This document shows positions 1 through 64,000 of a DNA stretch of 64,000 nucleotides, in pieces (position 1 is the first letter of the stretch; each line of letters begins with the position of its first letter). Below the pieces are notes generated by a model, which was given only the letters and a program-made list of their open reading frames with translations, had not been told where the DNA came from and did no database searches. The position numbers and the translations under genes were made by a program. The stretch comes from Pseudidiomarina aquimaris (GTDB lineage Bacteria; Pseudomonadota; Gammaproteobacteria; Enterobacterales; Alteromonadaceae), in contig NZ_PIPT01000001.1 of NCBI RefSeq assembly GCF_003987395.1, positions 310,001 to 374,000 of the forward strand, read 5' to 3'.

Positions 1-1174
1 AATCGAGACAGAGTGCTATTAAGGCGCCTTTGGCGTAATAGCTGACAATCGCATTCGGCGCATTCTCGTCTTGTTTATAAAAACGGTTCCACGCCTGCAA
101 ACTTGAATCACCAACCGTATGACGGTCAACGCCGACGCCACGATGCACGCGAGCTAGGGTATCGCCCAGCAAGCTCAAGTAGGTCGGGGCATCAATTAAC
201 CCAGCTTCGTGTAGGATGAAATCATCAAAATAGGAGGTGATGCCTTCATAAAACCACAACTGCCGCGTGTATTGCTCCGCGTCGAGCTCGTAAGGTATGA
301 AATCCTTTGGCTTCAGGGTTTTAATGTTCCAACTGTGAAAATACTCGTGACTACACAGGCTTAAAAACGTGCGGTAGTCGCTATCAATGGCAGTGCGTGT
401 ACCTGGACTCACGAGATCTTTACGAGAACACATCAGTGCTGTTGAATTTCGATGTTCAAGGCCGCCAAAACCTTTACCCACCACCATAGTTAGAAACAAA
501 TACTCTTTAAATGGCACTTGCTTTTCAAACATGGAGATCTGTTGTTCACAGATACGCGCGAGGTCGCCACAGATACGCTCAACATCGGCAAAGTTTCGCC
601 CAGCGGTGACAAAGGAGTGTTTGATACCGCCGGCGATGAACTCATGAATACCGAGATCGCCCAAGAGGAAAGGGTAGTCAATCAACTCTTCATAGCTCTG
701 CGCTCGGAACCTACCGGCACCGAAGCTTTCACCTGACACGCGCGGCATGCCTGTTGCGACACGCCAATGCTGACAGCTGTCATGCAGTTCGAGTGTTAAC
801 TCGATGGCCTCGTTGGTTCGCCCCGCGACAGCGAGACACAAGCTGCTGTTATTGAAAAAGCCCCAGAGCTGGTCGAGATAGGCACTACGCACCGATAAAT
901 CGAACGCATAGACTTGATAGTGCACGGTTATTTCTTGTGCTTCAGGGCACTCAATTCGCCACGTCTGTTTATCGCGTGCCGTAATATCAAGTACCTTGCC
1001 GTTAGCTTCGGCACGCAAATCAAGAATATTACGCGCGAAATCACGGATCATATAGCTTCCAGGAATCCACGCGGGGAGTTTCAGGTCAATATGTGTAGCG
1101 TTGCTGACGTCAAGCTCTAAACGCACCGCAAATTGATGGCCATGTGGATCGAGGGGAGAAATATGAAAATGCAT
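1..1174 (-). CDS. M61 family metallopeptidase (glycyl aminopeptidase-like), 3' end cut by window
   Basis: About 391 N-terminal residues are visible; the C-terminus runs off the left edge. The minus-strand frame is open from the ATG at 1172-1174 (preceded by an AAGG) to base 1. It starts MHFHISPLDPHGHQF, typical of the M61 N-terminal beta domain, and has a zinc motif HEYFHSW at about residues 275-281 (bases 330-350), the HExxH signature with the M61-type following SWN. M61 enzymes are zinc aminopeptidases that prefer N-terminal Gly or Ala. No signal peptide is seen, so it is probably cytoplasmic. A PDZ domain, usual in this family, would lie in the missing part. Divergent from the histidine kinase at 1332. 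Confidence 0.87.
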   Translation of the reverse strand, partial: MHFHISPLDPHGHQFAVRLELDVSNATHIDLKLPAWIPGSYMIRDFARNILDLRAEANGKVLDITARDKQTWRIECPEAQEITVHYQVYAFDLSVRSAYLDQLWGFFNNSSLCLAVAGRTNEAIELTLELHDSCQHWRVATGMPRVSGESFGAGRFRAQSYEELIDYPFLLGDLGIHEFIAGGIKHSFVTAGRNFADVERICGDLARICEQQISMFEKQVPFKEYLFLTMVVGKGFGGLEHRNSTALMCSRKDLVSPGTRTAIDSDYRTFLSLCSHEYFHSWNIKTLKPKDFIPYELDAEQYTRQLWFYEGITSYFDDFILHEAGLIDAPTYLSLLGDTLARVHRGVGVDRHTVGDSSLQAWNRFYKQDENAPNAIVSYYAKGALIALCLD

Positions 1175-1270
1175 CGTTGCAACCTTGTCGTTGAAAATTC
1201 CAGCGAGTCAATGCCGTCATGTTAGCATGCGGCGATTTCGCTATGTAGTATTTTGCATGCGATAAATGGA

Positions 1271-1299
1271 CCGACAGCAAGACCATGAAAGGGTATAAT
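1271..1299 (+). promoter_or_regulatory. Putative sigma-70 promoter of the LytS/LytTR operon
   Basis: A perfect TATAAT at 1294-1299 is preceded at 17 bp by CCGACA (1271-1276, 4 of 6 to TTGACA). It lies 33 bp upstream of the histidine kinase start, in the divergent gap with the M61 peptidase. Confidence 0.55.
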
Positions 1300-1331
1300 C
1301 GATGTCACTAAGTCGTTAAATCAGGTGAGAA

Positions 1332-2417
1332 ATGCCGGTCATAGGACGTTGGAAAGCATTATTAGACGATCGCAACCGATTTTTCTGGGTGCTGCAAGCA
1401 GCTGGATGGTTGGGCTATGCGCTCGTGCAATACATCGGTTCATTGATGCACGAGATGCGTGATGTCTACATTCTTATTATCTTACTAGGCGCCTATGCTG
1501 GCTTTTTGTTGACGGTACCTTTGCGCTATCTGTATCGTCGGATTTGGGATAGCCCACCGTGGCTATTGGTCCTTATTGTGCTTGCCGCCGCCTATTTTTC
1601 AGCGAGTATTTGGGCAGTTATCGATAACGCGACCTATTGGGAAATATATAAATTTGGCTTTCGCCCCGAAAACAATTGGTTCTATTTCAAAAATACCCTA
1701 GCCAAGTTCTACATTATGTTGAGCTGGAGCGGTCTTTATTTCGGTATTAAATATTACCAAATGCTGCAAGACGAAAAGCAAAAGGCATTGATGGCTACTT
1801 CGATGGCTCACCAAGCACAGTTAAAAATGCTGCGTTATCAATTAAACCCTCACTTTTTGTTTAATACCTTGAATGCTATTTCAACGCTTATTCTGATTAA
1901 AGAGAATGACTTAGCTAACAAAATGATGAGTAAATTGAGCTCGTTCTTGCGCTTCTCACTTGATAACGAGCCGATTAAGAAAATACCTTTAGCACGCGAA
2001 ATTGAAGCCTTGATGCTCTACCTTGATATCGAAAAGGTTCGTTTCGACGAACGCCTTAATGTCGACATCAACATTAGTGATGAAGCGCAACACGCATTAG
2101 TCCCAAGTTTGATCTTGCAGCCGTTAATTGAGAACTCAATAAAATATGCTATTGCCAAACTCGAAGAGGGCGGTGAAATTAGTATTCAGGCAGAGCGGCT
2201 GGCTGACGAGCTCGTCGTCGTGGTTGCGGACAATGGCCCAGGTATCGAAAAACCTTCACAAGACCTTATTCGCAGTGGCGGCGTCGGCCTTGCGAATACA
2301 CGCGATCGTTTACAGGCCTTGTATGGAAAGAGCTACTCATTTACATTATCCTCTAATGGTCCTTCAGGCATGCGTGTCGAAATACGCATCCCCTTCGAAC
2401 AGGTTGAGGTTTCATGA
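1332..2417 (+). CDS. LytS/AlgZ-type membrane sensor histidine kinase
   Basis: Sensor half of a two-component pair. Residues 15-140 contain about four hydrophobic segments and form a membrane module without a recognisable ligand domain. The His_kinase core follows: phosphoacceptor H174 in LNPHFLFNTLNAIS, an N box around N268 (LQPLIENSIKYA) and a G box DNGPG at 300-304. The 361-residue length fits the LytS/YehU class. The stop overlaps the regulator start by 4 bp (ATGA), so the two are translationally coupled and very likely cognate. The RBS is AGGTGAGA. The signal sensed cannot be told from sequence. Confidence 0.92.
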   Translation: MPVIGRWKALLDDRNRFFWVLQAAGWLGYALVQYIGSLMHEMRDVYILIILLGAYAGFLLTVPLRYLYRRIWDSPPWLLVLIVLAAAYFSASIWAVIDNATYWEIYKFGFRPENNWFYFKNTLAKFYIMLSWSGLYFGIKYYQMLQDEKQKALMATSMAHQAQLKMLRYQLNPHFLFNTLNAISTLILIKENDLANKMMSKLSSFLRFSLDNEPIKKIPLAREIEALMLYLDIEKVRFDERLNVDINISDEAQHALVPSLILQPLIENSIKYAIAKLEEGGEISIQAERLADELVVVVADNGPGIEKPSQDLIRSGGVGLANTRDRLQALYGKSYSFTLSSNGPSGMRVEIRIPFEQVEVS

Positions 2418-3241
2418 CAAGCAAAATTCGCACTTTAGTTGTTGATGATGAGTCACTTGCTCGTCGCGGTCTTATCGTGCGTTTGCAAGATTTTCCGCAG
2501 GTTGAACTATTGGATGAATGCCAAAGTGCTCGACAAGCGCTGGAAAAGATTGTCGAACTGCAGCCTGATCTGATTTTCTTAGACATCCAAATGCCGGGCA
2601 TGAATGGCTTTGAGTTGTTGCGCGAAGTGAAAGCGAAGGGCATTACGCTGCCCATCGTCGTTTTCGTGACCGCTTATGACCAATATGCGATTAAAGCTTT
2701 TGAAGTTCGCGCCATCGATTATTTGCTCAAGCCGGTTGATCACGAACGTCTAGCCCTCGCATTAGACCGAGTCAGTAAGAATCTTGTGCAACGTGAACGA
2801 AATGCGCAACAAGAGCGTATGTTAAATTTACTTGCGGATGCCACGGGTGAAGACTGTGAAGCCATACTGCGCAAGTTGGCTGAAAATGAAACGGTCGGCG
2901 CCTCGCGGTACCCTGAGCATATTGCGATAAAAGAAAGTGGTGAAATAACTCGGGTCGCCATTAACTCGATCGAATGGGTCGATGCGGCGGGTGATTACAT
3001 GTGTATTCATGCGGCGAATGAAACGCATATTTTGCGCCGTACCATGAAAGAGTTGGAAGAAGAGTTGAACCCGAATCGGTTTCAGCGCATCCACCGCTCA
3101 GCAATTGTTAACTTAGACCAGATTGAAAAGTTATGTAGCCGCCAAAACGGTGAATATCATATCGTCTTAAAGAATGGTAAAGAACTTAAAGTCAGTCGCA
3201 GTTACAAAGAACGGATCAAAAAGCTTATTTTAAGTACCTAA
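2414..3241 (+). CDS. LytTR-family response regulator
   Basis: Receiver domain at residues 5-125 with acidic pocket VDDE (10-13), phosphoacceptor D57 in LIFLDIQMPGMNG, T86 and K106. A LytTR DNA-binding domain follows at about 170-273 (IEWVDAAGDYMCIH, FQRIHRSAIVNL). LytTR regulators bind pairs of direct repeats in promoters. It overlaps the upstream kinase gene by 4 bp. The arrangement matches AlgR/YehT-type systems. Targets are unknown; the lipoprotein 22 bp downstream may be co-transcribed. Confidence 0.95.
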   Translation: MTSKIRTLVVDDESLARRGLIVRLQDFPQVELLDECQSARQALEKIVELQPDLIFLDIQMPGMNGFELLREVKAKGITLPIVVFVTAYDQYAIKAFEVRAIDYLLKPVDHERLALALDRVSKNLVQRERNAQQERMLNLLADATGEDCEAILRKLAENETVGASRYPEHIAIKESGEITRVAINSIEWVDAAGDYMCIHAANETHILRRTMKELEEELNPNRFQRIHRSAIVNLDQIEKLCSRQNGEYHIVLKNGKELKVSRSYKERIKKLILST

Positions 3242-3263
3242 CCCCCAAAAGGAGCACAAAATA

Positions 3264-4130
3264 GTGACGACTCAACAACGCTTCATCATTATTGTGCTCA
3301 CCCTAAGCGCTCTGTTAACGGGCTGCTCTACACAATTTGGTTACCGTTTTGCCGATACTTATCTCGAGTGGCAACTTGGCAAATATGTCGATATTTCCGG
3401 CCAACTCGAAACCGATGTCGATGCCTCGATCGATGAACTCCATATGTGGCACGCGCGCTCGGAACTCCCGCGCTACCGTGACCTTCTTGATCAGCTTTTA
3501 GACGATTTAGATCATGGTGCGATTGACGCACAACGGCTATTTGATTACACCGATAACCTATACGGCTTGTGGCAAGATATTCGTCTGCAGGTAACGCCTT
3601 ATGCAAAAGAGTACTTGCCGCGGCTTTCCTTACAGCAACGCACTCAGCTTATCGCGAATTTGCGCGAACGGCTGGATGAAGAACGCGAAGAAGCGCGCGC
3701 AATGAGTGCCGAAGAGCGGTTTGAGCGAAGTTTCGATCGCGCAATTGAACGGGCGAATGATTGGCTTGGCAGGGTACATCAAGAACAGCGCCGCATGATT
3801 CGCCGCTGGCTGCAAGAACGAGATGATAGCGATGCGTTATGGCTGGAATATCAGGAGGTTTGGCTTGCGCGTTTCGCGGAAGTTTTAGCTGAGCCGGAAG
3901 CAGCCGATTTTGCCACGCAAATTGACGCTTTGTTCACTAATCCTGAGCAATTTCGCTCAGCGGAGTTGCAAGCGCAAAGCCAAGCAAATAGGGAACTCGC
4001 TGTCGCGGTGATGTTGGTTATTTACCAAAGTCTCAGCCCGCAACAAGAGCAACACCTGAAGAATACGCTGCGTGAGTACCGCGCGACGTTAACCGATCTG
4101 ATTGACGCCTACGCGGTTCCTGCGGATTAA
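3264..4130 (+). CDS. DUF6279-type lipoprotein
   Basis: 288 residues with a lipoprotein signal: hydrophobic stretch IIIVLTLSALLTGC with C21 as the lipobox cysteine, followed by S-T-Q. The mature part is helical and charged. The pattern 'GYRFADTYLEWQLGKYVDIS' near the N-terminus is the one I associate with DUF6279 proteins of marine gammaproteobacteria; function unknown. Start is GTG at 3264 behind a good RBS (AAAAGGAGCA, 3247-3256). It is 22 bp after the response regulator, so likely in the same transcript. It converges on pykA with only one base between the stop codons and no terminator hairpin there. Confidence 0.75.
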   Translation: MTTQQRFIIIVLTLSALLTGCSTQFGYRFADTYLEWQLGKYVDISGQLETDVDASIDELHMWHARSELPRYRDLLDQLLDDLDHGAIDAQRLFDYTDNLYGLWQDIRLQVTPYAKEYLPRLSLQQRTQLIANLRERLDEEREEARAMSAEERFERSFDRAIERANDWLGRVHQEQRRMIRRWLQERDDSDALWLEYQEVWLARFAEVLAEPEAADFATQIDALFTNPEQFRSAELQAQSQANRELAVAVMLVIYQSLSPQQEQHLKNTLREYRATLTDLIDAYAVPAD

Positions 4131-4131
4131 C

Positions 4132-5568
4132 CTATTTCACTTCGATGATTTTACAAGTATTGGTGGAGCCAACGGTTTCCATTACATCACCGTAGGTCAA
4201 AACCACAATGTCTCCAGCCACCACGTGACCGAGTGCTTTAACTTCGGCGATGGCGTCTTGCACTAAATTTTCCGGCTTGCTTTGGGTGGAATCAAACGCA
4301 ATCGGGTAGACACCTCGGTAGAGTGCACAACGATTACGGCTCGCGGTATGACGCGAAAGCGAGAAAATAGGCAGTATGGTGTGGATCCGCGACATCAATT
4401 TGGCGGTTGAGCCGGATTCCGTTAAGGCAATAATAGCTTTTACGCCAGCCAAGTGGGTGGCCGCATACATTGCCGTAATTGCGGTCGCTTCTTGGGTATT
4501 GGTAAAGGTTTCTTCCAAGTCTTTGCGGTCGAGTCGAGCCGAAGGATGCTCCTCAGCGCCTAGACAAATCTCTGCCATGGCTTTCACCGTCGCGATAGGG
4601 TGTTTGCCTGCAGCTGTCTCGGCCGAGAGCATCACTGCGTCGGTGCCATCAAGCACCGCATTGGCAACGTCCATAACCTCGGCGCGGGTAGGCATGGAGT
4701 TTTCAATCATCGACTCCATCATTTGCGTTGCCGTGATCACCACCTTATTGAGTTGGCGAGCGCGTTCGATAATACGTTTCTGTTTACCGACCAACTGCGC
4801 ATCACCAATTTCCACACCCAAGTCACCACGCGCGACCATCACCGCCTCGGAGGCGCGAATAATATCGTCGAGCGCAGCATCGTTGGCGACCGCTTCAGCG
4901 CGTTCAATTTTGGCGCAAAGCATGCCGGTACCATTTGCTGCTCGCAATAGACGGCGGGCTTCGTTCATGTCAGCGCCTGATCGCGGGAATGATACTGCAA
5001 GGTAATCAACGCCAATCTCTGCGGCTAACTTAATATCCTCAAGATCTTTCTCGGTAAGCGCCGCAGCAGAAAGACCACCACCTAAGCGGTTGATGCCTTT
5101 ATTGTTAGAAAGCTTGCCACCAACCAAAACCGTGGTGATGACTTTTGCACCCTCGACTTTATCCACTCGCAAACGTAAACGGCCATCATCTAACAATAGA
5201 ATGTCGCCGGGCTCTACGTCTTGGGGTAACTCTTTATAATCAATACCGACCGCTTGGCCAGTGCCTGCGTCTCGCGCCAAGTCGCCATCAAGCACAAAGG
5301 TATCGCCTTCATCGAGCGTCACCGCATCGTGGACAAACTTAGCGATACGTATTTTAGGGCCTTGTAAGTCGCCAAGAATCGCAACGTGGGTACCAACCTC
5401 AGCACAAATGTCACGCACCATTTGCGCGCGCTGCTTGTGATCATCTGCAGTACCGTGGGAAAAATTCAGTCGAACCACGTTAGCACCGGCCTTGATAAGC
5501 GCTTCTAAGGTACTGCGGTTATCGGTTGCGGGCCCAAGTGTGGTCACAATTTTGGTACGGCGTAACAT
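4132..5568 (-). CDS. pykA: Pyruvate kinase (PykA type)
   Basis: Converts phosphoenolpyruvate and ADP to pyruvate and ATP in the cytoplasm. 478 residues from ATG 5566-5568, chosen over the upstream ATGs because of the strong RBS AAGGAGTCTTAC just before it and because the family begins at [15 protein letters not shown]. Motifs seen: [31 protein letters not shown], the signature [10 protein letters not shown] and C-terminal GSTNTCKI. Length and residues match E. coli PykA (AMP/sugar-phosphate responsive) better than PykF. Divergent from gap. Confidence 0.97.
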
Positions 5569-5632
5569 GTAAGACTCCTTGCTGCAGACATTTGCGTAAT
5601 GGCGAAAGTTCTTGTTGTTCATTCGGCTCGGA

Positions 5633-5638
5633 ATTATA
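5633..5638 (-). promoter_or_regulatory. Putative -10 box of pykA
   Basis: Reverse-strand TATAAT at 5638-5633, 65 bp upstream of the pykA start, in the pykA/gap divergent gap. No convincing -35 partner was found at 16-18 bp. Confidence 0.4.
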
Positions 5639-5666
5639 GCATGGGCAGCAAACGGAAACAGACCTT

Positions 5667-5696
5667 CTGGCACTTAAGGGTGGTTTTAAGTACAAT
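5667..5696 (+). promoter_or_regulatory. Putative gap promoter
   Basis: CTGGCA (5667-5672) and TACAAT (5691-5696) are separated by 18 bp, 4 of 6 and 5 of 6 matches to sigma-70 boxes. The -10 lies 55 bp before the gap ATG. Confidence 0.4.
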
Positions 5697-5751
5697 AGCG
5701 CGCACTTTTTTCTGTTTCGTTTCTTTTTCACCGTAACGCAAGGGTAATCGC

Positions 5752-7197
5752 ATGAGTGACCAACAGCAGGATATGACCTTACAAAGCTGGCAGGAGCGCC
5801 AGGAATACGCCGAAATGATGCAACCACTAATTGGCCGTTTGTATCGTAACTACGGCGTGGAAATTTTGGTCTATGGCCGTTCTCTGTTAAATGTTGACAC
5901 TATCAACATTATCAAAGCACACCGTTTGATCCGTCGTCATGAAGGTATCAAATTACGCCTACGTGAAAGCTTCCCATTTATCGAAGCCCTTAGCAAAATG
6001 CGTCTGGCGCCAGCGCGCGTCGACCTTGGCAAACTAGCTTTCAATTACTTGCATAAAGATGCGGGTAAGGGTGCTTCGGTTGAAGACTATTTGCATACTG
6101 AACTTGCCGATATCGTGGACAAAGCCGACGAGATCCCTGCACAAGACGTAGTTCTCTATGGTTTCGGTCGTATTGGTCGCTTGCTTGCACGCTTGTTGAT
6201 TGAGCGTAACGGCAGCAACAACAAAATGCGTTTGCGCGCTATCGTAGTGCGTGGTGGACGTGACGGTGATCTTGAAAAACGTGCAAGTCTGTTGCGTCGT
6301 GACTCAGTGCATGGTCCATTTAACGGTTCTATCACCGTTGACCATGAAAACTGTGCGATTCGCGCCAACGGTACCAGCATCAAAGTGATTTATTCTGATG
6401 GCCCAGATCAAGTCGATTACACCCAATACGGTATCGACAATGCAATCGTTATCGATAACACCGGTATTTGGAAGGATGAAGCAGGCTTAGGACTGCACCT
6501 GAAGTCAAAAGGCGTCAAAAAAGTTCTTTTGACCGCACCTTCAAAAGGTGACATCAAAAACATCGTTTACGGTGTCAACCACGACATGGTGCAACCAGAA
6601 GACCTTATTGTCAGCGCAGCAAGCTGTACTACCAACGCGATTACGCCGGTACTCAAAGCTGTTCACGATCATTACACGATCCGTAATGGCCATGTTGAAA
6701 CGGTGCATTCATACACCAATGACCAAAACTTGATCGATAACTACCACAAAGCTGAGCGTCGTGGTCGTTCTGCACCTTTGAACATGGTTCTAACCTCAAC
6801 CGGAGCAGCCAAAGCTGTCGCTAAAGCACTCCCTGAGTTAGCTGGTAAATTGACCGGTAACGCCATTCGCGTACCTACGCCGAATGTTTCAATGGCGATC
6901 ATGAACCTCAATCTTGGGCAAGAAACCAGCAAAGATGAGCTCAATGCCTTCTTGCGTGACCAAGCCTTGCACTCAGACCTGCAAGCGCAAATCGACTACA
7001 CTGCCTCAACTGAAATCGTTTCAACCGATTTAGTTGGCTCGCGTTACGCCGGTGTTGTTGATTCGCAAGCCACCATCGTTGATGGTGATCGTGCCGTGCT
7101 GTACGTTTGGTATGACAACGAATTTGGCTATAGCTGCCAGGTCATTCGTGTCGCCGAACAAATGGCGGGTCAGCAACTTATGAATCTACCGAAGTAA
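5752..7197 (+). CDS. gap: Glyceraldehyde-3-phosphate dehydrogenase, long marine-gamma type
   Basis: Oxidises glyceraldehyde 3-phosphate to 1,3-bisphosphoglycerate. At 481 residues it is about 140 longer than classical GapA. The extra part is an N-terminal helical region (1-125) before the Rossmann motif GFGRIGR (137-143). The catalytic cysteine is C292 in SAASCTTNAITP. WYDNEFGYSCQV near the C-terminus is the usual NAD-domain closing helix. This long form is common in Vibrio, Shewanella and Pseudomonas relatives. It sits head-to-head with pykA, suggesting coordinated lower glycolysis or gluconeogenesis. A rho-independent terminator follows. Confidence 0.95.
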   Translation: MSDQQQDMTLQSWQERQEYAEMMQPLIGRLYRNYGVEILVYGRSLLNVDTINIIKAHRLIRRHEGIKLRLRESFPFIEALSKMRLAPARVDLGKLAFNYLHKDAGKGASVEDYLHTELADIVDKADEIPAQDVVLYGFGRIGRLLARLLIERNGSNNKMRLRAIVVRGGRDGDLEKRASLLRRDSVHGPFNGSITVDHENCAIRANGTSIKVIYSDGPDQVDYTQYGIDNAIVIDNTGIWKDEAGLGLHLKSKGVKKVLLTAPSKGDIKNIVYGVNHDMVQPEDLIVSAASCTTNAITPVLKAVHDHYTIRNGHVETVHSYTNDQNLIDNYHKAERRGRSAPLNMVLTSTGAAKAVAKALPELAGKLTGNAIRVPTPNVSMAIMNLNLGQETSKDELNAFLRDQALHSDLQAQIDYTASTEIVSTDLVGSRYAGVVDSQATIVDGDRAVLYVWYDNEFGYSCQVIRVAEQMAGQQLMNLPK

Positions 7198-7210
7198 TCT
7201 AAGACAATAA

Positions 7211-7239
7211 CAAAAGCGCCAACCGGCGCTTTTGTTTTG
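7211..7239 (+). terminator. Rho-independent terminator after gap
   Basis: Perfect 10-bp stem CAAAAGCGCC / GGCGCTTTTG with loop AACC (7211-7234), followed by TTTTG. Confidence 0.85.
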
Positions 7240-7266
7240 CCAACTCGAAAAAAATAGGGAAACACA

Positions 7267-8397
7267 ATGTTCATTACAGCTAATTTTGATAGCGGCAACA
7301 TTGACGTCATTCGTGCTGAAGACGCAACTGATATTGAATTGCAAATTCGCCGTGACAACCAATCTGATTTTTACCAATGGTTCCACTTTAAACTCTACGG
7401 CGAAGTGGGAACCGAACATGTGATGCGTATCACAAACGCAGGCGAATCAGCTTATCCTGACGGTTGGAAAGAGTATTCAGCGCTTGCCTCTTATGACCGT
7501 GAAACTTGGTTTCGTGTACCCACTCAGTTCGATGGCAAGACATTAACCATTGCCTATACACCAGAACAAGAAAGTGTTTACTTTGCTTACTTCGTTCCTT
7601 ATTCGTATGAACGTCATCAGGATTTGATCCAGTGGGCGCAACAGTCAAGCTTAGTGGAACATGTCTTTCTAGGTCCAACACTTGACGGTCGCGACATGAA
7701 CCTTTTGGTCATCGGTGAACCGGACGACAGCAAACGCAAGATTTGGGTAACTGCACGCCAACACCCTGGTGAAAGTATGGCTGAGTGGTTTATCGAGGGC
7801 ATGTTGGGACGCTTACTCGATGACGAAGACGGGGCAGCGCGCAAGCTACTACAAAATAACGTGTTTTATGTTGTTCCGAACATGAACCCAGATGGCAGCG
7901 TACGCGGTCACCTGCGTACCAATGCGGTGGGCACCAACCTTAACCGCGAATGGGCTGAGCCGACCTTAGAGAAGAGTCCGGAAGTTTACTACGTACTTAA
8001 GGCGATGGATGAGACGGGTGTTGACCTTTACTTGGATATCCATGGCGACGAGAACTTACCGTATAACTTCCTCGCCGGTTGTGAAGGCGTGCCTTGCTAT
8101 AACGAGCGCCATGACAAACTAGCACAGCAATTCAAAGATACCTTGTTAGCGATTACGCCAGAGTTCCAAACTGAATTTGGCTATGAAGTTGATAAGCCAG
8201 GCGAAGCCAACCTCACCGTAGCAAGCAACGCAGTTTCTGAGCGTTTCGACTGTTTGGCCTTTACCTTAGAAATGCCATTTAAAGATAATGCCAACTTGCC
8301 GGACGAAGATTTTGGCTGGTCGGCGAATCGCAGCGCTCAATTAGGAGCAGATGTTCTAAGTGCGGTTTATGCGGTAGCAAATAACTTGCGCGATTAA
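7267..8397 (+). CDS. M14-family zinc carboxypeptidase with M14_N domain
   Basis: 376 residues. An N-terminal beta domain (1-120, like cytosolic carboxypeptidases) is followed by an M14 catalytic domain. Zinc ligands are H166 and E169 in ARQHPGESMAEW and H259 in LDIHGDE. The catalytic glutamate is E335 in FTLEMPF, and substrate-binding NxR is TNLNREW. It lacks a signal peptide, so it is predicted cytosolic. Related bacterial enzymes remove C-terminal residues from peptides, and eukaryotic relatives deglutamylate tubulin; the substrate here is unknown. RBS AATAGGGAAACACA precedes the ATG. Confidence 0.9.
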   Translation: MFITANFDSGNIDVIRAEDATDIELQIRRDNQSDFYQWFHFKLYGEVGTEHVMRITNAGESAYPDGWKEYSALASYDRETWFRVPTQFDGKTLTIAYTPEQESVYFAYFVPYSYERHQDLIQWAQQSSLVEHVFLGPTLDGRDMNLLVIGEPDDSKRKIWVTARQHPGESMAEWFIEGMLGRLLDDEDGAARKLLQNNVFYVVPNMNPDGSVRGHLRTNAVGTNLNREWAEPTLEKSPEVYYVLKAMDETGVDLYLDIHGDENLPYNFLAGCEGVPCYNERHDKLAQQFKDTLLAITPEFQTEFGYEVDKPGEANLTVASNAVSERFDCLAFTLEMPFKDNANLPDEDFGWSANRSAQLGADVLSAVYAVANNLRD

Positions 8398-8466
8398 TGC
8401 GCGCAAGTTAGTTTTAAATAACCATAATCACAATAAATAACGATAACAATTCGCAAGGGGGACACC

Positions 8467-10152
8467 TTGGAAGCGATTAACAACTTTCTCTTGCTGCTCG
8501 ATAGCTATCTTGGCTCGGCAGCTTACTTTCCCTACATCCTTTTGGGTGTAGGTATTTTCTTTACTCTCTACCTCGGTTTTCCACAGATCCGCTTCTTTGG
8601 ACACGCTTGGAAAGTTGTCACGGGTAAATTTGACAAAAAGGGCGCACAAGGCGACACCAGTCACTTCCAAGCCCTCTCTACGGCTCTTTCGGGAACCGTA
8701 GGTACTGGTAATATCGGTGGTGTAGCGTTAGCTATCTTTTTAGGGGGTCCTGCTGCACTGTTTTGGATGTGGGTGACTGCATTCTTGGGTATGACCACTA
8801 AGTTTGTTGAGGTCACACTTTCGCACAAGTACCGCGTAAAAACCGAAGACGGCACGATGGCTGGCGGCCCGATGTACTATATGGACCGACGCTTAAACAT
8901 GAAATGGCTGGCAGTGATCTTTGCGATCGCAACCATTATCAGTTCCTTCGGTACCGGTAACATGCCGCAAATTAACAACATCGCGCAAAGTATGGAAATG
9001 AGCTTTGGCTTTGACCCAATGCTTACCGGTGGTGTTTTAGCTATTCTTCTTGCCATGGTCATTATCGGTGGCATCAAACGTATTGCTGCCGTTACTTCGA
9101 AAATCGTCCCGATTATGGGTGTGTTGTATGTCATCGGTGCATTGAGCGTTATTTTCTATAACGTTGACCAAATTGGCCCATCGTTCGCTGCCATCTTTAC
9201 CGATGCCTTTACGGGCTCAGCAGCCACCGGCGGTTTCTTGGGTGCGACGTTTGCCTACGCCTTCAACCGCGGCGTTAACCGTGGTCTATTTTCGAATGAA
9301 GCAGGTCAAGGTTCGGCACCGATCGCGCACGCGTCTGCACGTGCTGACGAGCCAGTTTCTGAAGGTTTGGTTTCCATTCTTGAACCCTTCATTGACACCA
9401 TCATCGTTTGTACACTTACCGGTTTGGTTATCTTGTCTTCAGGTGTATGGAATCAGAAGCATGAAAACACCTTCTCGCGTACCGACTTAGAGATCGTAGC
9501 GGGTAATTACAACGATAGCGTTGACGCTGACCGTACGGCCCTCTATCACTACCTCAACGGCACCGATGAGAATACCATCGAGAAGTTTACTGGTACGATT
9601 CAAGTCCGGGACGGCGCAGCAGTATCAAACGGTTACACGCTATTGCACGCACGTTCGGTTGCGGAAAATGTACGCTTTATCGTTGCTGGTGAGGATCCGT
9701 ACACGGGTACGCTGCGGATCGATAATGGGCGCTTGATGAAAGAAGACATCGTGATTGTTGGCGAGAGTCTGGTACATTCCGCAGCGCTTACCTCAATTGC
9801 CTTTAGCAATGGTTTCCTTGGCAGTGCAGGGGAGTACATCGTACCGATAAGCTTAATGCTCTTCGCATTCTCGACCGCCATCGCTTGGTCGTATTATGGT
9901 GACCGAGCAGTCGTTTACTTGTTCGGCCAAAAAGGCGTGATGCCGTATCGCATCATCTATGTGGCCGGTTTCTTCGTAGCTTCGTTTGCTGACACCACGC
10001 TGGTGTGGACCTTGTCCTATGTGGCGATAGTCTTAATGACCTTACCCAACTTGCTGGGGATTATGTTATTACGCCGCGAGATGAAGGACACTGTGAAGGC
10101 ATACTGGCAAGATTTTGATGCTGAACAAGCGAAAAAGAAAGAACAAGAATAA
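8467..10152 (+). CDS. AGCS-family alanine/glycine:sodium symporter with large extra loop
   Basis: Sodium-coupled amino-acid uptake carrier of the inner membrane. AGCS motifs are visible: [17 protein letters not shown] (71-87), GGPMYYMD and the signature [24 protein letters not shown]. About eleven membrane helices are predicted by eye. The start is TTG at 8467 behind AAGGGGGACACC; no ATG fits. The protein is 561 residues against about 450-490 usual, because of a hydrophilic insert at about 330-438 between GVWN and [12 protein letters not shown] terminator follows at 10186. Confidence 0.92.
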
Positions 10153-10185
10153 ACGCTGAAGAGTCAAAATCAGCAACTTATCTAG

Positions 10186-10214
10186 GAGCCCGCAATTTGC
10201 GGGCTCTTTTTTTG
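10186..10214 (+). terminator. Rho-independent terminator after AGCS symporter
   Basis: GAGCCCGC (10186-10193), loop AATTT, GCGGGCTC (10199-10206), then a run of eight T. Confidence 0.9.
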
Positions 10215-10293
10215 CCATCCGCCGTCGGAACGCTTGAATTTGACGCTGAAACCCTTATATTGCTTAGTCTGATGTAAAAAGAGAGAGGACCTG

Positions 10294-10620
10294 ATGGCGC
10301 TGATTCGTTGCCCCTCCTGTAACAAACGCACTTCCGATAAAGCCAAACAATGTTCGCATTGCGATTATGTTCTCGCTGGCCGCAGCAAAGAAGAACTGAG
10401 TCGCGAAAAAGAACGCGCACAGCAGCGGAAAAAGGAAAAGCTATTGAGCCAATCGATGCTGGCTTTGTTAATTGCTATTGCTGCGTTTGCCTATATCTTT
10501 CTCGAACAACCGCATGAAGATTCTTGGTACGCAAAAATCAGCTATAGCTTGCTGTTCCTCGGTTTGTTGTGGTTCTTAGTGAATCGTGTCCGCCTATTAA
10601 TGAACAAGCGAGAGCGTTAA
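10294..10620 (+). CDS. Small zinc-ribbon membrane protein
   Basis: 108 residues. A zinc ribbon formed by C6-x2-C9 and C20-x2-C23 is followed by a basic, charged linker (29-50) and two hydrophobic segments (about 52-69 and 83-100). RBS AGAGAGGACCTG. Function unknown; such ribbon-plus-membrane proteins are widespread and mostly uncharacterised. The stop codon shares one base with the next ATG (TAATG), so it is coupled with the YeaC-like gene. Confidence 0.7.
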   Translation: MALIRCPSCNKRTSDKAKQCSHCDYVLAGRSKEELSREKERAQQRKKEKLLSQSMLALLIAIAAFAYIFLEQPHEDSWYAKISYSLLFLGLLWFLVNRVRLLMNKRER

Positions 10621-10910
10621 TGCAGTTTGAAGATCTGCTGGCCAGTATTACACCAGAAACTTTTGCGCGTCTTGTCACCGCAGTGGAAACAGGACGTTGG
10701 CCTGACGGTGTAGCACTTACTGAAGCACAGAAAGAAAATACCATTCAATTGGTAATGGCCTATCAAGCCAAATATTGCCCATCGGACGAACCATTCCGTG
10801 TAGGTGCGGACGGCTTACTCGTGACACGCAGTAAGCGTGAAATGAAAGCGTCTTTAAAGCCAAACGAAGAAACCATTGCATCGTTTCCACTGCATAATGA
10901 AGAGTCTTAA
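10620..10910 (+). CDS. DUF1315 (YeaC-like) protein
   Basis: 96 residues from ATG 10620, which overlaps the previous stop. The start was chosen because E. coli YeaC aligns from its own methionine: ITPETFARLVTAVETG and WPDGVALTEAQKENTIQLVM are nearly identical in pattern. Function unknown in the family. No membrane segment or metal motif. It is followed 3 bp later by msrC. Confidence 0.85.
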   Translation: MQFEDLLASITPETFARLVTAVETGRWPDGVALTEAQKENTIQLVMAYQAKYCPSDEPFRVGADGLLVTRSKREMKASLKPNEETIASFPLHNEES

Positions 10911-10913
10911 ATC

Positions 10914-11393
10914 ATGAGTCGTACCGACTATTCTCTACTGCTTGCGCAAGCGCAGGCAATTACTGCTGGCGAAGAAGACCTTATCGCCAACCTAAGTAAT
11001 CTATCAGCTTTGGTTTTCGACACGCTCGAAAACGTCAACTGGGTTGGGTTTTATCTTACCCGCGCCCCTGAAACACTTGTTTTGGGTCCCTTTCAAGGCA
11101 AAGTCGCATGTTTACGTATAGACTTTGGTAAAGGCGTTTGTGGCGCTGCGGCGAGTAGCCGTGAAACACAGCGTGTGCATGATGTTCACGCATTTCCCGG
11201 ACATATCGCGTGCGATAGCGCATCAAACTCCGAGGTAGTGGTGCCACTTATCGTTAACGACAAGGTCGTTGGCGTGTTTGATCTCGATAGCCCGAACGTT
11301 GGCCGCTTCACCGAAGAGGACGCTGCGGGGTTAACCGAGCTGGGACGATTTATAGAAACCTTAAATTGGGCGTCGCTTTCTGATGTACAGTGA
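10914..11393 (+). CDS. msrC: Free methionine-(R)-sulfoxide reductase (GAF domain)
   Basis: Reduces free L-methionine-R-sulfoxide with thioredoxin in the cytosol. A single GAF domain of 159 residues. The three catalytic/resolving cysteines are present at C66, C76 and C100 with the spacing (10 and 24) seen in E. coli fRMsr. ENVNWVGFYL and VVPLIVNDKVVGVFDLDS are family hallmarks. In enterobacteria it also sits close to proQ and prc. The 3' end overlaps the next small gene by 11 bp. Confidence 0.95.
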   Translation: MSRTDYSLLLAQAQAITAGEEDLIANLSNLSALVFDTLENVNWVGFYLTRAPETLVLGPFQGKVACLRIDFGKGVCGAAASSRETQRVHDVHAFPGHIACDSASNSEVVVPLIVNDKVVGVFDLDSPNVGRFTEEDAAGLTELGRFIETLNWASLSDVQ

Positions 11394-11673
11394 TTTCGAT
11401 ATTTATGCTTATCTTGTAAGTCATAGCGATATGGCTTTTTTCGAAGACGACGCCGATGAAGCCGTCGATCAAATGAACGAGATGTTGCATTATATTCACG
11501 CATACAGCGAAGAAAGTGATACCCTCGACAAGTTAGAAGAAGTAGTACGCCGTACCCTATTTGATTGGATCGAAAACCCTGACCTCTTAGGCCTCGACAG
11601 CGATGAAATGCAAGCGTACATAACGGAGCAATTAGCTGACGCCCGTCAGCAGGAAAGCGATGATGATGACTGA
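11383..11673 (+). CDS. Small acidic protein of unknown function
   Basis: 96 residues, strongly acidic, ending in four aspartates, predicted helical, no cysteine. The ATG at 11383 lies inside the msrC end, and its own end overlaps proQ by 14 bp, so it looks like a coupled operon gene. No strong Shine-Dalgarno is visible, and I do not recognise the family. The reading frame is supported by tight packing and by the lack of any alternative gene here. A later start at the ATG near 11431 cannot be excluded. Confidence 0.6.
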   Translation: MYSDFDIYAYLVSHSDMAFFEDDADEAVDQMNEMLHYIHAYSEESDTLDKLEEVVRRTLFDWIENPDLLGLDSDEMQAYITEQLADARQQESDDDD

Positions 11674-12310
11674 AGTAAAGAAATTAACGAATAATAAAGA
11701 AGTTCTAGCGTATCTTGCAGCCAAATTCCCGGCCTGCTTTTCGCTTGAAGGCGACGCAAAACCGTTAAAAATTGGTATTTTCGAGGAACTTGCGCAACGC
11801 TTAGAAGATGATGAGAGTGTAAGTAAAACACGTCTACGCACTGCGTTACGACATTACACCAATTCATGGCGCTATCTACGTGCGATGAAAGCGGGTGGCG
11901 AACGCATTGATCTTGATGGTAAAGCTGTTGGGCCCGTTGAAGAAGAACACCAGACGCACGCAGCAGAAGCGCTTGCCGAATCACAGGCTGCGGCGGCTGA
12001 ACGTAAGAAAAAAGCTCAAGCCGAGCAACGTGCGACAGCACCCAAGCGCAACAAAGCTCCGAAACAAAAGCTCACGTCTAAACCAAAAGTCACCAGCAAA
12101 CGTAAACCTAAACAGGCACCACAGCCTAAGTTACAAGCAGCGCAAAGCGATGATCTCAAAGTGGGGCAAAAGGTTCAGGTGAAAGCTGGCAAACAACCTG
12201 TTGCAGGTGAGATTATCGAGCGCGACCGAAATGATGTGGTGGTGCAACTTCACAATGGTTTGACGGTCAAAGTTGCAACGGACGCCATCTTTGTTGCACA
12301 GCAGGAGTAG
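11660..12310 (+). CDS. proQ: ProQ/FinO-family RNA chaperone
   Basis: Global RNA-binding protein that stabilises sRNAs and mRNA 3' ends. FinO domain at about 8-115 (NNKEVLAYLAAKFPACF, RLRTALRHYTNSWRYLRAM), a long Lys/Ala/Pro/Gln linker (115-165) and a C-terminal SH3/Tudor-like domain (KVGQKVQVKAG to the end). 216 residues against 232 in E. coli. Three consecutive ATGs (11660, 11663, 11666) follow AGGA at 11651; the middle one has the best spacing, so the true N-terminus may be 1-2 residues shorter. Directly upstream of prc, as in enterobacteria. Confidence 0.95.
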   Translation: MMMTEVKKLTNNKEVLAYLAAKFPACFSLEGDAKPLKIGIFEELAQRLEDDESVSKTRLRTALRHYTNSWRYLRAMKAGGERIDLDGKAVGPVEEEHQTHAAEALAESQAAAAERKKKAQAEQRATAPKRNKAPKQKLTSKPKVTSKRKPKQAPQPKLQAAQSDDLKVGQKVQVKAGKQPVAGEIIERDRNDVVVQLHNGLTVKVATDAIFVAQQE

Positions 12311-12314
12311 TCAT

Positions 12315-14378
12315 ATGGCACAATTAGCGCTCAAGAAGTTAGCCCTTTCAATCACCCTCGGTTTAAGCTTGACTGGGACTGCTATCGCGGTACCACCGGC
12401 GCACGAAATAGATGAACTGCCAGAGCTTAAACAGGAAGATCAGCACAGTGTCGTGAGTCAACGCGTAACAACTTACTTTACGCGCTACCATTTCAAAAAT
12501 ATGGAACTCGACAACGAACTGTCAGAGCGCATTCTTGATCGCTATTTGGAAATGCTTGACTACAACAAGATGATCTTGTTGCGTGAAGATGTTGAACAAG
12601 CAGCTGAGTACAAGCACTTGTTTGATGACATGATTCACTCGGGCAAGTTGAGCCCAGCTTATGCGCTTTTTGATAAGGCGCTTCAGCGTAACTATCAACG
12701 CTACGAATATGCATTAAGCCTACTCGATAAAGAGCAACCTTTTGATTTTACGGTTGCTGATGACCGTTATCATTATGACCGCGAAGACGCTGACTGGGCC
12801 AGTTCTAAAGCTGAACTTGATGAACTGTGGCGGCAGCGGGTGAAATACGATGCGCTAAACCTTACCATGACGGGTAAAGAGTGGCCTGATGTCGTTGAAA
12901 CACTTGAAAAACGTTACAACAATGCGCTGAAACGCCTCACGCAAACCAATAGCGAGGACGTGTTCCAGACCGTCATGAATGCGTTTGCGCGTAGCGTTGA
13001 AGCGCACACCAGTTACCTTTCGCCGGCCAACTCTGAACGCTTCGAGCAGAATATGAACCTCTCGTTGGAGGGCATCGGCGCCGTCTTGCAGTCAGACTAT
13101 GATTACACCGTAATCCGCAGCTTAGTCCCTGGCGGTCCAGCAGATAAAAACGGCAATATTGCTCCGGATGACCGCGTTGTCGGCGTCGCACAGGGTGACG
13201 AAGAAGATGCTGAATTCGTTGATATTATCGGCTGGCGACTCGACGAAGTGGTTGAGCTTATCAAGGGGCCCAAAGGCTCGACCGTGCAACTTCAGGTATT
13301 GAAAGCGGACCAATCTGCAAGCGCCACACCGAAAGTGGTTAAGATTGTTCGTGATGAAGTTAAACTCGAAGACCGTGCGGCGAAAGTCGACATCAAAACC
13401 ATGGAAGAGGGGCCTTATAAAGGCCGCACCTTGGGGGTGATTACAGTCCCTAGCTTCTACCATAATGTCAGCGAGGACGTGAAACGACTGATCGCTGAAT
13501 CCGAAGAGGCCGGCGCCGAAGGCGTTATTATGGATCTACGGACTAATGGTGGCGGTAGCCTGCAAGAAGCGATTCGCCTCACCGGATTGTTTATTGATTC
13601 TGGCCCGGTTGTCCAAGTAGCAGACGGCAGTGGCCGCCGTGAAGTTAACGGTGACCGTGACGACATGACCTACTATAACGGGCCGTTAGTGGTCATGATT
13701 GACCGCTACAGCGCATCGGCATCAGAGATTTTTGCTGCCGCGATGCAAGACTATGAGCGGGCGCTGATCGTGGGTGAAAACACCTATGGTAAAGGTACTG
13801 TACAGCAACATCGCGGCTTACAACGTCGTTTTGACTTCTTCGACGAACCTTTAGGTAGCGTCCAGTACACCATTGCCAAATTTTATCGCATCAATGGCGG
13901 TAGCACGCAGTTAAAAGGTGTTGCACCAGATATCACTTTCCCAACGGTAACTGATGTTGAAGAGTTTGGTGAGAGCAGTTTGGAAAATGCCTTGCCTTGG
14001 GACAAGTTAGACACGGCGACTTATGAAACGGTTAACCTTCTTGCCGAAGAGAAACTGCAACAGTTACGCCAGCTAAGTCAGCAAAATATTGCGGCTAATC
14101 CTGAGTTTAATTACGTTATGGAAGATGCTGCTGAATACCAGCGCGAAAAAGCGAAAACCTGGGTTAGCCTCGTGCTCGCAGAACGTGAAGCCGAGCAAAA
14201 AGCCGACGAAGCGAAGCGTTTAGCTCGCATGAATGAACGTTTATTGCGGGCAGGGTTTGAGCCGGTAGAAAAACTTGAGGATGTGCCAGAGGACTATGAG
14301 GCACCGGATCCGTACCTAAACGAAACCCTAGTGCTGAGTTTCGAGCTTATCGATTCCATGAAGATAGCCATGCAGTAA
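12315..14378 (+). CDS. prc: Tail-specific protease Prc (Tsp)
   Basis: Periplasmic S41 endoprotease that degrades proteins with nonpolar C-termini and processes PBP3/FtsI in E. coli. 687 residues. The start at 12315 was chosen for the RBS GCAGGAGT and the following signal peptide (LALKKLALSITLGLSLTGTAIA). A PDZ domain lies around 240-330. The catalytic dyad is S468 in SASASE and K493 in YGKGTVQ, 25 apart as in E. coli. A long C-terminal helical domain ends the protein. It is 4 bp after proQ. A terminator follows. Confidence 0.96.
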   Translation: MAQLALKKLALSITLGLSLTGTAIAVPPAHEIDELPELKQEDQHSVVSQRVTTYFTRYHFKNMELDNELSERILDRYLEMLDYNKMILLREDVEQAAEYKHLFDDMIHSGKLSPAYALFDKALQRNYQRYEYALSLLDKEQPFDFTVADDRYHYDREDADWASSKAELDELWRQRVKYDALNLTMTGKEWPDVVETLEKRYNNALKRLTQTNSEDVFQTVMNAFARSVEAHTSYLSPANSERFEQNMNLSLEGIGAVLQSDYDYTVIRSLVPGGPADKNGNIAPDDRVVGVAQGDEEDAEFVDIIGWRLDEVVELIKGPKGSTVQLQVLKADQSASATPKVVKIVRDEVKLEDRAAKVDIKTMEEGPYKGRTLGVITVPSFYHNVSEDVKRLIAESEEAGAEGVIMDLRTNGGGSLQEAIRLTGLFIDSGPVVQVADGSGRREVNGDRDDMTYYNGPLVVMIDRYSASASEIFAAAMQDYERALIVGENTYGKGTVQQHRGLQRRFDFFDEPLGSVQYTIAKFYRINGGSTQLKGVAPDITFPTVTDVEEFGESSLENALPWDKLDTATYETVNLLAEEKLQQLRQLSQQNIAANPEFNYVMEDAAEYQREKAKTWVSLVLAEREAEQKADEAKRLARMNERLLRAGFEPVEKLEDVPEDYEAPDPYLNETLVLSFELIDSMKIAMQ

Positions 14379-14395
14379 AATGCAGCGCTTAGCCC

Positions 14396-14421
14396 AAAAA
14401 GCCGCCCATGGCGGCTTTTTT
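14396..14421 (+). terminator. Rho-independent terminator after prc
   Basis: AAAAAGCCGCC, loop CAT, GGCGGCTTTTTT: 11-bp stem at 14396-14420 with its own T tract. Confidence 0.9.
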
Positions 14422-14487
14422 GTGGCATCCTATATGACGTTAGAAAAACCCAAGCAACAATAATAATAATCTACGGAACACTTGGTT

Positions 14488-15864
14488 ATGACAGTTCAAA
14501 AAGCTATTGCCAGCCGCTGGTCAAGCCGCATGGCGTTTATCTTGGCATCCACTGCAGCGGCAGTCGGTCTCGGCAATATTTGGAAGTTCCCTTATATCAC
14601 GGGTGAGAATGGCGGTGGCGCCTTTGTCCTCGTCTATTTGCTCTGTATTGCAGCGATTGGCATCCCCATCATGATGGCGGAAATCATCATTGGCCGGCGA
14701 GGCCGCCATAGTCCAGGTATTGCCGCACGCGAGGTGGCGAAAGAGTCAGGTCGTAGTTCAGCATGGCAAATTACCGGTTGGGTCGGTATGGCAACTGGCT
14801 TCTTAGTCCTAAGTTTCTATGCTGTGATTGCCGGTTGGGCCGCTGCCTATGTTTACGAAGCCGCGAGTGGTCATTTTGTCGGGCAAGATGTCGCTGCCAT
14901 TAAAGGCATGTTCGGGGAATTGGTCAGCTCACCGCAGCGGCTTACGTTCTGGCATGCTGCCGTGTTACTCGGGGTAGCTCTCGTCGTAGGCAAGGGCTTG
15001 AAGGACGGCCTTGAGCGCACCGTACGCTGGATGTTGCCAATTATGGTTGCCTTACTCATTGCAATTGCTGTTTATGCCGCAATGATTGGCGATTTTGCCG
15101 CCGCGCTAAGCTTCATGTTTGCACCTAATTTTGCCGACTTAACTTTAAACGGTGTGTTGTTAGCCTTGGGGCATGCGTTCTTCTCGCTCGGCTTGGCTTC
15201 CGGTGTTGTTATTATGTATGGCGCTTATCTGCCACGCGAAACTTCAGTGGTGCAGACGACGCTCTGGGTAGCGATGGCGGATACGGTTGTTGCCTTACTG
15301 GCTGGCTTTGCGATTTTTCCTATTGTGTTCGGCAGTCAACTCACCCCCGAAGCGGGGCCTGGACTTATTTTCCAAACCTTGCCAGTCGCCTTTAGCAGCA
15401 TGCCGGGTGGCGTTTTTGTTGGGACGCTATTCTTTGTCATGTTGGTGATTGCCGCTTTTACCTCAGCTATCGCAATGATTGAGTCGGCGGTCGCATTTTT
15501 GCAGGAAAAGTTCGATTGGGGACGTTGGCGTGCTACTATCACCGCCGTTTTGACGCTTTGGTTGCTTGGCCAGCTCACGATTTACTCCTTTGCTGGAGCC
15601 AGTTGGACACAGTTGGACTGGAGTGTTCCGGGCAAGACGCTGGCGTCATGGTTTGACGTGATCGATTATGCAACAGGTTCACTACTGTTGCCATTGGGTG
15701 GCTTATTACTCGCCATTTTCAGTGGCTGGGTTATGACGCGTCCCGCCAGCCAAGACGAACTCGATACGCACCCAGTCGTCTTCAAGCTTTGGCGCTGGAT
15801 GGTCCGCTGGTTTGCGCCAGTGGTTATCGTAATTATCTTTTTGCAACTTATCGGCGTGTTCTAA
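14488..15864 (+). CDS. NSS-family sodium-dependent transporter
   Basis: LeuT-fold Na+-coupled symporter of the neurotransmitter:sodium symporter family, probably for an amino acid. TM1 carries the substrate/sodium motif STAAAVGLGNIWKFPY (21-36). EIIIGRRGRHSPG follows TM2, and about 11-12 membrane helices are seen across 458 residues. I chose ATG 14488 over TTG 14482 because GGAA at 14475 is better spaced. Substrate not assignable. Followed by nhaC 61 bp downstream. Confidence 0.9.
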   Translation: MTVQKAIASRWSSRMAFILASTAAAVGLGNIWKFPYITGENGGGAFVLVYLLCIAAIGIPIMMAEIIIGRRGRHSPGIAAREVAKESGRSSAWQITGWVGMATGFLVLSFYAVIAGWAAAYVYEAASGHFVGQDVAAIKGMFGELVSSPQRLTFWHAAVLLGVALVVGKGLKDGLERTVRWMLPIMVALLIAIAVYAAMIGDFAAALSFMFAPNFADLTLNGVLLALGHAFFSLGLASGVVIMYGAYLPRETSVVQTTLWVAMADTVVALLAGFAIFPIVFGSQLTPEAGPGLIFQTLPVAFSSMPGGVFVGTLFFVMLVIAAFTSAIAMIESAVAFLQEKFDWGRWRATITAVLTLWLLGQLTIYSFAGASWTQLDWSVPGKTLASWFDVIDYATGSLLLPLGGLLLAIFSGWVMTRPASQDELDTHPVVFKLWRWMVRWFAPVVIVIIFLQLIGVF

Positions 15865-15925
15865 GACACTTCGACGCGAACTATTTCACGGAATTAATTT
15901 GCTGATTTAATTTGAGAAACTAACT

Positions 15926-17401
15926 ATGCGAAACCAATCTTATTCAGCCTTCAAAGAACCGAGCCTGCTGCAGGCAGCGCTACCGTTGGTAGTGTTGATC
16001 ATTGCACTAGCCAGCTCGGTCTACTTATTCGGCGAAGATTCGTCTTACGGCCCGAACCAAATTGCCTTATGGGTTGCGGGCGGCGTTGCCGTGATCATCG
16101 GTTTTGTAAATAACTATCGCTGGGAAGACATCGAAGAGGGTATCAAAGAAGGGATATCAGTTGCGTTAGGTGCGTTACTTATCATCCTCGCGGTCGGTTC
16201 ACTGATCGGTACTTGGTTACTGTCAGGTACCGTACCAACGATGATTTATTTTGGCTTGGAACTTCTGAATCCGAGCTGGTTTTACGCCGCCAGCGCACTT
16301 ATTTGCGGTATTATTGCCCTCGCTATAGGCAGTTCATGGACCACCGCTGCCACCATCGGTGTCGCGCTCATGGGCGTTGCTACGGGGATGGGCTTATCTC
16401 CGGCAATTACCGCGGGCGCAGTGGTTTCTGGCGCCTACTTTGGCGACAAAATGTCACCACTTTCTGACACGACTAACCTAGCACCTGCCGTGGCCGGTAC
16501 TGAGTTGTTCGCGCATATCCGCTATATGTTTTACACAGCAGGTCCGGCTTATCTTATTGCCTTGCTTCTATTTGCTATTCTTGGTTTGAACACGGATGTG
16601 AATGCAAGTGTCGCGCAATTAGAGCGGATGCAACTCGAAATCTCAAATGCCTACAACATTGGCTGGGAAATGTTAGTGCCGCTAGTTGTCCTACTAGCGT
16701 TAGCAGCCACCCGCAAGCCTGCTTTGCCAACCGTGTTCTTCGGTGCCTTACTCGGTGGTCTTTGGGCAGTTTTATTCCAAGGCGATGTTATTACCCGTCT
16801 CGCCGGTGAAGATTCTGCTGTGGCGAGCTTAAAAATGGTTTGGATGGCGCTGACGGATGGTATCACCGTTGAGACTGGCAACACAGAACTGGACTCACTG
16901 CTCAGTGGCGGTGGTATGTCGAGCATGCTCAATACCGTTTGGCTCATCTTAAGCGCCATGGCGTTTGGTGCCGTTGTTGAAAAAATAGGCTTGCTGCAAC
17001 GCCTTATCTCTGGCGTACTTGGCTTTGCAAAGTCAACCGGTAACCTGATTACTGCAACATTGTTCACCTGTTTCGGCGCGAACTTGCTGACCGCCGACCA
17101 ATACATGGCCATTGTTATCCCTGGGCGTATGTTCCGCGAGGAATATGAACAACGTGGACTCGACGCTCGGGTGTTATCGCGTACCCTGGAGGATAGTGGT
17201 ACGTTGACCTCTGCGCTCATTCCGTGGAACACCTGTGGTGCCTTTATGATGGGTACCTTAGCTATTAGTCCACTCGAATATGCGCCGTTCGCATTCTTCA
17301 ACTGGCTCACTCCGCTCATTGCGATGTTCTACGGTTATACCGGCATTCGTATCTTGCGCCGCGAGCGCAGCACTGTTTCGGAACCCGCACACAGCAACTA
17401 A
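15926..17401 (+). CDS. nhaC: NhaC-family Na+/H+ antiporter
   Basis: 491 residues with about 11-12 membrane helices. NhaC hallmarks include ALIIC/IALAIGSSWTTAATIG and GAVVSGAYFGDKMSPLSDTTNLAP (positions about 125-190), ending GTLTSALIPWNTCGAFM. The family exchanges cytoplasmic Na+ for H+, though some members exchange malate/lactate. With sodium-coupled carriers on both sides (AGCS, NSS), it fits a sodium-based marine physiology. The symbol denotes the family; the exact substrate is inferred. Confidence 0.85.
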   Translation: MRNQSYSAFKEPSLLQAALPLVVLIIALASSVYLFGEDSSYGPNQIALWVAGGVAVIIGFVNNYRWEDIEEGIKEGISVALGALLIILAVGSLIGTWLLSGTVPTMIYFGLELLNPSWFYAASALICGIIALAIGSSWTTAATIGVALMGVATGMGLSPAITAGAVVSGAYFGDKMSPLSDTTNLAPAVAGTELFAHIRYMFYTAGPAYLIALLLFAILGLNTDVNASVAQLERMQLEISNAYNIGWEMLVPLVVLLALAATRKPALPTVFFGALLGGLWAVLFQGDVITRLAGEDSAVASLKMVWMALTDGITVETGNTELDSLLSGGGMSSMLNTVWLILSAMAFGAVVEKIGLLQRLISGVLGFAKSTGNLITATLFTCFGANLLTADQYMAIVIPGRMFREEYEQRGLDARVLSRTLEDSGTLTSALIPWNTCGAFMMGTLAISPLEYAPFAFFNWLTPLIAMFYGYTGIRILRRERSTVSEPAHSN

Positions 17402-17424
17402 AGTCATCAAGAAGTAGGGGCTTT

Positions 17425-20049
17425 ATGACCGCAGTAACAACTCAGAAAACCGCTAAATACCGGAGTGATTATCGCACTCCGGTATTTACTATCGATAGCA
17501 TTCATCTCGATTTCCATTTGCACGACACTGCCACGCGTGTGGTTGCCGTGATGCAGGTACGACGCCTTAGTGCCGGTGCGCTTGAATTAGATGGGGAGCA
17601 TTTGCAATTAAAGCGCGTCGCTATCGACGGACAACCCTTGGCAAGTACTGACTATGAAGTCAGTGCAACCCAGCTTCGTATTGCCCAAGTACCGGACAAT
17701 TTCGAACTCACCATCGAAACCGAAGTAAACCCAAGCGAAAATAGTGCTCTGGAAGGTTTGTATAAATCCGGTGGTGCTTATTGTACCCAGTGCGAAGCAG
17801 AGGGCTTCCGCCGCATTACCTACTATCTTGACCGTCCGGATGTACTGGCTGTTTTCACGACCACCGTGCGAGCAGACGCAGACGCTTATCCGTACTTATT
17901 GAGTAACGGGAATTTACAGAGCAAAGGTAAAACCGAGAACGGTGAACATTATGCAACTTGGCATGATCCTCATCCCAAACCGGCTTATCTGTTTGCCTTG
18001 GTTGCGGGTGATTTCGACCGTTTGACTGATCATTACGTGACCATGGAAGGTCGCGAGGTCTTATTGGAGCTCTTTGTTGATAAAGGAAACCTGCACCGCG
18101 CCGATTACGCCATGCAGTCGCTCAAAAAAGCGATGAAGTGGGACGAAGAGCGCTTCGGTTTGGCATATGATCTCGAACGCTACATGATTGTCGCCGTCGA
18201 CTTTTTCAATATGGGGGCGATGGAAAATAAAGGCCTCAATATTTTTAACTCAAAATACGTCTTAGCCGACAACGCTACGGCAACCGACTGGGACTTTATT
18301 CATGTCGAATCCGTTATCGGCCATGAGTACTTTCACAATTGGACCGGCAATCGAATTACCTGCCGCGATTGGTTTCAATTGAGTTTGAAAGAGGGGCTCA
18401 CCGTTTTCCGTGATCAAGAATTTAGTTCCGATCTTGGTTCACGGGCAGTTCATCGCATCGATGCGATTCGTGTCATGCGGAGTCATCAGTTTAATGAAGA
18501 TGCCAGTCCAATGGCACACCCGATACGGCCCGATAAAGTTGTCGAAATGAATAACTTTTACACCGTCACGGTTTATAACAAAGGTGCTGAGGTCATTCGC
18601 ATGCTGCATACTTTGTTAGGTGAAGGCGGATTCCAAGAGGGGATGCAACTTTATCGTCAACGCCATGACGGCCAAGCGGTAACCTGTGAAGATTTTGTCG
18701 CAGCAATGGAAGCGGCAAATGCGACCGACCTGACGCAGTTCCGCAGGTGGTATAGTCAAGCAGGTACTCCGCTCGTCAGTATTCGTGAAGATTACGATTC
18801 CGAACAACATGTGCTCAAGTTGACGGTTGAGCAGCAAACACCTGCCACAGCCGGCCAAAAAGATAAGCAGCCCGTTGTTATCCCACTGCTGCTAAGCCTT
18901 TACTCGCCGCAGGGGGAGCGTTTAACCGTCGAGCATGAACAATTGCAACGGCACGAGTCGGGCAGTGAACTGTGGGTTTGTACTGAAGCATCAGCAACAC
19001 TCGAGCTTACCAATATCGAGCAAAAGCCGGTCATTGCCTGGTTGGAAAATTTCAGTGCTCCCGTGAAACTCGAACGCGATGTTGATTTAGAAGTCTATAC
19101 GACCTTGTTAGCTCACGCCGAACAAGAAGTCACGCGCTGGGAAGCAGCACAACAGATGTATCTGCATGTGTTGCTGGGGGCTGTACGTGAGCAAACCCAA
19201 CTTGTCTTGCCAACGCAGCTTGCTGATAGTTTAAGAAAAGTTCTGCATGCACCGTTAGATGATGCCTTGAAAGCGCTTATTTTCACGCCACCGAGCGCCG
19301 AAGAGCTCATCGAGTATTTTAGCGAAAATGTCCCGTTAGCAGCCATTGCTACTGCAGTTGAAGACCTACGAGGTCAAATTGCGCTAGCGTTAAGCGCTGA
19401 CTTTGCTGAAATCTATAGCGGGCTGTCGGCCGATGAGCATGACTTAAGTGCTGCGGCGATGGCGGCACGGGCGATGCAAAATCGTTGCTTATATTATTTA
19501 GCCAAAGCCAAACCTGAAGATTACGCGGCTAAGGTCCTCACGCAAGCAGCTCAAGGACAAAGTATGACGCTGCAACAGGCGGCTTTGGAGTTTGCCGTGC
19601 ACTTGCAGTTGCCAGATTATCAGCGGGCTTTGGCAGAGTTTGCCTCACAATGGCAAGCAACGCCGTTAGTTATGGATAAGTGGTTTGCAGCTCAGGCCAG
19701 CGCACCGCATGCAGAAACGGTTGAAAGAGTGACAGAACTGCTCGATCACCCTAAGTTCACCTTACGTAACCCTAATCGCGTTTACGCTTTGGTTGCGACC
19801 TTCTGTCGTAATAGCATTAGTTTTCACCGTGCCGACGGGCAGGGCTATCAATTCGTGCTTGGAATAATTAAGCAATTGAACACCCTGAATCCACAAGTAG
19901 CATCACGTCTTATCACGCCGTTTTTACAATGGCGACGTTTCGATAGCAAACGGCAACAAATGCTTAAAGACTGCCTTATCGAGCTACAGGGGATAGATAA
20001 CTTAGCGAGCGATCTTGCCGAAAAAGTTGAGAGTGCGTTAGCTCAATAA
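17425..20049 (+). CDS. pepN: Aminopeptidase N (M1 family)
   Basis: Cytosolic zinc aminopeptidase with broad specificity. 874 residues against 870 in E. coli. Exopeptidase motif GAMEN at 264-268 and zinc motif HEYFHNWTGNRI with H300 and H304. RYMIVAVDFFNMGAMENKG and CRDWFQLSLKEGLTVFRDQE are characteristic of the PepN subfamily. RBS AGTAGGGGC. Its first codons contain a perfect 13-bp inverted repeat (17455-17487). A hairpin with T run at 20092 probably terminates it. In E. coli, pepN likewise lies just before pyrD. Confidence 0.97.
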   Translation: MTAVTTQKTAKYRSDYRTPVFTIDSIHLDFHLHDTATRVVAVMQVRRLSAGALELDGEHLQLKRVAIDGQPLASTDYEVSATQLRIAQVPDNFELTIETEVNPSENSALEGLYKSGGAYCTQCEAEGFRRITYYLDRPDVLAVFTTTVRADADAYPYLLSNGNLQSKGKTENGEHYATWHDPHPKPAYLFALVAGDFDRLTDHYVTMEGREVLLELFVDKGNLHRADYAMQSLKKAMKWDEERFGLAYDLERYMIVAVDFFNMGAMENKGLNIFNSKYVLADNATATDWDFIHVESVIGHEYFHNWTGNRITCRDWFQLSLKEGLTVFRDQEFSSDLGSRAVHRIDAIRVMRSHQFNEDASPMAHPIRPDKVVEMNNFYTVTVYNKGAEVIRMLHTLLGEGGFQEGMQLYRQRHDGQAVTCEDFVAAMEAANATDLTQFRRWYSQAGTPLVSIREDYDSEQHVLKLTVEQQTPATAGQKDKQPVVIPLLLSLYSPQGERLTVEHEQLQRHESGSELWVCTEASATLELTNIEQKPVIAWLENFSAPVKLERDVDLEVYTTLLAHAEQEVTRWEAAQQMYLHVLLGAVREQTQLVLPTQLADSLRKVLHAPLDDALKALIFTPPSAEELIEYFSENVPLAAIATAVEDLRGQIALALSADFAEIYSGLSADEHDLSAAAMAARAMQNRCLYYLAKAKPEDYAAKVLTQAAQGQSMTLQQAALEFAVHLQLPDYQRALAEFASQWQATPLVMDKWFAAQASAPHAETVERVTELLDHPKFTLRNPNRVYALVATFCRNSISFHRADGQGYQFVLGIIKQLNTLNPQVASRLITPFLQWRRFDSKRQQMLKDCLIELQGIDNLASDLAEKVESALAQ
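17455..17487 (+). repeat. Perfect 13-bp inverted repeat in the start of pepN
   Basis: AAATACCGGAGTG (17455-17467) and CACTCCGGTATTT (17475-17487) are exact inverses around a 7-nt loop. It encodes residues 11-21 of PepN. In RNA it would form a very stable hairpin about 30 nt after the start codon. Confidence 0.85.
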
Positions 20050-20091
20050 GTCGACGAACCTCAATATTCATGCACAAAGCTGTCATATTCA

Positions 20092-20131
20092 TGTTCAGGC
20101 CGCGTAAACCGTGGTCTGAACACTGATTTTT
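20092..20131 (+). terminator. Probable terminator after pepN
   Basis: A 13-bp stem with two G:U pairs (20092-20104 with 20110-20122), loop TAAAC, followed within 4 nt by TTTTT. Confidence 0.65.
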
Positions 20132-20192
20132 CCTGTTTATTATCATTGAATAGCGCGGCTAAATGTCCGACAATAAAGGCTATCGGAAAAAT

Positions 20193-20208
20193 CTGTGACA
20201 GATCACAG
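20193..20208. promoter_or_regulatory. Palindromic candidate operator upstream of gdhB
   Basis: CTGTGACAGATCACAG: 6-bp arms around 4 bases. It resembles a CRP half-site pair, but the spacer is 4, not the 6 of the CRP consensus. It overlaps the first copy of the tandem repeat that follows. Confidence 0.4.
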
Positions 20209-20244
20209 TATTGTTCTAACTCATTCACAGTATTGTTCTACCTC
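20203..20244 (+). repeat. 22-bp-period tandem direct repeat upstream of gdhB
   Basis: TCACAGTATTGTTCTA occurs exactly at 20203-20218 and 20225-20240; each is followed by one variable base and CTC. The 22-bp period puts both copies on the same DNA face. The second copy ends 23 bp before the gdhB ATG. It may be paired operator sites or a recent duplication of a promoter segment. Confidence 0.75.
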
Positions 20245-20267
20245 AATAGGTTACAAGGATACTTAGC

Positions 20268-23200
20268 ATGAACTCCGTTGGCGACAGCCAGACCCCCGTA
20301 ATTCTGCAGAAAGTGGCCGCGCTCATTAAGCAACGCGCGACCGACCGCGCTGATATCATCCAAGATTTTGCCCTTCGAATGTTCCGCAACGTCGCATCTG
20401 ACGAACTCGCGCAACGCAATGATAGTGATCTTTATGGTGCCATTATGGGGCTGTGGCACAGTTTCAATGACTACCGTCCAGGCGAAAAAGCGCTGATTAA
20501 AGTTTATAACCCAGAAGTCGCGCGCCATGGCTGGGAATCTGCTCATACGATTATTGAGATTATCCAAAGCGACATGCCTTTCATGGTGGACTCGATTCGC
20601 ATGGCACTCTCACGCATGGGAATTAATTCGCATCTGCTGTTGCACCTACCACTGAGCCATGAGCGTGATAGCGAACAGCGCATCTCGAAATTACTCAAGC
20701 CAGGCACGCGTGGCGACAACGAGGTGGACACGGTCTTCTTGATCGAAATCGATCGGCAGACAAGTAAAGATGCGATTGCCCAGCTGAAACGCGAGCTCGC
20801 CTCGGTCATGGATGATGTTACTTATTCTGTAACCGATTGGCAGGCCATGCGCGAGCGCATGGAGCAAGTCGCTGAAGAACTGAGTTCAATTAACTATCCA
20901 GGCGACGCAAAAGAATTGAAAGAAGCGCAACGATTCTTGAAGTGGTTAGCGAAAGACAACTTTACCTTGATGGGCTACCGCCGCTACGATCTGAAAGCGG
21001 TGGAAGGCGATTATGTGATCCGCCAACAGGCCGATTCAAGTCTCGGCCTTATGCGTAAATCTGCAACCAATAAAGAACGCTTGGTATCTTCACTCCCAGA
21101 AGTTGCCCGTGAACTTACCTTTGACAACCGACTGTTGTTGGTTACCAAAACTAACTCGAAATCACGCGTACACCGTCCAGCCTATAGCGACTATATCGGG
21201 GTGAAACGCTTCGATAAAAACGGCAAAGTCATCGGTGAAGATCGCTTTATTGGTTTGTATTCAAGCAGCTTCTACAACAACAGTGCGCGTGACGTGCCGT
21301 TAGTCGGTGAGAAAATCAAGCGCGTGATGGATGCCTCTGGCTTTGCGGCAAACTCACACGCTGCCAAAGCGTTGCTGAATATTCTAGAAACCTATCCGCG
21401 TGATGAAGTCGTGCAAGCGAGCGAGAGCGACTTACTTGATGTCGGCGTGGGTGTCTTACAGATGCAAGAACGGGATATGACCCGCTTATTTGTGCGCCGC
21501 GATATTTTCGGTCGTTTTGCATCTTGCATGGTTTATGTGCCGAAAGAGCGTTACAACACTTTATTGCGCCAAAAAACACAAAGCATTTTAGCTACTACTC
21601 TTAACAGTAAGTACGATGTTGAATTTACCACTTACTTTTCGGAATCGTCACTCGCCCGCACGCACTACACCGTGCGCCTTGGCGAGAATGTACAGGACAT
21701 CGACGTGAAAGAACTCGAACAGAATTTAGTTGAAGCGGCCCGCACTTGGGAAGATAATTTTGAGCGTATTTTGCGCAGCACCTTTGGCGAATCAAAAGCC
21801 AATGCGTTAAATAAAAAGTATGCCAATGCCTTCCCGCGTGCGTACAAAGAAGAAGTCTTGCCGTCAGTAGCCATTGCTGACATTCAACAGCTCGAGGCAC
21901 TCGATAAAGACCATAAGTTGGGTATGCTCTTTTATCGCTCGCGTGAAGAGAATGAGCAGAGTAAACGTATTCGCTTGAAGCTCTTCCATAAAGACGAGCC
22001 GATCCATTTGTCCGATGTACTACCCATGTTAGAAAACTTTGGTTTGCGCATCATTGGTGAAAGCCCGTATCAAATCAAAGCGACCAACGGCGATATTTTC
22101 TGGGTACTCGACTTCCAGATGCTGCATAGCAACGCAACGCTCGACCTTGAAGCAAGTCGTGACTTGTTCCAAGACGCATTTGCGAAAGTATGGTCAGGAC
22201 ACTATGAAGATGACGGTTTCAACCGTCTTGTTCTAAGCGCTGGTTTAACCGGTCGCCAAGTGATCATCTTGCGTATGTTCGCTAAATACATGCGCCAAAT
22301 TGGCACCACGTTCAGCCAGAGTTATATTGAAAGCACCTTTAGCAAGTATCCTGTTATCGCGACCCTTATTGTGAAGCTCTTCTTCAGTAAGTTCGAGCCA
22401 GGCACGAAGAGTCGCAATAAGAAAATCGAAGCGTTGGAAACACGTATTACCAGCGAGCTCGACAACGTTGCCAACCTGGATGACGATCGGATCATACGCC
22501 GTTATGTTGAATTAATCTTGGCGGCACTGCGCACGAACTTCTTCCAAAAAGATTCTGCCGGTGAAGACAAGCCGTACATTTCGGTGAAATTTATGCCGGA
22601 AAAAGTACCGGAAATGCCATTGCCATTACCGAAGTACGAAATTTTCGTTTACTCGCCGCGCGTCGAAGGCGTGCACTTACGTGGCGGTAAAGTAGCGCGT
22701 GGTGGTTTGCGTTGGTCAGACCGTCGCGAAGACTTCCGTACCGAAGTCTTGGGCTTGGTTAAAGCGCAACAAGTTAAAAACACCGTTATCGTGCCGGTCG
22801 GCGCCAAAGGTGGTTTTTTCTGTAAACAACTACCGGAAGAGCGCGAAGCGTTTTTCGAAGAGGGTAAAGAATGTTATCGCACCTTCATTCGTGCGTTGTT
22901 GGATATTACCGATAACATCATTGAAGGCGAAGTGGTGCCGCCGGTGGATGTTGTGCGTCACGACGAAGACGACACTTACCTTGTGGTTGCCGCCGATAAA
23001 GGCACTGCCACTTTCTCTGATATCGCCAATGGTATCTCACAAGATTACAATTTCTGGTTGGGTGACGCCTTTGCTTCGGGCGGTTCCGTGGGCTATGACC
23101 ATAAGAAAATGGGTATTACCGCACGTGGTGCCTGGGAGTCGGTCAAGCGTCACTTCCGCGAAATTGGCATTGACTGCCAAAACACCGAATTCACCGCAGT

Positions 23201-25109
23201 AGGTATCGGCGACATGGCCGGCGACGTATTCGGCAATGGCATGTTGCTATCGAAGCACACACGCCTTGTTGCGGCGTTCAACCACATGCACATTTTCATT
23301 GACCCAGAACCCGATGCGAAGAAGAGCTATGCCGAGCGTGAGCGCCTGTTCAAACTACCGCGCTCCTCGTGGGAGGACTACGATAGCTCATTGATTTCGA
23401 CTGGCGGTGGCATTTTCTCGCGTAGCTCGAAAGCTATCGAATTAACGCCAGAGATGAAGAAGCTGTTTGGTACTCAGAAGAAATCGATGACGCCAACCGA
23501 TATGATCCGGGCCATTTTAATGCTGCCAGTGGATCTTCTTTGGAACGGTGGTATCGGTACTTATGTTAAGTCAGCCAAAGAAAGCGACAGTGATGTAGGT
23601 GACCGTGCTAACGATGCGCTCCGTGTTAACGGTAAAGAATTGCGTGCGAAAATTGTCGGCGAGGGCGGTAACTTGGGTCTGACCCAACTGGGCCGTATCG
23701 AATATGCGCGTAACGGTGGACGTATCAACACTGATGCGATTGATAACGTCGGCGGCGTTGACTGTTCGGACAACGAAGTCAATATTAAGATCCTGCTTAA
23801 TGGCTTGGTAGCTCAGGGCGAGCTTACCCGTAAGCAACGCGACCAGTTGCTTTACGATATGACCGACGAAGTCGCACAAATCGTACTCAAAGACTGTCAT
23901 CGTCAGTCACAATCTATTTCGGTGACGGCTTTGCGTGGTGCGGATCAGGTCAAAGAGCTGCAACGCTTTATTCATCATCTTGAGCGTGAAGGACAACTTA
24001 ATCGCGCCTTGGAGTTCTTGCCGGACGATGACGAGCTAGCAGAGCGTCAAGCAAGCGGTAAGGGCTTTACGCGGCCGGAACTGGCGGTGATCACTGCCTA
24101 CGGTAAGATGGTCTTGAAAGAAGATCTGCTGGACGACGCGGTCATGGCCGACCCGTTCCATGCACGTTCGCTTATCAACGCGTTTCCAAAACCATTACAA
24201 GAACCTTATGCCGATGCGATGCAAGCGCACCCGCTGCGGGCGCAAATCATTGCCACTCGCTTGGCAAATAACATCGTTAACGACATGGGGCCGAACTTCG
24301 TCTTCCGTAAGATGGACGCGACCGGTGCGACCGCCGCTGAAGTTGCTTCAGCCTACGTTGTGGCCCGTGAATGCTTTAATTTACGTGGTTTGATGGAGCA
24401 AATCGAAGCTGGCAACAACAAGATCCCTGCGGATGTGCAAAATCAAATGTTGTTCCAGCTGCGTCGGGTGGTCCGTCGTTCGACTCGTTGGTTCTTGCGT
24501 CATCGTCGCCCTGAGTTAGAGACAATTCAAGATCAATTGGATTTCTATCAAGGTGCCTTTAACGATCTGCGTAAGAACGTTCTGAGTTACTTGGTTGACG
24601 ATGAGCGCGCGGGAATCGAAAAAGAAATCGAGCGTTTAACCAATACCGGTGTACCGGCTAAATTGGCGGAACAAATCGCGATTCTATCAACCTTGTTCTC
24701 GGCGCTAGATGTCGCGGATATTGTCCACGAAACCAAGCGCAAAGTTGGCAGTGTGGCGAATGCCTATTTCCACCTAGGGGCAGAAGTCTCCTTGCATTGG
24801 TTCCTTGAACAGATCAATTCGCAACCGGTGGATAACCATTGGCAGGCGTTGGCACGCGCGGCTTTCCGCGAAGAGCTTGACTGGCAACAACGTTCACTCA
24901 CCTTGAGTATGCTGATGGGCGGCGATCCGAAGACCGATGGCTTGGAAGTACTGGCTGCTTGGTTGGAAGAGAACCGTGTCTATGTTGATCGCTGGTTGCA
25001 CATGTTGTCGGATTTCCGCACGACCAAGACACATGAGTTTGCGAAGTTCTCAGTGGCACTGCGTGAGTTGATGTTGTTAAACCACAACTGTACGGCGGTA
25101 AGCGTGTGA
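20268..25109 (+). CDS. gdhB: NAD-specific glutamate dehydrogenase, large (180-kDa) class
   Basis: Oxidative deamination of glutamate to 2-oxoglutarate and ammonia. 1613 residues, as in the L_180 GDH class of Pseudomonas, Streptomyces and marine gammaproteobacteria. N-terminal regulatory ACT-like region (1-700), then the catalytic core with [30 protein letters not shown] (lysine region), [15 protein letters not shown] and NGGIGTYVK, followed by a long C-terminal helical domain. It is translationally coupled to pyrD (GTGA overlap), unusual partners that may reflect shared glutamine/aspartate and quinone-linked metabolism. Upstream DNA carries a tandem repeat and a palindrome. Confidence 0.96.
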
Positions 25110-26119
25110 GTCTGTACAGTGCAGCAAGATGGTGTTTGTTCCGTTTAGATGCGGAACAAGCACATGATCATTCAATGCGCATACTGCACAAGTATGCGCA
25201 TACCCCTTTGGCGGCATTCTGGCGTCAAAAGGTTGCAACGAAGCCGGTAAAAGTCATGGGTATCGATTTTCCCAACCCAGTCGGCTTAGCTGCGGGTTTA
25301 GACAAAAATGCGGAATGTATCGACGCCTTTGCGCAAATGGGCTTCGGATTTATTGAAGTCGGTACGGTTACCCCGCGTCCTCAGCCGGGCAATTCCAAAC
25401 CAAGACTGTTTCGCCTGCCGGAAAAAGAAGCCATCATTAACCGCATGGGCTTCAATAATCACGGTGTGGATTATCTCGTAGAGCAAGTCAAGAAAGCACG
25501 TTTTCGCGGTGTGCTGGGTATCAATATTGGCAAAAACAAGGACACGCCAGAAGAGCAGGCGGCGAACGATTATATTGCTTGCATGCGTAAAGTTTATCCG
25601 TATGCCAGCTATATCACCGTTAATATCTCATCGCCAAATACGCCGGGCTTACGCGCTTTTCAGCACGGTGAAGCATTAAACTCTTTATTGTCTGCGCTGA
25701 AAAAAGAGCAGGCAGCGTTGACCACGAAGCACGAAAAGTACGTGCCGCTCGCAGTAAAGATAGCGCCCGATGTTAGCTCGGAAGAGTTAGCTGCGATGGC
25801 ACAGGCATTCCTCAAGCATGAGATTGACGCCGTTATTGCTACCAACACCACACTCAAACGTGAGGCTGTCGAAGGGCTACCAAACGCTGATGAAGCCGGC
25901 GGGTTGAGCGGGGCGGTACTATTTGAAGACAGTACGCGGGTGGTAAGAGAACTCTCTGGTTTATTGCAGAATAAATTGCCGATTATTGCCGTCGGTGGGA
26001 TTGATTCCTATGCCGCAGCTCGGGCAAAACTGGCGGCCGGAGCGAGCTTAGTACAAGTTTATACTGGCTTTATTTACCATGGACCCAAACTGATCCGGAA
26101 CATCGTGAATAACTTGTAA
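25106..26119 (+). CDS. pyrD: Dihydroorotate dehydrogenase (quinone), class 2
   Basis: Fourth step of pyrimidine synthesis: dihydroorotate to orotate with FMN and membrane quinone. 337 residues. The N-terminal amphipathic helices ([17 protein letters not shown]) typical of class 2 are present. Catalytic serine region [17 protein letters not shown] and FMN motifs [19 protein letters not shown] and AVGGIDS are seen. The GTG start overlaps the gdhB stop by 4 bp. zapC follows, as in E. coli. Confidence 0.96.
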
Positions 26120-26198
26120 TCCACGAAGTTTTTCGCTATGTTAATTCGCAGTTAAGCATTATAAAAATACCAATAAGCGTTAACAGAAGGGGCAATTT

Positions 26199-26750
26199 GT
26201 GCACGCATCGCAGCATTGGCGCTGGATCTTTGATCCTGAGACGCAACAGCTATCGGTAGAGCTCGATCACGGGCTGGTGCATAAATGTCCCTACAAAACC
26301 TCTCGTCTTATCCCAATGAACCCACTACATGCAGCTTTCACTATGGAAGATGCGGAGTGCTTCCAAGAATTTTATGACGTCCTAAGTGCCTACGAATTAT
26401 GGGATCCAATGTTGCTGACGCAAGCTGCATTGAATCGTACCATTCTTGAACGTTTTGGCCGTCCACAAATGCCGCAAAGTTGGTATTTCCAAAGCTGCAC
26501 TACAGCCCCTAACTATGACCTCGATGTCGGTGCGCTGGTAGAGTTGAATTCAGGGATTGAAAACGCATTATTCGCCATTATTGACATTGATGATGAATTC
26601 GCTGAATGCATGTGTTTAGCAAGTTCAATGACGCTCTCTGAGGTAAAAGAAATGCAGCAGTTTGATTCGGTTAAAGTGTTACGAAATCGACTGCAACCCA
26701 GTCACTATCTGCAACTTCACCTTGATGACGAGCACTTACGCCACGCCTGA
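26199..26750 (+). CDS. zapC: Cell-division protein ZapC
   Basis: FtsZ-binding protein that promotes Z-ring stability. 183 residues. The GTG start follows AGAAGGGG at proper spacing. It shares with E. coli ZapC the N-terminal WRWIFD, the central QMPQSWYF and the C-terminal LRNRLQPS pattern. Its place directly after pyrD is the same as in enterobacteria. Sequence identity looks modest, so position and motifs together carry the call. Confidence 0.85.
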   Translation: MHASQHWRWIFDPETQQLSVELDHGLVHKCPYKTSRLIPMNPLHAAFTMEDAECFQEFYDVLSAYELWDPMLLTQAALNRTILERFGRPQMPQSWYFQSCTTAPNYDLDVGALVELNSGIENALFAIIDIDDEFAECMCLASSMTLSEVKEMQQFDSVKVLRNRLQPSHYLQLHLDDEHLRHA

Positions 26751-26762
26751 TTAGAGGCCGTT

Positions 26763-28626
<1,864 letters not shown>

Positions 28627-28639
28627 TCCGATGCTGCGC

Positions 28640-28667
28640 ATGTTACCAAGCTTTTCGTAGAACGCAA
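28640..28667 (-). promoter_or_regulatory. Putative promoter of tRNA-fMet
   Basis: On the minus strand TTGCGT (28667-28662), 16-bp spacer, TAACAT (28645-28640), then 13 bp to the tRNA 5' end. Boxes are only moderate matches. Confidence 0.35.
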
Positions 28668-28762
28668 GCACGCATTGCACCAACTGCTGTTTATTTCAGC
28701 ACATTTCGTTTGATTGCTGCTTTTTCCTACAATTCCGACAATACAGCGCTTCTCGCATGCCG

Positions 28763-28768
28763 TATAAT
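28763..28768 (+). promoter_or_regulatory. Putative -10 box of the rlmKL operon
   Basis: Perfect TATAAT, 33 bp upstream of the rlmKL start. No clear -35 at 16-18 bp. Confidence 0.45.
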
Positions 28769-28801
28769 GACGCCACATTTAGCTAAGGACATGCCAAAGA
28801 T

Positions 28802-30934
28802 ATGACTGCAACCTCTCACTATTTTGCCACCTGTGCCAAAGGACTCGAGCCGTTGCTCTTTGATGAGCTGCAACAGCTTGGGCTCACTGAGGTTCAACAA
28901 ACGGTCGCAGGGTGCCGCTTTGAAAGTGATATAGAAGGTGCCTATCGCGCATGTCTATGGAGCCGACTTGCCAGTCGCGTGTTATTGAAACTCGGTAATT
29001 GTGAGGTGGGGCGCGACCTCGATCGCGTCACACGGGCGATTAGTGAAACGTTGTGGCACGAACATTTTAACGTGGAGCAGAGTTTTGTTGTTAGCTTCAC
29101 AGGTCAAAACCAACAAGTGCGCCACACCCAATTTGGCGCGCAAATGGTCAAAGATGGTATTGTTGATCATTTTCGCGAACAAGGGCTGGGCCGACCAAAT
29201 GTCGATCGCGAGGCCCCTGATATCCGCGTTCATGCACATCTGCATAAAGATCAACTCACTTGGTATTTAGATCTCGTCGGCGAGCCGTTGCATCGCCGTG
29301 GCTACCGCTTAGAGCAGGGCGCAGCACCGGTACGTGAGACGCTAGCTGCTGCAATTGCGCTGCGAGCTGGAGTCACTACCAGCACTGAAGTTTTAGCCGA
29401 CCCATTCTGTGGTTCAGGTACGTTACTCTTAGAAGCCGCAATGCTTGTGCTTGACCATGCTCCAGGGCTGCGCCGCACGGCATGGGGGCTGCAACGGTGG
29501 CGACAATTCCAACCACAGATCTGGCAACAACTGATTAATGAGGCTGAGCAACGTTTTGCACAGGCTCAAAGCCAATCGCAGTTGCGCATCTATGGCTCAG
29601 ATAACGACCCTCGCATGCTTGGCATTGCCGATCAAAACGCAACACGCTTAGGTATCGCCTCGCGTTGTGAGTGGCAGGCCATAGATGCCACAAAAGTTCA
29701 GGCTCCCGCCAGCACTGAAGGGCAAAGCATCATGCTGTGTAACCCTCCGTATGGTGAGCGGCTGGGTGAGGAAGTAGAAACATTGCTGCTGTATCGCCGT
29801 CTTGGACAACAATTGCGGCAACAGTTTAGTGGCTGGCAAGTCGCTATTCTTGCCGGTGATGAAAGCTTATTAAAGCGCTTAAAATTGCGTAGCCATAAGA
29901 AATATAAGCTTTTTAACGGTGCTTTAGAGGTGATTCTAGCCCTCTATGATATGCAAAAAGAGCAAACTGAGTTTACTCAAGAGCAATCAAGCGACCTTGC
30001 AAATCGACTTAAGAAAAATTACCAGAAACTAGAAAAATGGGCGGCAAAAGAGGGCCTTAGTGCTTGGCGTCTGTATGATGCTGACCTGCCTGAATACAAC
30101 GCTGCTGTCGACGTTTATAACGAGCATTTGGTCATCCAAGAGTATGCGGCGCCTAAAGACATTCCACCCGCTGTTGCCAAGGAGCGTTTATGGTATCTGC
30201 TCGATACATTAGCAGAAGTGCTGCCATTTGCAGCCGCCAACATGCACTTAAAGGTTCGTCAGAAACAAAGTGGTAAGCAGCAATACCAGCGCCAGCAACT
30301 GCGTCATATTGTCACTACGGTGCATGAATATGGTGCTCAATTCGAAGTCAACTTAAGTGATTACCTCGATACCGGACTCTTTCTTGATCATCGCTGGGCA
30401 CGACGTGAATTGGGGCGTTTGAGTCAAGGTAAAAGCGTACTAAACTTGTTTGCCTATACCTGTACGGCGTCGGTGCAAGCCGCCTTGGGCGGTGCCCGTG
30501 AAGTGACCTCGGTCGATCTCTCGAAAACCTACTTAGCTTGGGGCGAAGATAACTTCCGTTTGAACGGGCTATCGGTGCGTCAACATAAGTTTTTCCAAGA
30601 CGATTGCTTACAGTGGTTGCAGCGCCAACCGCCGCAGCAAAGGTTTGATGTGATCTTTTTAGATCCGCCCACCTTCTCGAACTCGAAACGCATGCAAGAT
30701 GTGCTGGATGTGCAACGTGATCACGTCATGTTACTTAAGCTCGCGGCGCGTTTGTTAAAAGATGACGGCGTGATTCTCTTCTCCAATAACAAGCGCAAAT
30801 TCAAACTTGATGAAGAAGGATTAAAAGAAGCCTTTTTAGCCGCCGAGGATTGGACGCAGCGTTCCATCAGTCAGGATTTTGCGCGTCACAAGGGAATTCA
30901 TCACCTCTTTAAGGTTGTGCATCGTCATGAGTGA
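28802..30934 (+). CDS. rlmKL: 23S rRNA (G2445-N2 / G2069-N7) methyltransferase RlmKL
   Basis: Fused bifunctional rRNA methyltransferase acting on 23S rRNA during 50S assembly. 710 residues. An N-terminal THUMP domain (about 45-155) is followed by the RlmL methyltransferase with ADPFCGSGTLLLEA and catalytic motif CNPPYGERLG. The C-terminal RlmK half has VLNLFAYTCTASV and VIFLDPPTFSNSK. Same two-domain layout as E. coli RlmL (702 aa). The stop overlaps the glutaredoxin-like gene by 8 bp; uup follows, as in E. coli. Confidence 0.97.
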   Translation: MTATSHYFATCAKGLEPLLFDELQQLGLTEVQQTVAGCRFESDIEGAYRACLWSRLASRVLLKLGNCEVGRDLDRVTRAISETLWHEHFNVEQSFVVSFTGQNQQVRHTQFGAQMVKDGIVDHFREQGLGRPNVDREAPDIRVHAHLHKDQLTWYLDLVGEPLHRRGYRLEQGAAPVRETLAAAIALRAGVTTSTEVLADPFCGSGTLLLEAAMLVLDHAPGLRRTAWGLQRWRQFQPQIWQQLINEAEQRFAQAQSQSQLRIYGSDNDPRMLGIADQNATRLGIASRCEWQAIDATKVQAPASTEGQSIMLCNPPYGERLGEEVETLLLYRRLGQQLRQQFSGWQVAILAGDESLLKRLKLRSHKKYKLFNGALEVILALYDMQKEQTEFTQEQSSDLANRLKKNYQKLEKWAAKEGLSAWRLYDADLPEYNAAVDVYNEHLVIQEYAAPKDIPPAVAKERLWYLLDTLAEVLPFAAANMHLKVRQKQSGKQQYQRQQLRHIVTTVHEYGAQFEVNLSDYLDTGLFLDHRWARRELGRLSQGKSVLNLFAYTCTASVQAALGGAREVTSVDLSKTYLAWGEDNFRLNGLSVRQHKFFQDDCLQWLQRQPPQQRFDVIFLDPPTFSNSKRMQDVLDVQRDHVMLLKLAARLLKDDGVILFSNNKRKFKLDEEGLKEAFLAAEDWTQRSISQDFARHKGIHHLFKVVHRHE

Positions 30935-31163
30935 GTTCTACCTGCTTACCAAGCCGAATTGCCCACTTTGTGATAAAGCGCTTGCGCAATTGCATAGCTT
31001 AGAACTTGAGCAGCCGATTCGCTTGCATTGGGTCGATATCACGCAACAGGAAGAGCTCCAAGACGAATACGCGCTTCTGGTACCAGTACTTGTGCGTGGA
31101 AAAGATGACGCGGAACTGCGTTGGCCCTTTAACGGTGATTTGATGGAATTTATAACGGCATGA
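30927..31163 (+). CDS. Glutaredoxin-like (DUF836) protein
   Basis: 78 residues with a thioredoxin-fold pattern. The redox motif CPLC (C12, C15) follows strand FYLLTKPN, and a cis-proline-like VPVLV lies around 54. The start ATG 30927 overlaps the rlmKL stop, and its end overlaps uup by 4 bp (ATGA), so it is coupled to both. The family is of unknown substrate; in many marine gammaproteobacteria it lies at this site. Confidence 0.85.
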   Translation: MSEFYLLTKPNCPLCDKALAQLHSLELEQPIRLHWVDITQQEELQDEYALLVPVLVRGKDDAELRWPFNGDLMEFITA

Positions 31164-33091
31164 CTGTATTACGTATTCAACAAGCGCAATTGGCTTTTGG
31201 TCGTGAGCCCATTCTCGACCATGTCGACTTGGTCATCGAAGAGGGCGAACGACTTTGTCTCGTCGGGCGCAATGGCGCCGGCAAATCTACCTTATTGAAA
31301 GCCATCGCGGGTGATATTCAACTCGATGACGGAGTGATTCAGAAAGTTGGCGATACCGTGGTTGCTCGTCTACCCCAAGATCCACCCGCCAACTCAGAGC
31401 AGAGTGTCTATGACTATGTCGCTGAAGCGCTTGCTGAAGTAGGTGCTGTGCTCAAACGCTATCACGAGGTATCACAACAACTGACCCAACAGCCTGAAGA
31501 CGCAAGTCTCATGCGCACCTTGGCCCAGTTGCAAACCCAACTTGAAGCCGCCAATGGTTGGCAATTACAGACCCGTATCGAGCAAACACTCACGCGTCTG
31601 GGGCTCGATGAAAATATGTCGATGGCGGCGCTTTCAGGTGGTTGGCTTCGGCGGGTTGCGCTCGCACGGGCACTCGTCGTAGCGCCCGATCTACTCTTAC
31701 TCGACGAACCGACCAACCATCTCGATATCGAAATGGTGCAGTGGCTTGAATCCGTGCTACTCGATTTCCGCGGCGCGGTGCTATTTATAAGTCACGACCG
31801 TATGTTTATCCGTCGCCTTGCCACGCGCATTATCGATCTTGACCGCGGCCAATTGAGCTCATTTGCAGGAAACTACGATTCTTATCTCGAGAAAAAACAA
31901 GAACTACTCGAAATTGAAGCTAACCAAAATGCCGAGTTTGACAAAAAATTGGCCCAAGAAGAAGTGTGGATCCGCCAAGGGATCAAAGCCCGTCGCACGC
32001 GTAACGAAGGCCGCGTGCGTGCTTTGCAAGCGCTTCGTAAAGAGCGACAACAACGGCGCGAGCAGCAGGGGTCCGCACGCTTAGCAGTGCAAGAGTCACA
32101 ACGATCAGGCAAATTGGTCTTTGAGGGCGAGCACCTTGAGCTGGCATTCGGTGATAAACCTATTTTGCGAGACTTTAGTTTAACCCTGCAACGCGGCGAT
32201 AAGATTGCGTTAGTGGGCCCGAATGGTTGCGGGAAAAGCACCCTGATTCGTTTAATTTTGGGCGAGCAGAGCGTCGATGCCGGCCGATTAAAGTTAGGCA
32301 CCAATCTTGAAGTCGCTTATTTTGACCAACACCGCGCCAAACTGGATCCAGAAAAGTCAGTTGCGGAAAACGTGGGTGATGGCAAGCAAGATATAACCTT
32401 TAATGGTCGCACGCGTCATATTCTAAGTTACCTGCAGGACTTTTTGTTTGCTCCACAACAAGCTCGTACCCCGGTACATGCGTTGTCCGGAGGCGAGCGC
32501 AACCGCGCCTTACTGGCCAAGTTATTTCTCCAACCAAGTAACCTGCTAGTGCTCGATGAGCCAACCAACGATCTGGATATCGATACCCTTGAGCTCCTTG
32601 AGCAGATCATCGCCGATTATCAAGGCACGGTCATTTTAGTGAGTCACGACCGTGAATTTGTTAACAACACGGCGACCAGCATTTTACTCTTCGAAGGGGC
32701 CGGCAAAGTAACCGAGATTGTCGGTGATTTTCAGGACGTCGAGCACTATCTCAAGCAACAGGCTAACGCTGCACAAATTTCCGCAAAAGATACGGGAACT
32801 AAAGTGCCAGACAAGCAGTCAGAAAACGCGAAAGATAAGGGTTCAGCGCAGCCCAAGAAAAAGTTATCCTATAAGCTTCAGCGTGAACTTGATATGCTAC
32901 CGGAACGCATTGAAGCAATAGAAAACGAACAACAGGAACTGCAGGCGCAGGCCAACGACCCAAGTTTCTATACCCGTCCGCATGTTGAAACCGGACCGGT
33001 GCTAGAGCGCCTTGCAGCACTAGAAGAAGAGCTTTTGCTAGCACTTGAGCGCTGGGATGAGCTTGAAAACTTACAAAAAGAGAGTAGTTAG
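31160..33091 (+). CDS. uup: ABC-F ATPase Uup
   Basis: Cytosolic ribosome-associated ATPase with two ABC domains and no membrane part. 643 residues. Walker A motifs GRNGAGKST (about 37) and GPNGCGKST (about 352). Signatures LSGGWLRRVALARAL and LSGGERNRALLAK, each followed by DEPTNHLDI / DEPTNDLDI. A C-terminal coiled-coil domain (about 560-643, rich in Glu/Gln/Lys) is typical of Uup and binds DNA in E. coli. Coupled to the preceding gene. Confidence 0.96.
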   Translation: MTVLRIQQAQLAFGREPILDHVDLVIEEGERLCLVGRNGAGKSTLLKAIAGDIQLDDGVIQKVGDTVVARLPQDPPANSEQSVYDYVAEALAEVGAVLKRYHEVSQQLTQQPEDASLMRTLAQLQTQLEAANGWQLQTRIEQTLTRLGLDENMSMAALSGGWLRRVALARALVVAPDLLLLDEPTNHLDIEMVQWLESVLLDFRGAVLFISHDRMFIRRLATRIIDLDRGQLSSFAGNYDSYLEKKQELLEIEANQNAEFDKKLAQEEVWIRQGIKARRTRNEGRVRALQALRKERQQRREQQGSARLAVQESQRSGKLVFEGEHLELAFGDKPILRDFSLTLQRGDKIALVGPNGCGKSTLIRLILGEQSVDAGRLKLGTNLEVAYFDQHRAKLDPEKSVAENVGDGKQDITFNGRTRHILSYLQDFLFAPQQARTPVHALSGGERNRALLAKLFLQPSNLLVLDEPTNDLDIDTLELLEQIIADYQGTVILVSHDREFVNNTATSILLFEGAGKVTEIVGDFQDVEHYLKQQANAAQISAKDTGTKVPDKQSENAKDKGSAQPKKKLSYKLQRELDMLPERIEAIENEQQELQAQANDPSFYTRPHVETGPVLERLAALEEELLLALERWDELENLQKESS

Positions 33092-33098
33092 ATTACCT

Positions 33099-34847
33099 AT
33101 GAAAAAGTTTACTTTAGGGGCCCTTAGCGTCGCCGTTGCCGCATCGCTCATGTCTGTAGCGCAGGCCGACACTTACACTATTCAGCAAGTTGAGACACCA
33201 GAAAAAGTTCGTGACCTTTTTCCTATTGCGATAAACGACAACCGTCATAGTGTTGTGTTAGGGCAACTCCCACAAGACATTGAATTTGACCTCACTGAGT
33301 TATCCGAAACTACTTTGGCCAGTATTGGTATCGATCCTGAAGTGGACGACCTTGAGACCTACGAATTATCTGTATTCCAATACGAAAGGCTCGTACGAAG
33401 CCTACGCGATAGCGCCAATACTGTTATCAGCAACCCACGTGTTTCTTTTTACGATGCTGGTTTCTTTAACGGCCAATCCGTCACTTTTAATGAGTTTTTT
33501 GAAGACACTGACGATGCGACTCCGGAACAAGAAAACTCAACGGACCACATTTACAACGGCTTGAACAATAATGATATCCGTGTAGGTTGGGGGAGTGCTC
33601 CATACCGCTTCAATGAGTTTACCTATACCACTGGCGAAGGGGATGATGAACAGGAAGTTACAGCTACCTACACTTCTCGTGCGTTTACTCGCCAAGCGAT
33701 CTGGTCAAATGGATCGGTAACAAAAACCTATCCAGCGCCTGAGCAGGCTTATCTTGGCGGCGAGTCGGTGATGATGGATATCAACGACCACAACCTGGCA
33801 GTAGGTTACGCTAGTGTGGCCGTGTCACCTGCATCACAAGCATTTGCTGACGATTGCCAAGCACGTTTGGATGATGGCACAGCAACACGCTCGCTTTATA
33901 CCTGTCTGTGGCAACGTTGGATTAACTTAAGCAATGCCACAGCAAGTAACTTGCAGAGTTTTTACAGCCGCGCGACGATCAACTCGAATCAGTCAATTTA
34001 TGATATGAACGCTATGCTTTGGCAACTCGATGCCGATGGTAACGTCATCTCAACCGAGCAACTAGGTACCTTGCTGGATCGCGCTGAAGGCGATGAAGGT
34101 GATTTTTCGAGCTATGCTATCGCGGTGAACAACAATGGCATCGCTGTCGGTCAGAGTTGGACATACTTCGATGGTATCGAAGAGACCAATCGCCGCATCA
34201 AAATGCCGGCTATTTTTATCGACGGTGAAGTCAAACCGGTCACGGAAAACACCGATTACCTTTGGGGCTCAGCCACTGATATTAACGATGAAGATCAAGT
34301 GATTGGCTTCGTGATCCGCCGGGTACAGGGGATCAACCGCTATATCGGCTTTATTTATGATATTCAGTCGGAAACATTCACTGAATTGCCGTCTTTCTTC
34401 AATGGCTCAAGCACCATTCCTACTGCAATTAATAACGAAGGTTTGATCGTGGGTACTGCTGAAATAGACGCAGACTTGTCGGCCCAACGTCGCCGCGTTG
34501 CCTTTAGCTATGAAAGTAACCTTGAAGGCGCTCGTTTCATCAACCTCAATGACGCCGTAGCCTGTGATTCGGGTTATTATCTGGTAAGCGCCGATGGTAT
34601 CAATAACAATGGTGAGATTGTTGCTACGGGCATCCTCCCGCAAGAAGTTGTGGACGGTGATGGCGAAACCGTTACTGAGCAATTTGCGAAGACACTGATT
34701 CTAGATCCGACATCAGGTGAATTAAACAATTGCTCACAAGAAGAAAATAGAATCGAACGCCAGGGCGCAAGCACCGGTCTTTTTGGCTTCATCTCTATGT
34801 TATTGATTGGTGGTCTTATTACAGTTCGCCGCAAGTTTAGTCGCTAA
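33099..34847 (+). CDS. DUF3466-type exported protein with C-terminal membrane anchor
   Basis: 582 residues. The ATG at 33099 was chosen because a clean signal peptide follows (KKFTLGALSVAVAASLMSVAQA). The body contains repeated short blocks around 'IAVNNNGIAVGQS', 'INDEDQVIGFV' and 'INNEGLIVGTA', the extracellular HAF/DUF3466-like repeats that suggest a beta-propeller. The end, GASTGLFGFISMLLIGG followed by RRK, is a small-residue motif, a hydrophobic helix and a basic tail, like GlyGly-CTERM sorting signals. Function unknown. It is 7 bp after uup. Confidence 0.8.
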   Translation: MKKFTLGALSVAVAASLMSVAQADTYTIQQVETPEKVRDLFPIAINDNRHSVVLGQLPQDIEFDLTELSETTLASIGIDPEVDDLETYELSVFQYERLVRSLRDSANTVISNPRVSFYDAGFFNGQSVTFNEFFEDTDDATPEQENSTDHIYNGLNNNDIRVGWGSAPYRFNEFTYTTGEGDDEQEVTATYTSRAFTRQAIWSNGSVTKTYPAPEQAYLGGESVMMDINDHNLAVGYASVAVSPASQAFADDCQARLDDGTATRSLYTCLWQRWINLSNATASNLQSFYSRATINSNQSIYDMNAMLWQLDADGNVISTEQLGTLLDRAEGDEGDFSSYAIAVNNNGIAVGQSWTYFDGIEETNRRIKMPAIFIDGEVKPVTENTDYLWGSATDINDEDQVIGFVIRRVQGINRYIGFIYDIQSETFTELPSFFNGSSTIPTAINNEGLIVGTAEIDADLSAQRRRVAFSYESNLEGARFINLNDAVACDSGYYLVSADGINNNGEIVATGILPQEVVDGDGETVTEQFAKTLILDPTSGELNNCSQEENRIERQGASTGLFGFISMLLIGGLITVRRKFSR

Positions 34848-34885
34848 CGGCAAAACTTGTTCTAAAAAAAATCTTCTTCAGATCT

Positions 34886-34935
34886 AGCGCCTTTTCAGTA
34901 GCTTATAGCTAAAACCGAAAAGGCGCTTTTTTTTG
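34886..34935 (+). terminator. Terminator after the DUF3466 gene
   Basis: AGCGCCTTTTC (34886-34896) pairs with GAAAAGGCGCT (34917-34927), followed by a run of T. The 20-nt interior contains a second small hairpin (AGCT/AGCT). Confidence 0.85.
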
Positions 34936-34973
34936 CTATTGAACTCCCTCACACAGTTGCTATCTATTATTAC

Positions 34974-34997
34974 AAGAGTGAAATAAATTTCGCTCTT
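34974..34997 (+). promoter_or_regulatory. Hairpin in the rmf upstream/leader region
   Basis: AAGAGTGAAA / TTTCGCTCTT with loop TAAA: a 10-bp stem with one T:G pair, 41 bp before the rmf start. No T run follows, so it is not a standard terminator. Confidence 0.5.
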
Positions 34998-35037
34998 AGA
35001 AAAATTGTAAAAGAACAACTGGACGAGGAAGTGAATG

Positions 35038-35211
35038 ATGAAAAGACAGAAACGCGATCGCCTAGAACGGGCACATGCACAAGGTTTCAAAGCTGGTGTA
35101 GCGGGTCGTTCAAAAGAACTATGTCCGTATCAGAATCAGGAAATTCGTTCCCAGTGGTTAGGCGGTTGGCGCGACGCGCAAGAGGCGCGGAGTGTAGGGT
35201 TATATCGTTAA
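35038..35211 (+). CDS. rmf: Ribosome modulation factor
   Basis: 57 residues. Binds 70S ribosomes in stationary phase and drives formation of inactive 100S dimers. It starts MKRQKRDRLERAH and contains GRSKELCPYQ and SQWLGGWRDA, almost identical to E. coli Rmf. Two ATGs are adjacent (35035 and 35038); the second has better spacing from AGGA at 35026. It is encoded next to fabA and the YcbZ-like gene, the E. coli order. A terminator follows. Confidence 0.97.
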   Translation: MKRQKRDRLERAHAQGFKAGVAGRSKELCPYQNQEIRSQWLGGWRDAQEARSVGLYR

Positions 35212-35263
35212 AGTAATCTGTCCAGCACACTAAAAATTTAAAAATCTTCTCTTGAAAGTAAGT

Positions 35264-35300
35264 AAGCCCACCAAGTACATGACTCGGTGGGCTTTTTCTT
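35264..35300 (+). terminator. Terminator between rmf and fabA
   Basis: AAGCCCACC (35264-35272) pairs with GGTGGGCTT (35286-35294), then TTTCTTTG. The genes converge here; the T run favours the rmf direction. Confidence 0.8.
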
Positions 35301-35325
35301 TGTGCTCAATTAGCTACGGATAAGC

Positions 35326-35838
35326 TTAAAAGTTAGATGTGTCGGTAAACAATCCAACCTTAAGATCTTTCGCAGTGTAGATAGTCTTGCCATCAACTTC
35401 CACGCGTCCATCGGCCATTCCCATAAACAGTTTACGCTTAATGACACGTTTCATGTCAATGAAATAGCTCACCTTTTTGGCTGTAGGCAAAATCTGTCCA
35501 GTGAATTTAACTTCGCCAACACCGAGCGCGCGGCCACGACCTGGACCACCAGCCCACGCTAAAAAGAAACCAGTTAGCTGCCACATGGCATCCAAACCTA
35601 AACAACCTGGCATAACCGGATCGCCTTTAAAGTGGCAGTCAAAGAACCACAAATCAGGACGGATATCGAGCTCAGCGTGGATATAGCCTTTACCGTATTC
35701 GCCGCCTTCATCGCTGATGGTAACGATGCGATCCATCATTAACATATTAGGAGCGGGGAGTTGGCTATTACCAGGGCCAAACATTTCGCCTTCAGCGCAG
35801 GCGAGAAGATCTTCGCGTGTAAAACTAGATTGGGTCAT
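35326..35838 (-). CDS. fabA: 3-hydroxydecanoyl-ACP dehydratase/isomerase
   Basis: Introduces the cis double bond in anaerobic-type unsaturated fatty-acid synthesis. 170 residues. Catalytic H69 in [14 protein letters not shown] and D83 in GLDAMWQL. Single hot-dog domain, full length. The upstream DNA contains sites nearly identical to the FadR and FabR operators of E. coli fabA, so control by both is likely. Only 75 bp separate it from the upstream protease gene. Confidence 0.98.
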
Positions 35839-35874
35839 AACTACCTTGCCTTTGATTCAAGTGCTCGCTAGCTT

Positions 35875-35892
35875 AGCGAACACTTGTACGCT
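35875..35892 (-). promoter_or_regulatory. Candidate FabR operator of fabA
   Basis: On the coding (minus) strand AGCGTACAAGTGTTCGCT. It matches from memory the E. coli fabA FabR site in all but two or three positions. It overlaps a larger imperfect 13-bp inverted repeat (35857-35885). Confidence 0.7.
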
Positions 35893-35908
35893 TAACAAGT
35901 CCGATTAG
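35892..35908 (-). promoter_or_regulatory. Candidate FadR activator site of fabA
   Basis: On the minus strand CTAATCGGACTTGTTAAG, with core ATCGGACTTGTT (35905-35894) as recalled for E. coli fabA, directly upstream of the FabR-like site in the same order as in E. coli. Confidence 0.65.
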
Positions 35909-35913
35909 TTATT

Positions 35914-37827
35914 TTACCAAAGACGCTTGTACCACGGTTGCTCAGGTTCGCAGTGTTGCAGTTCGTCTAACCGCTTTTCGATACGAGCGTACAGCTGTTT
36001 CTGATTTTCACCGGTCAAGAGGGCAAGGGCATCCGCAACATCCTCGATGGCATAAATGTGGTAGTTGTTGGCTTCAACGGCGGCGATGATATCCGGCTCA
36101 AGATTAAGCTGACTCATATTCGCTTGGGGAATGATCACGCCTTGCTTGCCATTTAAACCGCGCGCTTGGCAAACTGCGAAATGCCCAGTTATTTTCTCGT
36201 TGACCGAGCCAATGGCTTGCACTGCACCGAATTGATCTACAGCTCCGGTAATTGCAATACCTTGCGCAATAGGTGCTTCGGCAAGAGCTGATAACAGACA
36301 ACACAATTCGGCGAGCGAAGCACTATCACCATCGACCTCATAGTAGGACTGTTCAAAAACGATGGTCGCTGAGAGCCGCATTTCTTCGCTTTTCGCAAAA
36401 ACATTAGCGATATAAGCCGAAAGAATCATCACACCTTTCGTATGAATACTGCCGCTAAGTTCAGACTTGCGATCAATATCGATAATGTCACCATCACCAT
36501 AATGCACGGTCGCCGTTATCCGTGATGGTTCGCCGAATTCACTACCGCCGATGGTCACTACGGTCAGGCCATTGACCTGGCCAACCACATCGCCCTCAGT
36601 GGCGATAAACACTTGGCCCTCGAGGATTTGGCGGCGGCTTAATTCAGCGATATAACCTTCGCGTTGTTGGCGTTGTCTTAGTACTTGCAACACAGCTTCG
36701 TGATCGATGGTGTCTTGTTGCTTTGCTTTGGCAACCGCTCCAGCTTCTCGCAGAAGTTGCATTAACGCGATGGTGTCTAAGGAAAGTTCAGTTTGATAAT
36801 CACTCAACCTTGACGCTTCCTTAAGCACTAATGGCAGTGCTTCAGTGGCAATTGGAAAAGTGGCTGACTCGCGTTCAACATAAGCGAGATAATCAAAGTA
36901 GGGCACTAATTCGTCATGACTCAAGGAATAGTGCGCTGAAAAATCGGCTAAATAAGGAAATAAATTGTCGAAATCACGGTCTAGCTCGCGTAACTGGCCA
37001 TAAATCGAACGGTCACCCAACAATAAAACCTTAAGGTGAATCGGTACGGGTTCTGGCTGATAGTAGGCGGCAATGTTAGCTTCACCCGGCTGCGGCCAAT
37101 GAAATAAACTCGTCCGCAAAATATATTTTAGTTTGCGCCATAAGCCGGGTTGCGTAAGCAACTCTTCGGCATCGATGGCAAGCACACCGCCATTCGCTTT
37201 CAATAAAGCGCCTGGCTGAATGAGATGTAACTCTGAACTAATCGTACCCGCCACTGACTGCAAACGAATACTGCCAAACAGGCTGGTATCGGTCACACGG
37301 TCACAGAGCACGAAATCATCCGTGTGTTGGTCAGACTCAACAATGATGGTTGCCAGTTCATTCCCTGGCAAGTCATCGAATGTTTTGTCATTTACACGCT
37401 GTAGATAGGCGCTAAAACGCTCGCTAGGATAGCCTGTACGCAACTCGTCTAAAAGTTGCTCACGTTCGTTCACCGGCAGCTCAAAGAGCTTCATCAGGCC
37501 AGCTAATACTTCGCGTGCGGTACCGGCGGGTACATTGACACACAATGGTTCACTGGCAGAGTCTGGATTTGCCAAGTAAAGCCAGTCGTGGCGTTCGAAA
37601 TGCATCCACTGGTAGCGCTGTTGCAGCTCTTTTAACACATCGACTACGCGTAAACCCGGCGTTGTTACCATAAAGCCATGGGCATATCTGCCACCAATGC
37701 GCATGGTTTGCTCAATCGCCGCTAAGGCGCGATTTTGCCCAATTAATGGATTCACTGAGGGAGAAGCAGGGCGCTGTTGCGCCCATGCGTAGATAGGAGG
37801 TTGTAATTGTTCTGCTGCAACGCGCAT
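35914..37827 (-). CDS. Lon-like protease of the YcbZ/LonH type
   Basis: 637 residues (E. coli YcbZ 586). The C-terminal S16 protease domain holds the Ser-Lys dyad: S502 in VDGDSAS and K545 in GSVNEKITG, 43 apart as in Lon. The N-terminal region corresponds to an AAA-like module but shows no Walker A GKS/T where expected (VTTPGLRVVDV), so ATP hydrolysis is doubtful. It lies upstream of fabA as ycbZ does in E. coli. Substrates are unknown. Confidence 0.88.
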   Translation of the reverse strand: MRVAAEQLQPPIYAWAQQRPASPSVNPLIGQNRALAAIEQTMRIGGRYAHGFMVTTPGLRVVDVLKELQQRYQWMHFERHDWLYLANPDSASEPLCVNVPAGTAREVLAGLMKLFELPVNEREQLLDELRTGYPSERFSAYLQRVNDKTFDDLPGNELATIIVESDQHTDDFVLCDRVTDTSLFGSIRLQSVAGTISSELHLIQPGALLKANGGVLAIDAEELLTQPGLWRKLKYILRTSLFHWPQPGEANIAAYYQPEPVPIHLKVLLLGDRSIYGQLRELDRDFDNLFPYLADFSAHYSLSHDELVPYFDYLAYVERESATFPIATEALPLVLKEASRLSDYQTELSLDTIALMQLLREAGAVAKAKQQDTIDHEAVLQVLRQRQQREGYIAELSRRQILEGQVFIATEGDVVGQVNGLTVVTIGGSEFGEPSRITATVHYGDGDIIDIDRKSELSGSIHTKGVMILSAYIANVFAKSEEMRLSATIVFEQSYYEVDGDSASLAELCCLLSALAEAPIAQGIAITGAVDQFGAVQAIGSVNEKITGHFAVCQARGLNGKQGVIIPQANMSQLNLEPDIIAAVEANNYHIYAIEDVADALALLTGENQKQLYARIEKRLDELQHCEPEQPWYKRLW

Positions 37828-37845
37828 GGGGTTACCTTCAATACC

Positions 37846-38712
37846 TTAGTTCGAAACCGGCTCCACCGTGTAGCCACGTTCCCGTAAAAGGTTGATCATA
37901 CCAGCTTTTCCGCCCAAATGACCTGCACCCACAGCAATAAATTCGCTGCCTTCAGCTTGCAGTTCTTTATCTAGGGACTCTTGCCATGCAAAGTTACGTT
38001 GGTCGAGAAGAACTTCTTTATATTCGGCGTATTCATCCATCTCGATAAACATGCCGTACATGCCGTCGATATCTTCAGCTTGGTAGAGGTCGATCATACG
38101 CTGTAATTCAGCTTTCGCTCCAGCTTCGTCTTCCAATGCATCGGCTAGCCATTGTACTTGCTCCGCATGCGGGATCTGTTCAAATACGCCAAATTGGAAG
38201 TCGACAGTTTCCAAACCTTCAACTGGTTTCTGTTGCATCATTGCTTGCTGCGTGAAATAGCCTTCAAAAGAAGCTGGCTGGCCACAATCAAGTTGCGCAG
38301 ACATCAGCATGCCGCTGACAACAAAAGGGCGCATTCCATCAAAAGCCGATAAACCAACGCCCATATTTGCTTTAAAGAACGCATCTAATTTTTCTGCTTG
38401 TGCTTCAGATAAGCCACTCGAAATCTTTAAACCTTCAGGCTGAAAAATCTTCGCTTGCATACTTTGCATCATGTTGGGGTCATCCATGTCCAATTCCATG
38501 ATGAGTTTATCTGCTTCGTCAAAGGCCTTCTGAGTTGCTTCAGCAACATTAAAGTCAGCCTCACAAATCAAATGAATGGTGCCGTACAAATACGACGGTT
38601 CGGCCATATCTTTGCCAGTGATTTTATAGAGCAGTGCTGCATTTGCAGAGCTCACCGACAAACCTAGTGCCAATGATGTTGCCATTGCTAAACCTGAAAA
38701 TTTACTACGCAT
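37846..38712 (-). CDS. TraB/GumN-family exported protein
   Basis: 288 residues. Signal peptide (GLAMATSLALGLSVSSANA). The TraB/GumN motifs are present: SYLYGTIHLICEAD near the start, with the GT-H pair, and a C-terminal FIAVGAGHLGGKAGMINLLRERGYTV. The family resembles Tiki metalloproteases, so a metal-dependent hydrolase in the periplasm is possible but untested. RBS AAAGGAAACGGAACG. It is the last host gene before the element at the dif site. Confidence 0.9.
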   Translation of the reverse strand: MRSKFSGLAMATSLALGLSVSSANAALLYKITGKDMAEPSYLYGTIHLICEADFNVAEATQKAFDEADKLIMELDMDDPNMMQSMQAKIFQPEGLKISSGLSEAQAEKLDAFFKANMGVGLSAFDGMRPFVVSGMLMSAQLDCGQPASFEGYFTQQAMMQQKPVEGLETVDFQFGVFEQIPHAEQVQWLADALEDEAGAKAELQRMIDLYQAEDIDGMYGMFIEMDEYAEYKEVLLDQRNFAWQESLDKELQAEGSEFIAVGAGHLGGKAGMINLLRERGYTVEPVSN

Positions 38713-38867
38713 CGTTCCGTTTCCTTTTTTGAATAATGGTGTTCACCGAAAGCGTAGCGATAGTACTGACAAAATGCTACTAACAAAATGTCACAAATCA
38801 TCAACCGGAGCGCAAAGCGAGCGGTACGAGCCCAGGCCGGAGACGGGCTGATTTAACCATTTCACTC

Positions 38868-38895
38868 ATTGCGCATAATGTATATCTAGTACGTA
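38868..38895 (+). repeat. Left junction: hybrid dif-like site
   Basis: XerC arm ATTGCGCATAA (38868-38878), central TGTATA (38879-38884), then TCTAGTACGTA, which does not match the XerD arm TTATGTTAAAT. It shares 17 of the first 18 bases with the right-hand dif. This is expected for a host XerC arm joined to element DNA. Confidence 0.8.
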
Positions 38896-39030
38896 ACACG
38901 TGGTCAATTTGAGGTTACACAGCAACGATTTCTTTGTCTAGCAGGAGGGCGATTTACATCATCAAACTTGGACAAATCGAGAGGCCGTAAACAATCTGTT
39001 TACTATGCGAACACCGCATTATGTCTAGCA

Positions 39031-39050
39031 ATAGGGGGCAAGCCCCCTAT
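39031..39050. repeat. Hairpin inside the element
   Basis: ATAGGGGGC-AA-GCCCCCTAT, a perfect 9-bp inverted repeat with only two bases between the arms; a real loop would open the last pair. No T run on either side, so it may act on single-stranded DNA (origin or packaging signal) more than as a terminator. Confidence 0.6.
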
Positions 39051-39130
39051 TTACCCCAAGCTAACTATTAGTGACTCCTAATATTCTAAAAATAGACGGC
39101 ATCATAAGTACGATGAATGCTTTTACAAGC

Positions 39131-39160
39131 TTTAATAAGTATTAATAATGTTTAATAGAT
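39131..39160. repeat. Three TTAATA blocks at exact 10-bp period
   Basis: TTAATA begins at 39132, 39142 and 39152, in helical phase. AT-rich; may be an unwinding or bending element. Confidence 0.5.
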
Positions 39161-39231
39161 CGACAAAATGCCAGCATTTGGACATTTGGAACAACGATAA
39201 ATTGGGAAGGAAGCGTAAGTATAGAAAGATA

Positions 39232-39289
39232 GGGTTAGCGCTCTTTGCACTTTGCCCCTCGCTGCGCTAATTGCAACGTGCGCTAACCC
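39232..39289. repeat. Wide inverted repeat with 38-nt interior
   Basis: GGGTTAGCGC (39232-39241) and GCGCTAACCC (39280-39289) are exact inverses. The interior has further short pairings (TTGCAC..., GCTGCGC). In ssDNA this would fold into a branched structure, as in filamentous-phage intergenic regions. Confidence 0.55.
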
Positions 39290-39295
39290 CTCACT

Positions 39296-39356
39296 GCAAC
39301 ACGGAATATAGATAAACACTTATATTGATGATTATCTATAATGAAGCAACACGGAA
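39296..39356. repeat. Inverted repeat nested in direct repeats
   Basis: GCAACACGGAA occurs at 39296-39306 and 39346-39356. Between the copies TATAGATAA (39307-39315) and TTATCTATA (39332-39340) form a perfect inverted repeat. It lies immediately downstream of the HTH gene stop. Confidence 0.6.
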
Positions 39357-39370
39357 ACGTGACAGAATGC

Positions 39371-39796
39371 CTAACCCGTACCGGTTATGTCGGCACCAAA
39401 ACCCAACTCATCAAGCATTCGCTGCGCCTGTGACAAAGCGTTTCGCAACTTACATTCTGCATCATGTAATTGCCCTGGACGTTCACGAAGTAAGCGCTGA
39501 TACTGGCGTGCTGCCCATTTGTACTGGTAAATAAACTCGATATCAGCGGCCAAAACGACACCGTAAGGGGTTCTAATCTTATCACCCTCAATACGCCAAT
39601 GAGCAAAGCAGCCCTCGAGAGGGAGATAACCACGTTCCATGATAAGCAAATACTTAACGATCACGACAGGGGCTTTATTAGCGTCATACCAGCGGTGTAT
39701 AGTGCGTTCACAGACTCCAAAGTATTCTGCCGCCTTTCGCCAGTTAAAACCGAATACAGAGGCAAACAGGGTGCAATAATCACTATTACGCAGCAT
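39371..39796 (-). CDS. DUF3653-like phage HTH protein
   Basis: 141 residues. The N-terminal part carries a helix-turn-helix (WRKAAEYFGVCERTIHRWYD, about 19-38), followed by YLLIMERGYLP and W-RIEGDKIRTPYG, a pattern I associate with DUF3653 proteins found in gammaproteobacterial filamentous phages. The C-terminal half is helical and Arg/Gln-rich. The ATG at 39794-39796 overlaps the end of rep by 11 bp and follows GGGGGAA. Probable regulator of the element, but DNA targets are unproven. Confidence 0.75.
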   Translation of the reverse strand: MLRNSDYCTLFASVFGFNWRKAAEYFGVCERTIHRWYDANKAPVVIVKYLLIMERGYLPLEGCFAHWRIEGDKIRTPYGVVLAADIEFIYQYKWAARQYQRLLRERPGQLHDAECKLRNALSQAQRMLDELGFGADITGTG

Positions 39797-40595
39797 TGGA
39801 ATGTTCCCCCAAATCTAAAGACGCAATATAGTCCCTATGTTCATGACACCAACGCGAGCCCATTATTGAGCGAACGCCATCAAATGAAGCCTCCACGCCG
39901 TATTTGCTGGAAACTAGGGCAACGAACAACGAAACTTTTTTACGCCATTCTCTAGCCCCGTCAGACGCCCAAGAGAAGCGAGAATTAGCCACTCTAATAC
40001 CTTTTGAGTAACCAACGAGACGAACACCTTTATCAAGCGGTGAACGTTGCCCCATATCTTTCCCGAGATACTTGCTTAAATATTTAGCCATAACCGAGCC
40101 CGAAGAACGCACAGGCTCTAGCTGATGACGGCCAAAAGAGTATTTGGGGAGATTTTCTCGAAGGTCTTTCCAGTAAGCACGAAGTGAAGGGGGAACACTG
40201 CTGTAGTTTCGAGACCTTACGGCCTCGAAATCGAATCCAGTGCGAATGTCACAATCAGTTATTACCAAAAGATGCAAATGAAGCCTACGATTTTTGTGGC
40301 GTTCATAGACTCGAACCCAATGCTTGAATTTACGCTTTAGGTAGTTTGACGCAAGTGAGTTAAAACGCTTGGAGGCTTCCTTGCCGTTAATCACTTGGTC
40401 AGGAAAGGTAAGGGTAAGAAAACCAACGTAATTAATGCCGTGAGTTTGTATTAAAAAATCGACGTTTTCACGCAGTACAAACATGGCTTTTCTCACTGCA
40501 TTGGGAAGCGTTTCGATTGAATTGTTTATATTTAGACAAGGAAGAGGCGCACCGCTTTGCGGCGCACCTCCGTGCGGCAAAGTTGAGGTATTCAT
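39786..40595 (-). CDS. HUH rolling-circle replication initiator of the element
   Basis: 269 residues from ATG 40593-40595, preferred to a TTG 12 bp upstream because GGAG sits just before it. HUH-endonuclease motifs are in order: motif I FLTLTF (59-64), HUH motif LHLHLL with H106 and H108, and motif III YLSKY with Y172, K175 and Y176. A central basic patch follows Y85. Such proteins nick one strand and start rolling-circle replication in filamentous phages, plasmids and satellites. Its RBS lies inside a 7-bp inverted repeat (40601-40617). It overlaps the HTH gene downstream. Confidence 0.88.
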   Translation of the reverse strand: MNTSTLPHGGAPQSGAPLPCLNINNSIETLPNAVRKAMFVLRENVDFLIQTHGINYVGFLTLTFPDQVINGKEASKRFNSLASNYLKRKFKHWVRVYERHKNRRLHLHLLVITDCDIRTGFDFEAVRSRNYSSVPPSLRAYWKDLRENLPKYSFGRHQLEPVRSSGSVMAKYLSKYLGKDMGQRSPLDKGVRLVGYSKGIRVANSRFSWASDGAREWRKKVSLFVALVSSKYGVEASFDGVRSIMGSRWCHEHRDYIASLDLGEHSNAA

Positions 40596-40600
40596 TTTCA

Positions 40601-40617
40601 GCTCCAAAAATTGGAGC
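40601..40617 (-). promoter_or_regulatory. Inverted repeat covering the rep ribosome-binding site
   Basis: GCTCCAA-AAA-TTGGAGC. On the rep mRNA the second arm is TTGGAGC, which is the Shine-Dalgarno, 6 nt before the ATG. It could be an RNA hairpin shutting translation, or a DNA operator. Confidence 0.6.
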
Positions 40618-40635
40618 AGGTCGGGTTTTGTAGTA

Positions 40636-40675
40636 CATTAGAACCGTCACCTGCGTGTAGTGAATGCATTAGAAC
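40636..40675. repeat. Direct and inverted repeats upstream of rep
   Basis: CATTAGAAC occurs at 40636-40644 and 40667-40675, 31 bp apart (three helical turns). In addition GTCACCT (40646-40652) and AGGTGAC (40686-40692) form an inverted repeat. Candidate repressor or Rep binding sites. Confidence 0.55.
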
Positions 40676-40696
40676 AATCTGTTCAAGGTGACCACG

Positions 40697-40731
40697 CCCC
40701 GAGACTTTCGCAGAGTCTGCGGGGTTTTTTT
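40697..40731 (+). terminator. Plus-strand terminator within the element
   Basis: CCCCGAGACT (40697-40706) pairs with AGTCTGCGGGG (40714-40724) with a small bulge, followed by seven T. It points against rep, so something must be transcribed rightward toward it, most simply a short RNA starting near or inside the 5' end of rep. Confidence 0.75.
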
Positions 40732-40826
40732 ATGCCTGAAACTGGATTTCCAGAGGCCGTTACTCGCCGTGCATTGAATCGGTTAAGGGGTCAAACCGTA
40801 CTCCTCCAATGCCCTCAAATATCCCC

Positions 40827-40854
40827 ATTACGCATAATGTATATTATGTTAAAT
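40827..40854 (+). other. dif: dif site (XerCD chromosome dimer resolution site)
   Basis: 28 bp: XerC arm ATTACGCATAA (40827-40837), central TGTATA (40838-40843), XerD arm TTATGTTAAAT (40844-40854). From base 5 of the XerC arm on it is identical to E. coli dif as I recall it. This places the replication terminus here. The XerC arm present now probably came from the element, as the left junction has the G variant. Confidence 0.92.
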
Positions 40855-41015
40855 CACATATTAATAAGTCTTATAAGAATAAGTAGGCATTCACATTTAT
40901 GCGTCCCTACGTGAAATTTTGGGGATAACACCCCTGCTTTTTAAAAAGTAAACGCGTAGCGCACGATTGTAAAAATCCTGCGCGCCTAGGTCAGATTTTG
41001 CAGATAAATCCAGAA

Positions 41016-41564
41016 TTACTGGTTCATGTAGGTTTGGAAGGATGTCATTTGCTGCAGCAGAACATTCTCGACTGCTACAGCCCACGCTGACAAATCATTT
41101 GGCGAATACCCTGATACGCGATAACGAACAGTTAAAGTCGTGGTTTGCTCGTCGGCGCTATTCTTAAGACTCCAATCCATCACACCCGTCACACCTTCGC
41201 CTTGTAATGGTCCGAGGCCACCGGTAAATCGAATCAAGCTATAAGGTTCAACTTTAACGACGCGTAAGTGTTCGGTAAATCGCAATTCACTGTCAATTTC
41301 GCACAGGCAGCCACCCGGTCTAAGCTGTAACGTCATATTTTCACTTTTACCGTACCAAGTATGGTCAGCCAGCCACCATGCGCCGATATCTTCGGTAAGT
41401 CCTTCAAACACATGCTTTAAATGCCCGTCCACAGGAAGCGAAAAGGCAAAAGTGAAGCCTGTAGCGGAACTATCTAAAGTTTCTGCTTTACTGGTAGCTG
41501 TCGGTAATAGCAAACACGCTATTACCGTCGCTAAAGAAGAAATACGGGCTATTTTCATGCTCAT
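41016..41564 (-). CDS. Exported SRPBCC/START-like protein of the RND operon
   Basis: 182 residues. Signal peptide (ISSLATVIACLLLPTATSKA). The remainder resembles a polyketide-cyclase/START (SRPBCC) fold: VFEGLTEDIGAWWLADHTW, GGCLCEID, VKVEPYSLIRFTGGLGPLQGEG, and a final LLQQMTSFQTYM helix. That fold usually binds a hydrophobic ligand, but in the cytosol; here it should be periplasmic. The ATG overlaps the pump stop by 4 bp, so it belongs to the efflux operon. Role unknown. Confidence 0.75.
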   Translation of the reverse strand: MSMKIARISSLATVIACLLLPTATSKAETLDSSATGFTFAFSLPVDGHLKHVFEGLTEDIGAWWLADHTWYGKSENMTLQLRPGGCLCEIDSELRFTEHLRVVKVEPYSLIRFTGGLGPLQGEGVTGVMDWSLKNSADEQTTTLTVRYRVSGYSPNDLSAWAVAVENVLLQQMTSFQTYMNQ

Positions 41565-44500
41565 TGTTGCTCCGCCTGCTCCATTTCACGCTCAAGACGT
41601 TGGGTTTCATCAGCACGAGGCTTGGTAAACCGCGCAAGCGCTAAATAAATCACTGGCGTTAAGTAAAGCGTAAAGAGTACCGCAAATGCAAGGCCGCCAA
41701 ATACCACCCAGCCGATGGAGTTGCGTGCTTCAGCACCTGCCCCAACAGAAAGGATAAGCGGTAACGCCCCAAGCAAGGTTGAAACCAACGTCATCATGAT
41801 CGGGCGCAGGCGAATACTTGCAGCATGTTCTACCGCATCCCTTACAGACTGGCCCTTGTCGCGAAGTTGGTCTGCAAATTCAACAAGTAAGATTGAGTTT
41901 TTAGCAATCAACCCAATCAGCATTACCAAGCCTATTTGAGAGAATACGTTGATAGAAGTGCCCGTTATAAACAACGCAAAGAAGGCTGCGGCGATGCCAA
42001 AGGGTACGGTAGCCATGACCACTACAGCACTATTGACACTCTCAAACTGCGCGGCAAGTACGAGCAATACGATGATAAATGCCAAGATATAGGTCATCAT
42101 CACTTCTCGTTCGGTTTCTTCGTAGGCTTCAGCCTCACCTAGCAGCACCATACCAATGTTCTCAGGTAAGGTGTCATTAGCGATGCGACGGAGATTTTCG
42201 ACTACTTGTTCGATCGGAATTGAGGTCGGCATTTGCATGTCAACTTCAATAGCACGGCGTTGTGCTCGTCGTTCTAATTCAGCAGCAACGCCCTCTTCGC
42301 TGATGCTGGCAACCGCTGATAAAGGCACGACTTGGCCATCTGCGGTGCCGACATAAAGGTTTGCCAGATCGGTCGGCGACTTAATCAAGTTACGGTTCGC
42401 TTGTAACATGATAGGTACGGCTTGGTCGCCAATATTGAGGTCGACTAAGTCATCGCCATTAATCGCAACACGCAAGGTGGTCGATATATCACTTAATGAC
42501 ACGCCTAAGTCCGCGGCACGACGGCGATCGATATTGACGCGCAGTTGCGGCTGAGTCGGCTGGTAACCCACTCGCGGGAAGCCAACCTCGGGCATTTCGG
42601 ACTGTACCGCTTCACCAAACGCTAGCGCAGCATTGTAGATGTCGAGGTATTCATCGCCAGTTAGGGCAACTTCTAAGCCGCCACCCTGGCCCCGCAGGTT
42701 CAAACTATTCGAACCAAAGGCGCGTGCAGGAGCGCCAGGAATACGACTCAATGGCTCGCTGATCTCGTCGATGATTTCTTGTTGCGAGCGGTCGCGTTCT
42801 TCCCAGTCGGTTAATCGCACCGTAATAAATACTAGATTCGGGTCCCATTGCCCTACTCGCGTGTTTATACTTTGAACCGCACCACCATTCACATAGGGCA
42901 GCAGTATTTCTTCCATGCGTTGCGCTTGCCGATCCATAAAGTTCAAGCCAACACCATCTGGACCGCGAGCAAAGATTCGGATCTGACCGCGATCCTCTTG
43001 CGGCATCAACTCATTGTCGACCTGCAAATAAAACCACACCGCACTCCCGGCGACCAAAGTACAGCCAACAAAAACTAACAACGCGTGATCGAGTACCCAG
43101 TGCAGCGTTTTACTGTAGATATTAGAGAATCGCGTACCGATGCGTGAAAGCACCGTTTCCTTGTGTTCTTTTAACGGTAGGCGTGCGGTCAGCGCCGGAA
43201 CTAACGACAACGCGACGAACGAAGAAATAATGACGGCTGCCGCGAGTACACCGCCAAATTCACGGAATAGACGCCCCGCTGTTGAAGGCAAAAACGCAAT
43301 AGGAACGAACACCGCAACCAAAACCGCTGTGGTCGCAACCACCGCAAAGAAGACCTCGCGTGTACCAATAACAGCAGCTGCCCGCGCACCCAGCCCCATG
43401 GTGCGGCGGCGCTGAATGTTCTCAGACACCACGATTGCATCATCGACAATTAAGCCGGTCGCTAAGACCAAGGCCAATAAGGTCAGAATGTTAATCGAAA
43501 AGCCAAGCAGCCAAATGACCGCGACCGCACCAATAAGCGCGACAGGTATAGATGCTGCAGGAATGATGGTAGCGCGCCCTGAGCCGATAAACAGCCACAA
43601 AGTTGCGATCACCAATAAAATAGTCAAGCCAAGCGAGGTGATCACTTCTTCTACTGAGCTGCGAATGAATTCAGCGTCATCATCAGTGACTTGAATGGTT
43701 AGATCTGGATACTGCTTACGCAGGTCTTCGACAAGACGGAGAACTTCATCCGAGATCTCGATGGTATTTGAGCGCGCTTGACGAATAATGCCCAAGCCCA
43801 ATACTTGTTTACCATCCAAGCGCGTGATGCTGCTGGCGTCGGCAGGCCCAAAATAAACGGTTGCTACGTCACCCACACGTGTCGTGCCCGAGATAACGAT
43901 GTTCTCTACATCTTCCGGTGATACCGAGCTCGCGTCGGCACGCACGATCAGCTGTTGATCAGTCGACTTTAAGCTACCAGCAGGAACATCAAAGGGCGCT
44001 TGCCGCAATGCCGCAGCAACTTGTGTGACAGTAAGGTTGTAACTGGACAACCGCAATGGCTCAATGACAACGCGCATGACCCGGCGCCGATCACCCGTCA
44101 GGCGCACATCGGCCACACCAGGAATGTTCAAAAAGTTTGGCGCTAAATCGGTTTCAACGCGTTCAGTTAAGGCGGGTAAATCCAACGCATCGCTTGAAAT
44201 AGCTAAGGCGACAACGGATTCAGCGTCATTATCGGCTTTAATAATAGAAACATTTTCAACTTGCTCGGGTAAGCCGCGTTGTACCCGACTCACCGACTCT
44301 CGGGTTTCGTTCGCCGCGTTATCTAAATCAATACCGGGACGAAATTCGATAACGATCCGTGAGCTACCCTCTTCACTTGAGGCGCGAATGGACTTCACAC
44401 CACTCACGCGTGCCGCCGCCCCTTCGAGGCGACTGGTTACTTCGGTATCAACGGTTTCGGGCGCAGCTCCAGGATAACTTGCGGTCACCGAGATCACCGG

Positions 44501-44647
44501 CCGATCGACGTCCGGCAACTCCCGTACTTCGACGCCCTGAATCGCTGCAATACCGGCTATGATAATCAATAGATTTAGGACAACGATAAGTACCGGTCGA
44601 CGAATCGACATCGATGGCAAATCATTTAATTGGGGGGCCCACTTCAT
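41561..44647 (-). CDS. RND-family (HAE1) efflux permease
   Basis: Inner-membrane proton-driven pump, 1028 residues, twelve helices in the standard 1+5+1+5 layout with two periplasmic loops. The proton-relay pair is in ATGLIVDDAIVVSENIQRR (TM4), and IGLIAKNSILLVEFADQ matches the TM10-11 signature. Substrate cannot be predicted. The start ATG shares one base with the adaptor stop (TAATG). No outer-membrane channel gene is in the operon, so it would rely on a TolC-like protein encoded elsewhere. Confidence 0.95.
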   Translation of the reverse strand: MKWAPQLNDLPSMSIRRPVLIVVLNLLIIIAGIAAIQGVEVRELPDVDRPVISVTASYPGAAPETVDTEVTSRLEGAAARVSGVKSIRASSEEGSSRIVIEFRPGIDLDNAANETRESVSRVQRGLPEQVENVSIIKADNDAESVVALAISSDALDLPALTERVETDLAPNFLNIPGVADVRLTGDRRRVMRVVIEPLRLSSYNLTVTQVAAALRQAPFDVPAGSLKSTDQQLIVRADASSVSPEDVENIVISGTTRVGDVATVYFGPADASSITRLDGKQVLGLGIIRQARSNTIEISDEVLRLVEDLRKQYPDLTIQVTDDDAEFIRSSVEEVITSLGLTILLVIATLWLFIGSGRATIIPAASIPVALIGAVAVIWLLGFSINILTLLALVLATGLIVDDAIVVSENIQRRRTMGLGARAAAVIGTREVFFAVVATTAVLVAVFVPIAFLPSTAGRLFREFGGVLAAAVIISSFVALSLVPALTARLPLKEHKETVLSRIGTRFSNIYSKTLHWVLDHALLVFVGCTLVAGSAVWFYLQVDNELMPQEDRGQIRIFARGPDGVGLNFMDRQAQRMEEILLPYVNGGAVQSINTRVGQWDPNLVFITVRLTDWEERDRSQQEIIDEISEPLSRIPGAPARAFGSNSLNLRGQGGGLEVALTGDEYLDIYNAALAFGEAVQSEMPEVGFPRVGYQPTQPQLRVNIDRRRAADLGVSLSDISTTLRVAINGDDLVDLNIGDQAVPIMLQANRNLIKSPTDLANLYVGTADGQVVPLSAVASISEEGVAAELERRAQRRAIEVDMQMPTSIPIEQVVENLRRIANDTLPENIGMVLLGEAEAYEETEREVMMTYILAFIIVLLVLAAQFESVNSAVVVMATVPFGIAAAFFALFITGTSINVFSQIGLVMLIGLIAKNSILLVEFADQLRDKGQSVRDAVEHAASIRLRPIMMTLVSTLLGALPLILSVGAGAEARNSIGWVVFGGLAFAVLFTLYLTPVIYLALARFTKPRADETQRLEREMEQAEQQ

Positions 44648-45705
44648 TAGTTCAGGTCTCCGTTATCAGCCAATCGCTCGATCGCCTGACCGCGACGCAA
44701 GGTCTGCACGCCCTCGACGATCAGTTCGTCGCCCAACTGCAAATTGCCGTCAACCAAGACTCGCCCAGGTAAACGTTGCGCAATGGACACATCAACGCGT
44801 GTCGCTTTGCCATCTTTTACAACCCAAACATAAGCGCCCTCCGGCCCCCACATCAATCCTGCTTCGGGAACAGACGGATAGCTATCGCCCTGCAATGTAA
44901 GCGCGACACGAAAACTCATACCTGGGCGGTAACGGTCTTCTGAGTTGTCGAGAAGTGCGCGGATGCGCAAGGTACGATTGGTGGCGTCAATGCGCGAGCC
45001 AATTTCGGCAATTTCCGCTTCAATGCGGTTTTCGGCACGCAACCACGAATAAACTTCCAGCGTCGCCCCCTCGTTAAGCATGTCAGCAGCTTGTTCTGGT
45101 GCTTGGAAATCAAGGTACAATTGGCTGCGTTTATCTAACGTAGTTATTAATGTTTGCGCAGTGATGCGGTCGCCCACTTCAACATCGGTAATCCCAACCA
45201 CACCAGCGAAAGGCGCCGTAACGCGGCGATCATCTACTTCCGTTTGAGCTTCAGCAACGGCAACTTCTAAGAGATCTCTAGCGATAATCGCTTCATCCAG
45301 CTGACTCTGCGGTATTGCACCGCTTGCGCGACTGGTGCGTAACCTTTCTACTGTTCGTTCCGCATCGGCTAATTGCAGTTTTGCGCGTTGTAAAGCAATC
45401 TGTTGGCGCCGATCATCAAGCTGCACCAACACATCGCCGGCGGCAACGTTATCACCTGGTTCAAAGTTGACCTCAGTCACTTCGTCACCCACCGCAGCAT
45501 AAATGTCTACCGAACGTAATGCTTCCGCATAGGCAACGGCTTCAACTTGTTCTTGCTTACGCTCAAAGCCTAAAGGCTGCGTAACAACAAGTGCTGCTTG
45601 CTCGCGATTACCCCATTGTTGTGCAGCCGCTGACCCCATCAATAAATTAGCCAACAACAACACCGAAACTGTAGCGAATGCGCTCATGCCCTGAGACAAC
45701 TTCAT
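44647..45705 (-). CDS. RND periplasmic adaptor (HlyD/MFP family)
   Basis: 352 residues from ATG 45703-45705, chosen for the upstream AAAGGAT RBS and the signal peptide (FATVSVLLLANLLMGSAAA). The membrane-fusion layout is clear: lipoyl half motif GDEVTEVNFEPGDNVAAGDVLVQLDD, helical hairpin (about 90-150), second lipoyl half TAPFAGVVGITDVEVGDRI and beta-barrel. It links the pump to an outer-membrane channel. First gene of the three-gene operon; its promoter region holds a perfect palindrome at 45751-45768. Confidence 0.94.
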   Translation of the reverse strand: MKLSQGMSAFATVSVLLLANLLMGSAAAQQWGNREQAALVVTQPLGFERKQEQVEAVAYAEALRSVDIYAAVGDEVTEVNFEPGDNVAAGDVLVQLDDRRQQIALQRAKLQLADAERTVERLRTSRASGAIPQSQLDEAIIARDLLEVAVAEAQTEVDDRRVTAPFAGVVGITDVEVGDRITAQTLITTLDKRSQLYLDFQAPEQAADMLNEGATLEVYSWLRAENRIEAEIAEIGSRIDATNRTLRIRALLDNSEDRYRPGMSFRVALTLQGDSYPSVPEAGLMWGPEGAYVWVVKDGKATRVDVSIAQRLPGRVLVDGNLQLGDELIVEGVQTLRRGQAIERLADNGDLN

Positions 45706-45750
45706 TAAGTAGAATCCTTTTAAAAAACTTTGATACCGCGTGTATATAGT

Positions 45751-45768
45751 CATATTTGAACAAATATG
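45751..45768. promoter_or_regulatory. Perfect palindrome in the RND operon promoter region
   Basis: CATATTTG-AA-CAAATATG, 8-bp arms, 45 bp upstream of the adaptor start. A weak -10 (TATATA) lies just downstream on the minus strand. Size and symmetry suit a TetR/MarR-type repressor; no regulator gene is adjacent. Confidence 0.6.
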
Positions 45769-45770
45769 AT

Positions 45771-45806
45771 CAAAAAAGGCCGTTCATCCTCGATGAACGG
45801 CCTTTT
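45771..45806 (-). terminator. Terminator after qmcA
   Basis: AAAAGGCCGTTCAT / ATGAACGGCCTTTT with a 5-nt loop, a perfect 14-bp stem (45774-45806), followed on the minus strand by a T run. Confidence 0.9.
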
Positions 45807-45824
45807 AGATACGCCAGTTTAAAT

Positions 45825-46757
45825 TTACTGCTGCGGCTTTGCTTTCAACACTTCAGTAAGGCCTGCCACCGCACCACCGATATCAGCCAATTGCGCGGGT
45901 AAAATCAGGGTATTGGTTTCTTTCGCCAAGTTACCAAACTCTTTAACGTATTGCTCAGCGACTCGCAAACTCACAGCATCTTGGCCGCCTGGTTGCTGAA
46001 TCGATGCCGCAATTTTGCGTAAGCCTTCTGCGGTTGCTTCGGCAATCAGCTCGATTTCACGCGCACGCCCTTCAGCTTCGTTAATTTGCTTTTGCTTTTC
46101 AGCTTCAGACAAATTGATAACTTCTTGTTTGTGACCTTCCGAAACGTTAATCATCGACTGGCGCTCGCCCTCAGACTTGGCAATCGCGGCACGACGTTCA
46201 CGTTCAGCGCGCATTTGTTGTTCCAGGGCATCCTTAATGCTCATCGGCAGTTCAATATCTGAAATTTCATAGCGCAGTACTTTAATACCCCAAGGTGCTG
46301 CAGCTTCATCCAGCGCCTGCACCACAATCTCGTTGATTCGTGCACGTTCTTCGAAGGTTTTATCAAGGTCCGTTTGACCGATCACCGAACGCATGGTCGT
46401 TTGTGCCAATTGTGATGCTGCATAGCGATAATCGTTAATACCATAACTTGCCTTGTGCGCATCAACCACTTGGATATAGAGCACCCCATTAATGCCTACT
46501 TGGATGTTGTCACGCGTCACACAGGCCTGGCGTTCAACATCAATCACCTCTTCTTTTAAAGTGTGTTGATAAGCGACTTTATCGATAAAGGGGATCAATA
46601 AATGAAAGCCTGAATCCAGCGTGCGGTTATAACGCCCAAGGCGCTCTACTACATAGTTCGTTCGTTGCGGAACGATACGAGCTGTTTTTAAAATGACGAT
46701 AATGACTGCAACGGCAAAGCCTATTGCGAGCACCGTGCCCACGTCTAATGGAAACAT
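45825..46757 (-). CDS. qmcA: SPFH/band-7 membrane protein QmcA
   Basis: 310 residues. One N-terminal membrane helix (9-27), SPFH domain (about 30-190: TNYVVERLGRYNRTLDSGFHLLIPFID), then a charged Glu/Ala/Lys coiled coil (190-270). In E. coli, QmcA associates with FtsH-type membrane proteases and sits in membrane microdomains. RBS GAGGAG. Directly downstream of an NfeD gene, the usual stomatin/NfeD pairing (ybbK/ybbJ in E. coli). Confidence 0.94.
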   Translation of the reverse strand: MFPLDVGTVLAIGFAVAVIIVILKTARIVPQRTNYVVERLGRYNRTLDSGFHLLIPFIDKVAYQHTLKEEVIDVERQACVTRDNIQVGINGVLYIQVVDAHKASYGINDYRYAASQLAQTTMRSVIGQTDLDKTFEERARINEIVVQALDEAAAPWGIKVLRYEISDIELPMSIKDALEQQMRAERERRAAIAKSEGERQSMINVSEGHKQEVINLSEAEKQKQINEAEGRAREIELIAEATAEGLRKIAASIQQPGGQDAVSLRVAEQYVKEFGNLAKETNTLILPAQLADIGGAVAGLTEVLKAKPQQ

Positions 46758-46784
46758 TGCAACTACTCCTCGTTGTTATTCTTT

Positions 46785-47246
46785 TTAAGCCTTTGTTGCC
46801 ACACTTGGTTTTTGTTTGGCGACAGTCAGTTGAATACCTTCATTGGCGATAACCCAAGCGGTATCGCCTGCTTTTAACTCATCATCCGAAAATGCATCCC
46901 ATTGCACACCATTTAAGACCACACGTCCGGCACCGTGGTTAAAATCGCGAATCACTTTTACACGCGCACCGATGTCTCGTTGAAAATTTGGCTTTGCCTC
47001 ATCTTCATCTGCGGTGTAGCCCATAAACCAACGTTTAAAATGACCGCGAGCAACCACCAAAAGCACTAAGCTTACAGCTCCAAAAACCGCAAACTGACTT
47101 GCGCTTTGCTCAATTATGTTCCAGTGCAACAGTAGCCCGGTAACAATTGCGCCTATTCCTAAGAATACCGCAATGACGCTGGTTAACAGCAGTTCTGAAA
47201 GTATTAATACAATGCCAATGATGATCCAAATTAAAGCAACGGACAT
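46785..47246 (-). CDS. NfeD-like membrane protein (YbbJ type)
   Basis: 153 residues. Three to four hydrophobic segments in the first 75 residues, then an OB-fold domain (about 85-148, GARVKVIRDFNHGAGRVVLNG and GDTAWVIANEG), the short NfeD form without the ClpP-like protease. RBS AAGGAGCTGCC. The partner of the SPFH protein 27 bp downstream; the pair is thought to organise membrane domains and proteolysis. Confidence 0.92.
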   Translation of the reverse strand: MSVALIWIIIGIVLILSELLLTSVIAVFLGIGAIVTGLLLHWNIIEQSASQFAVFGAVSLVLLVVARGHFKRWFMGYTADEDEAKPNFQRDIGARVKVIRDFNHGAGRVVLNGVQWDAFSDDELKAGDTAWVIANEGIQLTVAKQKPSVATKA

Positions 47247-47393
47247 GGCAGCTCCTTAACAGCTAAAGCAACGCACCCAATGTGACGTTAAAAAATGGCG
47301 TTAAAAATATGTTTCGTGGACTATAGCATGAGGTAATCCGAAAGTGGCACGGCAATTTGTTTCAAGTTGCTTCGAATTTACCCGCTCTATCCT

Positions 47394-47840
47394 CTAGCGC
47401 TGACTGATAAAAGTAAAGGTAACGCTTTGCGGCAGTGCAACCTGTTGGTGTTCCAACGGGATCGTCATCCGCCACACCATTTGTTCCTCTGTACATGCAC
47501 CGAGGTATAAAATCGCTTGCCACTCGTTGGCATCAAGCTGTTGCCATTGCAGAGGTATTTGCCCCATCGGCATCGACTCGCCCTCGACCCGTGAGAGCTG
47601 CGGCACGACTCCGTCAGGAAGCTGCAAACGCAGTTGCAAACCTTGTTCAACAGGTACCGGCTGGCGTGGCATTAATAAAATTATTTTTTCTTGATACAGA
47701 TCAAGTTTTGTCGTCGGTAACTGTTGCGTTACATCAAAGCTACAAGAGATACTACTCAACGCCAACAAAAGTAGCACAAAGACCCTACTTTTAGTGCGGA
47801 AATAAGAGAAATAAGGTAAAGACTGATTAGTTATATTCAT
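47394..47840 (-). CDS. Putative lipoprotein of unknown function
   Basis: 148 residues. Basic N-terminus, hydrophobic core VFVLLLLALSS and lipobox SISC with C33 as the likely lipidated residue. The mature part is beta-rich, with a GACTEEQMVWRMTIPL segment containing a second cysteine. I do not recognise the family. It lies divergent from ccoN with 176 bp between. The RBS is weak and the N-terminus before the hydrophobic core is long, so the start is uncertain. Confidence 0.6.
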   Translation of the reverse strand: MNITNQSLPYFSYFRTKSRVFVLLLLALSSISCSFDVTQQLPTTKLDLYQEKIILLMPRQPVPVEQGLQLRLQLPDGVVPQLSRVEGESMPMGQIPLQWQQLDANEWQAILYLGACTEEQMVWRMTIPLEHQQVALPQSVTFTFISQR

Positions 47841-48016
47841 GACTTGCCCAAAATTTCCTCAAGTTGGCGTTGCGCTTGGATTTTTCATAGATTCTTCCTG
47901 TATTTTTATGGCTATCCGTCATAAAATGAGGAGGTGTTTGTCAAAGTATCCGACAAGCGATCATCATTGTCACGTTACTCTGTTCTGAAGTCAGAGAATC
48001 AACGCGGAAAATAAAA

Positions 48017-49471
48017 ATGAGTCAAACAAGTCCACAACAGATCGAATACAACCTCAAGGTCGTGCGCCAATTCGCGATTATGACCGTTATTTGGGGAATC
48101 ATCGGTATGGCTTTGGGTGTTTGGATTGCAGCCCAGCTAATTTGGCCGGAGCTCAATTTTGATACTCCATGGCTAACCTATTCTCGCTTGCGTCCGTTAC
48201 ATACCAATGCGGTTATCTTCGCTTTTGGTACCTCGGCGCTGATGGGAACCTCGTTCTATATTGTTCAAAAGACGTGCCGTACAGCGCTGTTTTCGAACAA
48301 ATTAGCATCCTTTGTCTTTTGGTCCTGGCAGACCGTCATTGTACTTGCGGTCATTACCCTACCGCTTGGCTATACGACATCAAAAGAGTATGCCGAACTA
48401 GAGTGGCCGATTGACGTATTGATCGCCTTATCTTGGATTGCCTACGTTATCGTATTCTTCGGCACCTTGGTAAAACGTCGTACCTCGCACATCTATGTTG
48501 CAAACTGGTTCTACGGTGGCTTTATCGTAACCATCGCAGTTCTGCATATTGTTAACAGTATGGCGATGCCAGTGTCCTTTACCAAGTCATACAGTGTCTA
48601 CGCAGGCGCTGTCGATGCCATGGTTCAGTGGTGGTACGGTCACAATGCGGTAGGCTTCCTGCTCACGGCCGGCTTCCTCGGTATGATGTATTACTTCGTA
48701 CCCAAGCAAGCGGAGCGTCCAGTGTACTCGTATCGTCTTTCAGTTGTGCACTTTTGGGCGTTGATTGGCCTCTACATCTGGGCCGGCCCGCACCACTTGC
48801 ACTACACCGCTTTGCCAGACTGGACTCAATCACTTGGTATGGTGATGTCAGTGATCCTATTCGTCCCATCATGGGGTGGTATGATCAACGGTATCATGAC
48901 CCTATCAGGCGCATGGCATAAGCTAAAAACCGACCCAATTTTACGCTTCTTGATCGTTTCATTGTCGTTCTACGGCATGTCAACGTTCGAAGGCCCAATG
49001 ATGTCTATCAAGTCAGTAAACGCGCTCTCGCACTACACTGACTGGACCATCGGCCACGTACACTCAGGTGCGCTAGGTTGGGTTGCGATGATTACCATCG
49101 GCTCACTTTATTACCTGATTCCGCGCCTTTGGGGCCAAACGCAAATGCATAGCGTCCGTTGGATCAACATCCACTTCTGGTTACACACCATTGGCGTTGT
49201 GCTTTACATCGTTGCACTGTGGATCTCAGGGGTTATGCAAGGTCTGATGTGGCGAGCTGTGAATGCCGAAGACGGTACCCTCACCTACAGCTTTGTAGAA
49301 AGTGTAGAGGCGTCTTATCCGTTCTGGTTCATCCGCTTTGTTGGTGGCTTGTTCATCGTCGCCGGTATGATCCTGATGGCAGTTAACTGTTACCGCACTA
49401 TCAAAGCAGGTAAACCGACTGTCGAAACCATCGATGCTGCTCCTCGTGAAGCGGCCGCGCAATCAGCTTAA
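48017..49471 (+). CDS. ccoN: cbb3-type cytochrome c oxidase subunit I
   Basis: Catalytic subunit of the high-affinity terminal oxidase. 484 residues, about twelve helices. Heme and copper histidines are recognisable: [13 protein letters not shown] (low-spin heme), [12 protein letters not shown] (CuB), [13 protein letters not shown] and [12 protein letters not shown]. It reduces oxygen to water in microaerobic conditions. First gene of ccoNOQP. No standard FNR palindrome was found in the 176-bp upstream gap. Confidence 0.98.
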
Positions 49472-49483
49472 GGAGTCGTAGGA

Positions 49484-50104
49484 ATGAAAAACATTAAGCA
49501 CGATTTCGTCGAAAAACGCGTGGGCTGGTTGGCCATTTTTGCCACCCTCACCATTTCGATCGGTGGTTTAGTCGAAATCACACCGTTATTGTTCCAAAAG
49601 CAAACCAATGAACCTGTGGTTGGCTTAGAACCGTATACAGCGTTAGAGCTGGAAGGTCGTGATATCTATATTCGCGAAGGTTGTAATAACTGTCACAGCC
49701 AAATGATTCGCCCATTCCGCGCGGAAACTGAGCGTTATGGCCACTACTCACTTGCCGGTGAGCACGTCTGGGAGCGCCCGTTCTTATGGGGCTCCAAGCG
49801 TACCGGTCCTGACCTAGCGCGTGTGGGTGGACGTTATAGTGATGAGTGGCATTACGTCCACCTCATGGATCCACGTGACGTTGTGCCTGAATCCAACATG
49901 CCTGGTTTTCCATGGTTAGCCGAGAACAAACTCGACGGCGAGTACACTGCGAAGAAGATGGAAGTCTATCGTCAATATGGTGTCCCGTACACTGACGAAG
50001 ACATCGCAGGTGCACAAGCCGCCGTTGTCGGTAAAACCGAAATGGAAGCGTTAATTGCTTACCTGCAAGCGTTAGGTACCGGGTTACAACAACAGGCCAA
50101 TTAA
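49484..50104 (+). CDS. ccoO: cbb3 oxidase subunit II, monoheme cytochrome c
   Basis: 206 residues with one N-terminal membrane helix (14-37) and a periplasmic cytochrome c domain. Heme motif CNNCH at 67-71, continued by SQMIRPF, and axial methionine in [11 protein letters not shown]. Passes electrons to CcoN. RBS AAGGAGTCGTAGG, 12 bp after ccoN. Confidence 0.98.
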
Positions 50105-50105
50105 G

Positions 50106-50297
50106 ATGGAATACATCACCTGGCGTAGTATTTACACAGTTATCGTTTTCGTATTGTTTATTGGCATCGGGCTGTGGGCCTACAGCAAAGGCCGCAAAAA
50201 GGACTTTGATGAGGCAGCTAACTCCATTTTTGAAGAAGACGAGTTAGACAACAGCAAGCAAAACAATACTAAACAGGAGTCGAAGAACAATGAGTAG
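50106..50297 (+). CDS. ccoQ: cbb3 oxidase small subunit CcoQ
   Basis: 63 residues, one membrane helix (10-27), then a charged cytosolic tail (GRKKDFDEAANSIFEEDELD). It stabilises the oxidase complex. It starts 1 bp after the ccoO stop and overlaps ccoP by 8 bp. Confidence 0.95.
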   Translation: MEYITWRSIYTVIVFVLFIGIGLWAYSKGRKKDFDEAANSIFEEDELDNSKQNNTKQESKNNE

Positions 50298-51240
50298 CTT
50301 CTGGAGTGCATGGATTATCGTCCTGACCCTAGCGTTTTTAGTCTTTATCATTTGGCTATTGCGCTGGAACATGACCAACTATACCGGAATTAAAGAAGGT
50401 GAACTCATGGATCATGAGTTCGACGGTATCGTTGAAATTAACAACCCCCTGCCGCGTTGGTGGATGATTCTATTTTGGGTCACTATCGTTTGGGGCTTCA
50501 TTTACCTTGCTCTTTTCCCGGGCCTAGGTAACTTCAAAGGCCTGCTTGGTTGGAGTAGTTCAAACCAAGAAGTTCGTTCTCTCGAAGAGTCGCGAGCAGC
50601 CACTGAAGCTCATCGCGAAGCCGGCCTTATCGTTCAATATGACCGTGAAGTGCAAGCTGCTGAAGAAGAATTTGGCCCGATTTTTGCGGCTTTGTCTGAA
50701 CGTCCAATTCCTGAGTTGGCGAAAGATGAAGACGCTGTGGAAATCGGTCAACGTCTCTTCTTACAGAACTGTGCGCAGTGCCATGGTTCAAATGCGATGG
50801 GTGGCAAAGGCTTCCCTAACTTGACTGATGACGATTGGCTTTACGGTGGTTCACCGGAAGCAATCAAGACTTCTTTGATTCAAGGTCGTCAAGGTCAAAT
50901 GCCAGCATTCGACGGACAGTTCAATGATCAACAAATTACCGAGCTCGCGACTTATGTCTTGAGTTTGAGTGGTCGCAAGGTTGATCCTGAGCTTGCCAGC
51001 GCAGGTAAGCAAAACTTCGCAGTCTGCGCAGCCTGTCACGGTATGGATGGTAAAGGCAATCAGCAACTGGGTGCCCCTAACCTAACCGACAATACGTGGC
51101 TATACGGTGGTTCACAAGCTGCGATTGAAGAAACCCTACACAATGGCCGTAACGGTGTCATGCCAGCTTGGATTGATATTCTAGGCGAAGACAAGATACA
51201 CGTTATCAGCGCCTACGTTTACGGGCTTTCAAACGACTAA
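50290..51240 (+). CDS. ccoP: cbb3 oxidase subunit III, diheme cytochrome c
   Basis: 316 residues. Two membrane helices (about 5-25 and 55-77), then two cytochrome c domains with heme motifs CAQCH (about 158) and CAACH (about 246). It receives electrons from soluble cytochromes or the bc1 complex and passes them to CcoO. The start overlaps ccoQ. A strong terminator follows, separating the structural genes from the assembly genes. Confidence 0.98.
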   Translation: MSSFWSAWIIVLTLAFLVFIIWLLRWNMTNYTGIKEGELMDHEFDGIVEINNPLPRWWMILFWVTIVWGFIYLALFPGLGNFKGLLGWSSSNQEVRSLEESRAATEAHREAGLIVQYDREVQAAEEEFGPIFAALSERPIPELAKDEDAVEIGQRLFLQNCAQCHGSNAMGGKGFPNLTDDDWLYGGSPEAIKTSLIQGRQGQMPAFDGQFNDQQITELATYVLSLSGRKVDPELASAGKQNFAVCAACHGMDGKGNQQLGAPNLTDNTWLYGGSQAAIEETLHNGRNGVMPAWIDILGEDKIHVISAYVYGLSND

Positions 51241-51244
51241 AGTG

Positions 51245-51270
51245 AAAACCCCGCAAACGCGGGGTTTTTT
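51245..51270 (+). terminator. Terminator after ccoNOQP
   Basis: AAAACCCCGC, loop AAAC, GCGGGGTTTTTT: perfect 10-bp stem with T tract. Confidence 0.92.
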
Positions 51271-51301
51271 CTAACAGCTATACAATTTGAGGTAATGCGT
51301 A

Positions 51302-51808
51302 ATGGAAAAGCCGTGGTATAAGCAGTTTTGGCCTTGGTTTTTGATGTGTATTCCGTTTTCCGTGGTTATCGCAATGGTTATCACACTATCTGTCGCCTCA
51401 AGTTACGGCGATAATCCGATGGTGGTTGACGATTACTACAAGAAAGGCCGTGGTATCAATGCACAGGTTGAGAAAGTACAAGAAGCTCAACGCCGTGGTA
51501 TTACCTTCAGCTTTCAACAAGATGGGCAAAAATTAGCACTCGCCTATCAAACCGGCGCACCTGCTGAACTCACTGCCTTGAATGTTCGTTTTTATCACAC
51601 CACCCTTGCGGATAAAGACTTTTCGCTTGTACTTACCGCTGACGCACAAGGTGTTTTCCGTGGTGAGTTGCCAGCCGATGTGGTCGAGCACAAAGGCAAA
51701 TGGACAGTAACCATCACCCCGTTCGACGGCAGTTGGCGTTTGAGCCAACAATTACAATTACCCGCCTATCGCGAGCTCACCTTAGAGCCTCTGACGTACG
51801 GCGTTTAA
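51302..51808 (+). CDS. ccoH: FixH/CcoH cbb3 assembly protein
   Basis: 168 residues. One membrane helix (13-33), preceded by the typical WYKQFWPWF. MVVDDYYKKGRGIN follows it, the FixH signature. The periplasmic beta domain fills the rest. Needed for assembly or stability of cbb3 oxidase. It follows the ccoP terminator by about 30 bp and precedes ccoI by 3 bp. Confidence 0.93.
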   Translation: MEKPWYKQFWPWFLMCIPFSVVIAMVITLSVASSYGDNPMVVDDYYKKGRGINAQVEKVQEAQRRGITFSFQQDGQKLALAYQTGAPAELTALNVRFYHTTLADKDFSLVLTADAQGVFRGELPADVVEHKGKWTVTITPFDGSWRLSQQLQLPAYRELTLEPLTYGV

Positions 51809-51811
51809 TTC

Positions 51812-54262
51812 ATGACTAAAGCGTTGCCCCAGCCTCCTGAGGGACACTGTTTCCATTGTTTACAGCCATTGCCTAAGGATGGCGGCTACAAGGTGACCGT
51901 TGCCGGTCAATCCCAAGCGGTGTGCTGTTACGGCTGCCAAGCGGTTGCGCAAACGATAGAAGAACAAGGCTTACTACACTTTTACCAATTTCGCGACACC
52001 AGCAATCCCCTGCAAGTACCACTCTTGCCTGAAGAATTACAGCAACTCGAGGCCTACGATCAAAAGGACCTGCAAGAGCAGTTTACCCAAGTTGATGATG
52101 CCGGCATGCGCTCCACCACCCTTTCAGTTGAGGGTATGACTTGTGCCGCATGTGCTTGGCTCATTGAACAGCAATTAATGCGGCTAAACGGCGTGCATAA
52201 CGCGCAGGTGAATGCGACCACCGAACGGGTCAGCATTCGTTGGGACGAGCAGCAAGTCAAATTAAGCAGCTTATTGCAAGAAATCGCAGGTCTTGGCTAT
52301 CGCGCCTTACCGTTTCAAGCAGCCACTCAGGAACAAGATTTTAAACGCCGTCGCCGTTACTTTGTGCGACGTATCGGCATCGCCGGTTTAGCCACGATGC
52401 AAGTTATGATGATTGCCGTGGCGCTCTACTTCGGCATGGTTGATGAACTTGACGACAATTTGCGTCAGTTCTTTTGGTGGATCAGTCTGCTTTTTGCCAC
52501 GCCTGTACTGCTTTATAGCGCACAGCCTTTTTATCTTTCCGCACTGCGCAGTATTCAAGCCAGACAGCTCAATATGGACGTTCCTGTCAGCCTCGCGTTG
52601 CTAAGTGCTTATGGGGCGAGTGCCTACGCGACTGTCATCAATGCTGGCGAAGTTTATTTTGAGTCGGTCAGCATGTTTACCTTTCTGCTATTGGTCGGTC
52701 GTTACCTCGAGTTACTTGCCAAGCAACGCGCCATCGCGACTGCCGCAAACTTAGTCAAGCTACTGCCGGCAACAGCACAGCGCGAAGTTGCCCCAGGGCA
52801 ATTTGAATCGGTGGCAGTAAGTAAGCTCAATGTGGGTGACGTAGTGCAGGTACTGGCCGGGCAAACCTTGCCCGCTGACGGTGAACTACTGAGTCACGAA
52901 ACAGAAATTAACGAGAGCATGCTCACCGGTGAGAGTGTTCCTGTACTGCATCAACAAGGCAGCCAAGTGTTGGCAGGCACCTTAAACCAAACCCAGCCCA
53001 TTCGAGTACGGGTATTCGCCACGCAACAAAGCACCGTGATGGCAAAAATTGCAGCACTGCAGGATCAGGCACTCGCCAATAAGCCACGACTTGCGGAACG
53101 TGCCGAACGTTTAGCGAACCAATTCGTTAAACAACTTTTAATACTTGCGGCATTAACCTTTTTGGTTTGGAGTTTTATTGATCCAGCTGAAGCGTTTTGG
53201 GTTACCCTTGCGGTGCTCGTTGCAACCTGCCCTTGCGCCTTAGCTTTGGCGGCACCGACGGCTGTCACCGGCGTCATCCATCGCCTCAATCGTTATGGCA
53301 TTATCCTGCGCAATACCGATGTCATCGAAACCCTCCGCGAGGTAAAAACCGTCGTACTCGACAAGACGGGAACCTTAACCTCGGGGCAATTTGCGCTGTC
53401 TGAACGCCAGTACCCGAACGGAAACGCAGAACGCGCTGATAGCCTTGCTAAGGCACTTGAAAGCTATTCTGAGCACCCGCTAGCAGAGCCGTTTAAGGCA
53501 CTCGACCTCGATTCCGCTAAGCTTCAACTGGATGATGTTGAGGTGCATTTAGGGGCCGGAATCAGCGCGACTTGGTATGCTTCGCCATCGGCAGATCCCG
53601 TTAAAGTGCGTATCGGAGCACCACGATTTATCGGCGAATGGCATCCAGAAGTGACTGAACAATCGGAAGCGAACGTGGTGTTGGCCACTGAGTCCGAAGT
53701 GTTCGCCTTTTACAAAGTCGAAGATCACATTCGTGATGATGCCCTTAGCACCCTCAACCAGCTGCGTGAACAAGGCTTTGAATTGATCATGCTAACCGGC
53801 GATAAATACGCTAACGCTAAACGCGTTGCCGACCAGTTAAACATTTCTACTTTCAAGGCAGAATGCCTGCCGGCAGACAAGCTGGCTTATGTTCAGGGCC
53901 AACAAAAAGACGGACCTGTGTTAATGATCGGCGACGGTATTAACGACGGTCCCGTCTTGGCCCAGGCTGATGTGTCCATGACCTTTGGCCAAGCTGCTGA
54001 TCTTGCCCGCCAAGCCGCAGATGTCGTAGCGATGCGTAATGAGTTTGCCGCCGTTGCTCAACTCATCACACACACTGCGCAAAGTCGGCGTATTTTGCGA
54101 CAAAATATCAGCTGGGCATTAGTGTATAATCTAGGCATTATCCCGATTGCGGTCTTGGGCTTGGTTACCCCCTATATCGCCGCTATCGGTATGTCGATCA
54201 GTTCGTTATTGGTTTTAGCTAACTCACTAAGACTGTATCGAGCGCCAAAAGACGCGAGGTAA
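51812..54262 (+). CDS. ccoI: Copper-transporting P1B-type ATPase for cbb3 assembly
   Basis: Moves copper across the inner membrane for insertion into cbb3 oxidase. 816 residues. An N-terminal cysteine-rich segment (CFHCLQPLP, CCYGCQAV) typical of CcoI is followed by an HMA domain with GMTCAACAW (about 108). Eight membrane helices, with ATCPCALAL at about 471-479. Phosphorylation site DKTGT from D517 and hinge GDGINDGP. Overlapping or adjacent to ccoH and ccoS. Confidence 0.96.
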   Translation: MTKALPQPPEGHCFHCLQPLPKDGGYKVTVAGQSQAVCCYGCQAVAQTIEEQGLLHFYQFRDTSNPLQVPLLPEELQQLEAYDQKDLQEQFTQVDDAGMRSTTLSVEGMTCAACAWLIEQQLMRLNGVHNAQVNATTERVSIRWDEQQVKLSSLLQEIAGLGYRALPFQAATQEQDFKRRRRYFVRRIGIAGLATMQVMMIAVALYFGMVDELDDNLRQFFWWISLLFATPVLLYSAQPFYLSALRSIQARQLNMDVPVSLALLSAYGASAYATVINAGEVYFESVSMFTFLLLVGRYLELLAKQRAIATAANLVKLLPATAQREVAPGQFESVAVSKLNVGDVVQVLAGQTLPADGELLSHETEINESMLTGESVPVLHQQGSQVLAGTLNQTQPIRVRVFATQQSTVMAKIAALQDQALANKPRLAERAERLANQFVKQLLILAALTFLVWSFIDPAEAFWVTLAVLVATCPCALALAAPTAVTGVIHRLNRYGIILRNTDVIETLREVKTVVLDKTGTLTSGQFALSERQYPNGNAERADSLAKALESYSEHPLAEPFKALDLDSAKLQLDDVEVHLGAGISATWYASPSADPVKVRIGAPRFIGEWHPEVTEQSEANVVLATESEVFAFYKVEDHIRDDALSTLNQLREQGFELIMLTGDKYANAKRVADQLNISTFKAECLPADKLAYVQGQQKDGPVLMIGDGINDGPVLAQADVSMTFGQAADLARQAADVVAMRNEFAAVAQLITHTAQSRRILRQNISWALVYNLGIIPIAVLGLVTPYIAAIGMSISSLLVLANSLRLYRAPKDAR

Positions 54263-54264
54263 TT

Positions 54265-54459
54265 TTGGAAAGCCTTTATATCTTAATTCCTATCGCCATC
54301 CTCTTTGTCATTATTGCCGTGGTCATTTTCTTCTGGGCGGTACGCAGTGATCAATTTGAAGATCTTGAGCGTCAAGGCATGAATGTGTTGCTTGACGACG
54401 ACGATCCAAAAGCTGACAAAAAACCACAAGCCGAGCAGCAGCAAAAAAATGACGCTTGA
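54265..54459 (+). CDS. ccoS: cbb3 maturation protein CcoS
   Basis: 64 residues. One membrane helix (6-24), then the conserved FFWAVRSDQFEDLERQG. TTG start at 54265 behind GAGGT, 2 bp after ccoI. Required for cofactor insertion in other bacteria. The last 11 bases overlap the next gene. Confidence 0.95.
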   Translation: MESLYILIPIAILFVIIAVVIFFWAVRSDQFEDLERQGMNVLLDDDDPKADKKPQAEQQQKNDA

Positions 54460-55120
54460 TCTGCTAGCAGCATTACTTATGGGGCTTGCCGGTGCTGGGC
54501 ATTGTTTGATGATGTGCGGCGGCCTCGCCGGTGCGCTCAATCGACCCGGCGACACGGCACCCAGTATTGCCGCATTAGTGAGTTACAACGCGGGCCGGAT
54601 AAGTTCTTATGCCCTCGCCGGCACTTTAGTAGGCCTACTAAGCCAAGCAATACTCAGTGGTATTGGCCCGGGGCTTCTTATTCTGCGCTTTGTTGCAGCC
54701 TTTTTCCTTATTGCCCTGGGCTGCTATTTCGGAGGCTGGTGGTTTGGCTTGCAGAAACTTGAACGCCTCGGCCGGCCCCTATGGCAACGTCTTGCCCCAA
54801 GCGCAGCGAAATTACGCCAAGGCAACGGACTGCTTACCCGTTACTTGGCCGGTACGCTATGGGGTTGGTTGCCATGTGGTTTAGTTTACAGTGCGCTGAG
54901 CTGGGCTGCCCTCAGTGGCTCCCCTGCCACTGGCGCGCTCTATATGCTGGCGTTCGGCCTCGGCACGTTACCGGCAATGCTGGCGATGGGCTGGTTCAGT
55001 GGCGCCCTACAAAGTATTCTAAAAGCTCAAGGCTTTCGCCAAGCGATGGGCGTTCTAATGATTGTTTATGGCTTGTGGGTAGCGGTTATTGCGTTGCGTC
55101 AAACCTTAGTATTCAACTAG
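54449..55120 (+). CDS. TauE/SafE-like (sulfite exporter family) membrane protein
   Basis: 223 residues from ATG 54449, inside the end of ccoS. About six membrane helices. The motif MGLAGAGHCLMMCGGLAGAL near the N-terminus, with paired cysteine/histidine, and WGWLPCGLVYSALSWAA in the middle are typical of the DsbD_2/TauE-type proteins that follow ccoS in many gammaproteobacteria. Probably takes part in copper or redox handling for oxidase assembly. The 'sulfite exporter' name is generic. Confidence 0.85.
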   Translation: MTLDLLAALLMGLAGAGHCLMMCGGLAGALNRPGDTAPSIAALVSYNAGRISSYALAGTLVGLLSQAILSGIGPGLLILRFVAAFFLIALGCYFGGWWFGLQKLERLGRPLWQRLAPSAAKLRQGNGLLTRYLAGTLWGWLPCGLVYSALSWAALSGSPATGALYMLAFGLGTLPAMLAMGWFSGALQSILKAQGFRQAMGVLMIVYGLWVAVIALRQTLVFN

Positions 55121-55183
55121 TTGGCTTACCCTCGATTTTCTGACTAAACTGACATTATCAGTGTGATTTAATTGAGGTGTGAT

Positions 55184-56113
55184 ATGTCTTGCGTCAAAAA
55201 TATTCTCGTCGTGCTCGACCCCGACAAGCAGCAACAAAAAGCGCTCAACCGCGCCTTGCACTTGGCCCGTATCAGTCAGGCTCGCGTTACCTTGATGCTT
55301 TCGATCTATGACTTCTCGTATGAAATGACCACCATGCTGGCGGCCGAAGAGCGCAACACCATGCGCGACAGCCTCATCAATGATCGTAAAGTTTGGATCA
55401 CCGATCTGCTGGAAGACTACAACACCCGTGACTTGCAAATTGATATCAAAGTGCTCTGGCACAATCGGCCTTACGAAGCCATTATCGAAACCGCAATAAA
55501 GGGTGAGCACGATATTATCGTCAAAGCGACGCATCCTCACGAGGGCTTGGCTCACATTATCTTTACCCCAACGGACTGGCACCTTTTACGTAAGGCCCCG
55601 AGTCTTGTGTTGCTGGTCAAAGAACATGAATGGCCCGAACATGGCAAGGTACTCGCTGCTATCCACACAACTGGGGAAAGTGAGCATCACGACAGCTTGA
55701 ATGTGCGTATCACCGAAGCTGCCAAAGGCTTTGCGAAATGCTTGCATAGCGAAGTTCACCTCGTGAACGCCTACCCAGGCGCCCCCGTGACCATTGCCGC
55801 AGAAATTCCCGAGTTCGATACGGCAAATTACCGCGAAGTCATTGCTGAGAACCATCAACATGCGCTTGCCGAACACGCCAAGAAATTCGATATTGAAGCG
55901 ACTCAACAACATGTGCGTGAGGGCCTGCCCGAACAAGTGATACCCGAACTTGCCGAAGAGCTTGACGCGGAACTAGTGGTGCTCGGCACCATTGGCCGGA
56001 CTGGCTTCAGCGCGGCGCTGTTAGGCAACACCGCCGAACACGTCATTGAACAGATAAACTGTGATCTATTAGCAGTAAAACCTGCGGGATTTGAGACGCC
56101 AGTTAAGGTATAA
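55184..56113 (+). CDS. uspE: Universal stress protein UspE
   Basis: 309 residues, two tandem Usp domains (about 1-150 and 160-305). The second ends with VLGTIGRTGFSAALLGNTAEHVIEQINCDLLAVKP, the ATP-binding loop region. ATG 55184 was chosen over an upstream GTG because GAGGTG precedes it. In E. coli uspE lies next to fnr; here it directly follows the cbb3 accessory genes with only 63 bp between and no fnr. Confidence 0.94.
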   Translation: MSCVKNILVVLDPDKQQQKALNRALHLARISQARVTLMLSIYDFSYEMTTMLAAEERNTMRDSLINDRKVWITDLLEDYNTRDLQIDIKVLWHNRPYEAIIETAIKGEHDIIVKATHPHEGLAHIIFTPTDWHLLRKAPSLVLLVKEHEWPEHGKVLAAIHTTGESEHHDSLNVRITEAAKGFAKCLHSEVHLVNAYPGAPVTIAAEIPEFDTANYREVIAENHQHALAEHAKKFDIEATQQHVREGLPEQVIPELAEELDAELVVLGTIGRTGFSAALLGNTAEHVIEQINCDLLAVKPAGFETPVKV

Positions 56114-56170
56114 TCCGCCCACTTTTTAGCGCGCATCGCGCATTATTTGTTCGATTAAGTGGGAAGGTTT

Positions 56171-57121
56171 ATGAGTTCTGCAGCTTTAAGCGACAGCGAC
56201 AAAAAACAACGTTACAACTTCAACAAGCTTGAAAAACGCTTGCGCCGCCATGTCGGGCGGGCAATCGAAGACTTCAACATGATTGAAGATGGTGACAAAG
56301 TCATGGTGTGCTTATCTGGCGGCAAAGATAGCTATACCCTGCTCGCGATTTTGCGTTTCCTGCAGAAAATTGCCCCAATTCAATTTTCTATCGTGGCGGT
56401 GAATCTTGACCAGAAGCAGCCCGGCTTCCCAGAACATATTCTTCCAGCTTACCTCGAGCAAGAAGGTGTCGACTACCGCATCATTGAAGAAGACACCTAT
56501 AGTATCGTCAAAGAAAAGATCCCTGCAGGTAAAACCACCTGCTCGCTCTGTTCGCGTTTGCGCCGCGGTATTCTTTATCGTGTGGCGAAAGAACTTGGTG
56601 CAACTAAAATCGCCTTAGGACATCATCGTGACGATATGGTTGAGACCTTGATGCTGAATATGTTCTACGGGGGCAAAATGAAATCGATGCCAGCCAAGCT
56701 GGTAAGCGATAATGGCGAGCACGTCGTCATTCGACCGCTCGCCTATGTGCGTGAGAAGGATATCGAGCGTTACGCAGAGTACCAACAATTCCCTATCATT
56801 CCGTGTAACCTTTGTGGTTCGCAAGAAAACTTACAACGTAAAGTCATTAAAGAGATGTTGCGTCAATGGGATCGACAATATCCGGGGCGCATTGAGAGCA
56901 TGTTCACCGCAATGCAAAACGTTGTGCCCTCGCACCTTGCTGACAATCAATTGTTTGACTTCAAAACCATTGCCGCTGATGGCGTCACCAATGAACTCGG
57001 CGACACTGCTTTTGACCACAGTGTACCGAGTGATTTTCTAAATTACCGTGACGAAGAGGACGACGAAGCGGCACAGAACGACCGCCTCGGTGTTATTCAG
57101 GTGCGGAATTTGAACGCGTAG
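56171..57121 (+). CDS. ttcA: tRNA 2-thiocytidine synthase TtcA
   Basis: Thiolates cytidine 32 of certain tRNAs using an Fe-S cluster. 316 residues from ATG 56171, as GGGAAGG just before it is its RBS, not part of the protein. PP-loop SGGKDS at 49-54, cysteine pairs C124/C127 (CSLC) and C212/C215 (CNLC). A TATAAT lies at 56110-56115, at the end of uspE. The 3' end overlaps the convergent glucosaminidase gene by 29 bp. Confidence 0.97.
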
Positions 57122-58013
57122 CTTGCTCTTCGCTGTCACCACTAAAGCCGGGCTCGGCAACGGGCCCCTCTTCATTCATCGGATCAGCAAGGGCGGTTAA
57201 GATCAACGGACGATTGACGCGAATCATCGCATTCAACTCTTCCACATAAGCCTCGCCGCGCTCCGAGTAGCTTAGCAAGCCAGGGGTGAGGTCAAGTGCG
57301 CGAATATCACGCCCCTGCCGCCGCTGCTCACTACGCAAACTACGTAACTCAAAATAAGCAGGATGGGTATTCAAGTTCCGCATGTAGCTTGCAATCGACT
57401 CATTCACCGAAGCGAATTTCCGTACTTCATGGGAGGCCTCAGCGCCCCGCGCTTCGGGTACTAGACCACAGCCTTCAGTGAAGCACCATTGGCCAAATAA
57501 ATTTAAGGCATCCAGCGCAAACCGCGAGGTTCCCCATGCAGACTCATTAGCGGCCTGTACCAAAACGAGCGTTTCGGGCACCACATCGACGCGGCGCTTG
57601 AGTAACGCAAAGGTCTCTTGTGCTTCTTTTACGTTTGCTAAGCTGAAATCCACACGGTACTGCTTAGCAAGATATTCAAGCCAGCTGTGTTGCTCGCGGG
57701 TCAGTGAATTCGGATTAAAACGCCACTTTGTATGTAATGCTTGTAAACCTTTTCGTTGTTCTTCAATACGGGCATTTTCCGCTGTTACTAACGGCGCTAA
57801 AAAGCCAAAAAAAGCCTGCTTTTTGTCTGCGGTTTGTTGATACTGCGAAAAATCCGGCAATGCGGTGATACGCGGAGCTTCCACCGCAATATCTCGCGCC
57901 GGAACCACGTTGTCATACAGGCGATACGGATTGGCAAGGTGCAGTGCTGTCGGTGCCACAACTGCTGCGGCAACAGCTAATAATGCAAGCATAAATAATC
58001 CAAAGCGTAACAT
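57093..58013 (-). CDS. Bax-like glucosaminidase-domain protein
   Basis: 306 residues. N-terminal hydrophobic segment (1-24, signal peptide or anchor) and a glucosaminidase domain (about 140-275) with the likely catalytic E157 in [12 protein letters not shown] and [20 protein letters not shown] near the end. Resembles E. coli Bax, a putative murein hydrolase. The C-terminal 30 residues are acidic and low-complexity, and their codons overlap the ttcA end on the other strand. It follows the upstream membrane-protein gene by 8 bp. Confidence 0.88.
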
Positions 58014-58021
58014 TTAGTCTC

Positions 58022-58813
58022 CTAAAGCTGAGCCTCGTCGGGCTGTTTCTCAATTTCGATGCTGCCATTAGGTACGCCGATAAGACGATTATAGATGACC
58101 CCTACCACGTTAAAGCTCATTGGAAAGGTAAAAATCAAACCTAAAAAGAGTGGCAGTGCACTGATAAAGATAATCACAAAAAGCACCACATAGATGCCTA
58201 GCACGGTGAACATTTTCTTATTCATGACCAAGAACGAGGCTAGGATTGCCCGCGTTACTTTTAGTCCACGCTCTAGGACCAATGGAATGGCCAGTAAGAA
58301 AGCAAACTGAAAATAAATCGCAGTAACCAAAACCAATGCCGAGGCTACAGCGCCCTCGCCAAAAATCAAAAAGAACAGTTCAGCCAACAACATGACCGCG
58401 AAGCTCATAATAAATGTGATGGCTAGTACTTGGGGTAAATGGCGCAGAGCTTCCGCAAAGCACTCCAGTCCGGGTTTGGTATCGCGCGCGTTCTTTAAAC
58501 CCATCAGCGTTACGATCGCGGTAAAGGGTGCCACGAAGATGACACTCAAGAATTGCTGTAACATTAAGTTGCGCGGGTCAGGCTGCTCTGCATCCACCGG
58601 AAAAAAGGACTCGGCAATGCCGGAAACAACGCCACTTACGATGATCAACACCGCAACGCCAAGCAGCATCATGGGTAGCGCTCGTAAAGTTATATCCCAG
58701 CTACGCTGTATCACATCACCAACAGCCAAAGGAACTTCTCCGCGTAATGCGGCAGCAAAATTGTCGGTTTGCGTTGACTGTTTTTGCGGTTCGTTCGGTT
58801 TAGAGTCCTGCAT
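58022..58813 (-). CDS. BPSS1780-like polytopic membrane protein
   Basis: 263 residues from ATG 58811-58813; an in-frame ATG at 58840 would add nine residues, and both have tolerable ribosome sites. Hydrophilic N-terminus (1-45), then about six hydrophobic segments with LRALPMMLLGVAVLIIVSGVVSG and LPLFLGLIFTFPMSFNVVGVIY. The pattern is like uncharacterised proteins of the BPSS1780/DUF2189 type. No enzyme motif. Divergent from rluE. Confidence 0.7.
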   Translation of the reverse strand: MQDSKPNEPQKQSTQTDNFAAALRGEVPLAVGDVIQRSWDITLRALPMMLLGVAVLIIVSGVVSGIAESFFPVDAEQPDPRNLMLQQFLSVIFVAPFTAIVTLMGLKNARDTKPGLECFAEALRHLPQVLAITFIMSFAVMLLAELFFLIFGEGAVASALVLVTAIYFQFAFLLAIPLVLERGLKVTRAILASFLVMNKKMFTVLGIYVVLFVIIFISALPLFLGLIFTFPMSFNVVGVIYNRLIGVPNGSIEIEKQPDEAQL

Positions 58814-58891
58814 GCGCACTTTTTCCTTTATACTTATCATTTGCGACCTAATTCGTATTCTACCATTATTCTAAGCGACACTGATAAGTCT

Positions 58892-59533
58892 ATGCCAAAG
58901 AAAAGCACTCCCGGGGCACGCCCCTTTCGTCGAAAAAGCCGCCGTAGTACTGCCACAGTGCAGTCAGGACAGGCACGGCCAGCGAACCCTAAATTAGTTT
59001 TGTTCAACAAACCCTACGGGGTTTTGACGCAATTTTCGGGGTCGGACGATGAAGCCACATTAAAACCTTACATTCCATTTAACGATGTCTACCCAGCAGG
59101 AAGACTCGATAAAGACAGTGAGGGCCTGCTGTTGTTGACCAATGATGGTTCGTTGCAGCACAAAATTAGTCATCCAAAACATAAACTTCCGAAAACCTAT
59201 TGGGTGCAAGTCGAAGGTATCCCCAGCGATGAAGTTCTGCAGCAACTCGCCGATGGTGTTGAGTTGAACGATGGTATGACCTTGCCGGCCGAAGTGATAC
59301 GCATGGATGAGCCCGCTAACCTGTGGCCACGTAACCCGCCGATTCGGGAACGTAAATCCGTACCAGATCAATGGTTATGCCTCACCATTCGCGAAGGGCG
59401 TAACCGCCAAGTTCGGCGAATGACGGCAGCAATTGGTCATCCTACCTTGCGCTTAATTCGCGCGGCAATAGGCCCGTGGCGCTTGGCAGGTTTACGGCCT
59501 GGTCAGTGGCGCGAAGTACCGCCAGTGTGGTAG
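58892..59533 (+). CDS. rluE: 23S rRNA pseudouridine-2457 synthase RluE
   Basis: 213 residues from ATG 58892; upstream in-frame codons extend into the divergent gap and are not conserved. A basic N-terminal tail (RPFRRKSRRSTATV) precedes the RsuA-type catalytic domain with PAGRLDKDSEGLLLLTNDG (catalytic Asp in GRLDKD) and EGRNRQVRRMTAAIGHPTLRL. No S4 domain, as in RluE. Confidence 0.95.
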   Translation: MPKKSTPGARPFRRKSRRSTATVQSGQARPANPKLVLFNKPYGVLTQFSGSDDEATLKPYIPFNDVYPAGRLDKDSEGLLLLTNDGSLQHKISHPKHKLPKTYWVQVEGIPSDEVLQQLADGVELNDGMTLPAEVIRMDEPANLWPRNPPIRERKSVPDQWLCLTIREGRNRQVRRMTAAIGHPTLRLIRAAIGPWRLAGLRPGQWREVPPVW

Positions 59534-59566
59534 AATTCGCGCGAATTTTTTGGAGTAAAGGTAGTT

Positions 59567-60678
59567 ATGGCGAACGCAGATAAAAAAGTTATTGTCGGTA
59601 TGTCGGGTGGTGTTGATTCTTCGGTATCAGCCTACCTATTGCTACAGCAAGGTTACCAAGTTGAAGGCCTGTTCATGAAGAACTGGGAAGAAGACGATAC
59701 TGACGAATACTGCGCCGCTGCGACTGACCTTGCCGATGCCGAGGCTGTGTGCGAGAAATTAGGTATCGAACTACATACCGTTAACTTTGCCGCCGAGTAT
59801 TGGGACAATGTGTTCGAGTACTTCCTTGAGGAATATCGGGCGGGGCGAACGCCAAATCCCGATATCATGTGCAACAAAGAAATTAAATTTAAAGCCTTTC
59901 TTGAGTTCGCAGCCGAGGCCTTAGGTGCAGACTATATTGCCACCGGCCATTATGTGCGTCGCCGCGAACACAACGGCAAGTTCCAACTCTTGCGCGGTCT
60001 CGATAACAATAAAGACCAAAGCTACTTTCTTTATACTTTGTCTCATGAGCACGTGGCACAAACACTCTTCCCTGTGGGCGAACTAGAGAAGCCTGAAGTG
60101 CGCAGAATCGCTGAAGAGCAAGGCCTCGTCACCGCAGATAAAAAGGACTCTACAGGGATTTGTTTTATTGGCGAGCGCAAGTTTAAAGACTTTTTACAAA
60201 CCTACTTACCCGCGCGCCCAGGTGCCATCGAGAACGTCGACGGCGACGTCTTAGGTGAGCATGAAGGCTTGATGTACCACACCCTTGGGCAACGCAAGGG
60301 CTTGCACATCGGTGGGCTGGCTAATGCTGGCGACGAGCCGTGGTATGTCGTAGATAAAGATGTTGAGCGCAACGTACTGGTGGTGGCGCAAGGTAAACAT
60401 CATCCACGTCTGTTCTCGAAGGGGTTGATCGCCGGACAATTGCACTGGGTCGACCGTGTAGGCCCGCAAGATAAGCTTTCCTGCGTGGTGAAAACACGCT
60501 ATCGCCAACAAGATATTCCATGTGAGTTGAAAGTGCTCGCTGACGGTAAGGTCCAAGTCGAATTTGCTGAGCCGGTTGCTGCAGTAACGCCCGGGCAATC
60601 CGCCGTTTTCTATCTTGACGAGGTTTGCCTTGGTGGCGGCATTATTGAGTCGCGTATTGCGGATCATGAGGTTTTACT

Positions 60679-60682
<4 letters not shown>
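59567..60682 (+). CDS. mnmA: tRNA 2-thiouridylase MnmA
   Basis: Makes 2-thiouridine at wobble position 34 of Lys, Glu and Gln tRNAs. 371 residues. PP-loop [10 protein letters not shown] (11-20). Catalytic cysteines C102 ([15 protein letters not shown]) and C199 ([12 protein letters not shown]), the same numbers as in E. coli. RBS AAAGGTAGTT. It overlaps hflD by 4 bp, the same order as in E. coli (mnmA-hflD-purB). Confidence 0.98.
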
Positions 60683-62702
<2,020 letters not shown>

Positions 62703-62706
62703 GCTG

Positions 62707-63852
62707 ATGCAATTACAACTCAACTCTAGCGCTTTCCTCGCCGATCATTGGCAGAAAAAACCGTTACTTATTCGTAACGGTTTTGCTCAGTTTGCCGACT
62801 TGATCGAACCTGAGTTACTCGCAGGCTTAGCCATGGAAGAAGCGGTCGATGCCCGAATTATCCGGCAAGTTGGCGAACAATGGGATGTCGAACATGGTCC
62901 GTTTGAGGACTATGAGCGCTTTGGTGAGAGCGATTGGACCTTGTTAGTGCAAGCGGTGAATGAATGGTTTCCCGAAGTCCAAGAGCTGTTGAGTGCGTTT
63001 CGCTTTCTACCGGACTGGCGTGTCGATGACATTATGGTCAGTTTTGCCACTGAAAATGGTGGTGTAGGCGCTCATCTCGACCAATACGATGTGTTTATCA
63101 TCCAAGGTGGTGGACGCCGTCACTGGCGCGTGGGTGAACGCAGTGCAAACCTTGCGGAGTATTGCCCACATCCTGATCTCAAACAACTTAAAGATAGCCA
63201 ATTCGATGCGGTTATTGATGCGGTGCTGGAGCCTGGCGATGTGCTGTACATTCCAGCTGGATGCCCGCACCATGGCATAGCTCTCGAGCCGAGTATTAAT
63301 TATTCAGTTGGCTTTCGGGCACCCAACAGCGCTGAATGGATGGCACAGATAGCCGATCAATTTCTCGCCTCAGAACTGCCTTTTCCACGCTACCAAGATC
63401 CGCAGTTAAACGCTCAGACTCCATCGTATCAACTGCAGGAAACCGAGCTTGAGCAAGTACGCAACCTACTGGTGCAACAATTGCAAACGCCAGAAGGTGC
63501 CGATGCTATCGCGCGCGTAATGTCGCAATCGAAGCGCCCACTAGCTGGAGCTGAAGACACCCTGAGCGTGACCGAACTGTTGAGTTACGCTGCTACGGAT
63601 ATGCTGATCGGCCGTACACCCGGCGCTCGAATTGTCCGCAGCCCTAACGGTGAACTTTATGCCAACGGTGAAGCTCTGCCCGCCTTATCAGCTGACGCAG
63701 CAAAACAATTGCTTGAACTGCGCGGTGAACAATTGCTAGCAACGCAATCGGATTTACTGGCTGATAGCCAAGCGTGTGAATGCCTCGTCGATTTAATTCA
63801 GCAAGGTGTGTTGTATTTAGTACGCGAGATTTCGGAAGAGAATGACAGCTAA
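62707..63852 (+). CDS. roxA: Ribosomal protein uL16 arginine hydroxylase RoxA (YcfD)
   Basis: Fe(II)/2-oxoglutarate oxygenase that hydroxylates an arginine of ribosomal protein L16. 381 residues (E. coli 373). JmjC-type cupin with iron ligands H123 and D125 (GAHLDQYD) and H188 (GCPHHG). INYSVGFRAPN follows. A C-terminal winged-helix dimer domain completes it. The start is 4 bp after purB, so it is probably part of the mnmA-hflD-purB transcript. Confidence 0.96.
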   Translation: MQLQLNSSAFLADHWQKKPLLIRNGFAQFADLIEPELLAGLAMEEAVDARIIRQVGEQWDVEHGPFEDYERFGESDWTLLVQAVNEWFPEVQELLSAFRFLPDWRVDDIMVSFATENGGVGAHLDQYDVFIIQGGGRRHWRVGERSANLAEYCPHPDLKQLKDSQFDAVIDAVLEPGDVLYIPAGCPHHGIALEPSINYSVGFRAPNSAEWMAQIADQFLASELPFPRYQDPQLNAQTPSYQLQETELEQVRNLLVQQLQTPEGADAIARVMSQSKRPLAGAEDTLSVTELLSYAATDMLIGRTPGARIVRSPNGELYANGEALPALSADAAKQLLELRGEQLLATQSDLLADSQACECLVDLIQQGVLYLVREISEENDS

Positions 63853-63870
63853 CTTTAATGGTTAGCTGTC
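63844..63870. terminator. Possible bidirectional terminator at the roxA stop
   Basis: GACAGCTAAC and GTTAGCTGTC form a perfect 10-bp stem that includes the roxA stop codon. T runs are poor on both sides, so it may be a 3'-end stability structure. It sits between convergent genes. Confidence 0.5.
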
Positions 63871-63893
63871 GACCAGCTCGTTGCTAATAATAG

Positions 63894-64000
63894 TTATTGC
63901 TGCCACAAACTCTCGGTTTGCACGGCATCATGAATACCTTCGGCACGACTGATCAGATACTGTGCGTATTTGATCTGCTCGTCATCTTGTTGCGCTTTCG
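63894..64000 (-). CDS. C-terminal end of an unidentified protein, cut by window
   Basis: The minus strand is open from the right edge to a TAA at 63896-63894, encoding 34 residues that end in ISRAEGIHDAVQTESLWQQ. The stretch is helical and polar. Too short to identify. The frame is supported by lack of stops, by coding-like composition and by the convergent stem-loop. Confidence 0.5.
   Translation of the reverse strand, partial: KAQQDDEQIKYAQYLISRAEGIHDAVQTESLWQQ

What the first reader, a model, noticed from the sequence alone, without database searches (positions are those of the whole stretch)
38868..40854. A 1.96-kb element with only Rep and an HTH protein, integrated at dif
The sequence shows a complete dif at 40827-40854 and, 1959 bp to the left, a site with the same XerC arm and central region but a different XerD arm. 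That is the pattern left by Xer-mediated integration of a circular element. Inside are an HUH Rep and a DUF3653-like protein and no virion, assembly, secretion or recombinase genes. This is smaller than RS1-type satellites (about 2.7 kb) and may be a minimal, undescribed class of Xer-dependent satellite or plasmid-like element that replicates by rolling circle and relies on host XerCD and perhaps a helper phage.
Basis: partly seen in the sequence, partly recalled or inferred. Interest (0 to 1): 0.92.

Follow-up and report, generated by a model that had tools for sequence, protein, structure and literature searches.

The report
Tiny two-gene element inserted at dif
A two-kilobase piece of mobile DNA with only two genes, one to copy itself and one that may steer the host's own chromosome-separating enzymes, sits at the host's dif site; some relatives in neighbouring species are even smaller and may depend on filamentous phages.

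Summary
A 1,959-bp element lies between a partial and a complete dif; close relatives have one empty dif between the same flanks. It encodes an HUH Rep related to Arp of very small "phasyl" plasmids and an HTH protein remotely related to VC1465/XafT, the Xer activation factor of TLCphi. Its attP has the TLCphi design: XerC arm and central region like dif, degenerate XerD arm. Idiomarina ramblicola and a second genome of its genus carry Rep+HTH elements (1.81 and 1.82 kb), the latter with an element-element junction. Two genomes of the window's genus carry 1.52- and 1.57-kb elements with the HTH and no Rep. Filamentous prophages at dif carry the same HTH beside attL. All five mini-elements share an origin-like hairpin module, found also in two of seven Arp plasmids tested. 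The Rep-less ones, not the window element, also carry a motif found in those prophages that resembles a phage origin. So this is a TLCphi-like Xer-exploiting mini-element with an Arp replicon: a new variant of a known kind. Replication, XerD activation and any helper are inferred; the XafT link is below family cut-off.

The parts
38879..40837 (.). the integrated element, 1,959 bp (one period from attL to attR)
   Evidence: half-site to half-site spacing; flanks on both sides homologous to single-dif loci of relatives
38868..38895 (+). attL: chromosomal XerC arm 38868-38878, central region TGTATA 38879-38884, degenerate XerD arm of the element 38885-38895
40827..40854 (+). attR = restored dif: element XerC arm 40827-40837 (ATTACGCATAA), central region 40838-40843, chromosomal XerD arm 40844-40854
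39786..40607 (-). rep: HUH rolling-circle replication initiator of the Arp (phasyl) kind, 273 aa (TTG start; an in-frame ATG lies at 40595)
   Evidence: Pfam PF23343 2.9e-9; 26 plasmid records at 37-47% identity; H110, H112, Y176, Y180 invariant in 7 aligned Reps
39371..39796 (-). HTH gene, 141 aa, overlaps the end of rep; candidate Xer activation factor (XafT/VC1465-like)
   Evidence: phrog_23834 1.2e-29; NCBIfam VC1465_fam 4.6e-4, 20.2 bits against a cut-off of 70; profile-profile probability 98.2% with VC1465-like proteins
40642..40732 (-). origin-like module: bulged hairpin 40697-40724 and a GTCACC/GGTGAC inverted repeat
   Evidence: the same layout in L064, L103, L104 and plasmids L003, L006, all in the model's training set, and in G904, found independently by the model (80.3 bits); different inner stems that all pair
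40601..40617 (-). palindrome GCTCCAATTTTTGGAGC containing the GGAG just before the rep ATG; a like palindrome in L064, L152, L103, L104
   Evidence: by eye
39232..39289 (.). long imperfect hairpin in the non-coding part (DNA fold z -3.2 and -3.7 on the two strands)
39030..39051 (.). GGGGG...CCCCC hairpin, present in all five mini-elements
38935..38945 (-). CCTGCTAGACA box near attL, present as CCTGC[TA]AGACA in all five mini-elements; once in the 64-kb window

Best explanation
This is a minimal integrative element that exploits the host's Xer system (an IMEX) in the manner of TLCphi. Its circular double-stranded form carries one attP with a good XerC arm and a central region identical to dif, but a degenerate XerD arm. 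The small HTH protein probably plays the part of XafT: it helps XerD act at the degenerate site, so XerCD can integrate and excise the circle at dif without a recombinase of its own, leaving a working dif on one side. The Arp-type HUH Rep nicks the element and drives rolling-circle replication of the excised form or of tandem copies. Shown by sequence: integration at dif, the attP design, empty sites in relatives, independent relatives, one element-element junction, a shared origin-like module. Inferred: replication, XerD activation by the HTH protein, excision, and how it moves between cells (perhaps packaging by a filamentous phage).
For: Two dif-like sites in the genome. Single empty dif between homologous flanks in G018, G008, G002. 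Of 26 same-genus genomes, 4 have a second half-site near dif (window, G001, G013, G023), and the HTH family is found in the same 4 (20 of the other 22 are visible there as negatives, 2 are in the unlisted part). In 8 of the 9 genomes that the HTH profile hits, a homologue lies within about 7 kb of a full dif; in G089 none was seen. All 7 elements compared keep the central region TGTATA and have 5-8 mismatches of 11 in the XerD arm (some counted by eye), the attP design described for TLCphi in PMC4246890 and PMC5357621 (passages). Independent Rep+HTH elements: L064 = G888 (1,812 bp, rep broken) and G904 (1,823 bp, both genes intact). In G904 contig C2 ends in a second copy (180 bp, 100%) and contig C7 starts with the last 225 bp of the element and the other flank: a head-to-tail array, or an integrated copy plus a circle. 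HTH against VC1465-like profile 98.2% probability. Different but always paired inner stems in the origin hairpin. XerD over cut-off plus a second Xer in 5 of 5 element genomes.
Against: The HTH protein scores 20 bits against a 70-bit cut-off for VC1465_fam, and the 12 proteins of the comparison profile are themselves below it. At E<=0.001 that profile rings in 110 of 345 order genomes and in 4 of 14 control genomes, so a score like the window's is weak on its own. Of the 20 best VC1465-like loci only one (L096) has a full dif in its stretch of about 3 kb. Of the five HTHs scanned, L103 and L104 gave no VC1465_fam hit at E<=0.1. Foldseek on a modest model (pLDDT 71.7, pTM 0.46) gave nothing at E<=0.001, with HipB/Cro-like HTH proteins ranked first at E 1 and above, so a plain repressor is not excluded. 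The hairpin arms were picked from predicted folds, which favours pairing. No circular form or transcript has been seen for the window element.
Confidence: 0.65

Rival explanations
1. A true satellite of a filamentous phage: the element is replicated and packaged as single-stranded DNA by a helper, like TLCphi or RS1 (recalled), and Xer integration is only its resting state.
For: Filamentous prophages with the same HTH gene beside attL sit at dif in G013 (7,892 bp) and G052 (7,263 bp). Rep-less relatives L103 and L104 share with those phages a non-coding motif plus hairpin (z 5.8-11.6; 3 and 2 mismatches). Two of seven Arp plasmids carry the same kind of motif: L005 is 93% identical over 44 bp to f1/M13/fd, where the fd record is annotated 'origin of viral strand synthesis'; L006 is 87% identical over 39 bp to Lineavirus I22, E 4e-3.
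Against: The window element, L064 and L152 have no such motif at up to 4 mismatches, and their non-coding parts do not resemble those of the prophages (z -1.1 to 1.4). 21 further loci, among them the three Pseudoalteromonas prophages and seven Neisseria-type contigs, have none at up to 3. No Zot gene in the 5 genomes that carry mini-elements, two of which are incomplete. The window's non-coding part matched phages only at chance level.
Confidence: 0.4
2. The HTH protein is a copy-number or lysogeny repressor (Cro/CI-like) and has nothing to do with Xer; integration uses XerCD alone.
For: HipB/Cro-like HTH proteins rank first, without significance, in the fold search; Phage_CI_repr sub-threshold hits for L103/L104; the palindrome before rep could be its operator. 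The VC1465 profile also rings in 4 of 14 control genomes at E<=0.001.
Against: It is the only gene I found in common between the prophages and the mini-elements at dif. Similarity to VC1465_fam runs beyond the HTH (profile positions 8-104 of 111), whereas many of the weaker hits end near position 50. The palindrome also stands before the HTH gene in elements without rep.
Confidence: 0.28
3. A remnant of a decayed filamentous prophage at dif, not an element in its own right.
For: Same attachment site and HTH as the filamentous prophages; L064 has a broken rep.
Against: Both att ends present, 1.8-1.96 kb in three species, intact Rep in two of three, an element-element junction in G904, a shared origin-like module, and a Rep (Arp type) unlike that of the prophage L100 (rep_II_X).
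Confidence: 0.07
4. VGJphi-like (XerC first) or GGI-like (FtsK-dependent) integration instead of a TLCphi-like reaction.
For: GGI also combines a good XerC arm and central region with a divergent XerD arm (PMC5357621, passage).
Against: VGJphi differs from dif within the central region, these elements do not; GGI has no small activation factor that I know of (recalled), these elements have the HTH.
Confidence: 0.2

Closest known systems
TLCphi satellite phage of Vibrio cholerae and its factor XafT (VC1465)
   Same: integrated at dif with host XerCD; attP with XerC arm and central region like dif and a degenerate XerD arm (PMC4246890, PMC5357621, passages); small HTH factor remotely related to VC1465_fam; no virion genes
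   Different: 1.96 kb, well below TLCphi (about 5 kb, recalled); Arp-type Rep; HTH far below the VC1465_fam cut-off; hosts are Idiomarina-like bacteria, not vibrios
Arp/phasyl plasmids (26 records of 0.7-2.3 kb; Enterobacteriaceae, Aeromonas, Pasteurella)
   Same: Rep 37-47% identical; bulged origin hairpin and inverted repeat (2 of 7 records tested)
   Different: free plasmids in the records; no dif-like site at up to 8 mismatches in 7 of 7 tested; the L064 HTH search of plasmids found 4 records, none an Arp plasmid; 2 of 7 carry a filamentous-phage-like origin motif, which the window element lacks
Filamentous prophages L100 (G013) and L130 (G052) at dif in the same and a neighbouring genus
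   Same: same integration site and attP design; homologous HTH gene next to attL
   Different: 7.3-7.9 kb with Zot and other phage genes; in L100 a II/X-family Rep
VGJphi and the gonococcal genetic island (GGI)
   Same: single dif-like attP recombined by host XerCD
   Different: VGJphi: mismatched central region, XerC only; GGI: 57 kb, FtsK-dependent (PMC5357621, passages)
Neisseria-type contigs with an Arp-like Rep (L070-L076, IMG/VR)
   Same: Rep 36-39% identical
   Different: phage-sized; no dif half-site at up to 3 mismatches in the 7 loci; host inferred from uptake-sequence-like repeats, a recalled motif; gene content viewed only for L075

Membership tests
IMEX (integrative mobile element exploiting Xer) | integrated exactly at dif, restoring a full dif | tested here: met
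IMEX (integrative mobile element exploiting Xer) | no recombinase of its own | tested here: met
   two recognisable genes; no PHROG hit for five other ORFs
IMEX (integrative mobile element exploiting Xer) | host has XerC and XerD | tested here: met
   XerD over cut-off and a second Xer-like gene in 5 of 5 element genomes; XerC was not searched with its own model
IMEX (integrative mobile element exploiting Xer) | recombination by XerCD | not testable with these tools
   needs an assay
TLCphi-type IMEX | attP with XerC arm and central region of dif, degenerate XerD arm | tested here: met
   in 7 of 7 elements
TLCphi-type IMEX | encodes the XafT factor | tested here: inconclusive
   VC1465_fam 20.2 bits against cut-off 70; profile comparison 98.2% with proteins that are also below cut-off
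TLCphi-type IMEX | XerD-first, FtsK-independent exchange | not testable with these tools
   needs an assay
VC1465_fam / XafT protein family | score over the curated cut-off | tested here: not met
   20-28 bits for window, L064 and L100; cut-off 70; no hit for L103, L104; L152 and L130 not scanned
DUF3653 (PF12375) | score over the gathering cut-off (22.4 bits) | tested here: not met
   window no hit at E<=1; L064 17.9 and L152 16.5 bits; none for four other homologues
Arp/phasyl replicon | Arp-type HUH Rep | tested here: met
Arp/phasyl replicon | origin hairpin module as in L003 and L006 | tested here: met
   only 2 of 7 Arp plasmids tested have it, so it may not define the family
Arp/phasyl replicon | free circular plasmid | not tested
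   only the integrated form is in the assembly; G904 shows an element-element junction
filamentous-phage satellite | no virion or assembly genes | tested here: met
filamentous-phage satellite | helper-like origin | tested here: not met
   motif absent at up to 4 mismatches in the window element; present in L103, L104; an unknown helper's origin could be missed
filamentous-phage satellite | mobilised by a helper | not testable with these tools
   no Zot in 5 of 5 genomes with mini-elements, which does not exclude an outside helper

The most novel reading that the evidence does not exclude
In Idiomarina-like bacteria there is a ladder of Xer hitch-hikers built round one small XerD-activating protein: filamentous phages, then two-gene Rep+factor elements (1.8-2.0 kb), then 1.5-kb elements that keep the factor, an Arp-type origin and a phage-like origin but have no Rep, so are copied in trans. 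The factor alone is the core gene, and Arp 'phasyl' plasmids of enterobacteria are free-living cousins of the same design.
Probability: 0.45. Interest if true: 0.78.

Novelty: new variant of a known kind. Interest (0 to 1): 0.62.

Why it matters
It suggests how little an integrating element needs when it borrows the chromosome-dimer machinery: an origin, a 28-bp attP and one or two small genes. It links the Arp/phasyl plasmids to dif-integrated elements and filamentous phages, and gives a natural set of elements with and without Rep in which XafT-type activation of XerD can be tested. The Rep-less 1.5-kb relatives would be very small integrating satellites if they prove mobile.

Tried and rejected
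Tried without result: Rep in INPHARED phages by tblastn, no match; window HTH in phages, two distant Vibrio phage records; HTH alone in viral contigs, none; A3 in viral contigs, one locus, L129, the same prophage as L100; L100 HTH in phages, none; element DNA in plasmids, none; Rfam, none; Rep profile against PDB sequences, none; fold search of the HTH, nothing at E<=0.001; window non-coding part against phages, only E 0.1 and above; L100 origin region against phages, none; Rep in 97 relatives, only the window's own genome; literature for 'phasyl', for six phrases on filamentous-phage satellites and for phage-plasmid hybrid/Arp terms, 0 papers each in the held library; the XafT paper itself (PMC6744903) is not held, so XafT rests on another paper's passage.

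Rejected: further elements in the long TraB-dif gaps of G009 and G007 (ordinary-looking genes); a 2-mismatch half-site about 1.4 kb from dif in G025, which lies beyond the TraB gene and lacks the flanking ATTN form; the origin-model hit in G797 (27.7 bits, no half-site near) as chance; G004's 33.9-bit hit beside its dif is kept only as a possible scar. The genome-contig scan used two narrow peptide patterns that the G904 Rep would not match, so its 8 loci are a lower bound. The two-row HTH model found only the window's genome among 369. The Rep profile found 1 of 394 order genomes, the window's own; since the profile includes the G904 Rep, G904 was evidently not in that sample. Likewise G001 and G023 do not appear in the 246-genome origin search. 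On rechecking I lowered the best explanation from 0.68 to 0.65 and raised the repressor rival from 0.25 to 0.28, because the VC1465 profile also rings in control genomes and its best loci are mostly not at dif, and I no longer call the G904 junction proof of an array.
Full report
What is there. The window holds a 1,959-bp insert between a left half-site (38868-38895) and a complete dif (40827-40854). A 14-bp half-site pattern with up to one mismatch hits only these two places in the 2.8-Mb assembly; the reversed control hits once. The window lies inside a long contig (G000:C1:310001-374000), and both flanks are chromosomal. The two XerC arms differ by one base: the left has the commonest form of the genus (10 of 25 other sites), the right a form seen in 0 of 25. 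So the left arm is the chromosome's and the right arm the element's.

Empty sites. Each of 26 same-genus genomes has one full dif at up to 2 mismatches. In G018 the TraB-family gene (87% identical) starts about 150 bp from its single dif, against about 160 bp from the window's left site. In G018, G008 and G002 both flanks align at 73-83%: the left alignments end 41-236 bp before the single dif, the right ones begin 3-26 bp after it. I scanned the dif neighbourhoods of the 25 relatives (19 at up to 2 mismatches, 6 at up to 3; stretches of 6-13 kb). A second half-site is present in 3 of 25 (G001, G013, G023), so 4 of 26 with the window; one further 2-mismatch sequence in G025 I judge chance. The HTH family profile hits the same 4 (the listing shows 20 of the remaining 22 as negative and cuts off the rest). 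In all it hits 9 of 146 relatives. In 8 of these 9 a homologue lies within about 7 kb of a full dif (in G030 the second, weaker one). The exception is G089, whose match is at a contig edge with no dif in the 9 kb fetched.

Genes. Rep (39786-40607, minus) matches REP_ORF2-G2P and is 37-47% identical to translated stretches of 26 plasmid records of 0.7-2.3 kb, three of them annotated as 'phasyl DNA replicon protein arp'. The two histidines of the HUH motif (H110, H112) and two tyrosines (Y176, Y180) are invariant in 7 aligned Reps. The second gene (39371-39796, minus) overlaps the end of rep. It matches phrog_23834 (1.2e-29) and, below cut-off, the VC1465 family 'Xer recombination activation factor' (4.6e-4). 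The L064 and L100 homologues match that family at 2.1e-6 and 2.1e-4, the L103 and L104 homologues not at E<=0.1. A profile of 7 homologues against 12 VC1465-like proteins (from 12 of the 20 loci) gives 98.2% probability over the HTH and the following conserved part. Three facts weaken this: those 12 are themselves under the family cut-off; at E<=0.001 the family profile rings in 110 of 345 order genomes and 4 of 14 control genomes; and only 1 of the 20 loci has a full dif in its stretch of about 3 kb.

Relatives at dif. G904, of the same genus label g28, has an 1,823-bp element with intact Rep (54% identical to the window's) and HTH. There the contig runs on from the first copy through an element-element junction into 180 bp of a second copy, and another contig begins with the last 225 bp of the element and the other chromosomal flank. 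That is a head-to-tail array, or an integrated copy together with a free circle; the assembly cannot tell. G001 and G023, of the window's genus, carry 1,517- and 1,572-bp elements with the HTH gene, a small ORF after it (104 and 97 aa, no PHROG or NCBIfam hit) and no trace of rep (tblastn E<=1). These genomes are 77 and 88% complete, so a Rep elsewhere could be missed. G013 (7,892 bp, L100) and G052 (7,263 bp, L130) have filamentous prophages with Zot, and the same HTH gene lies beside attL. In all seven the central region is TGTATA and the XerD arm has 5-8 mismatches of 11. This is the attP layout described for TLCphi in two reviews (passages read, PMC4246890 and PMC5357621). The dif of Idiomarina loihiensis in PMC2731167 (passage) fits the genus; that the window comes from an Idiomarina-like bacterium is my inference.

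Origin-like module. Next to the full dif all five mini-elements have a bulged hairpin and an inverted repeat; the same module precedes arp in an Aeromonas plasmid (L003) and an E. coli plasmid (L006). Across six of these the inner stem has five different sequences and all 30 cells pair. 2 of 720 re-pairings of the arms do as well, which fits the swap of two identical arms. I chose the arms from predicted folds, which favours pairing. A covariance model finds the six it was built from in 40 loci, with a seventh hit at E 0.32. In 246 family genomes it finds G000, G888 and, independently, G904, plus two weak hits (G004, G797). A terminator-like reading of the hairpin on the other strand is possible; the similar loop and the place before rep favour an origin. 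All five also share a G5/C5 hairpin and a CCTGC[TA]AGACA box near attL; the two prophages have neither in exact form.

Link to filamentous phages. The Rep-less elements share with both prophages a non-coding stretch (z 5.8-11.6 against 60 shuffles each): a motif followed by a small hairpin. With one pattern it is found at 0 mismatches in L100 and L130, 2 in L104, 3 in L103, 1 in plasmid L006 and 3 in plasmid L005. It is not found at up to 4 in the window element, L064, L152 or the other five plasmids. The 64-kb window has 0 hits at up to 3 and 2 at up to 4, and 21 further loci have none at up to 3, including Pseudoalteromonas prophages. In L005 the motif lies in 44 bp that are 93% identical to f1, M13 and fd, where the fd record is annotated 'origin of viral strand synthesis'. 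L006 resembles Lineavirus I22 (87% over 39 bp, E 4e-3). So two Arp plasmids and the Rep-less elements look like passengers of filamentous phages. The window element does not show this mark and has its own Rep. No Zot gene was found in the five genomes with mini-elements.

How it most likely works. Shown: site-specific insertion at dif, TLCphi-like attP, empty sites, sister elements, one element-element junction, a shared origin-like module. Inferred: Rep starts rolling-circle copying; the HTH protein helps XerD at the weak arm; XerC finishes; the reaction reverses. Transfer between cells is unexplained for the window element; packaging by a filamentous phage is plausible by analogy only.

Novelty. 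A known kind (Xer-exploiting element, TLCphi-like) in a new, very small form with an Arp replicon. I found no description in the held library: nine searches, seen as listings, several of them capped well below the number of matching papers; passages of six papers were read. That library lacks most subscription papers, including the XafT paper.

Noticed in passing
L103 about 3660-5190 and L104 4878-6477: 1.5-kb dif elements with HTH and a small ORF each (104 and 97 aa, no PHROG or NCBIfam hit), no Rep, with a phage-like origin motif.
   Followed up: partly
L100 6636-7313: The filamentous prophage in G013 carries an O-acetyltransferase-like gene (phrog_3333, 1.7e-22).
   Followed up: no
L132 8422 and L133 7666 (G030): A 2-mismatch half-site and a full dif about 19 kb apart, each with an HTH homologue close by: one large or several stacked elements.
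   Followed up: no
L142, L143, L144: Pseudoalteromonas second replicons carry filamentous-type prophages with Zot and an HTH homologue at 28-32% identity to the L064 protein; no clear dif half-site was seen in these stretches with the standard pattern.
   Followed up: no
L145 6680-7066: A Vibrio gazogenes 11.9-kb plasmid with a 'major capsid protein P2' gene also carries a DUF3653 protein related to the HTH.
   Followed up: no
L116 7153-7683: G293 has a VC1465-like protein (7.3e-9) about 130 bp from a full dif, beside genes that look viral to the eye.
   Followed up: no
L062, L063, L065-L069: Arp-like Reps in Nevskiaceae and Verrucomicrobiota-type contigs with no convincing dif (one 8-mismatch hit in L065).
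   Followed up: no
L112 (G004), beside dif: An origin-module-like hairpin (33.9 bits) lies next to an otherwise empty dif: possible scar of an earlier element.
   Followed up: partly
window 35914-37827: A gene that looks like a Lon-type protease (by eye) lies near dif in the window, in I. ramblicola and in G052; dif keeps the same neighbour across genera.
   Followed up: partly
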